From a virus: 32,541 bases of DNA. Location of the stretch: positions 1-32,541 of IMG/VR virus record IMGVR_UViG_3300035698_015992; one strand, 5' to 3'. The notes below the pieces were generated by a model. That model had not been told where the DNA came from and searched no databases. It saw only the letters and a program-made list of their open reading frames with translations. Made by a program: the position numbers and the translations under genes. Shown here piece after piece: positions 1 to 32,541 of this stretch (within the stretch, counting starts at the first letter, position 1; each line of letters opens with the position of its first letter).

Positions 1-806
1 ATACCTTCTAGGGGTACAATTGTTAAGTCTTCTGTTATTATTTTAGGCTGCATCTCTTTATGAAAGTTTTTCATAAAGGTTCTTAATTTACTAATCTCTA
101 GATAATCCAAGTCTGGATTATCAACCATATCTGTGGATAATCCACAGATATTTGACAGGAATTGCCAAACTTCCTTAGCTAAAGTACCACCTTGAGTGTG
201 GCTCATTAAAATTTTACTTAGGGAGTAAATACTATTGCTTTCATTCAGAGTTACCTCATGTTCCGCCATTTTTTGCCTTTCCTCGGCAGAGGCTATGCCA
301 TCATCAAGCTCAGATGTTGCCGTAGCTTGCGCCTTGGCAATTTCTTCAGCTTCTAATTTCTCAATAGCCCTCTCTTCCGAAGAGGGGTTAAAAGGTAATT
401 TTGGTAAGAAAGTATTTTTCTTACCAAGCCGCATGCCTTGCATGTTGCCATCTAGATAATACTCGGCTTTTATAAACTCCGTTGCTTCCAACAGGAAGTC
501 GGGCAGATTACGTTTGTGCTTAACCAACAAATCTTCTAGATAATGGCGGGCTGGAAGATGGTGCGCCAACCTTTCTGCACCATTTTTAGCCCTATCGCGA
601 AGTTTATTAACCTCGCAATAATGCTTCCAGCCCGTAGTTTTGCCGTTATGAAGCTTTAATAAAGTTTTATATTTATAACTACCAAGCACCGCTTGGTACA
701 AGGTTATATTTTCGCTTTCTTCACCATATTGCAAGATTAAACCCGCCACTTGGCTCTCAAAAGACTCAACACTTGCAGCGTCTAACGCTGCTAATTCCTT
801 ATTCAT
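1..806 (-). CDS. Unrecognised protein, partial at the left edge; possible replication-module gene
   Basis: An open minus-strand frame starts at ATG 804-806 and runs off the window with no stop, giving 268 visible codons. The start is supported by AAGGGG a few bases upstream. The product begins MNKELAALDAAS; it is soluble, with no signal peptide or membrane segment. It has a basic central part (LRDRAKNGAERLAHHLPARHYLEDLLVKHK is broken here as LRDRAKNGAERL, then LVKHKRNLPDF) and an acidic, probably coiled-coil part around residues 145-185 (SSEERAIEKLEAEE, then SAEERQKMAEHE). I do not recognise the family. It lies beyond the primase operon and has its own candidate promoter (982-1010). The DNA contains many perfect inverted repeats and a DnaA box, which recalls an origin inside an initiator gene such as lambda O. 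That link is inference. Confidence 0.7.
   Translation of the reverse strand, partial: MNKELAALDAASVESFESQVAGLILQYGEESENITLYQAVLGSYKYKTLLKLHNGKTTGWKHYCEVNKLRDRAKNGAERLAHHLPARHYLEDLLVKHKRNLPDFLLEATEFIKAEYYLDGNMQGMRLGKKNTFLPKLPFNPSSEERAIEKLEAEEIAKAQATATSELDDGIASAEERQKMAEHEVTLNESNSIYSLSKILMSHTQGGTLAKEVWQFLSNICGLSTDMVDNPDLDYLEISKLRTFMKNFHKEMQPKIITEDLTIVPLEG
56..78. repeat. Perfect inverted repeat, 10-bp arms
   Basis: CTTTATGAAA (56-65) and TTTCATAAAG (69-78) are exact reverse complements separated by three bases, inside the leftmost coding region. Confidence 0.85.
101..122. repeat. Perfect inverted repeat, GATAATCC arms
   Basis: GATAATCC (101-108) and GGATTATC (115-122) form 8-bp perfect arms around a 6-base spacer. 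The same GATAATCC half-site recurs in the centre of the 127-151 palindrome, so this region carries a repeated half-site in both orientations. Confidence 0.85.
127..151. repeat. 25-bp palindrome containing a perfect DnaA box
   Basis: ATATCTGTGGAT (127-138), a single central A (139) and ATCCACAGATAT (140-151) make perfect 12-bp arms. Positions 132-140 read TGTGGATAA, the exact complement of the DnaA box consensus TTATCCACA; the opposite orientation carries TAATCCACA, one mismatch from consensus. It lies inside the coding region of the leftmost gene. DnaA binding is inferred from the consensus match. Confidence 0.7.
401..427. repeat. Perfect inverted repeat, 11-bp arms
   Basis: TTGGTAAGAAA (401-411) and TTTCTTACCAA (417-427) are exact reverse complements with a 5-base loop. 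A shorter one, CTCTTC/GAAGAG with a one-base centre, lies just to the left near 373-385. Confidence 0.85.
547..634. repeat. Nested inverted repeats, outer 11-bp and inner 7-bp arms
   Basis: The outer arms CGGGCTGGAAG (547-557) and CTTCCAGCCCG (624-634) are perfect. Directly inside, ATGGTGC (558-564) pairs with GCACCAT (577-583). The inner stem abuts the left outer arm, so a compound fold is possible on either strand. Confidence 0.8.
674..708. repeat. Compound inverted repeat, 8-bp and 6-bp stems
   Basis: TACCAAGC (680-687) and GCTTGGTA (691-698) flank the loop ACC. TATAAC (674-679) and GTTATA (703-708) extend it outward with a four-base bulge on one side. It lies inside the leftmost gene. 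Confidence 0.85.
775..791. repeat. Perfect inverted repeat near the start of the leftmost gene
   Basis: GCAGCGT (775-781) and ACGCTGC (785-791) form 7-bp arms around a 3-base loop, only 13 bases inside the start codon. A hairpin here could affect translation initiation of that gene. Confidence 0.8.
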
Positions 807-816
807 AAATACCCCT

Positions 817-872
817 TTGTTTATTTTATTTTGTTTATTTTATTTTGTTTATTTAATTTTGTTTATTTAATT
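817..872. repeat. Four 14-bp AT-rich tandem repeats
   Basis: Four head-to-tail units begin at 817, 831, 845 and 859. The first two read TTGTTTATTTTATT and the last two TTGTTTATTTAATT. They lie directly upstream of the start of the leftmost gene, between its candidate promoter and its ribosome binding site. An AT-rich tandem array beside a DnaA-box cluster is the usual form of a DNA unwinding element or iteron set; an unstructured leader is the simpler alternative. Confidence 0.9.
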
Positions 873-927
873 ATTTTTTTGTAAATACAAAAAAAATAGT
901 CTTTTTAGTTATAGCCTTCCCGCGCCC

Positions 928-947
928 TGAAACAAGTGAATGTTTCA
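928..947. repeat. Inverted repeat TGAAACA-N6-TGTTTCA, possible operator
   Basis: Perfect 7-bp arms at 928-934 and 941-947 surround six bases. It lies in the leader between the candidate promoter 982-1010 and the leftmost gene. A regulator site or an RNA hairpin is possible; no cognate protein can be named. Confidence 0.5.
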
Positions 948-981
948 AGTTGTGGTTAAGCTAGTGGTTGTCTTAAGATTA

Positions 982-1010
982 TTTATACACACTATTGATT
1001 ATAATCGCAA
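982..1010 (-). promoter_or_regulatory. Candidate sigma70 promoter for the leftmost gene
   Basis: Read on the minus strand, TTGCGA (1005-1010) and TATAAA (982-987) are separated by 17 bases. Transcription would start near 975 and give a leader of about 170 bases carrying the 928-947 hairpin and the 14-bp repeats before the ATG at 806. Confidence 0.4.
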
Positions 1011-1037
1011 GTAAAATAATGCATTTTTTGATGATAA

Positions 1038-1066
1038 TTCAAACTAAATTGATTTATTGATATAAT
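1038..1066 (+). promoter_or_regulatory. Candidate rightward sigma70 promoter facing a non-coding stretch
   Basis: TTCAAA (1038-1043) and a perfect TATAAT (1061-1066) are separated by 17 bases. No reading frame of any size follows before the convergent end of the primase gene, so a transcript from here would be non-coding or antisense. Confidence 0.35.
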
Positions 1067-1072
1067 ACAGTA

Positions 1073-1156
1073 GCTTAGAAAGGGGAGTAGGCAAAAAGTA
1101 ACGTGTGACTAAAAAAATTCGGCACTAGTCCCCCCCACCACTACCCCCATTTTTTT
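1073..1156 (+). ncRNA. Possible small RNA with its own promoter and terminator
   Basis: A transcript from the TATAAT at 1061 would begin near 1073. GGGG-A-GTAG (1082-1090) pairs with CTAC-CCCC (1141-1148) with one bulged A, enclosing a GACTA/TAGTC stem (1107-1111 with 1126-1130). Seven T follow at 1150-1156, the form of an intrinsic terminator. Length would be about 84 nucleotides. It matches no RNA family I recognise. The C-rich 3' arm also fits a chance fold, hence the low confidence. Confidence 0.25.
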
Positions 1157-1210
1157 AACTCTGTACGCTTCAACTTTTCTGTAACTCTTACCGCTCTCCC
1201 GAACCCCCGA

Positions 1211-1280
1211 ACCCCCAAAAGAAAACCGTTTACCCCCAAAAGAAAACCGTCTACCCCCAAAAGAAAACCGTTTACCCCCA
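1211..1280. repeat. 21-bp tandem repeats, three copies plus a partial
   Basis: Units at 1211-1231, 1232-1252 and 1253-1273 each read ACCCCCAAAAGAAAACCG followed by TTT or TCT; a partial ACCCCCA follows at 1274. The middle unit differs by one base. Each unit carries a copy of the left arm of the downstream hairpin. Confidence 0.9.
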
Positions 1281-1299
1281 AGGTAAACGGTTTTCTTTT
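1259..1299. terminator. Bidirectional intrinsic terminator at the end of the primase operon
   Basis: The left arm AAAAGAAAACCGTTTACC (1259-1276) and right arm GGTAAACGGTTTTCTTTT (1282-1299) pair perfectly over 18 bp with loop CCCAA. The stem ends in TTTTCTTTT in both directions of reading, so it can stop leftward transcripts from the primase gene (stop at 1327) and rightward transcripts from 1061. On the leftward transcript the first arm could pair with any of three downstream copies, giving alternative stems. Confidence 0.75.
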
Positions 1300-1326
1300 A
1301 TTAAATAGTAAAGTAGAAATCCCAAT

Positions 1327-4300
1327 CTAGAATAAAGGGTAAGATGTGATAGGGGCAGAATTCAAACTGCCTTCCATTCTCTTGTTCGCAAGAGTGCAAC
1401 CCATGTAGAAGCGGTTGGAGGGGCTGTTGAGATACGCTATCACTTCTGGCTTTACCTTTAAGCTTCTTAGAGTTTCCACTAGAAAGTTCCTCCTGTCCTC
1501 GGTAATAAGTATAATCCCCAGATCCGAAAGCATCATGCTCCAGTCCTTTATAAAGTCCTTCGGTGAAGCACCCAAAGCAACCCCGTGATCTCTCAATAAG
1601 TTCCGAGAGTATTCCAGTATCAAACTTTCTGATATGAGGGTAAAACCATTCCAAACCATATTCATAAACAACCTCTCGTTTACCGAATCCCCGCTCGTTA
1701 ATTTTGAGACTAATTTCTGATAAAATTTCTCTTGAGTTAGAATTTTTCCCGTATAAAGTTGCCCTAACGAGGTATAGATATTTATCATATTGTAGTCCTC
1801 TTTTAACCTCTTTAAGGTACTCTCGGACGCCTTGTTCTCCGTATTCCAAAGAAAGGATAAAAGATTGTAATAGTGAGGGGTATAAATGCCATTGGGGATT
1901 ATTAAAGGCAGTATTCGCTCCACCGATACCATAGCATCGGGAGGCAAAGTCAACGCCGATGCTGTTAACTCCGACAAGTGAGGTATAAGGTCCGACACTA
2001 ATACTTGCGTCCGTAAGCAACCCTTTAGCACCATCTTGGGAAGCGTTATTATCTCGGACGCATAGTAAAAAAAACGTGTACTTGAATTCTGAGATGCCAT
2101 CTCCTGTACACAAACCTTATGACTAGAAGGTAACGTGTAACCCTTATTGTCTATAAGCCTCTTCATACCCTCTACTGCCCAAGCAACAATAGCTTCTCTC
2201 TCCTGAGCAATGATATACTTATCCATGTTAATGACCTTTTGAAAGTCTGAGATAACCCGATTAAACGAAAGTATCAAAAACCTTCTGTTAAACCCCTCCG
2301 ACACATCACTGGTTTTCGGTAAGTGATTAGATCCAAACCAATGTGAAGCTGTTGGTTTCAGGTTAAAGACATCCCCTCCCTTTATCTCAGCAGTAACCTC
2401 GGTCCCATCTACAATCTCCTTAAACGATTTCCCGTCAATCCTCTGCTTATCCGATAACTCTCCACAGATATTGATACGCTTACCTGCTAAAAACCTAGTG
2501 GTAAAGCGTTCGCCCCACTTCTCAGGAGGAATAACCGATATAGACTTCTCGCTAAATAACTGCTTAATGATGTTAAGCAATGTCGTCTTACCCGAAGAAG
2601 CTACCCCATACAGCAAAAAGGCTCTTTGATAATCTGTAGCCACACCGAATAACGCCGCAGCTAACATCTCTTGAAGGGCAAGCACTTTGTCAGTAAAGTC
2701 TGGGTCTCTACCCCAGCAATCTTCCAGAAAATTATAAAAGTTAGAGCAATAATGTAAGTCATTTTGCTCCTCGGAATAACAAAAAGGTAACGTTGAAGTC
2801 TCCCCGTACTCCGGTGAGTGGGGCAGTATCACTAAGGAGGCATTTACACCATTAGTCTCTACCTTCAAATAACAATTTGCAAAGTTAATCCCTGTACTAA
2901 TACCCGTCTTAATCTCCTGAGAAGTTAACTTAGTCATCACTCTGTAGATACCTCTGTGATCCCCCTCCTTCTTAGCAGCATTATAGTGCCCATACTGCTC
3001 TGCCACATACTTTAATATGCTCTGCTCAGACAAAATCTCCCAGTGAGATCCCTGCCACTGATACATAAAACCATTCGCAAACGCTACAGGATTGAGTTTT
3101 TCGTAATCTATTAACACTTGCTGAGCAATCTCCGTGTGACTCTCACCCGTCAAAGCTCCCTTTATCAGTTCCCGATGCTGTAACTTTATAGTCGCCAAGC
3201 TCACATTTAGCGGCTTAGTCGTATAGGTGGAGATAAGGTGCATAAGAGAGTTGGTCTCCAGCTTTGTCAACGAAGGAGAATGTATTATCTCCTTCAATAT
3301 CACCATAACATTTGACGTTCCATTAAAGTTTATGTCCTCCAATTGCCCCTCATCAGCTTGATATAGTGGCGCGAACTGGTGTATAATTTTTTGTTGCAAC
3401 GTTACATAGTCACATTCTATAAACTCTTCATTGAGTAGCGAGAGTAGGTTCATCTTAATGTTAGGGTCTAAATCTAAATCCCAACCCACAGGCAAGATAC
3501 GTGGTTTAACAGGATTCTCACAATCCTTCACGATAAACTCAATCAGCTTCTCTCTTCCCTTATTAATATCCAGAGGATCTCCTACCACTTTTTGAACAAG
3601 GGAATCATGCCACGTTGTAAGCCTCTCCAGAGCTTGGTTAAGCGATAGAGAACCCCTGAAGATGTCAGACGCTAGCAGTCCAGCCATAGACACCATCTTG
3701 CTATCTCTGGCTCCCGCAGGGACATAGTCTGTCAGTATAAGGTTACGACTAGAGTGAGGTGCGCGAACAGGGAGAACTTTCCGTAGCTGCTCAAACAAGT
3801 TATCGGGCAGTGGTGGGAAGTGCTGGATGTCGTAAAGGTTAACGTTTGACGTGTAAGGTCTCAGCGTTTCCGGGTGAATAGAAGGGGGAAGTACAACTTG
3901 ATTCCCAGTAGATAACAGCTCAAGAAAGGGCTTCTTATCTTCAGGTAACTGAGACTCCAGAAAGAACGCCTTCTTACGCGCGAAGTTAGGGGTGAACTTG
4001 TACGCAAGTACAAATCCTTTCTTGCCTCTACGCTTCCAAGGAGACTGCGGAAGTACCGTTAATATATAATTGATAATATCTTCATCGTCAGTGTCAATAT
4101 CTAGAAAAACAAGGTTAGATTGTCCGCCAGCAGGTAGCCCTATATTGTAAGGTGCATCTCCTCTGTGAGAATTTATCTTGCTTATCCAACGTTGCTGTTG
4201 CTCAGCATCTGGCATCGTATGACACCACCGTGTCCAATCCGTTTCAAAAGGTCGCTTGGATAAAGGAGACAGAGGGATAGCGGGAAGCCCTACATTCCAA

Positions 4301-4359
4301 TAGGGTGTAAAGAGTTCCTCCGCAGTAGGCGGAAAATCTTGATAATAATTATACGTCAT
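1327..4359 (-). CDS. Bifunctional primase-polymerase / SF3 (D5-type) replicative helicase
   Basis: This 1010-residue protein would prime and unwind DNA for phage replication. The N-terminal archaeo-eukaryotic prim-pol domain spans about residues 15-195, with NIGLPAG at 72-78, the catalytic acid pair in FLDID (D87, D89) and the STGNQVVLPPSIHP segment near 150-163. The SF3 helicase part has Walker A GVASSGKT (585-592), Walker B INICGE (629-634), motif C WFGSNHLP (674-681) and an arginine finger at RR 692-693, preceded by a D5_N-like stretch. About 300 C-terminal residues are not recognised. It is last in the leftward operon, 26 bases after the 159-residue gene. Its ribosome site is weak: GGAT inside a GGATATATCC palindrome just upstream of the ATG. 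Confidence 0.93.
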   Translation of the reverse strand: MTYNYYQDFPPTAEELFTPYWNVGLPAIPLSPLSKRPFETDWTRWCHTMPDAEQQQRWISKINSHRGDAPYNIGLPAGGQSNLVFLDIDTDDEDIINYILTVLPQSPWKRRGKKGFVLAYKFTPNFARKKAFFLESQLPEDKKPFLELLSTGNQVVLPPSIHPETLRPYTSNVNLYDIQHFPPLPDNLFEQLRKVLPVRAPHSSRNLILTDYVPAGARDSKMVSMAGLLASDIFRGSLSLNQALERLTTWHDSLVQKVVGDPLDINKGREKLIEFIVKDCENPVKPRILPVGWDLDLDPNIKMNLLSLLNEEFIECDYVTLQQKIIHQFAPLYQADEGQLEDINFNGTSNVMVILKEIIHSPSLTKLETNSLMHLISTYTTKPLNVSLATIKLQHRELIKGALTGESHTEIAQQVLIDYEKLNPVAFANGFMYQWQGSHWEILSEQSILKYVAEQYGHYNAAKKEGDHRGIYRVMTKLTSQEIKTGISTGINFANCYLKVETNGVNASLVILPHSPEYGETSTLPFCYSEEQNDLHYCSNFYNFLEDCWGRDPDFTDKVLALQEMLAAALFGVATDYQRAFLLYGVASSGKTTLLNIIKQLFSEKSISVIPPEKWGERFTTRFLAGKRINICGELSDKQRIDGKSFKEIVDGTEVTAEIKGGDVFNLKPTASHWFGSNHLPKTSDVSEGFNRRFLILSFNRVISDFQKVINMDKYIIAQEREAIVAWAVEGMKRLIDNKGYTLPSSHKVCVQEMASQNSSTRFFYYASEIITLPKMVLKGCLRTQVLVSDLIPHLSELTASALTLPPDAMVSVERILPLIIPNGIYTPHYYNLLSFLWNTENKASESTLKRLKEDYNMINIYTSLGQLYTGKILTQEKFYQKLVSKLTSGDSVNERLFMNMVWNGFTLISESLILEYSRNLLRDHGVALGASPKDFIKDWSMMLSDLGIILITEDRRNFLVETLRSLKVKPEVIAYLNSPSNRFYMGCTLANKRMEGSLNSAPITSYPLF

Positions 4360-4385
4360 GGGGATATATCCAAAAAGGGATTAGG

Positions 4386-4865
4386 TTAAACTACGGACTT
4401 TAGCTGTCTTAAGAATTGTTCTTTCTGTTCCGCCGACAGGAAATCTTCTATAGTTTGCATTACAATTAACTTGAATTTTTCTATGTCAATGCTCTCATCT
4501 AACTTGCTAAGCACATCACTCATCTTCGTAACAGTTGTATTAATAGCCGCAATTACCGCTACCTTCTCCTTAGTAGTTAACGCTGAGAAATCTTCGCGTA
4601 TCTCCTGAATTTGTGCCAGAGAAGTTGTAAGCTCCGTGTATAAATCTACCCTACGTTGTAAAGCTTCATTAGTATTTGAAACCTTAACCACTACTGGTAA
4701 GCCGTTAGCGGGAACCTGCACTTGAAGGGCGACTAGCTTTTTAAGTTGCGAGATTAGCTTTGCACCATAAGGAGACTTGTCAAAGTACTGAGGATCGTCT
4801 TTCGCATACTTCTCAATTAAGATTAAATTTTGTTGTAAGTTGGAATCTAACTCTGGATAAAACAT
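4386..4865 (-). CDS. Unrecognised 159-residue protein; possible terminase-small-subunit or replication accessory
   Basis: The ATG (4863-4865) follows directly on the TAA of the upstream winged-helix gene, so the two are translationally coupled. The sequence is largely helical. The second half (TTKEKVAVIAAINTTVTKMS, then LDESIDIEKFKLIVMQTIED) resembles the helical oligomerisation regions of some phage small terminase subunits, but I see no diagnostic motif. There are no cysteines, membrane segments or signal peptide. Position beside the Nu1-like gene and across from the large terminase makes a DNA-packaging role possible; co-transcription with the primase makes a replication role equally possible. 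Confidence 0.8.
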   Translation of the reverse strand: MFYPELDSNLQQNLILIEKYAKDDPQYFDKSPYGAKLISQLKKLVALQVQVPANGLPVVVKVSNTNEALQRRVDLYTELTTSLAQIQEIREDFSALTTKEKVAVIAAINTTVTKMSDVLSKLDESIDIEKFKLIVMQTIEDFLSAEQKEQFLRQLKSVV

Positions 4866-5126
4866 TTAAACCCCAACTGATGAAGTTTGAGATTGCCCAG
4901 AACTTATACGGTTTAATGTTGCAAATTTACTGTTAGGTAGAGGAGATAGAACCGCATCCTCTGATAGGTTTAAGAATTTCCTTACATCCTCTTCTGTATA
5001 ATATATTCTACCAATGTCGTCCTTTCGTATAGGATTCTCATTGTTGTTCTTGATGTGCCAGTTATCCACCTGACGGGGACCCGTGGCACATAATAGGATA
5101 AATTCGTTTCTCGTATAACGTAACAT
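4866..5126 (-). CDS. Small winged-helix DNA-binding protein, Nu1-like
   Basis: The 86-residue product begins MLRYTRNEFILLCATGPRQV. Residues 5-55 follow the pattern of the lambda Nu1/MerR-type winged helix: a first helix, a turn, a recognition helix (PRQVDNWHIKN), a wing (RKDDIGRIYYT) and a last helix (EEDVRKFLN). The C-terminal 30 residues look disordered. AAAGGA precedes the ATG at a good distance, and the promoter at 5156-5185 serves it as first gene of the leftward operon. It could be the DNA-recognition half of a small terminase, or an autorepressor acting on the adjacent palindromes. Lambda Nu1 is about twice this long and lies upstream of the large subunit on the same strand. Confidence 0.8.
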   Translation of the reverse strand: MLRYTRNEFILLCATGPRQVDNWHIKNNNENPIRKDDIGRIYYTEEDVRKFLNLSEDAVLSPLPNSKFATLNRISSGQSQTSSVGV

Positions 5127-5145
5127 TTTTCTTGTCCTTTATTGT

Positions 5146-5156
5146 TGACTAAGTCA
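5146..5156. promoter_or_regulatory. Palindrome TGACT-A-AGTCA at the leftward start site, possible operator
   Basis: A perfect 11-bp palindrome covers the predicted start of the leftward transcript (about 5149) and touches its -10 box. A protein bound here would block the leftward promoter. Confidence 0.45.
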
Positions 5157-5185
5157 TTATAAAAACATAAAAGCCTTGATGTCAA
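5156..5185 (-). promoter_or_regulatory. Near-consensus sigma70 promoter of the leftward operon
   Basis: Read on the minus strand: TTGACA (5180-5185), 18 bases, TATAAT (5156-5161). Both hexamers are perfect consensus. It drives the winged-helix gene, the 159-residue gene and the primase-helicase. The leader to the ATG at 5126 is only about 23 bases. Confidence 0.8.
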
Positions 5186-5200
5186 TATAAAAAACATCAA
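5176..5200. promoter_or_regulatory. Inverted repeat TTGATGT-N11-ACATCAA over the leftward -35 box
   Basis: Perfect 7-bp arms at 5176-5182 and 5194-5200 have centres 18 bp apart, which fits a dimeric regulator. The left arm overlaps the -35 hexamer of the leftward promoter, and the right arm lies 22 bases before the terminase start, so one bound dimer could affect both directions. Confidence 0.5.
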
Positions 5201-5222
5201 AAAGCAATACGGAATATAAAAA

Positions 5223-7019
5223 ATGTACGATAATCACTTACAATCCTTCATAGCGGACTTAGAAAGTAAGCTGTATCAAGATGCCGCAGGACTCTCCACC
5301 TACGATTGGATCAATCGCAACACAACCCTGAATGGAAAACCTTTCACCTGTGATCGCTATCCTTTTCAAAAGGACATTTTAAACGATACAGGTAATCGGT
5401 TAGTGGTGAAGAAAATCTCTCAGGTAGGTTTAACTGAGATACAGATGCGTAAGATGGCGTGTTTCCTCATGTTGAACCCCCACACCCAAGGGATATTTTC
5501 GCTACCAGATAAGAATTTGATGAAGAGGTTTTCTCAAACTCGCCTACTTCCTATGATAAATGAGGACGCTGTCTTTAATAGAGTAGCGGGAGGAGGTAAG
5601 CCTACCCGCAACGTGGACCTGATTCAGTTTATGCGTTCATTTCTAAACATCGTGATCGGCAGCGAGTCCTCTGCTACCAGTATTACAGGGGACATATTAG
5701 CTGTAGATGAAGTTGACTTGACCTCTCCAGAGGTGTTGGCTCTATTTGACTCTCGGCTACAGAACTCGGACTTCGGAATACGTTACGATTTCTCTACTCC
5801 CACCTACACAGACTTCGGAATAGATGGGCTATACAAGGTAAGCGATCAAAGAGAATATATGCTGAAGTGCGACTCCTGTGGGCATTGGCAGGTTCCAGAC
5901 TTTACATGGGACTTCGTCAGGATAGACGGGCTAAAGAACGCTGGAGACTTTCCCATTGAGGAGTTAGATCTAACTAAGTTAGACACCATAGAGCTTCACA
6001 AAGACAGCTGGCTCGCTTGTGAGAAGTGTGGAGAGGAGTTAAACCTATCGGAGAAAGATGGAGCTCAGCGTGAATGGGTAGCCCAAGAGGCAGGGCGTTC
6101 AAGCTACGCGCATGGGTATCAGGTAAGACCCTTCAGTAGCAATCGTCTCAGCATAAGTTACATTATCCAGAGGCTTCTAACTTACAGGAATCAGGATTTC
6201 TTAAGGGGTTGGTATAACACGGTTCTCGGTAGGGATTACGCAGATGCTTCTGCTCGGATCCAAGAGTCCGACATCCGAGCCTGTTTGATGAGTGCGGATA
6301 CCGCTTTAGTTAAGGGAGACTCTATTTGGGTGGGCATTGACGTAGGAATTGACTGTCACATAGTGATAGGGAAGGCAGACAAGTCCAGCAGCGTAAAGGT
6401 TTTGAAGTTTGACATCTGTCCAGCGTCAGGGCTTAAGCAGTACGTAAAAGCATTGCAGGAGAACTACAGCATATCAGGAGGGTTGATTGATAGATACCCG
6501 AACACGACACTCTCACAAGAGATTGCAGAGATCACTAAGGGTACAATTCTCCCTTGCGAGTATGGGCAAAGCGGTAACATAGAAGAGAAGATAGACTTAG
6601 TCACATTTGAACAAAGTTATCTAAGGGTCAACAGAACTTGGGCACTAGATTACGTTGCCAAGATTGTGCGTAATCATTGGGTAGAGTTTTACGGGTATCT
6701 AGAATTCAAGCCTAAGATTATAGATCATCTACGAAACATGATCCGAGTTGAAATCCCTGAGAAACTTGCAAAGTGGGAAAAGCTAAATACCGAGGATCAC
6801 TTCTTCCACGCTTTAAACTATATGGTAACTAGTATCAGGTACAGGGAGTGGAAGTACGGAATAGATTTGCTGAGTGGGGATAATAGAGGCTGTGTAGATT
6901 TCGGCGTAATTGAAGGTGTGGGTAAGTCTCTAGGAATGACTGACATATATGGATCAATCATGGACGGAAAAGCTTCGGACTACGCGCCAATGTTTGGACT
7001 TGATAATTACAACTTTTAG
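5223..7019 (+). CDS. terL: Terminase large subunit, GpA type
   Basis: This ATP-driven DNA-packaging motor and nuclease cuts concatemers and fills the prohead. The 598 residues include a lambda-A-type Walker A variant, KKISQVGLTE (63-72), Walker B ILAVDEVD (158-165), a coupling motif STPT (191-194), a zinc-ribbon-like insertion with C216, C219, C266 and C269, and an RNase H-like nuclease with acids in WVGIDVG (D373) and GLIDRYPN (D423). Lambda A is about 641 residues. It opens the rightward structural operon, with only a weak GGA before the start and no clear rightward promoter in the 96-base divergent gap. Confidence 0.95.
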   Translation: MYDNHLQSFIADLESKLYQDAAGLSTYDWINRNTTLNGKPFTCDRYPFQKDILNDTGNRLVVKKISQVGLTEIQMRKMACFLMLNPHTQGIFSLPDKNLMKRFSQTRLLPMINEDAVFNRVAGGGKPTRNVDLIQFMRSFLNIVIGSESSATSITGDILAVDEVDLTSPEVLALFDSRLQNSDFGIRYDFSTPTYTDFGIDGLYKVSDQREYMLKCDSCGHWQVPDFTWDFVRIDGLKNAGDFPIEELDLTKLDTIELHKDSWLACEKCGEELNLSEKDGAQREWVAQEAGRSSYAHGYQVRPFSSNRLSISYIIQRLLTYRNQDFLRGWYNTVLGRDYADASARIQESDIRACLMSADTALVKGDSIWVGIDVGIDCHIVIGKADKSSSVKVLKFDICPASGLKQYVKALQENYSISGGLIDRYPNTTLSQEIAEITKGTILPCEYGQSGNIEEKIDLVTFEQSYLRVNRTWALDYVAKIVRNHWVEFYGYLEFKPKIIDHLRNMIRVEIPEKLAKWEKLNTEDHFFHALNYMVTSIRYREWKYGIDLLSGDNRGCVDFGVIEGVGKSLGMTDIYGSIMDGKASDYAPMFGLDNYNF

Positions 7020-7056
7020 AGTTAAAGTATTAATTTCGTGTAGGGATAAAAAATAA

Positions 7057-8550
7057 ATGCCTTTTATAAATGCCTTTGATCAAGATATGCTAAATTTGAA
7101 TAGTACTCCGGGTGCTAGACAGATAGTGCTGCCTAAAAAGCAAAGTAACCCTGCGGGGATTGCCGACACTCCAACGTTTGATCCGGGTAAAGCCTTACTA
7201 GATCTTCCTACGTATCGGGATCATTTAGAAAATATTGTAGATAATAGAATATCTCAAAACAGTAAGGAGCTATTACAAAATCTATTCAAGAATGATCCAG
7301 ACGTATCAGGGACATTAAACGCTTACCTTGCTATATCAAACTCAGTTCAACCTATATTTACTGTATATAATAGTGAGCATCAAATAGATAGGGAAGGTCA
7401 GAAGTTGATGCAGGATCTAGTTAGATCGCTCACGCGGGATAGCGATTACTCTCTCGGCTTCACTATGGAAAACAACATGAGAGTTGTTTCTGAGGCTTGG
7501 AGATACATGTTACTCTTACGAGGAGCCATTACCTGCGAGCTGATCTTAGATAAGTTAAAACTTCCTTTTGAAATACGCACTATAGATTTCTCAGATATTG
7601 AGTTTACCGAGAGCGCACCGGGTCTGTATAAACCTACTCAGGTTGCTGAGGGCGGACGTAAGATCAGTTTAGATTTCCCTACGATATTCATTAATTACTT
7701 TCACAGAGATCCTACTGAAGTGTATAGTAGCTCTTACTTCGTTGCGGCTATCAACACTGTTGCTGCAAGGCAACACCTTATCAACACACTATATAAGATC
7801 ATCCAGTTCGGCTTTCCCCGTATTCAGGTAACAGTGCTTGAGGACATAGCGAGGAAGTCTGCTCCTACTGACGTGCAAAGTGATCCTATAAAAATGCGAA
7901 ACTACCTAAGTGGATTGAGAGCGCAAATTTCTACAACTATGTCGTCACTGAGACCCGATCAGGCTTTAGTCCACATGGATAGCATAGAGTTCAAAATCCT
8001 AGCTACAGAGAATGGTCGCAACGGCGCAGAAGCCAACATTGAATCCATCATCTCCACTCTCAATGACCAGAATCAGGCAGCTCTAAAGACGATGTCTACC
8101 GTACTGGGTAGAGGCGGGGCTGGAACAAATACTAGTTCCGTAGAAGCTCGCTTGTTTGCGATGTACGCTGATGAGTTAAATCGTCCCGTTGCGGAAACTT
8201 GGGAAGGGATACTGACATTAGCTATCCGCCTTATGGGTTTTGATGGGTACGTTAATTGTACTTTCCCTCCCGTAGAATTACGTCCTGACCTAGAATTAGA
8301 ACCTCAAAGAATAATGAAGCAAACAAGACTTCTAAAGGATCTCTCTTTAGGAATGATCACGGATGATGAGTATCACATTAAAATGTATTCTAGACTCGCA
8401 CCAGATGGAGTGCCTCGGATAAGCGGAACTGGGTTCTTAGAAAAGCAAGAGGAAGGCGGGGACATGGGAATGTCTCCAAATACCGATCCTCTAGGTAAGA
8501 GTTTAGCTCCCAAGGGAAGCGCATCGGCGAGAAGTAATCAAACTAAATAA
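7057..8550 (+). CDS. Portal protein
   Basis: This would be the dodecameric channel at the unique capsid vertex through which the terminase pumps DNA. The 497-residue length, mixed alpha/beta content and position between terminase and protease fit a portal. Residues about 60-120 (TYRDHLENIVDNR, then LKNDPDVSGTLNAY is seen as KNDPDVSGTLNAYLAI) match the usual opening of portal proteins, where the protomer samples previous segments. The central part has the long helical stem-like stretch (ESIISTLNDQNQAALKTMS) followed by a glycine-rich loop. The C-terminus is low-complexity and polar, as in many portals. AGGG lies a little far (about 12 bases) from the ATG. Confidence 0.85.
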   Translation: MPFINAFDQDMLNLNSTPGARQIVLPKKQSNPAGIADTPTFDPGKALLDLPTYRDHLENIVDNRISQNSKELLQNLFKNDPDVSGTLNAYLAISNSVQPIFTVYNSEHQIDREGQKLMQDLVRSLTRDSDYSLGFTMENNMRVVSEAWRYMLLLRGAITCELILDKLKLPFEIRTIDFSDIEFTESAPGLYKPTQVAEGGRKISLDFPTIFINYFHRDPTEVYSSSYFVAAINTVAARQHLINTLYKIIQFGFPRIQVTVLEDIARKSAPTDVQSDPIKMRNYLSGLRAQISTTMSSLRPDQALVHMDSIEFKILATENGRNGAEANIESIISTLNDQNQAALKTMSTVLGRGGAGTNTSSVEARLFAMYADELNRPVAETWEGILTLAIRLMGFDGYVNCTFPPVELRPDLELEPQRIMKQTRLLKDLSLGMITDDEYHIKMYSRLAPDGVPRISGTGFLEKQEEGGDMGMSPNTDPLGKSLAPKGSASARSNQTK

Positions 8551-8566
8551 CTAATTGGAGTATAAG

Positions 8567-8893
8567 ATGTCCCTAGAAACTACAAGACCTATAGCTACCA
8601 ACCTAACCACAGGTAACACACCTTGGATAACTTACCCCTTTAACGGGGTAGCAGTTATGAGTATTGGGGGAGTGTTTGGGGGAGCAACAATTCAACTTGA
8701 GGCAAGACTAAAAGAGTTCCCAGCAATAGTTACCCCTCTATTAGATACTGTTAACTCCCCCCAACAGTTAAAAAGTTCTAACAGTCCTACAAGTTTCAGT
8801 ATAGAATTAACAACTTCTCATGAGATCCGGATAACTTCAACAGGCGGCGGGGGATCTCAATCCATTTCTGCGTACATAGTGAACCCTAAGTAA
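8567..8893 (+). CDS. Small beta-rich structural protein of unknown role
   Basis: I place the start at ATG 8567, with TTGGAG at 8555-8560 as its ribosome site; an in-frame TTG at 8555 is part of that site and not the start. The 108 residues (MSLETTRPIATNLTTGNTPW...) are rich in S, T, G and beta-branched residues and have no cysteine, typical of capsid decoration or fibre-like proteins. It sits between portal and protease, 16 bases after the portal stop. The family is not recognised; a head decoration or minor capsid role is inferred from position only. Confidence 0.75.
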   Translation: MSLETTRPIATNLTTGNTPWITYPFNGVAVMSIGGVFGGATIQLEARLKEFPAIVTPLLDTVNSPQQLKSSNSPTSFSIELTTSHEIRITSTGGGGSQSISAYIVNPK

Positions 8894-8903
8894 GGATACA
8901 AAC

Positions 8904-10169
8904 ATGCGCAGATTACCTATAAATCAAAAAATTTCAGAGCGACTCTCCATAGTTTTCGGAGCAGATTACAGTTCTTCAAACATTGCAGTATTTGAAACAG
9001 TGGCATTTACCACGCTACCCTTGAGCAAACCCAGACATTTAGTAGATGGTGGGAAAGCTGAAGCTTCCCTACTATACGAGATGGCAGAATTCGTAAACTC
9101 TAAAGGTTATGTTCCGCTACAGCTTATGCACGACACTGGGGTCTTACCCGCAGGGACGATCTTCTACAGTGAAGTCCACGGGGCAGAGGATAGGGGTGAG
9201 AGCTACTCCGAATTGAGACACTTATTTCTAGTTTCTCTAGACACTTCTGAAGGTCAAGACTTAGTAGCTAAGATAGAGTCCGGAACTATTAATGAAGTGT
9301 CTGTTGGATTCAGCATGAACAATTTAAAGTGTTCAGAGTGTGACTTTGACTACATGTCTGCTGACGCTGATGTCATCAACTGGATAGATCAAACCTGTTC
9401 TGAGGGACATGTAATCGGCGTTGATGGAGTTCACGTAGTGATCTCCTCGTTAAATCGTTACGGTGAAATGTCTTTAGTAACCGCCGGAGCAGCTAAAAAT
9501 GCTAAGATTCAGTCTAAAAGACAGTCCAAATTGTTAACAGATAACTTTGGGCTTGCAGCTTCTAACAAATCTGATATTATAACATTTAAACAAATTCCAG
9601 TCTTTTTAACCCTTGAAGGGGAGAGTAAAATGCCAAATGAAAATCCAGTAGTTCCAGTTGCAGAAGTTCCAGTTGCAGAAGTTCCAGTTGCAGTAGTTCC
9701 AGTTGCAGAAGTTCCAGTTGCAGTAGTTCCAGTTGCAGTAGTTCCAGTTGCAGAAGTTCCAGTTGCAGAAGTTCCAGTTGCAGAAGTTGAACAACTCGGA
9801 GCAACTTTTGATAAACTTGTTGAGCTTACAGCGGACAATAAAATTTTGACTGCTCAGGTGAAAACTTTAGAATTGAAACACACCGAGTTTACAGCTTTAA
9901 AAGCTGAGGCTGAGGTCAACAAAAAAGACCTAGCGTTGTGCTTAGGGTTCATTGAAAAAAGTTACACACATCTTTCAGTTGCTTCAGGCAACTCTAAGGT
10001 GGAAGCTCCTAAAGGTGTCGTGGAATTACTTCAAGGTATTGCTTCCTTCCAAGAGAAACTTAGTAAGTTGCCAACAGGTGGGGTATCCTTAGCCGCAGAT
10101 AACTTGACAAGAAAAAAAGATAGTAATTATAATAAAGATGCTATATCATCTTACAAGACTAAAAAATAA
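8904..10169 (+). CDS. Prohead protease fused to a C-terminal scaffold domain
   Basis: Residues 1-205 resemble the HK97/herpes-type prohead serine protease: the catalytic His is probably H76 in PLQLMHD and the Ser probably S133 in NEVSVGFS, and the domain closes with GEMSLVTAGAAKNA. A possible zinc-binding insert has C143, C146, C165 and H169. Residues 243-421 are a separate low-complexity and coiled-coil segment: nine PVAEV/PVAVV repeats, then VELTADNKILTAQVKTLELK, as in scaffolds. A strong internal start (9630) would make this part alone. The protease would remove the scaffold during capsid maturation. Confidence 0.88.
   Translation: MRRLPINQKISERLSIVFGADYSSSNIAVFETVAFTTLPLSKPRHLVDGGKAEASLLYEMAEFVNSKGYVPLQLMHDTGVLPAGTIFYSEVHGAEDRGESYSELRHLFLVSLDTSEGQDLVAKIESGTINEVSVGFSMNNLKCSECDFDYMSADADVINWIDQTCSEGHVIGVDGVHVVISSLNRYGEMSLVTAGAAKNAKIQSKRQSKLLTDNFGLAASNKSDIITFKQIPVFLTLEGESKMPNENPVVPVAEVPVAEVPVAVVPVAEVPVAVVPVAVVPVAEVPVAEVPVAEVEQLGATFDKLVELTADNKILTAQVKTLELKHTEFTALKAEAEVNKKDLALCLGFIEKSYTHLSVASGNSKVEAPKGVVELLQGIASFQEKLSKLPTGGVSLAADNLTRKKDSNYNKDAISSYKTKK
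9630..10169 (+). CDS. Internal in-frame scaffold protein (Nu3-like) from a second start
   Basis: ATG 9630 is in frame with the protease gene (codon 243) and is preceded at six bases by AAGGGGAG (9616-9623), one of the best ribosome sites in the window. The product (MPNENPVVPVAEV...) would be 179 residues: the PVAEV repeat, a coiled coil and a basic polar tail (LTRKKDSNYNKDAISSYK). Lambda makes its scaffold Nu3 in the same way from inside gene C. The arrangement gives many scaffold copies per protease. Confidence 0.75.
   Translation: MPNENPVVPVAEVPVAEVPVAVVPVAEVPVAVVPVAVVPVAEVPVAEVPVAEVEQLGATFDKLVELTADNKILTAQVKTLELKHTEFTALKAEAEVNKKDLALCLGFIEKSYTHLSVASGNSKVEAPKGVVELLQGIASFQEKLSKLPTGGVSLAADNLTRKKDSNYNKDAISSYKTKK
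9651..9785 (+). repeat. Nine-unit 15-bp coding minisatellite (VPVAE/VPVAV)
   Basis: Nine contiguous units of GTTCCAGTTGCAGWA encode VPVAE or VPVAV; the only variable base is A/T at position 14, giving the order E E V E V V E E E. The near-perfect identity at DNA level indicates recent tandem expansion. It lies at the N-terminus of the internal scaffold product and works as a flexible linker in the fusion. Confidence 0.95.
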
Positions 10170-10198
10170 AATAACAATAATATTTAAGGAGTAGTAAC

Positions 10199-10648
10199 AT
10201 GACAAGTAATCTAGCCGGTGGCGGCGTTACAATTACAGGAGTAGGTCAAACTTTAGCCGCAGTATTTAACGCGGGCGCAGGTCTTACTGTAGCCACGTCT
10301 GATTTGCAAGCAGCATCAGGTGCATTTACACCTGTAACACTTGCACTTAATGCCAACAACACTGTAATCCCAGCCGCAAATGGTGCGCCTATTTTGGGTG
10401 GTGTCAAGATTGTAGAAGAACGGGTTCAAGAGGGCGTGACTCTCGCAACTGTTCAACTTAACGGTGGTATGCGCTTTAGGTTTACTACAGGCGATACTGT
10501 AGCAGTTGGAGATTCTATTATCGGTGGCGGCGGTGGTACTGTGCGAAAAGCTACTGGTAGAAATAATACCACAGTAATTGCTAGAGACAATGTAAACCAG
10601 CTAGTTACCGTTCTCTTCGGATACATAAACGGCTACGGCGTTGTATAA
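10199..10648 (+). CDS. Putative head decoration / capsid-stabilising protein
   Basis: The gene has an excellent AAGGAG site eight bases before its ATG and sits just before the major capsid gene, the place of lambda D and of DUF2190-like decoration proteins. The 149 residues are almost all G, A, V, T and N with little helix: an extended N-terminus (MTSNLAGGGVTITGVGQT) and then short beta strands with a glycine run at SIIGGGGGTVRK. It has no cysteine and no membrane helix. High expression, position and composition support decoration or cement function; no motif proves it. Confidence 0.7.
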   Translation: MTSNLAGGGVTITGVGQTLAAVFNAGAGLTVATSDLQAASGAFTPVTLALNANNTVIPAANGAPILGGVKIVEERVQEGVTLATVQLNGGMRFRFTTGDTVAVGDSIIGGGGGTVRKATGRNNTTVIARDNVNQLVTVLFGYINGYGVV

Positions 10649-10675
10649 CAATCTCACATAAATAGGAAAAATGAC

Positions 10676-11830
10676 ATGTTATCACAAATTAAAAATATTG
10701 AATCTAAAGCCGCAGAGTTAGTTCTCAGCGGATTATTGGGCGAGGCTGCTAAGATTGACTCTACTAGACTAGCCGGAGCAGAGTTAGTCAGTAAGGCCAG
10801 CGATTACGGTCTAAGTCTACGAGAATACTTAGATTATGCCGTAACTCCTGAGCAAGACCTAAACGGTTGGGAAACATCTTTGAAATTCTTAGGTCTCCCA
10901 GTTAAGAACAGTAAAGCTGATATTCAACTATCTTCAAATACTTTCTACTCTCAACCCGGAACTCGCTTGTTCTTCCCTGAAGTTTTGCTCAACATTGTTG
11001 AGTGGAAATCAAAGCAAGATCAGATTGTAACTGTAGAGCCAATCATTTCACAATCTCGCTCAGTAACTGGAAATCAAGTTATCTTCATGACTGAGCTTGA
11101 CACTCATGAGCATGATGCTTTGAAAATGTTCCAAATTTCTGAAGGTGGTGAAGTTCCTATTCGCAAGATTGTTTCAAGCGATAAGAACGTACGCTTCTTC
11201 AAACTGGGTCAGGGATATGAATTGACTTATGAACTAGCTCGTCGCTCAGCGATTGACATGTTTGTTCCATTCATCAATCGTGCAAATCGTGAGTTTGAAT
11301 TAGACAAATTGCGTCATGCTATTACATTACTAGTTAATGGTGACGGCGTAGCTGGAGCAATTAGCGTTGTAAACGAAACTCAGGTAGGCGGATCAAACGG
11401 ACTTCTACAGTACAAAGCCCTACTCTTGTGGTTGGTGCAACGTGCAGCAGCAGGGTATCAAATTGATACGTTGATTGGAAACTATCAAACATATGCTGAC
11501 TACGCATTTATGTTTACTCCAATTGTAACAGCTGGCGGTACTTCAGAAGCTCAAGCACTAAACGGTTTGGGTCTAGGTCCTAACCTGTTGCCGGGTATCT
11601 CTTTCATGAACTACAATATCAATTTTGTTATTGCTCCAACAGTTGCGGCAAGTGTCATTATTGGGATCACTCGTGGGGAATGTTTAGAAGAACTTACTGA
11701 AGTAAATTCAGACATTGTTGAAAATGACCGTGTAATTACAAATCAGACTATCCGATTTGTACGTACTCAAAACATTGGATACTACATGCCTCACCCACTA
11801 TCTCGTCAAGCTTTCAGCTACGCAGCATAG
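10676..11830 (+). CDS. Major capsid protein, HK97 fold
   Basis: This would be the shell subunit, 384 residues, in the normal range for HK97-fold capsid proteins. The N-terminal helical arm (SQIKNIESKAAELVLSGLLG) is followed by a segment that starts the fold (SSNTFYSQPGTRLFFPEVL), an E-loop-like stretch near 115-150, a spine-helix region (FELDKLRHAITLLVNGDG) and a C-terminal beta-rich P domain ending in YYMPHPLSRQAFSYAA. An AGGA site precedes ATG 10676. It has no separate delta domain; the scaffold comes from the protease gene. A strong hairpin follows the stop. Confidence 0.88.
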   Translation: MLSQIKNIESKAAELVLSGLLGEAAKIDSTRLAGAELVSKASDYGLSLREYLDYAVTPEQDLNGWETSLKFLGLPVKNSKADIQLSSNTFYSQPGTRLFFPEVLLNIVEWKSKQDQIVTVEPIISQSRSVTGNQVIFMTELDTHEHDALKMFQISEGGEVPIRKIVSSDKNVRFFKLGQGYELTYELARRSAIDMFVPFINRANREFELDKLRHAITLLVNGDGVAGAISVVNETQVGGSNGLLQYKALLLWLVQRAAAGYQIDTLIGNYQTYADYAFMFTPIVTAGGTSEAQALNGLGLGPNLLPGISFMNYNINFVIAPTVAASVIIGITRGECLEELTEVNSDIVENDRVITNQTIRFVRTQNIGYYMPHPLSRQAFSYAA

Positions 11831-11848
11831 TTTTTTAATAATCTTAAT

Positions 11849-11881
11849 GTAAGGTAGGGAAGAGCTTCTTTCCTACCTTAC
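11849..11881 (+). other. Stable 15-bp hairpin after the major capsid gene
   Basis: GTAAGGTAGGGAAGA (11849-11863) pairs with TCTTTCCTACCTTAC (11867-11881) with one G-U pair and loop GCT. No T tract follows, so it is not a canonical intrinsic terminator on the plus strand. It more likely protects the 3' end of capsid mRNA or partly attenuates the downstream genes. Confidence 0.75.
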
Positions 11882-11906
11882 CTATAACTTCAATCGGAGA
11901 ATAAAA

Positions 11907-12341
11907 ATGAGTTTCGTTGTAAAGACACTAGATAGTAAAATGTTGCAAGATACCCAATCAGGCATCATCATAACAGCTGGCAGACCGCACCTTGTGCCTG
12001 AGCTTACAGGGTTCTTGGAAGCAAGATTATCCCCAGTTTATGGCACCAATTATAAATTACCTGTAGAGGTAATTATCGTACTTAAAGAGGATGAAGTTCC
12101 TGAGGGGATCAGTGATGCAGAATTCGGAGTTGCTTGGGGACAACTGAAACGGCAAGGTAATCTAACAGCTGAGTTCTATGAACAGGATGCTCTAGCAGCC
12201 CTAGATCTAGCTCTCAAGAGTAAAAAAGATAGTACTCAACACACGAAAGCTGTTAGACAGGGTGGAAACGTTACAATTTCTACAGAAACTGGAGCAGGTG
12301 AATCTAAAAAAGCAGTCATTAAAAGACCTCAAGTTGATTAG
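11907..12341 (+). CDS. Unrecognised 144-residue protein in the head-tail joining region
   Basis: The gene follows the capsid hairpin, with CGGAG before the ATG. The product has an alpha/beta core (IIITAGRPHLVPELTGFLEA, then LPVEVIIVLKEDEVP) and a polar, lysine-rich tail (KKDSTQHTKAVRQGG...). It has no cysteine and no membrane segment. Genes in this place in lambda-like phages usually encode small head or head-completion proteins, but I cannot assign one. It ends eight bases before the next start. Confidence 0.8.
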   Translation: MSFVVKTLDSKMLQDTQSGIIITAGRPHLVPELTGFLEARLSPVYGTNYKLPVEVIIVLKEDEVPEGISDAEFGVAWGQLKRQGNLTAEFYEQDALAALDLALKSKKDSTQHTKAVRQGGNVTISTETGAGESKKAVIKRPQVD

Positions 12342-12349
12342 GTAGGAAT

Positions 12350-13063
12350 ATGGAAGCTATAAGAAGTCAAGCTTACACTATAAGTTTGCCATTTTTTATA
12401 GATGGGGAGTACGTTACTCCTGACAATTTTCAAGCCACATACACTATTTACAATAACTCTGGAGCTGCTATCGCTGGTTTCACCAACGTAGTGGTAGGAG
12501 TTTCAGGAAGTCGGGTATCTTTAAATATTCCAGCTTACTTAAATACGATTGCTGGGGGCTTAGATTTTGAGAAGAGAACTGCTTTAGTGCAATATATCTA
12601 CGAGGGTCAGAATCATAAGGTTACAAAAAACTACATGATCACAGACTTCTATCCTTTGTCTGTGACTGCTGAAAACGTTATCAGTTACATGGGACTTAAA
12701 GAAGGTGAAATTTATCCTGAAGATTTAGAGATCACTCCAGCTTTATTTGATATAAAAAAGATTATAGGCGATACCAACTTTAACGCCTACATGATCTCTG
12801 GGGATTATAACAACATCCTATTAAATGACGCTATCAAGTATCAAACAGCTCACCGAGCCATGGCGAATGTTGAGTTAAAAGCTCTACAAAAAGCTGGAAG
12901 TGAGAGTGTAAGTTTCGCTAGATTCCAGATGATAGACTTTAAAAAGATCTCAGAAAGAGTAATCTCGGATCTAAATTCCGCTATCTCACAACTCTCTGGA
13001 TCGGGCTCAGCCGCTTTTGAAGTTCTCTCCTTAAGTAGTCCCTTAGACATTTTAACAGGTTAG
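12350..13063 (+). CDS. Head-tail connector-like protein with an N-terminal beta domain
   Basis: The 237 residues fall into two parts. Residues 1-105 are a beta domain (SQAYTISLPFFIDGEYVTPD), like an adhesin or Ig-type add-on. Residues 110-225 are helical with a pattern seen in Ad1/gp6-type connectors (TAENVISYMGLKEGEIYPED, FDIKKIIGDTNFNAYM, INDAIKYQTA-like helix at NDAIKYQTAHRAMANVELKA, then DLNSAISQLSGSG). Connectors of this type sit under the portal. The start has AGGA five bases upstream and lies eight bases after the previous stop. The assignment rests on helix pattern and order. Confidence 0.6.
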   Translation: MEAIRSQAYTISLPFFIDGEYVTPDNFQATYTIYNNSGAAIAGFTNVVVGVSGSRVSLNIPAYLNTIAGGLDFEKRTALVQYIYEGQNHKVTKNYMITDFYPLSVTAENVISYMGLKEGEIYPEDLEITPALFDIKKIIGDTNFNAYMISGDYNNILLNDAIKYQTAHRAMANVELKALQKAGSESVSFARFQMIDFKKISERVISDLNSAISQLSGSGSAAFEVLSLSSPLDILTG

Positions 13064-13067
13064 CAAT

Positions 13068-13628
13068 ATGCGCTATCAATTGCCAAACTTAGCTCCTATT
13101 ATCCGGATCTTTACTGCGGAGTTTTCCGAGCTTGGAACATCTAAAAAAGTAATGGCTCAACTTATAGACCCTAGAACTAATCGTAGTTCAGGATTTAGTG
13201 AGCCCTTCAGAGGTCTGAAAGTATCGTCAAAGAGTAATGTTTCCGTAGGCACAGTCTTAGTAGGGTCTGACCAACGTAAGTACCTACTAATGGATAATGG
13301 CGTCTCAGATATAGGCAGTATTCAATTCACAACCTTTAAGTGTTTAGAGTTGCAAGAACAAGCAGTGAGACAAACACCAACGGAAACAATTAACGACACT
13401 ACTTTGAGAAGTGTAAAAGGCTACGTCAATGCGGGGACAGTGTATTTTTCCAGAGAGTCTCTTGCCCCTATAGAGGATAATTTAAGAGTTCCAAATGATC
13501 ATAGTGTCTGTGTTACGAATACACCTGTAAACATTGGGGATTTATTGGGAACAACCTTAATCCGAAGAGTAGAGCGTACTCTAGGAGTGACGAGGTTCTG
13601 GTTAGCAGGGGAAAATTTTGATGTCTAA
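13068..13628 (+). CDS. Possible head-tail stopper or joining protein
   Basis: A 186-residue, mainly beta protein (MRYQLPNLAPIIRIFTAEFS...) lies between the connector-like gene and the gp10/Z-like gene, where head-closure (stopper, lambda FII or SPP1 gp16 type) proteins are encoded. The middle segment (VSVGTVLVGSDQRKYLLMDN) looks like a small beta barrel. Its last codons overlap the next gene by eight bases. I recognise no specific motif, so the call depends on order and fold impression. Confidence 0.55.
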   Translation: MRYQLPNLAPIIRIFTAEFSELGTSKKVMAQLIDPRTNRSSGFSEPFRGLKVSSKSNVSVGTVLVGSDQRKYLLMDNGVSDIGSIQFTTFKCLELQEQAVRQTPTETINDTTLRSVKGYVNAGTVYFSRESLAPIEDNLRVPNDHSVCVTNTPVNIGDLLGTTLIRRVERTLGVTRFWLAGENFDV

Positions 13629-14247
13629 GGTAAAGATCTCAACATCTAAAAAAGTAAACATAGCTCAGCTACTTGTTAAACCTATAACTGCTAAGTATAA
13701 AACTAGGGTAAATAAGATTGCTAGGGAAGAGAGCGACAGGCAAATAGGAGTTATGTTCCAGTGGATCGCTAACGAGATAAACAATACCTCCAAGGGCTAC
13801 TCAAACATTTTTAAAGTTGTGAGGAATCAATCAAGAGTCCCGAAGTGGACTCCTCTAACCCCTGAATGGATAAAGGTAAAGAGCAGAAAGAATTTTCCTG
13901 CCGCTGAAGGTGGCAACGATAGATTTTTTAGTGCTAAGGGAGACTTGGCCGCGAGTCTGGGGGCTATAGGACCACGTAGCGTTCTGGGAGTACTGGGCAA
14001 AGCTAAGGCTAGGGTAAGTGACAAAGATTCTAGTATCAAGGTGCAGATAGCCCCAAACTTATCAAAGAGATTATATTTGAATTATCTAGAAAACCAGTTA
14101 GGTGCGTTGCTGTCTAAAGAGGACTTAGTAAAGTTGAATTCCTCTTCAGCAAATTACCGACCTCTCATAGGTCCCACACTACGTTACTTTGTCTCTCAAA
14201 GAATACCTAGAGCAATATTTAATAAGTTGAAGAAGGAATTAAAGTAA
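13621..14247 (+). CDS. Tail completion protein, HK97 gp10 / lambda Z-like
   Basis: I start it at ATG 13621, overlapping the preceding gene by eight bases, with AGGGG about ten bases upstream; the TTG three bases earlier is not needed. The 208-residue basic protein contains the segment typical of this family: WTPLTPEWIKVKSRK, then RFFSAKGDLAASLG, here around residues 75-115. It has many K and R, as is usual for proteins at the head-tail joint that touch DNA. It ends with TAATG, so its stop overlaps the start of the tail terminator gene. Confidence 0.75.
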   Translation: MSKVKISTSKKVNIAQLLVKPITAKYKTRVNKIAREESDRQIGVMFQWIANEINNTSKGYSNIFKVVRNQSRVPKWTPLTPEWIKVKSRKNFPAAEGGNDRFFSAKGDLAASLGAIGPRSVLGVLGKAKARVSDKDSSIKVQIAPNLSKRLYLNYLENQLGALLSKEDLVKLNSSSANYRPLIGPTLRYFVSQRIPRAIFNKLKKELK

Positions 14248-14798
14248 TGCGAAATCATTATTATGATGTCATGACATCTTTACAACACTACCTCATCAGC
14301 TGGTCTAGAAGTAACCTATCGGATTTTTCAGGGATTACCTTCCCTCAAAATACCTCTCTAGTTACGTATAGGCAAGATCAAGATAGGTTATTTTCTTTCC
14401 GACAAAACAGCTGGCAGCAATTGCCTCATGATCATTATTATTTTGACTTTGATCAACACGCTGAAAAAGTGGGCTACCCAGATAACTCCTTCGTAGGATT
14501 GATGAACGTAGCTTGTGATGTCACTGACGGGTTCTTCAGGTTCGCAGCGATGATAGCAATATCAGTATCGGATAACACCACACTGGATAATCACCACCGT
14601 AAACTCGGCGAATTATTATCTGCTTTCTACCCTAAGCAAACTATCCCTATTCGGGACTTCACAAATAATCAGAGCTTAATAAATGCCAATGCTACAGTTG
14701 TTGATGCAGAACTTTTTCCAGTTTTGAAGTCTGAGGTTAGAACCCTTCAGAATATTGGTGTAAACATCATTTGTGACTTGCATACAAACATTTCTTAA
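14247..14798 (+). CDS. Tail terminator protein, lambda U-like
   Basis: The start codon overlaps the preceding stop (TAATG), showing translational coupling. The 183 residues have the alpha/beta makeup of tail terminators (YDVMTSLQHYLISWSRS at the N-terminus, a central HYYFDFDQ beta part, then LDNHHRKLGELLSAFY). It sits directly before the major tail protein, exactly as U precedes V in lambda. It would cap the tail tube and set its attachment to the head. Sequence similarity to U is weak, so order is the main support. Confidence 0.65.
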   Translation: MRNHYYDVMTSLQHYLISWSRSNLSDFSGITFPQNTSLVTYRQDQDRLFSFRQNSWQQLPHDHYYFDFDQHAEKVGYPDNSFVGLMNVACDVTDGFFRFAAMIAISVSDNTTLDNHHRKLGELLSAFYPKQTIPIRDFTNNQSLINANATVVDAELFPVLKSEVRTLQNIGVNIICDLHTNIS

Positions 14799-14835
14799 GT
14801 TAGTATAATATAAACATATAATCAGGAGACTACAA

Positions 14836-15636
14836 ATGGCAGGTGAAGCAAGAACCACTAATTTCATGGCGGGAAGTTTTACTGTCATGTTAGGAACAAG
14901 AGCTGAGACTCTATCATTAAACCCTGCAGCACACTCTATCGGATTAACCAAAGGTGTGTCTGTTTCCTCTGAAAGTACAGTAGAGGAATTAACCCAAGGT
15001 CTGCAAAATAGTGTCGTGGCATCGTTTAAGTCAGGTGCAAAAATAACACTGACGGCTGAGGTTTATGAGATCACTAAGAGAAACTTAGCTTTCGGATTAT
15101 CACAAGACGGAACTTTGTTCCCCAGTGTGCCTCCAGTGACTTATCCGTTGCAAGCCAACATTGCAGCTTTAGCTACGACATTGACGTTAGCTACGGATTT
15201 AACACCCCAGTTTGCGATTGGAGACTTTATTAGAATTGCAGGATTAAACGATCATGTATATATTTCTAGACTATCCGCAGCTCCGGTATTCGCATCAGGC
15301 AATACAACTTTGACCTTTATCGGTTCACCTGTTCCCGTAGCTATGCTCGCAGCAAACACTCGTATCGGTAAAGTAGTACCTATTCACTTAGGTTCAAACG
15401 AAGAGAGTCCGTTCTTTGCAGCTAAAATCGTTGGTGTTCTACAAAACAATCAGCAGTTCGTGATGACTTTCCCAAGTGTTCGTATTTTGACAGGCTTTAA
15501 TTTAACTCTAGCTTCAACCTTCGGACAGATGCCTTTTGAAATTACTCCTTATCCAGTATTGGACGATCACCCTCTTTTTGCAGACCCATATTTTCAATCT
15601 ATGCTTGCAAGAACTTCTCAAGGTATGCACTTTTAA
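14836..15636 (+). CDS. Major tail tube protein
   Basis: The 266-residue beta-rich protein begins MAGEARTTNFMAGSFTVMLG and shows the tube-protein pattern: repeated beta strands and a K-S-G-A-K-I-T-L-T-A-E-V strand around residues 65-77. Residues about 95-175 (YPLQANIAALATTLTLATDL onward) look like an inserted or additional beta domain. It has a strong AGGAG site. TATAAT at 14804-14809 lies just upstream, but no properly spaced -35 is seen, so a local promoter is uncertain. An intrinsic terminator follows, as expected for a gene needing high stoichiometry. Confidence 0.82.
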   Translation: MAGEARTTNFMAGSFTVMLGTRAETLSLNPAAHSIGLTKGVSVSSESTVEELTQGLQNSVVASFKSGAKITLTAEVYEITKRNLAFGLSQDGTLFPSVPPVTYPLQANIAALATTLTLATDLTPQFAIGDFIRIAGLNDHVYISRLSAAPVFASGNTTLTFIGSPVPVAMLAANTRIGKVVPIHLGSNEESPFFAAKIVGVLQNNQQFVMTFPSVRILTGFNLTLASTFGQMPFEITPYPVLDDHPLFADPYFQSMLARTSQGMHF

Positions 15637-15659
15637 ATTACCATCTATACCTCATACGG

Positions 15660-15688
15660 AAAAAGCCTCCACACTTGGAGGCTTTTTT
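15660..15688 (+). terminator. Intrinsic terminator after the major tail protein
   Basis: AAAAAGCCTCCA (15660-15671) pairs perfectly with TGGAGGCTTTTT (15676-15687) around loop CACT, with six T at 15683-15688. It is a textbook rho-independent terminator, and its A-rich left side makes it usable in both directions. Downstream tail genes must rely on read-through or on a promoter I cannot clearly see. Confidence 0.93.
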
Positions 15689-15752
15689 CTTTACAAACTT
15701 CTACTACTATGTAATTATTGCATAACAATAACATACAACTTTAGGATTTCAA

Positions 15753-16259
15753 ATGTCTACATCTGTAAAAAAAGCTACCCCTACCGAGAAAAAGTCTGTT
15801 TCGCTTCAAACTAGAGACTTCACATTCTTTCTAAACACTAAGGCAGTAGATGCTGAGGGTGTAGAAACTTCAGATAAGCTAAAAGTGTTCATGAGCTTTG
15901 GTAAGGTATCTAGGTTGGCTAGTATATTTAATGACTTAGGAGACGCTGTTAACTCTGCAAACAACCCAGCATTTTTAAACACGCTTGCCTTAGAAGCTAT
16001 CCTTAAAGTGGACCTACTAACAGGCGAGGTCGCAGACATTGATAAGCAATTTGCTTATGAGATTCTAGAGGGGCTGTCTGTAGAGGATGGCGGGGAATTT
16101 GCCAACTGGGTTATGGGACACGTAATTGATTTTTTGTTAGATATTCAACAAAAACAAATGACGATGGTGGAGCGCAAGAAGGACGTAATGCAAACCTTAA
16201 TGGATCAAGCGACAAGCTTGAAGGTCCCAGCGTCCTTAACCGATGGCACAGAGATCTAG
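15753..16259 (+). CDS. Tail assembly chaperone, lambda G-like
   Basis: The 168-residue protein lies between the major tail protein and the tape measure, the constant site of the G/T chaperones. After a polar N-terminus (MSTSVKKATPTEKK) it has a beta segment (SVSLQTRDFTFFLNTK) and a helical body. It starts with AGGA upstream. In the -1 frame an open stretch from 16130 to 16513 overlaps its 3' end, so ribosomes that slip would make a longer G-T fusion. The chaperone coats the tape measure during tail assembly and is not kept in the virion. Confidence 0.82.
   Translation: MSTSVKKATPTEKKSVSLQTRDFTFFLNTKAVDAEGVETSDKLKVFMSFGKVSRLASIFNDLGDAVNSANNPAFLNTLALEAILKVDLLTGEVADIDKQFAYEILEGLSVEDGGEFANWVMGHVIDFLLDIQQKQMTMVERKKDVMQTLMDQATSLKVPASLTDGTEI
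16130..16136 (+). promoter_or_regulatory. Candidate -1 slippery heptamer T TTT TTG
   Basis: In the G frame the codons are TTT (16131) and TTG (16134), preceded by T, which fits X XXY YYZ with two T-decoding slips. It lies at the very first position where the -1 frame is open. No other heptamer of this type is seen in the 16130-16259 overlap. I do not see an obvious downstream stimulatory hairpin. Confidence 0.55.
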
Positions 16260-16513
16260 GCTTTGAAGAAGCTTGTTGTTTAGCCTTCAATAAGGTTCCT
16301 TCTGAATTGACTTTAGATGTGTTCTGGAGATATACTGTGTTAGATGTTGATACAAAAGTTTCCATGTACATTCAAAAAGAAGAGATTTTAGTTATGCAGA
16401 ATTATGAAAGCTTACTGTTAGCGGCTTCCGCCATATTTGCTAAGCCTAATAAGAATAACTCTGCTAATCAGATAACTTCTGTAAGCGACTTTCATAAGGT
16501 CATGGGCGGCTAA
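16130..16513 (+). CDS. Chaperone T-like extension, read by -1 frameshift from G
   Basis: This frame opens right after a TGA at 16127-16129 and has no ATG or ribosome site in its first part, so it is not an independent gene. If slippage happens at 16130-16136, the fusion is 128 residues of G plus 125 from this frame, 253 in all; lambda G-T is about 279. The conserved-looking part starts near 16240 (RWHRDLGFEEACCLAF, then LTLDVFWRYTVLD). It ends 22 bases before the tape measure start. T domains recruit the tail tube protein to the tape measure complex. Confidence 0.75.
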   Translation, partial: FFVRYSTKTNDDGGAQEGRNANLNGSSDKLEGPSVLNRWHRDLGFEEACCLAFNKVPSELTLDVFWRYTVLDVDTKVSMYIQKEEILVMQNYESLLLAASAIFAKPNKNNSANQITSVSDFHKVMGG

Positions 16514-16535
16514 TAATTTCACTGTGGAATAGACA

Positions 16536-19500
16536 ATGGTTGAGCAAGTAGATGGAATTATTAATATTGATGCAGACCTCAGTAAGGGTCAGAAGCAGTT
16601 TGACAGGTTCAAGGAGACTATTGACGATGTCTTAGGCAGCCTTAAAAAGGTAGAGAAGACCATAAAGGATATAGGGAAGAACCCGCTCAGCATCATTAGT
16701 GAGGCAGATGTTAAACTGATAACTAAGACCCGTCAGAGAACAAAAGCTCGGCAAGATCAGGACTTGGGAGTACCTGCTAGATTACGGGAAAGTGAGAGAC
16801 AACTTAGCTCAAGAAGATTGAGAGCTGAACCTGAGAATATAGTTGCTGGGGCTTTAAAAGAGAGAGAAGCCTCTACGAGAAAAGTTGCAGATCTAGGTAG
16901 AGAAATTTCCAAGACGCAGCGTACGGAATTAAATCTACGCAAGTTGACTAATAAGGAACAGCTACTAGCTACCGACATTGGGCGTAAAGTGCTTGCGGGA
17001 AAGGGCTTAGAAAATAAAGAGCTTCAGGAATCTTTAAAGCTTCACAAAGAAGTTACCGAGCAGATAAACGCGGCACTTGCTGCTCAAAAGCTTTTTGATA
17101 AATCTCAGATTGCAGCTAATAGAGTTATAAAGCAGCGAGTCAATCAGAATATTAGACGTCCTGAAAGCCTTGACCAAGATGGCTTAATAGCTATCACCAA
17201 AAAGAAGGGCTTAGATCCAGAGCAGAGAGTTGCGACACTTGATAAGATAAATGCTTTCAATGAGAAGGAAAGATCCGCAGAGCTTAAAAAAACCGCTGCA
17301 ATTGAATTGCAAGCTAGTAAAGAAAAAGCTGCCGCTGAGAAAGAGAGAGAAGTACAAGCTACGGCATTGGAGAACAGAAGGGAACAGGCTAGAGTAGCTA
17401 TTAACGCTTCAAAGGCTAGAATTAGGAAGGACGATGAGGCACAAGTTTTAGCACAAGCTAAAAGAGTATCTGAGGCTCAAGTAGCTATCAGCAAGGCAAA
17501 AGCTACAGCTGAGAAGGAAGCTACACAAACTGCGAAGGATAGACTAAAAGCTGGCAAGCAGTTACTTGAAAGCACTGGAGGTTTAACTAGAAACTTACAG
17601 GCCTACTCTAAACTTCAAACCTTGCAAAAGAAACAAGATGAAGATCTAGTAAGACTCGGCAAGTTGAAAGAATCCTCCTTAGGTAAGCAGAACTTTACGC
17701 TACAAAAACAACTCGCATTGGTGGGCCAACAACAAGCTCAGATAAATAGATTAAACTCTCAACTAGCTCAAGGCGGCGGGGGGGGAGGCGGTGGTGGCGT
17801 AGGTGGCAGATTAGAGGGGCTGTTCGCTGATGGTGGAGCGAGACTATTTAAAACTCAAGTGCTACTTAGATTCAACAACGCTCTTCAAAATCTAGCTCTT
17901 CAAGGGTTTCAAGGATCTCTTAGGTTTATCGCTGACTATGACGAAGCTCTAAAAAATGTTCAGGCAATATCTCTGAGCAGCGAAAAAAGTATCACATCAC
18001 TATCTGAAGTGTTCCAAAAAGTCGGTAGCACTACTAAGTTTAGTTCTCTAGAAGTTGCTCAAGCAGCAGTCACTCTTGCACAAGCTGGATTCTCTGTAGA
18101 TCAAATTAAAAGTTCAATTGGGGCTATCGCTGAACTAGCCACAGCAAGTGGTACGGATTTCGCAGCGGCAACAGATATTGCGACAACCGTTCTAACAGTG
18201 TTCCAATTGGAAGCCTCCCAAATGGGAACCGTTGCTAACGTGATGGTGAAAGCTTTAAATGATTCTAAACTATCACTGGATCAAATAAGTTTAGCTTTAC
18301 AGTACGCAGGTAACATTGCCGCAGATTCTAACATCTCATTCACAGAACTTGTAGCGTCTTTCGGAACATTAGCTGACGCAGGTATTCGTTCAGGTTCCAC
18401 AATCGGAACAGGAATATCACAACTCATAAATGATTTGAGAGTTCCCTCTGCAAAGTTAACTGAAGAAATTACTCGCTTAGGCTTAGGGTTCGCTGACGTT
18501 AGTATTGAAACTTTAGGCCTTACTAAGGTAATTGAAAACTTGAGGGAGGCAGGATTTACCACAGCTTCAGCCTTAGAATTTTTAGAGCTTCGCTCAGCTA
18601 GAGCTTTTTCAGGACTTGCAAACGGCACTACAAAGACAAAAGAATTAGCGTTGGCTTTGATAGGTACAGACGATGCCGCACAAGCTGCGCGGATACAAAT
18701 GGAGGCTTTTAACAACATCGTAAAAAATCTTGTAGCCACATTCCAGAATCTCGTTCAACTTTCTTTGTCTCCCTATCTAGAAATGACTAAAGAATTACTT
18801 ATTAGCACTACTGAATTTGTCAATTATTTAACTCAGTTCTCGGATCAAATAGGATTTGTGGTTGCAGGAATTACCGCGCTACTAGGTTTAAGGATCATAG
18901 CTTGGACTGCACAACTTCTGAGAGGATTATTAGGAATAAGCAAGGCTGCAACTGTACTAAGGCTAGGATTTACATTAATGGGTTCAGGTTTCCTCGCATT
19001 AATAGCCACGCCTGTTGGAGCTTTTTTCACAGCTATAGCTGCGGCAATAGGCGCAGCAACATTTGCCCTAAGCGATTACAATGAAGCATTAGATGATGCT
19101 TCTCAATTTGAGGGGAAAATTCTAAATCTGCAAAATGAGCGTAAAGAGGTATTAGAAAATCAAAACACTAGTAACAGTAAGCGGGATCAGTTTATAGCTA
19201 TTCAATCGGATTTAATACAGAGAAAATCTGTATTAAAGGACGGTTCTCCAGAGTTAGCGCAATTTATAAAGACCTTGAACCTAACAGGATCTACAGAGAA
19301 GGACTTTAGAAAACTACCGAATAACGCTAGCTATGAACAAACCATGGCAAGAGTTACGGAGAATATAGATAAAAATTCTGAAAAATCTTTGAAGCTGGAT
19401 ATAGAGATTGCAAAAAATAGTGAGAGACAGATACTGACTTCTCAAGAGGTGGCTGACAATTTAAACTCTAACCTTATTAAGGGTTTTAACGAAGTTTCTC

Positions 19501-21893
19501 GGAACACTTTCGGACCGATAAAAACTGAGGGCATCTTAGGATTTTTTAAAAGTATAGTTACCCAAAGGGGTGTAAAAGATCAGTTCGCAAATACCTTCCC
19601 TAACGAGGAACGTTTAAGTGATTCCGAAGCATTACAATCTCAAGTTTTACAGAGTCTCATTCAAACCTTGAAAGGCTTTACTGAAGAAGAAGCGGCTTCT
19701 AGATCCTTTGACGCTTTGAATCTAATCCGAGGGGGCGTACCCGTCCCAGAGGCTCTTGGGTTTAAAGATCTATCTTCCGTCCTAGAAAACTTGCGGATAC
19801 AAATAGACACTGGAAAAGCAGGAGCTATTGGGGACAAGGAAACTCAAGAAGCATTTATAGCTAATCTAGAACGTCTTAATGTTAGTCAACAAAATCAACA
19901 AAAACAAGTGGATAAAGCGCTTGGCTTAGCAAAGGATGCAAAGGTTAGGGAAGATAGAGCCAGAGGAGGTCTCACAGCTCTGGATCCCACTAGTCCTGAA
20001 GCGCAAACAGCTAAGGCAGTATTTGATCAGTTAACTAATAGTCTAGATACGCTGACTAAAGCTGTTGCTAGTCCTGAGCTTCAAAAGAGCTTACCTAACA
20101 CACGGTTTGATTTAGGGGATGGTAACATTGGAGAGTTCCCAACTAAACGAGAAGATTCTAGCGATGAGTCTGTAAAGTTTCAAGCAGAGGCGATTTCAAA
20201 GGCATTTAAATTTGCATTAGATAACGCCAGTCAGTTTCTTAAAGAGGGGGAGGTTAAATTTTCAACGTCTCAAGTGTCAGGGCTAGATAAAACTATAGAG
20301 CTTGCGGCTATAGCCTTAAAGAATTTTAATGCCTTGACCTTGGAAGCGGATGATGTATCTAGAAACTTAGAATTAGATAGCTTAAATGTACAACTATCTG
20401 AACTTAAAAAAAATATAACTAGAAGAGACCAAGGGGTTTCTAGTGCAGAAAGTAACGAGCTGGCGGAAATACTTAACCGTCGGAGCGAACTTTTGTTTGA
20501 GACATTTAAAAAGGAGTTTGAACCTAACGCTTTTGCGCTTCAAAGAGATCCGAGGTTGAGCCCTCAAGAAGCTACAGATAAAATTGCATCAGTAGAGGCT
20601 CAAAAGGGATTAGATCTACAGCGGGAAGCCCTAGCAGAGTATGATTCAATTCTTTTAGATCAAGCTGAGAAGGCTAAGCAATTTGATGCGATAGTTATCA
20701 ATCCTTTAGAGCAAGCATTTATTGATTTCACGAAGTCTGTTAATAATATTAATCAGGTTTTTGAGGATGAGGTTTTAGCGGCAAGACAAAATGTAGATAA
20801 TCTAGATAGAGTATTACAGACCTTTGCAGCACCACAAAATAGAGGTAAGGTTTCTCAAGATCAAATTGACATTGCTCAAAGAGCAAAAGATAACGCAGAG
20901 GTTACGAATTTTGCGGCTATTGAAATTACTCCTAGAGTGAATAAGGCTAGAGCTCTCCAAAAAGCACAAGATGATTTAAAGACTCAAAGAGATGCTAGTC
21001 AGGAAAGTCTTGCAGGATTAGGGGAAAGACTGAGCGGGGCTACAACCAATCGTGAGAAGAGAGATTTAAGTCGTCAGGGTAATCAGATACAGCAAGACCT
21101 TAGACAGTTTGATGAAAAGATTTTAGCTAGCAGGGACGAGTTGAGAACCCTCTTCAGAGAGATTGCAGAACTAAACAAACAAGCATTGGCAATTGGAGGA
21201 GAAATAGTTCCTCAAACAGCTGGAGAGGCTGTTGAGACGTTTATACAGAATAAGGAAGCTCAAGTAACTGAGCTACGCACCTTAGGAGTCTCGGTCAGCG
21301 ATGCCTTAAACGAGGCATTTAACTCCACTCAATCTGCCTTCGGAGATACGGTCTTTGGATTCGTGACAGGTACGGAAACGATTGGAGCCTCCTTCCGGAA
21401 TATGACGACATCTGTACTAAGTAACCTAACTGAGATTGCTTCTCAAAGAGTTTCAGAGGGAATATTTTCCTCTCTGTTTGACTCTGGAGGCGGGGCAGCT
21501 GGGAGCTCAGTAGCCGGAGAGGGCTTCTCGTTTTTGAGAAAGGCTATAGGGTTCGCCTCTGGAGGTCCAGTTAGAGGCGGCAGACCTAACAGAGATTCTG
21601 TTCCGGCTATGCTTATGCCCGGAGAATATGTTGTTAACAAAAAAGCAGTTGACACTATTGGAGTTGAGGCGTTAGAGAGAATCAATAGAGGAGCAGCAGC
21701 TGGAAATGCTAGATCCTCAAATTTAGGTAGCCCAAGCTCTAGTAGTTCAGGTTCCAACGGACTCGTTAATGTTTACGTAGTATCACCAGACGCTGCTCCA
21801 CCAATTGGTCCTAGTGACGTTATCGCAATCATATCTGATAACATTGCTAGAGGTGGGAGTATAAGACAACTCATTAAACAGGTAGCGATTTAG
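16536..21893 (+). CDS. Tail tape measure protein
   Basis: At 1785 residues it sets tail length; at about 0.15 nm per residue this predicts a tail near 270 nm before any processing. Residues 20-410 are a long charged coiled coil. A glycine run (about 413-425) forms a hinge, followed by a TP901-type tape measure core (about 430-700: DYDEALKNVQAISLSSEKSI, STTKFSSLEVAQAAVTLAQA). Three hydrophobic segments lie at about 770-850. The C-terminus (GFASGGPVRGGRPNRDSVPA, MLMPGEYVVNKKAVDTIG) matches the lambda H-type C-terminal region, which is normally cleaved. It ends directly on the start codon of the M-like gene. Confidence 0.96.
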   Translation: MVEQVDGIINIDADLSKGQKQFDRFKETIDDVLGSLKKVEKTIKDIGKNPLSIISEADVKLITKTRQRTKARQDQDLGVPARLRESERQLSSRRLRAEPENIVAGALKEREASTRKVADLGREISKTQRTELNLRKLTNKEQLLATDIGRKVLAGKGLENKELQESLKLHKEVTEQINAALAAQKLFDKSQIAANRVIKQRVNQNIRRPESLDQDGLIAITKKKGLDPEQRVATLDKINAFNEKERSAELKKTAAIELQASKEKAAAEKEREVQATALENRREQARVAINASKARIRKDDEAQVLAQAKRVSEAQVAISKAKATAEKEATQTAKDRLKAGKQLLESTGGLTRNLQAYSKLQTLQKKQDEDLVRLGKLKESSLGKQNFTLQKQLALVGQQQAQINRLNSQLAQGGGGGGGGGVGGRLEGLFADGGARLFKTQVLLRFNNALQNLALQGFQGSLRFIADYDEALKNVQAISLSSEKSITSLSEVFQKVGSTTKFSSLEVAQAAVTLAQAGFSVDQIKSSIGAIAELATASGTDFAAATDIATTVLTVFQLEASQMGTVANVMVKALNDSKLSLDQISLALQYAGNIAADSNISFTELVASFGTLADAGIRSGSTIGTGISQLINDLRVPSAKLTEEITRLGLGFADVSIETLGLTKVIENLREAGFTTASALEFLELRSARAFSGLANGTTKTKELALALIGTDDAAQAARIQMEAFNNIVKNLVATFQNLVQLSLSPYLEMTKELLISTTEFVNYLTQFSDQIGFVVAGITALLGLRIIAWTAQLLRGLLGISKAATVLRLGFTLMGSGFLALIATPVGAFFTAIAAAIGAATFALSDYNEALDDASQFEGKILNLQNERKEVLENQNTSNSKRDQFIAIQSDLIQRKSVLKDGSPELAQFIKTLNLTGSTEKDFRKLPNNASYEQTMARVTENIDKNSEKSLKLDIEIAKNSERQILTSQEVADNLNSNLIKGFNEVSRNTFGPIKTEGILGFFKSIVTQRGVKDQFANTFPNEERLSDSEALQSQVLQSLIQTLKGFTEEEAASRSFDALNLIRGGVPVPEALGFKDLSSVLENLRIQIDTGKAGAIGDKETQEAFIANLERLNVSQQNQQKQVDKALGLAKDAKVREDRARGGLTALDPTSPEAQTAKAVFDQLTNSLDTLTKAVASPELQKSLPNTRFDLGDGNIGEFPTKREDSSDESVKFQAEAISKAFKFALDNASQFLKEGEVKFSTSQVSGLDKTIELAAIALKNFNALTLEADDVSRNLELDSLNVQLSELKKNITRRDQGVSSAESNELAEILNRRSELLFETFKKEFEPNAFALQRDPRLSPQEATDKIASVEAQKGLDLQREALAEYDSILLDQAEKAKQFDAIVINPLEQAFIDFTKSVNNINQVFEDEVLAARQNVDNLDRVLQTFAAPQNRGKVSQDQIDIAQRAKDNAEVTNFAAIEITPRVNKARALQKAQDDLKTQRDASQESLAGLGERLSGATTNREKRDLSRQGNQIQQDLRQFDEKILASRDELRTLFREIAELNKQALAIGGEIVPQTAGEAVETFIQNKEAQVTELRTLGVSVSDALNEAFNSTQSAFGDTVFGFVTGTETIGASFRNMTTSVLSNLTEIASQRVSEGIFSSLFDSGGGAAGSSVAGEGFSFLRKAIGFASGGPVRGGRPNRDSVPAMLMPGEYVVNKKAVDTIGVEALERINRGAAAGNARSSNLGSPSSSSSGSNGLVNVYVVSPDAAPPIGPSDVIAIISDNIARGGSIRQLIKQVAI
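17778..17785 (+). repeat. G8 homopolymer in the tape measure glycine hinge
   Basis: Eight consecutive G lie within a run of glycine codons. Such a tract is prone to slippage in replication or transcription; a one-base change would truncate the tape measure near residue 415. Confidence 0.85.
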
Positions 21894-22277
21894 ATGCAAA
21901 CTTTTAACTTTCCAATGCACACTATAGAGAAGGTCTACCCACAAACTGGTGTGGGGGTTAAGTTCGGGAACTCGTACGAGTTTAGAAGTCCCTCACCTGC
22001 TCCAGATCAGATTGAGTATCGTCTATCTCTTCAAGGGATGCAGTATTATAGAAACGTTGGTGGAGTGTATGACCGAGCAATTAACCCCACCCGCAACATT
22101 CTACGCTTAGAAGATTTTTACTTATTTCACAAACTACATGCCAGCTTCTTGTTTGTTCACGCGGTGGACGGAACTGTCACTGTAAGATTTAAAAATCCTT
22201 TGATTATTCCTACAGCCTACCGAACTGGTATGGGGCAATTGCCACCTTTTGAAATACTTTTAACTTCTCAACCTTAG
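21894..22277 (+). CDS. Minor tail protein, lambda M-like
   Basis: The ATG follows the tape measure stop with no gap. The 127-residue, mainly beta protein contains YRLSLQGMQYYRN and ILRLEDFYLFHKLHASFLF, in line with the M/distal-tail family, whose members form the ring at the end of the tube. Order (H, M, L, K, I, J) is that of lambda. It has no cysteine. Confidence 0.78.
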   Translation: MQTFNFPMHTIEKVYPQTGVGVKFGNSYEFRSPSPAPDQIEYRLSLQGMQYYRNVGGVYDRAINPTRNILRLEDFYLFHKLHASFLFVHAVDGTVTVRFKNPLIIPTAYRTGMGQLPPFEILLTSQP

Positions 22278-22286
22278 GGCTTAAAG

Positions 22287-22766
22287 ATGTCAACTAATGC
22301 TCAACACAACATTGATAGGGTGAAACTAACATCTGAAGCAATAGTAGAATTATTTAGGCTAGAGCTTATCGGAGGAGGAACAATTTTCCTTAAGAATGAC
22401 AACACGGTAACTTGGCAAGGTCACACGTGGGAAGGTTTAGCTCTAAACGTTACAGGATATTCCAACAACTCGGATCAGGAACTTTCCAGACCTACGCTCT
22501 CTATTGCCAACCCTGAGGGAATCTTGTCTCAGTATATTATATCTGGAGCGATGGAGAAGGCGATCGTAAAACGTATCCGAGTTCTCAAGAGCAACTTGGA
22601 TAGTAATCTAAATATTTTTGAGCAGCACTCTTGGTATATCAGTAGGGTCATAGTTATAAACAAGGCTGTGATTAGTTTTGAATTACGAAACCCTGTAGAT
22701 GGTCCTCAATTCCAATTGCCCCCTAGAAAGTTTCTTCCACCTGAATACCCTGCGGTAAGATTATGA
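22287..22766 (+). CDS. Minor tail protein, lambda L-like, lacking the C-terminal cysteine region
   Basis: The core shows the L-family pattern: VELFRLELIGGGTIFLKNDN, then WQGHTWEGLALNVTGYSNN, then SRPTLSIANPEG. It is 159 residues, while lambda L is about 232 and carries a C-terminal iron-sulfur domain. Here there is no cysteine at all, and the protein stops after RKFLPPEYPAVRL, about where the metal-binding part would begin. It ends in ATGA shared with the next start, so the two are coupled. It would join the tail-tip hub. Confidence 0.82.
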   Translation: MSTNAQHNIDRVKLTSEAIVELFRLELIGGGTIFLKNDNTVTWQGHTWEGLALNVTGYSNNSDQELSRPTLSIANPEGILSQYIISGAMEKAIVKRIRVLKSNLDSNLNIFEQHSWYISRVIVINKAVISFELRNPVDGPQFQLPPRKFLPPEYPAVRL

Positions 22767-23236
22767 GATTTAATCCTAGTTACATAGAGCTGAAATATGA
22801 ACATCTATTAGGGAGAACCTTTATAGCTGGGTCACAAGATTGTTACTCAATTGTCAGGGACTTCTACAGGGATAATTTTAATATATTGCTTAGGGATTAT
22901 GCTCGTCCAAACAACTGGATAGATTTAGGATTTAACTTATACTACGACAATTTTCACAGAGAAGGTTTTGAATTAGTAGATGCTAGGATGGATCAGCTTC
23001 GGGAGGGCGACTTAATACTTATGGCGTTTAATTCCATATACCCTTCACATGCTTCAATTTATGTGGGTAACGGTAAATTAGTTCACCACCTTCAATCTCG
23101 TCTCAGTAGCTGCGATAGTTTCAGAGGTCCGTTTAGAAATGCTATGACCGGAATATTGAGACATAAGCAAATAACTATTGAAGAACCTAAAGGTTTAGAT
23201 TATGATATATCTAATTTACTTACGAGAAATTTATGA
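22763..23236 (+). CDS. NlpC/P60 peptidase, tail tip (lambda K C-terminal domain equivalent)
   Basis: A 157-residue NlpC/P60 cysteine peptidase, likely used to cleave peptidoglycan stems or to process the tail tip. The catalytic cysteine is C27 in GSQDCYSIVRDFYRD; the histidine is H96 in PSHASIYVGNGK, with H108 in LVHHLQSR as a possible further residue. RLREGDLIL-type segment (QLREGDLILM) precedes the histidine motif, as in lambda K. ATGA overlaps link it to L upstream and to the JAMM gene downstream. Confidence 0.9.
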   Translation: MRFNPSYIELKYEHLLGRTFIAGSQDCYSIVRDFYRDNFNILLRDYARPNNWIDLGFNLYYDNFHREGFELVDARMDQLREGDLILMAFNSIYPSHASIYVGNGKLVHHLQSRLSSCDSFRGPFRNAMTGILRHKQITIEEPKGLDYDISNLLTRNL

Positions 23237-23592
23237 AACTGACATCTAAAACTATTGCTTCTTTAAAAGATAAACTTGACGAGAATGAGCGCATAGGGTT
23301 CATCACCCTTAACGGTAGAATTTTAGAGGTAGTGGAAACGCTTAACATTTCTCCTCAACCTAATGATAATTTTATGTTTAACCCTGATGATTTGCAAACA
23401 TATGTTTTCTCAGGTGAGCATAAGACCAAAGCTACATGGCACACACACCCTACGGACAATGCAAATTTAAGTGCTAATGATTACGTTGGCTTCTTGAACT
23501 ATCCAGAGTTAAAGCATATAATTGTGGCTAAAGATGAAATAAGAATCTACGAGGTAAAAGATGGAGCAATCTTCCAAACTACGCAAAATTAG
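23233..23592 (+). CDS. JAMM/MPN metalloprotease-like domain, tail tip (lambda K N-terminal domain equivalent)
   Basis: The 119-residue protein carries a complete JAMM motif: H70-x-H72-x7-S80-x2-D83 in WHTHPTDNANLSANDYVGF, with an upstream glutamate near E19 in NERIGFITLNG. This zinc peptidase domain is the N-terminal half of lambda K. Here it is a separate gene placed after the NlpC/P60 gene, the reverse of the lambda domain order. Its 3' end overlaps the I-like gene by 32 bases. Confidence 0.9.
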   Translation: MKLTSKTIASLKDKLDENERIGFITLNGRILEVVETLNISPQPNDNFMFNPDDLQTYVFSGEHKTKATWHTHPTDNANLSANDYVGFLNYPELKHIIVAKDEIRIYEVKDGAIFQTTQN

Positions 23593-24184
23593 AATTTTCT
23601 TCCACGGAAGTATTAAGAAGTTTCAACCTGCGGAAGAGGTGTGGGTTAACGCGGAGACTGCTATGGAAGCTCTAAGAGCGATGATTCATCTATACCCAGA
23701 AATGAAAGAGGTAGAAGTAAATAAGAAACCTGTCGTTCAAGTGGTAGGCGTTCAGTGTCGTACTCAATTGCAGCTACCTTGGACATCTGACGAACTACAT
23801 CTCGTTCCAGCTATGATGGGAAGTGGAGGAGGTAGAGGATTAGGAGCTCTCTTTACTATTGTGATCGGTGTAGCGATTGCTGTAGCTGCCCCATACCTTG
23901 CCCCGGCTATCTTAAGTAAGACGATGGCTGCGGCAGTGGGTTCCTTCGGAATAGCTATGGCACTAGGAGGCGTGATGCAGTTGTTTCAACCTGCTCCTCA
24001 ACGCGATACAGGAGCCGCAGCTGCGACCGACCCAGAAGGTTCTCGTTACCTCGGATCATCGGGCAATACCACAAAACTTGGAACTCCTATCCCTATCGCT
24101 TACGGAGTTAATCGGATATTCGGACACTTCATTTCTTTTGATGTTCGTGCACTAGATATGGCAATTAATACAAACTTAGCGTAG
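23561..24184 (+). CDS. Tail assembly protein, lambda I-like
   Basis: The 207 residues show an N-terminal ubiquitin-like beta-grasp part (KIRIFFHGSIKKFQPAEEVW, then TAMEALRAMIHLYP), a hydrophobic glycine/alanine-rich helix pair (about 95-140: LGALFTIVIGVAIAVAAPYL) and the conserved end GTPIPIAYGVNRIFGHFISF. This is the layout of lambda I, needed for assembly of the J/I/L tip. GAGG lies upstream of the ATG inside the JAMM gene. Confidence 0.9.
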   Translation: MEQSSKLRKIRIFFHGSIKKFQPAEEVWVNAETAMEALRAMIHLYPEMKEVEVNKKPVVQVVGVQCRTQLQLPWTSDELHLVPAMMGSGGGRGLGALFTIVIGVAIAVAAPYLAPAILSKTMAAAVGSFGIAMALGGVMQLFQPAPQRDTGAAAATDPEGSRYLGSSGNTTKLGTPIPIAYGVNRIFGHFISFDVRALDMAINTNLA

Positions 24185-24193
24185 TATCCCATC

Positions 24194-27100
24194 ATGCAAG
24201 AAATCATCCGCCGCAATATTCAACTTACAGAACAGATTGAAGATAAAGAGATTATCTTGATTGATCAAGATGGTCAAACTTTAACAGGTTCAGGTTCAGG
24301 GAAGCAGAAACAAAGTTCTGCTCCAGCTTTTACTAGAACCCCAGACACCCTACGTTCTGCGGATACTGTAGAAGTTATCTTAGCTCTTTGCGAAGGACCT
24401 ATAGGTGGACTCCTAAATGGAGGCAAAACTTTCTATGTAGGAGACACCCCTTTAGAGAACCCTGACGGAACTTTTAACTTTGAATACTTTGAACTATACT
24501 TCAAAGCTGGAGCGCAATTGGGAGGGGAGACTCCCATCGTACCTGCGCTTGGAGGAATCACCGACAATTTTAACGTAGGAACAACCCTAGCATCGGGGAT
24601 CCCTGTAACCCGTCAGATTTCTACACAGAACTTTGACGCTTTAGATCTTCGCTTTACTATTAGTCAACTGTTTCTTCAAAACGATAGCGGCATCTACGAA
24701 AATGATTTAGCTGTTGAGGTGCGCGTTAAGAGAAGCACTGATCCATCTTGGGGTGCACCTAGAGCCACCTTCAATGTAAACCTCAGAGGTAAGACCACAT
24801 CTGTTTACGTTAAAGAGATTAGAGTCCCCTTAAGAAATACTGACCAGTGGTTTTGGCAAGTTCAAGTAACTAAAATATCTCCTGACAGCACAAATGCTGC
24901 CGCAACAGATATTGCTTGGGAAAGTTATCAAGCTGTTCAAACTGGACCGAGACAATTTGCTAATACCTCTACAGTTCAAATTATAGCGCGAGCCACTAAT
25001 CAGTTTTCTTCTGTGCCGCAGTTTAGTGGGATTTATCGGGGAGCAATTATACGGGTTCCGACAAATTATAATTCTGCAACTAAAAGCTACGTAGGCAATT
25101 GGAACGGAGCTTTTAAATTTGAGTATACTGATAACCCCGCTTGGTGCTTATATGATTTCATAGTCAACGACCGTTACGGTATCAGTAGTATCAATCCTTT
25201 ATTTGTTGATAAGTACGACTTTTACGAAGCTGCCGTTTGGTGTGATGAGGTAGTATCCAACGGTGTTGGGGGAAGTGAGCCTAGGTTTACCTTCAGTGAC
25301 TACATTCAAGAGCTGACATCAGGATTAGAGAGAGCTAGATATATCGCGGGAACAATGGGGGGAACCGTCTACGATGATGGGAACGGAACATTAGTTCTTA
25401 AGGTTGATCGTAACGATGCCGCAAGCCACCTATTCACTTATGAGAATATAGAGGAAGCTGGGTTTAGCTACAGTTACACAGACATCAATACCCGCTTCAA
25501 TGACCTTACAGTTTCGTTTAAGAACCCAGAGTTGAACTATGAGGAAGATAGACGTAGGGTAACAAACCCCACACACATAGACACTTATGGGAGGATCCCG
25601 TTTGACTTTATTGCTGTAGGATGTAACTCGGAATCTGAAGCTCTGAGACGTGCTTACTACAGAATGAATAGTGCCACCACTGAAACAATGATGGTATCAT
25701 TCAAGACAAACCGTTTGGGTTCAGCCGTGAATCCTTTTGACGTTATCTTGGTATCAGATTCTGATTTGGGTTATGCATTATCGGGAAGGGTTAAATCTCT
25801 AAACGTTGGAAGAACTCAAGCAACCTTAAGAGACCCACTGTTTTTAGAAGCTGGAGTTCAGTATGAAGCGCATTTCCGTGTTCCCCAAGGAATAATATCT
25901 AGGGTAGTAACAACTCCCTCTAGTGGACTCGTTACCCAATTCAATTTAACTTCAGCATTGCCAGAGGATGTTCCAGAGTTCTGCACCTTCACCTTGGGTC
26001 AGTATAACCAAGCGGGAGCCCCAATCGGTATCGGCGCACCTAAACCGTTCAGGGTAACGAACATTGCCGAGGTGGACGGAAACCCTGATGCTATTGAGAT
26101 AACCGCGATAGAATTAAATCGTAACAAATTTGAGGATAGTGAAAATCAGGTAGTATCTACTCCTACAGATTACTCAGCAATTGGTGATCCATCCAACATA
26201 CCCGGACCTACATCCGTATCCTTTCTTGCGGTCTACTCTAAGAGTGACAACCAAGTGTGGACTGTGGTAAGTGTGACCTTTCCAAATAACCAGTATCGCT
26301 TTTACTCTGGAGATTTTGAAGTGTGGACTCGTAGACTTGTGGCTGGAGTTCCTGTGGGATCTTTCCAGACACAGTCAGTATTTTATGGGGACACGTTAAA
26401 GGGACACCCAGCTGGACCACATGAGGTTAAGGTTGTTCCCTCTAACACCTTCGGACAAACTCCTCCTTTAGCATTAATGCCTACTTGGACATATAATTTT
26501 GCTAGCACTAGTCAGGTGGGAATACCTCCTAAAAAGATCTTAGGATTGACGACTACTCAGACGAGAACAGGGTTCTACATTAACTGGACTATTGAACCCG
26601 ATCAGCAGGATCTTGTTCATCACTTCATCATCCGAGAAGGTGCAACTTTTGAAACCTCTGTAATTCTTGCAAACAATGTTCAAGAGTTTTTCTACCTTGT
26701 AGACCCCATGGCTAAGCGTAGTTATACTGTTTGGGTGTCAGCAGTTTCTATAGGGTTCGTAGAAGGTCCAGCTGAAACTATCTCTTTCACAAATTCTGCA
26801 CCGTTGCCTCCTGAGAACCTTACTGTTGAAGTAGCCTTTGAAACTATCATGATCTTCTTTGATCGCATGAGCGAAGTTGATATTATAGGTTACAGGATTC
26901 AGTATCGCAAAGTAGGGGAAACTGTTTACTTGGATATGAATCCTTCAGGACTGTTTGATCAAGGTGAATCAGATACCGCTTACGAGTTTAGGGTAGCAGC
27001 TCAGGATCCTCTCACCCAGATACTAGGGGACGAGATTTGGGGTAATCCCATCTCTGCACGGACTCGCTCAACGCTTTCTGTAGAAAAATCGTTTGATGAC

Positions 27101-29494
27101 GTCCGACAATTAACCTCTGTAAACTTGGTAAGAAATGGATCGTTTGAGCAGGATTTAAATCATTGGGTTGTAGAGGGAGTTGGGGGAGAAGTTTTATCCT
27201 CTCCGAGTGCACCTTACGCTGATCCGTTAAACGGAACTTCAAAAGTTTTGAGGCTGACCTCTACTACATTAGTATCTAAGAAGTTTGTGATACGACCTAA
27301 AGGAACTTTCAGCGTATCTGTAGAGCTGCTAAGAGCTACGCTATTAGCGCAAGCTGGAGCAAATCACTCTTTCAACCTACTGGTTTACAATCAAAACAAT
27401 GAGATTATTAAGGAGTATACTCAAGCTGAGGGTAAGAGACTTATAGATCCCGAAGAGCTTGACCCTGTTGAGTGGAGAAGATTCAGTTCAACCTTCACTA
27501 TTCCAGAGTTAGGAGTTTGGGCATCGTTTAAGTTCACAGCAAACGGGGGATACATATTCATAGATGGGGTTCAGGTTCAAAAAGGTAACGCTGCGACAGC
27601 ATTTAACCCTCACGTGTCTGAAGAAATTTCTGCCGAGGATCTAGGACTTATTGCTATCCCTGATCTAACACTCCCCAATACCCCCTCGGCTTTTACTGTG
27701 AGCAGTTCTTTTAGATCTATCACGTTAACTTGGAGCGCACCCACTAACAAGCCAGTTGCTACCTATCAGATATTTAGAAATACTGTTTTGATAGGGACAT
27801 CTGATGCACCTGTTTTCTCTGACACTCCTCCAGTTACCGCTCAAAATTACTCGTATCAGGTGAGAGCTGTGGATGCTAACGGTAACACTTCTGCACTTTC
27901 GGTCGCAGCAACGGGAGCTACCACACCGTTAACCTCTGCGGATTACGCGAACCTTTCAATCATAGGGGCAAAGATTGCTGACGCTGCAATTGATAGTGCA
28001 AAAATATCTGATCTCTCAGCAGCTAAAATCACATCTGGAACTATCACAGCGGGAAATATTTCCGTAGGTAGCGATCGTCTACGTCTTGAAGGCGCAGATA
28101 GACGTATAATAGTTCTAGATGAGTTAGGACAGCAAAGGATTATCCTTGGTAGGTTAGGAGCAGGAACACAGAACTACGGTATTCAAGTGTTCAGTAACAC
28201 AGGACAGGTAGTGCTGGACGCTGACGGGTTAGGGCTTAATGTTGTAGGCCCCAATCAGGTTCTCAGTGGGGCAATAGGAACAGATAAGATTGCAACAAAT
28301 GCGATCAACGCTGATAAGATTGCCGCGAACTCTATCACGGGTGTCAAGATCCTAACTAATGCAATTGAAGCTCGGCACGTTGTATCAGCATCCATCACCG
28401 CAGATAAGATAGCGGTCGGTCAACTCTCAGCAATCACTGCTAATCTAGGTTTAGTTACAGCAGGGATTATCAAGGGTGCGGGACTAGCTTCCACCACCAA
28501 CTTCTGGAACCTTGGAACTGGAGAGTTCTGGATAGGCCCCGCGAATCAATCCTCCTTTCTTAGATATGATCCTATAACGGATAAGATATTAATAAAGGGA
28601 GACGTTGTATTCCAAGCGACAACTGTAAACTGGAATCAAGTTTTAGGTCGTCCGATGAACCTTGCTACGCTAGACCCTGACAGGGCAATTAAGATAGATG
28701 GGGTTCAAGCGGGAGCGGATAGAACATCCTTGAATACTGCCAAAGATGTTTTTGCAGTAGGCGGCAGACCTGCAAGTGACGTTTCATTTTGGGCAAGCGA
28801 TCCGGCAGTACGCATAAATCAACAGACAACAACTATCAATGGTGGTAAAATTACTACAGGGTCAATTACTGCTAATCAGATTCAGGTTGCTAATCTCTCA
28901 GCAATCACGGCTAACTTGGGAACTATTGTAGCGGGGAGGTTACAAAATCCTAATAACAGTTGCTTCATCAACGTGACAGCAACTGGGATTGATCAATTTA
29001 TTAACTGTAATAATAAGTTTATCGTTGATGCACTCGGAAATGTTTATCTTGAAAACTTACAAGTTAATGGTAACGCAATTATAAACGGGACAATTACAGC
29101 GGACAAGGTAGCTCACGGATCGCTATCTGCAAACTACACAGGGCAGGATCAGGTTTTTGTTCCAAACCTTGTAGGTTCAGAGATTCTAATTGTTCAAGCT
29201 GTGAAGTATGCTACGTTGTCTCCAATGCAGGGGGGACATCCGGGTTTAAGCAGAGGCTTTAACCATGTGATTGTGACTGCTCATAATTTCGGTAATGGGC
29301 CACTATCTCATTTAGGCGGTGGTCCCTTCCTAAGAGCAGGACTTGTTCAAGGTGGAGGAGGCTTCCTGATAGATAACACAGGGACAATGACGGGGCTCAA
29401 TGGGAACGCTAATTTAACAGTCTACTATTTCTCTCAAGGCTCATGGTGGAGACTGCGCGGGGTCCTATTATATGTTACGAGGCTTAGAAGGTAA
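24194..29494 (+). CDS. Tail tip attachment protein, lambda J-like
   Basis: A 1766-residue host-specificity protein. The N-terminal ~650 residues are the J hub core (SADTVEVILALCEGPIGGLL; WCLYDFIVNDRYGIS). FN3-like domains follow at about 669-960, then a jelly-roll carbohydrate-binding-like module (about 977-1140, beginning NLVRNGSFEQDLNHW) and another FN3 (1156-1246). The C-terminal third has repeated SITADKIAVGQLSAITANL-type segments and a glycine-rich tip (GGGPFLRAGLVQGGGGF) that probably meets the receptor. No Shine-Dalgarno is visible before ATG 24194, and the in-frame upstream stop at 24182 excludes an earlier start. Confidence 0.96.
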   Translation: MQEIIRRNIQLTEQIEDKEIILIDQDGQTLTGSGSGKQKQSSAPAFTRTPDTLRSADTVEVILALCEGPIGGLLNGGKTFYVGDTPLENPDGTFNFEYFELYFKAGAQLGGETPIVPALGGITDNFNVGTTLASGIPVTRQISTQNFDALDLRFTISQLFLQNDSGIYENDLAVEVRVKRSTDPSWGAPRATFNVNLRGKTTSVYVKEIRVPLRNTDQWFWQVQVTKISPDSTNAAATDIAWESYQAVQTGPRQFANTSTVQIIARATNQFSSVPQFSGIYRGAIIRVPTNYNSATKSYVGNWNGAFKFEYTDNPAWCLYDFIVNDRYGISSINPLFVDKYDFYEAAVWCDEVVSNGVGGSEPRFTFSDYIQELTSGLERARYIAGTMGGTVYDDGNGTLVLKVDRNDAASHLFTYENIEEAGFSYSYTDINTRFNDLTVSFKNPELNYEEDRRRVTNPTHIDTYGRIPFDFIAVGCNSESEALRRAYYRMNSATTETMMVSFKTNRLGSAVNPFDVILVSDSDLGYALSGRVKSLNVGRTQATLRDPLFLEAGVQYEAHFRVPQGIISRVVTTPSSGLVTQFNLTSALPEDVPEFCTFTLGQYNQAGAPIGIGAPKPFRVTNIAEVDGNPDAIEITAIELNRNKFEDSENQVVSTPTDYSAIGDPSNIPGPTSVSFLAVYSKSDNQVWTVVSVTFPNNQYRFYSGDFEVWTRRLVAGVPVGSFQTQSVFYGDTLKGHPAGPHEVKVVPSNTFGQTPPLALMPTWTYNFASTSQVGIPPKKILGLTTTQTRTGFYINWTIEPDQQDLVHHFIIREGATFETSVILANNVQEFFYLVDPMAKRSYTVWVSAVSIGFVEGPAETISFTNSAPLPPENLTVEVAFETIMIFFDRMSEVDIIGYRIQYRKVGETVYLDMNPSGLFDQGESDTAYEFRVAAQDPLTQILGDEIWGNPISARTRSTLSVEKSFDDVRQLTSVNLVRNGSFEQDLNHWVVEGVGGEVLSSPSAPYADPLNGTSKVLRLTSTTLVSKKFVIRPKGTFSVSVELLRATLLAQAGANHSFNLLVYNQNNEIIKEYTQAEGKRLIDPEELDPVEWRRFSSTFTIPELGVWASFKFTANGGYIFIDGVQVQKGNAATAFNPHVSEEISAEDLGLIAIPDLTLPNTPSAFTVSSSFRSITLTWSAPTNKPVATYQIFRNTVLIGTSDAPVFSDTPPVTAQNYSYQVRAVDANGNTSALSVAATGATTPLTSADYANLSIIGAKIADAAIDSAKISDLSAAKITSGTITAGNISVGSDRLRLEGADRRIIVLDELGQQRIILGRLGAGTQNYGIQVFSNTGQVVLDADGLGLNVVGPNQVLSGAIGTDKIATNAINADKIAANSITGVKILTNAIEARHVVSASITADKIAVGQLSAITANLGLVTAGIIKGAGLASTTNFWNLGTGEFWIGPANQSSFLRYDPITDKILIKGDVVFQATTVNWNQVLGRPMNLATLDPDRAIKIDGVQAGADRTSLNTAKDVFAVGGRPASDVSFWASDPAVRINQQTTTINGGKITTGSITANQIQVANLSAITANLGTIVAGRLQNPNNSCFINVTATGIDQFINCNNKFIVDALGNVYLENLQVNGNAIINGTITADKVAHGSLSANYTGQDQVFVPNLVGSEILIVQAVKYATLSPMQGGHPGLSRGFNHVIVTAHNFGNGPLSHLGGGPFLRAGLVQGGGGFLIDNTGTMTGLNGNANLTVYYFSQGSWWRLRGVLLYVTRLRR

Positions 29495-29496
29495 TT

Positions 29497-30516
29497 ATGA
29501 ATAACACAATTTTAGAAAGCGGTATAACAACTCTGACACGTCCTGTAGGAGTGCAAGAGTTTTCGTTTGACGATTTTACGCGCAAGATGGAACTAGTTAA
29601 TTTTTTCGCTTACTGCCGATCTTTTAACCTTCTCCCTGTGGGAGGAGATTATTCTAGGCTCTTCTTGATTAGATTAACGTATAATCATTTACTTGGAGCG
29701 TCTCACACGACCTCACAGGCAGCAGAATTAGCTTGGCTTCAGCTGCAAACCTCTTCACTCCTTTCAAGTAGAGAGGCACTTTGGAAGTTGTACTTCTCTC
29801 AACATGCAATTGTCGCTGACGTTCAAGGTTTAACTTACGGAGGACTATCCTTAGAAGCCGCTTATCGTAAGTTTTTAGCTGAATATGTTGGAGAAATCTT
29901 TACATTTGATGAGTCAGCGTTTATAACTGAATTACTCACATTCCGATTGAGTCGAGTCTATCAAGATAGTTCTACAGTTTCTGACGTTGTCACCTTCCTA
30001 CGACAGATGTTTCGCCAATTTAGTGATTCGTGTTCCGCTTCAGATACTGTAGCTATCTTGATAAATAGAAGCTTTAGCGACAATTCAGCTTCTCTTGATA
30101 ACATAACTATGAGCATGAACAGAACTTTCTTTGACTCTGTAAATGTGTCTGATACCTTTACCTTTACAGGTGGCGCAGCTCAAGATGAAAATAGCCTCTT
30201 CACGAGTGAGGGAGCAAGCGTAAATGAAACAATCTCCCTATCCTTTATCAAGGTTGTAGCAGATCTCACAACGGTAGTAGACTCCATATCTCTAGAAACC
30301 TCTGTAACTTTTTCCGATCAGTGTAACGTATCTTCAAGCTTGAGCTTTATACTTGGAGGGATACTAGACGTTAATGAGGTATCTAGTAATGAGGACGTTT
30401 ATTTGATTCTCATGAATAAAAGTTTCTTTGAAACTATAAATGTTACCGAAGATGTCATCACCGGATATGTGGGATTCAACGCGGGTAGGTTCGGCAGTTA
30501 TTACTTTGGAGCCTAG
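29497..30516 (+). CDS. Repetitive fibre-like protein downstream of J
   Basis: The gene starts two bases after J stops, with AAGG before it. Of 339 residues, the first ~150 are a globular helical part (YSRLFLIRLTYNHLLGASHT). The rest is built from degenerate units of about 20-32 residues with the core (F)SD-x-x-x-x-SD-x-(V/I)-T: FSDSCSASDTVAI, FSDNSASLDNITM, FFDSVNVSDTFTF, FSDQCNVSSSLSF, FFETINVTEDVIT. The end reads FNAGRFGSYYFGA. Such repeats suggest an extended beta-rich shaft. A side-fibre or tip accessory role is likely. Confidence 0.7.
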   Translation: MNNTILESGITTLTRPVGVQEFSFDDFTRKMELVNFFAYCRSFNLLPVGGDYSRLFLIRLTYNHLLGASHTTSQAAELAWLQLQTSSLLSSREALWKLYFSQHAIVADVQGLTYGGLSLEAAYRKFLAEYVGEIFTFDESAFITELLTFRLSRVYQDSSTVSDVVTFLRQMFRQFSDSCSASDTVAILINRSFSDNSASLDNITMSMNRTFFDSVNVSDTFTFTGGAAQDENSLFTSEGASVNETISLSFIKVVADLTTVVDSISLETSVTFSDQCNVSSSLSFILGGILDVNEVSSNEDVYLILMNKSFFETINVTEDVITGYVGFNAGRFGSYYFGA

Positions 30517-30590
30517 ACATTTATCAATTGCTTATATAATTTTTTTGAACTAATATGATGTAAATAACTTTTATAGTGGAAAACTTAAAC

Positions 30591-31085
30591 ATGTTTGATT
30601 TTGAAAACGACTCAGTAAACTGGCAGAAGCCGGGGTTCTCAGATTTTGCTAAGATTAAAGGATCAGTCACAGGCGTAATGACAAACGAGAATGGGGAAGT
30701 AGTTTCTCAATTTGAGGATAAGAATCTCATTGTGGCCTCAGGGTTAGCTTGGCTAGCAAGGGTTTTTGCTGGGGAGGTTTTCAACGGTATGACACACATG
30801 GCGGTAGGAACTTCTGCAACAGCTGCCTCCACAGCTCAAACAACTTTAGTAGGTAGTGAACTTGGTCGCGTTGCAGTGGCAAGTAGAACACGAGTAAACA
30901 ATCAGGTAACTGTAATTGCCACCTTCCCTGCGGGCGTTGCCACTGGAGCTTTAAACGAAGCTGGAGTATTTGACGGATCCTCTGGAAGCACAATGTTTGC
31001 TCGGATTGTGTTTGGAGGCGTTCAGAATAAAGGCGCAAACGACTCTTTCCAAATTACTTGGGTATACACCTTTAATGCAGGATAA
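30591..31085 (+). CDS. Putative tail fibre / tip accessory protein
   Basis: I choose ATG 30591 over GTG 30576 because TGGA (30577-30580) then serves as ribosome site. The product of 164 residues has NENGEVVSQFEDKNLIVASG at the N-terminal half, MTHMAVGTSATAASTAQTTL in the centre and NEAGVFDGSSGSTMFARIVF near the end. This pattern is common in phage tail fibre-like proteins of unknown detailed function. A 74-base gap precedes it and contains TATAAT at 30535-30540 but no good -35. Confidence 0.65.
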   Translation: MFDFENDSVNWQKPGFSDFAKIKGSVTGVMTNENGEVVSQFEDKNLIVASGLAWLARVFAGEVFNGMTHMAVGTSATAASTAQTTLVGSELGRVAVASRTRVNNQVTVIATFPAGVATGALNEAGVFDGSSGSTMFARIVFGGVQNKGANDSFQITWVYTFNAG

Positions 31086-31087
31086 TT

Positions 31088-31441
31088 ATGCCTAGATATA
31101 CCAACGACAATCCTGAGCTGTTCGGACCTAACTCTATTCCGAACCCCGATCAACTTACTAATGGTTTGACTTTAGGAGTCCACGGTTTTGATATTCGCAC
31201 CCTGTTTCTTGCTGTCAGTACTGACGCGGCTAGAAAGTTTAGCGGGAACCCTAACGGGCAGGTAGAAGCAAGGTATGTGGGTGCAAAATTATACAATCCT
31301 GTAAGCGGTGACTTGTGGATATGTTCGGTTGCTGGAGACATTAACTCTACAGTCTGGGTTAATTACTCACTACATGTTGCAAATCAAGCGGCAGCAGTTG
31401 CAACAACTAACGCCATCGTGATGGCTATAGCTCTCAGTTAA
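31088..31441 (+). CDS. Unrecognised small structural protein
   Basis: A 117-residue protein (MPRYTNDNPELFGPNSIPNP...) two bases after the previous stop, with AGGA upstream. The central part is beta-rich (ARYVGAKLYNPVSGDLWICS) and the end is hydrophobic and alanine-rich (AAVATTNAIVMAIALS). It belongs to the run of small distal-tail genes; no family is recognised. Confidence 0.7.
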   Translation: MPRYTNDNPELFGPNSIPNPDQLTNGLTLGVHGFDIRTLFLAVSTDAARKFSGNPNGQVEARYVGAKLYNPVSGDLWICSVAGDINSTVWVNYSLHVANQAAAVATTNAIVMAIALS

Positions 31442-31453
31442 TAAAGGAACATC

Positions 31454-31789
31454 ATGACTTCAAATTTCAGATCTGTATCTATTGTAGTAAGCACTACGGA
31501 GGCTCAACTTTATCAGTGTCCTGTGGGGAAGCAAGCAATTATTACTCAATCCTCCTTCACTAATGTGACGAACCTTGGTGTCAACATAGACTTGATATAT
31601 AGATTTAATAATGGGGGCAGCCCTCAAGATAGAAGAATCGTGGATGATTTACCTCTAACTGCTAAGGCTACTTGGAGCTTTGCTGACATGGGGAAACTTG
31701 TTTTAAACCCTCTAGACTCCATTAGAGCTGTCTGCACAGATTCAAACGCAGTAGACGCTATCGTCAGCGTTCTAGAACTTGACACATAA
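31454..31789 (+). CDS. Small structural protein of a phage beta-sandwich type
   Basis: The 111 residues have a pattern seen in small phage virion proteins: LYQCPVGKQAIITQSSFTNV, a central polar segment and GKLVLNPLDSIRAVCTDSN. AAAGGA precedes the ATG. It follows the 117-residue gene by 12 bases. Fibre-associated or tip-associated function is inferred from place only. Confidence 0.7.
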   Translation: MTSNFRSVSIVVSTTEAQLYQCPVGKQAIITQSSFTNVTNLGVNIDLIYRFNNGGSPQDRRIVDDLPLTAKATWSFADMGKLVLNPLDSIRAVCTDSNAVDAIVSVLELDT

Positions 31790-31802
31790 TTAGAGGATTG
31801 AC

Positions 31803-32237
31803 ATGGTATATATTGCAAACGCTCCAGACTTTGGCACAAAGCTATACTCAGACTTAGACCTTAATGGTAGAAAGATAAGTGGTGCAGGAATCTTAACAGG
31901 TAGAGTAGACCTTCAAAGTTTCTCAGCATTGAGTAACAACATTCCTGTTACTGATTGTAATGGATCTGTATTACTTGCGAGCAGAGATACTTCCAACTCC
32001 ACGTTCGTGTTACCCGTTGCCGAAATAGGTATGATGTTCACCGCCTACGTTCAGTTTGCTAGGGTGTTAAATGTAACTCCTAACGGAGGAGATAGAATCG
32101 TAATGGGCTCTACGCTCGGAAACATCGGACAAACAATTGCAAGCGGGGGATCTATAGGTGATCAATTAGGTTTAATGTGTATCGCTTTAGGTTCTTGGGT
32201 TCTCGTTCAACGTAGCGGCGCGTGGCTGTTTGTATAA
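31803..32237 (+). CDS. Putative short tail fibre-type protein
   Basis: The N-terminus KLYSDLDLNGRKISGAGIL is the type of segment found at the start of phage fibre proteins, where a strand of the shaft refers to the previous module. The remainder (TFVLPVAEIGMMFTAYVQFA, then IASGGSIGDQLGLMCIALGS, ending SGAWLFV) is a beta-rich tip like those of many fibre heads. 144 residues; AGAGGA lies upstream. The receptor is unknown. Confidence 0.65.
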   Translation: MVYIANAPDFGTKLYSDLDLNGRKISGAGILTGRVDLQSFSALSNNIPVTDCNGSVLLASRDTSNSTFVLPVAEIGMMFTAYVQFARVLNVTPNGGDRIVMGSTLGNIGQTIASGGSIGDQLGLMCIALGSWVLVQRSGAWLFV

Positions 32238-32251
32238 TTTAGGAGTGACGT

Positions 32252-32541
32252 ATGAGAATGATCGGAAGAGCTGGGGATAAGATATTTACCCCCTATGAAC
32301 AGTTTAATCCCCACTTTTTGGCAGGGATATTTAAGGACTCAGGAACACCCAATCTCGCAGGCCCCTTAAGATTTTCTCAACCCACAAACGGAGATCAATT
32401 TGCTGAGGTTACTACTACTTTTACTCCTAGCTTAGCATCATTAGGGATTACGCAAGTACGAAAACTAGTGTGGTTTAATAACATTAATAAGGTAGCTATC
32501 TTAACAGACTCTACCGCTGCGGGTTTAGGTATTTTAATTTA
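32252..32541 (+). CDS. Unrecognised protein, partial at the right edge
   Basis: ATG 32252 is preceded by AGGAG (32241-32245), and the frame stays open to the window end, giving 96 codons (MRMIGRAGDKIFTPYEQFNP...). The visible part is mixed beta with SQPTNGDQFAEVTTTF and TQVRKLVWFNNINK. It continues the series of small distal-tail genes. No family is recognised. Confidence 0.7.
   Translation, partial: MRMIGRAGDKIFTPYEQFNPHFLAGIFKDSGTPNLAGPLRFSQPTNGDQFAEVTTTFTPSLASLGITQVRKLVWFNNINKVAILTDSTAAGLGILI

Follow-up and report, generated by a model that had tools for sequence, protein, structure and literature searches.

The window, which is the whole 32,541-nucleotide stretch that was analysed (IMG/VR record IMGVR_UViG_3300035698_015992, positions 1 to 32,541), comes from an uncultured virus whose record is classed as linear, and such records are often fragments. 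Its first open reading frame, ORF1 (3-806, minus strand), encodes 268 amino acids, runs off the contig end and has its start codon at 804-806, with a good ribosome binding site, AAAGGGG, at 812-819. Two conserved landmarks follow, a primase with Prim-Pol and DUF5906 domains (1327-4359, minus strand) and the large subunit of terminase (5223-7019, plus strand), the latter used as the anchor for aligning relatives. The terminase, primase, portal and major head protein grouped the window with the 80-kb siphophages JWF, Seuss, Lumi and EAb13. The identity to the JWF-type relatives was 35-43% for the terminase and 33-41% for the primase, and the homologues of terminase, primase and portal were arranged in the same order as in the JWF/Seuss-type siphophages. 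The window covers part of the genome of a relative of these four phages. Its primase also had a long C-terminal stretch, approximately residues 780-940, that was mostly missing from JWF, Seuss, Lumi and EAb13. Elsewhere in the window, a PVAEVPVAVV tandem repeat (approximately 9600-9760) was located inside an open reading frame (8904-10169) two genes ahead of the major head protein, and the encoded protein matched PHROG 37797.

No homologue of ORF1 was found in IMG/VR, the GTDB genomes, the phages of INPHARED, the plasmids of PLSDB, PHROGs, Pfam or 163 related loci. The sole GTDB match, to a SusD-like protein, was rejected as a chance match of 45 residues. The AlphaFold model of ORF1 alone had a pLDDT of 42 and was set aside.

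The nucleotide sequence of ORF1 contained many perfect inverted repeats. A hairpin with 10 bp arms and a loop of 3 (56-78) was followed by an adjacent pair at 101-151, consisting of a 9 bp hairpin with a loop of 4 (101-122) and a 12 bp hairpin with a loop of 1 (127-151), in which the half-site GATAATCCA occurred three times. The 127-151 palindrome included a perfect consensus DnaA box, TTATCCACA, on the minus strand at 132-140. Farther along were a perfect hairpin with 11 bp arms and a loop of 5 (401-427), a three-way arrangement in which an outer stem of 11 bp (547-557 paired with 624-634) enclosed two smaller hairpins (547-634), a hairpin with an inner stem of 8 bp and an outer stem of 6 bp (674-708), and a perfect hairpin with 7 bp arms and a loop of 3 (775-791). 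An imperfect palindrome at 369-387, CCTCTCTTCCGAAGAGGGG, was weak and at the level of chance. All of these main arms had been reported in an earlier note on this DNA, which gave the 101-122 hairpin correctly except for its arm length (8 bp instead of 9 bp); the 5-6 bp items that it also included, at 213-229 and 485-498, were ordinary and no more frequent than expected by chance.

The repeats continued beyond the gene. Directly upstream of ORF1 there was an AT-rich tandem array of period 14 (816-872, 4.1 copies), and next to it a perfect AT-rich hairpin with 10 bp arms and a loop of 2 (874-895). A second DnaA-box-like site, TTATACACA, was located on the plus strand at 983-991, so that the only two matches to TTATNCACA in the window were both within its first 1 kb. 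Another tandem array, of period 21 (ACCCCCAAAAGAAAACCGTTT, 3.4 copies), occupied 1211-1281 and was overlapped by a perfect 18 bp hairpin with a T-rich tail (1259-1299, minus strand) just downstream of the primase gene, which is probably the terminator of that gene. The window hairpins were mostly unlike one another, and the only recurring elements were the half-sites GATAATCCA and GCTTGGTA, three times each. A single repeated palindromic element was rejected because the stems differ, as the earlier note had maintained.

Shuffling that kept the protein and the codon counts showed that the anomaly was real. ORF1 had five perfect arms of at least 8 bp with loops of up to 5, compared with 0.41 expected, and none of 4000 shuffles reached five, so chance was rejected as the source of the hairpins. 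When loops of up to 20 were allowed the count was 6 versus 0.6-0.8 expected, and for arms of at least 9 bp it was 5 versus 0.15-0.35, although three arms within 101-151 overlap and these counts are partly dependent. The claim of the earlier note that the protein sequence does not account for the hairpins was likewise supported. The folding energy of ORF1 relative to codon shuffles corresponded to z = -7.7 for the sense strand and -9.6 for the antisense strand, while 13 other gene stretches of the window gave values between -2.8 and +1.2. Similarly, the density of arms of at least 9 bp was 6.2 per kb in ORF1 and 0.10 per kb in the next 31 kb. These results confirmed that the palindrome anomaly of ORF1 is strong and that no comparable excess is present in the other genes of the window. 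An amplification chimera at the contig end is an unlikely origin, since the palindromes are several, small and different, lie in an intact frame of 268 codons, and belong to a region that is also enriched in independent contigs.

The location of ORF1 corresponds to the slot of one gene in the related phages. The JWF/Seuss/Lumi/EAb13-type phages have 80-kb genomes with direct terminal repeats of 1.7-2.3 kb. The repeat occupies 1-1748 in Seuss, 80235-82411 in EAb13 and, by PhageTerm, 80255-82492 in fJoAci01, and that of Lumi was reported to be 2298 bp by PhageTerm (PMC9959647). Measured from the terminase start, the repeat is found about 3.5-6.4 kb upstream in all four, and it holds one main gene of 195-265 amino acids on the primase strand at the ORF1 slot. 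ORF1 itself is on the primase strand at -5.2 to -4.4 kb from the terminase start. Phages of the JWF/Seuss/Lumi/EAb13 type resemble the window in terminase, primase, portal, gene order and the presence of a gene of 195-300 amino acids on the primase strand in the terminal slot. They differ from it in that the terminase and primase are only about 33-43% identical, the terminal genes cannot be aligned to ORF1, and ORF1 is far richer in internal hairpins than their slot genes, which are not hairpin-rich themselves. Profiles of the terminal-slot genes fell into several families, too diverged to align, none of which reached another family or ORF1, even when the profiles were iterated. Since the profiles do not extend to ORF1, its assignment to the terminal repeat of its own phage is one that we infer from position only.

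Relatives were gathered with terminase and primase profiles, and 112 distinct phages were aligned on the terminase start. Arms of at least 9 bp occurred at 0.3-0.76 per 500 bp between -3.5 and -7.5 kb, as compared with 0.01-0.21 per 500 bp between -3 and +3 kb, a low-density zone that comprises the primase, terminase and portal region. The stretch from -3.5 to -7.5 kb, within which the terminal repeat of the mapped relatives falls, was the richest, or among the richest, parts of the genome in the five long genomes examined. The enrichment was 7-fold for loops of 0-5 and only 1.4-fold for loops of 101-200. Tandem arrays were concentrated in the same region, with 0.20-0.27 per 500 bp at -4 to -5.5 kb and 0-0.07 between -3 and +4 kb, and the two arrays of the window (period 14, 816-872; period 21, 1211-1281) sit at this peak. 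Smaller, secondary array peaks were seen in the structural region of the group's loci, at +4 to +4.5 and +6.5 to +7 kb. Open frames of at least 130 codons located between -5 and -3.5 kb contained 22 arms of at least 10 bp when 2.6 were expected. The greater part of this excess came from about a dozen of 73 phages, with the window in second place.

Two kinds of palindrome were distinguished in this region. In several relatives, one phage-specific dyad of 17-20 bp was repeated three to six times in the region 3.5-7.5 kb upstream of terminase; phages with a repeated dyad specific to them were L130, L102, L105, L123, L003 and the clade formed by L015, L016 and L145. Such dyads, for example ACTGCCAAnTTGGCAGT in L130, AAGTGCGACnGTCGCACTT in L102 and AAAGTGCAGnnCTGCACTTT in the L015 clade, are candidate operators of a regulator. 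Phage operator arrays built of repeated dyads are described as stoperator-like, and they match the repeated dyads of the relatives, while the window hairpins mostly differ from one another. Mostly heterogeneous hairpins with short loops made up the second kind, seen in the window, L127, L117 and L121, and those of the window, L117 and L127 reached into coding sequence.

The earlier note had listed a structured regulatory mRNA and an origin inside the gene among the possible meanings. If the coding strand acted as a structured mRNA, with a role in translation control, stability or attenuation, the sense RNA would be expected to fold strongly, and it does (z = -11.7 versus dinucleotide shuffles and -7.7 versus codon shuffles). 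However, the antisense strand folded as strongly or better (z = -9.6), leaving no bias toward the sense strand. The stems were distributed evenly over codon phases, 2/2/2 in ORF1 and 21/20/17 in the hairpin-rich open reading frames of the group, which means that they do not track the freedom of synonymous sites. Compensatory pairs in the stems of the relatives numbered only 1 in 420, and there was no match in Rfam. An exception was seen in the L015 clade. In L015, L016 and L145, approximately 4.35 kb upstream of terminase, paired hairpins in the leader of the terminal gene were swapped for hairpins of different sequence in each phage, which favors an RNA and possibly represents a covarying RNA or DNA element. 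On balance, an mRNA structure was disfavored and we regard it as an unlikely explanation of the ORF1 hairpins. Relatives of the hairpin-rich gene of L117 were sought for a covariation test and the search returned the same contig only.

The palindromes of the region were better preserved in aligned relatives than the flanking sequence, 17 of 39 remaining intact compared with 5.7 expected from flank identity, a figure that owes part of its size to the L015/L016/L145 clade and to intergenic sites. Apart from the leader hairpin of that clade, this pattern fits sites kept by virtue of their sequence and not as RNA helices. Taken together, the evidence argues for DNA-level dyads or hairpins that belong to a terminal-repeat module over a structured mRNA.

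The second of these meanings was a phage replication origin, in which the hairpins, the AT-rich 14-mers, the 21 bp iteron-like array and the DnaA boxes would have a common purpose. The arrays at 816-872 and 1211-1281 and the presence of both DnaA-box matches of the window in the first kb are what such an origin might contain. Against this, the enrichment of DnaA boxes in the group was weak (0.044 per kb versus 0.021 ± 0.012 in the control). The GC-skew extremum in the region was a maximum in three of four genomes and was absent in the fourth, and skew is confounded by transcription. Since a skew maximum within the repeat region is more in keeping with a genome end, we consider it quite improbable that the region is an origin, and the suggestion of one inside the gene found no support.

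A more serious rival is that the hairpins arose from mutation as a by-product, with no function of their own. In a terminal gene that evolves fast under weak constraint, perfect inverted and tandem repeats would be created by template switching within hairpins, or quasi-palindrome correction, and by replication slippage. Several observations are in accord with this explanation, 1) the stems are heterogeneous, 2) the loops are short, 3) the stems are blind to both frame and strand, 4) tandem arrays are enriched in the same region, and 5) the slot genes are too diverged to align. Moreover, template switching has been reported to reshape coding sequence (PMC8604942). Template switching would be expected to leave clusters of multi-base changes on a single arm. 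Changes confined to one arm accounted for 9 of 48 broken stems in the relatives, none of which came from the window, as compared with 6.2 expected, which is no clear template-switch signature and weighs neither for nor against this origin in the window. The palindromes of the region also survived about three times as often as would be expected from flank identity. A mutational origin stays in contention, given that tandem arrays are enriched together with the hairpins and that the gene is weakly constrained, and we judge it to be a distinctly possible, though not a probable, account of the hairpins.

The closest known analogue is the injection stop signal (iss) of phage T5, which lies inside the T5 terminal repeat and in which repeats, inverted repeats, palindromes and DnaA boxes are reported to abound (PMC13250531). 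Used as a positive control, the T5 iss had 3.0 arms of at least 9 bp per kb, compared with 0.47 per kb in the 12-50 kb interval of T5, and a tandem array of period 23. The corresponding values for positions 1-1330 of the window were 6.0 per kb and two arrays, together with both DnaA-box matches. The first-step-transfer region and iss of T5 (Demerecviridae) are similar to the window region in their dense palindromes, tandem array and DnaA-type box, and in a place within the direct terminal repeat, which for the window is deduced from position. There are also clear differences. The T5 iss is essentially non-coding and 1 kb long, while the window hairpins sit in a coding gene; the T5 terminal repeat is 10 kb, while that of this group is about 2 kb; and DnaA boxes are at best weakly enriched in this group. 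A tblastn search for T5 A1, A2 and dmp in 189 sequences (the related loci and the window, which is partial) returned no homologue. The window region may therefore be said to resemble an iss-type terminal module by analogy, and it is not classed as one.

Our preferred reading, advanced tentatively and with slightly less than even confidence, is that ORF1 fills the terminal-repeat slot of a JWF/Seuss-type siphophage and that its hairpins are part of a DNA-level terminal module rich in palindromes and tandem repeats. ORF1 is best read as an extreme member of this module of the JWF-type phages. The position of the module and its repeat-rich character would be kept in the lineage while its sequence turns over rapidly. 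In several of the palindrome-rich relatives, phage-specific dyads recur around the small terminal genes, an arrangement in keeping with operators recognized by a phage DNA-binding protein. The most likely use of the elements, by analogy, would be as sites for binding or folding at the end of the genome, which may regulate the first-expressed genes or serve as a pause or handling signal while the DNA enters or is packaged, a role like that proposed for the T5 iss. For the hairpins of ORF1 in the window, such a function is one that we infer. Of the meanings suggested in the earlier note, sites for proteins that act on DNA, or a DNA-transfer stage, remain candidates and come nearest to the pattern in the relatives. 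Points against the terminal-module reading are that the window hairpins lack one common motif and in this respect are unlike clear operators, that the slot genes of JWF, Seuss, Lumi and EAb13 are not hairpin-rich, and that the excess in the group comes mostly from about a dozen phages. A more specific proposal, which we consider doubtful, is that the JWF-type phages have a terminal module conserved in position and free in sequence that is selected for its density of short-loop hairpins, a physical entry or packaging signal that is here written into a protein-coding gene.

Functional hairpins would point to a terminal-repeat signal common to a widespread and little studied group of phages, and they would make this group a second case, after T5, in which the palindromes at a genome end could be related to DNA entry, early regulation or packaging. 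Mutational hairpins would instead make the terminal repeat of these phages a natural hot spot of hairpin-templated mutation inside a gene. On either reading the pattern can be measured over dozens of phages. The closest parallel to the window was L127, in which approximately 20 heterogeneous perfect hairpins with arms of 8-26 bp were found in 4 kb, about 3.8-7.9 kb upstream of terminase (2801-6778 of the reversed locus).
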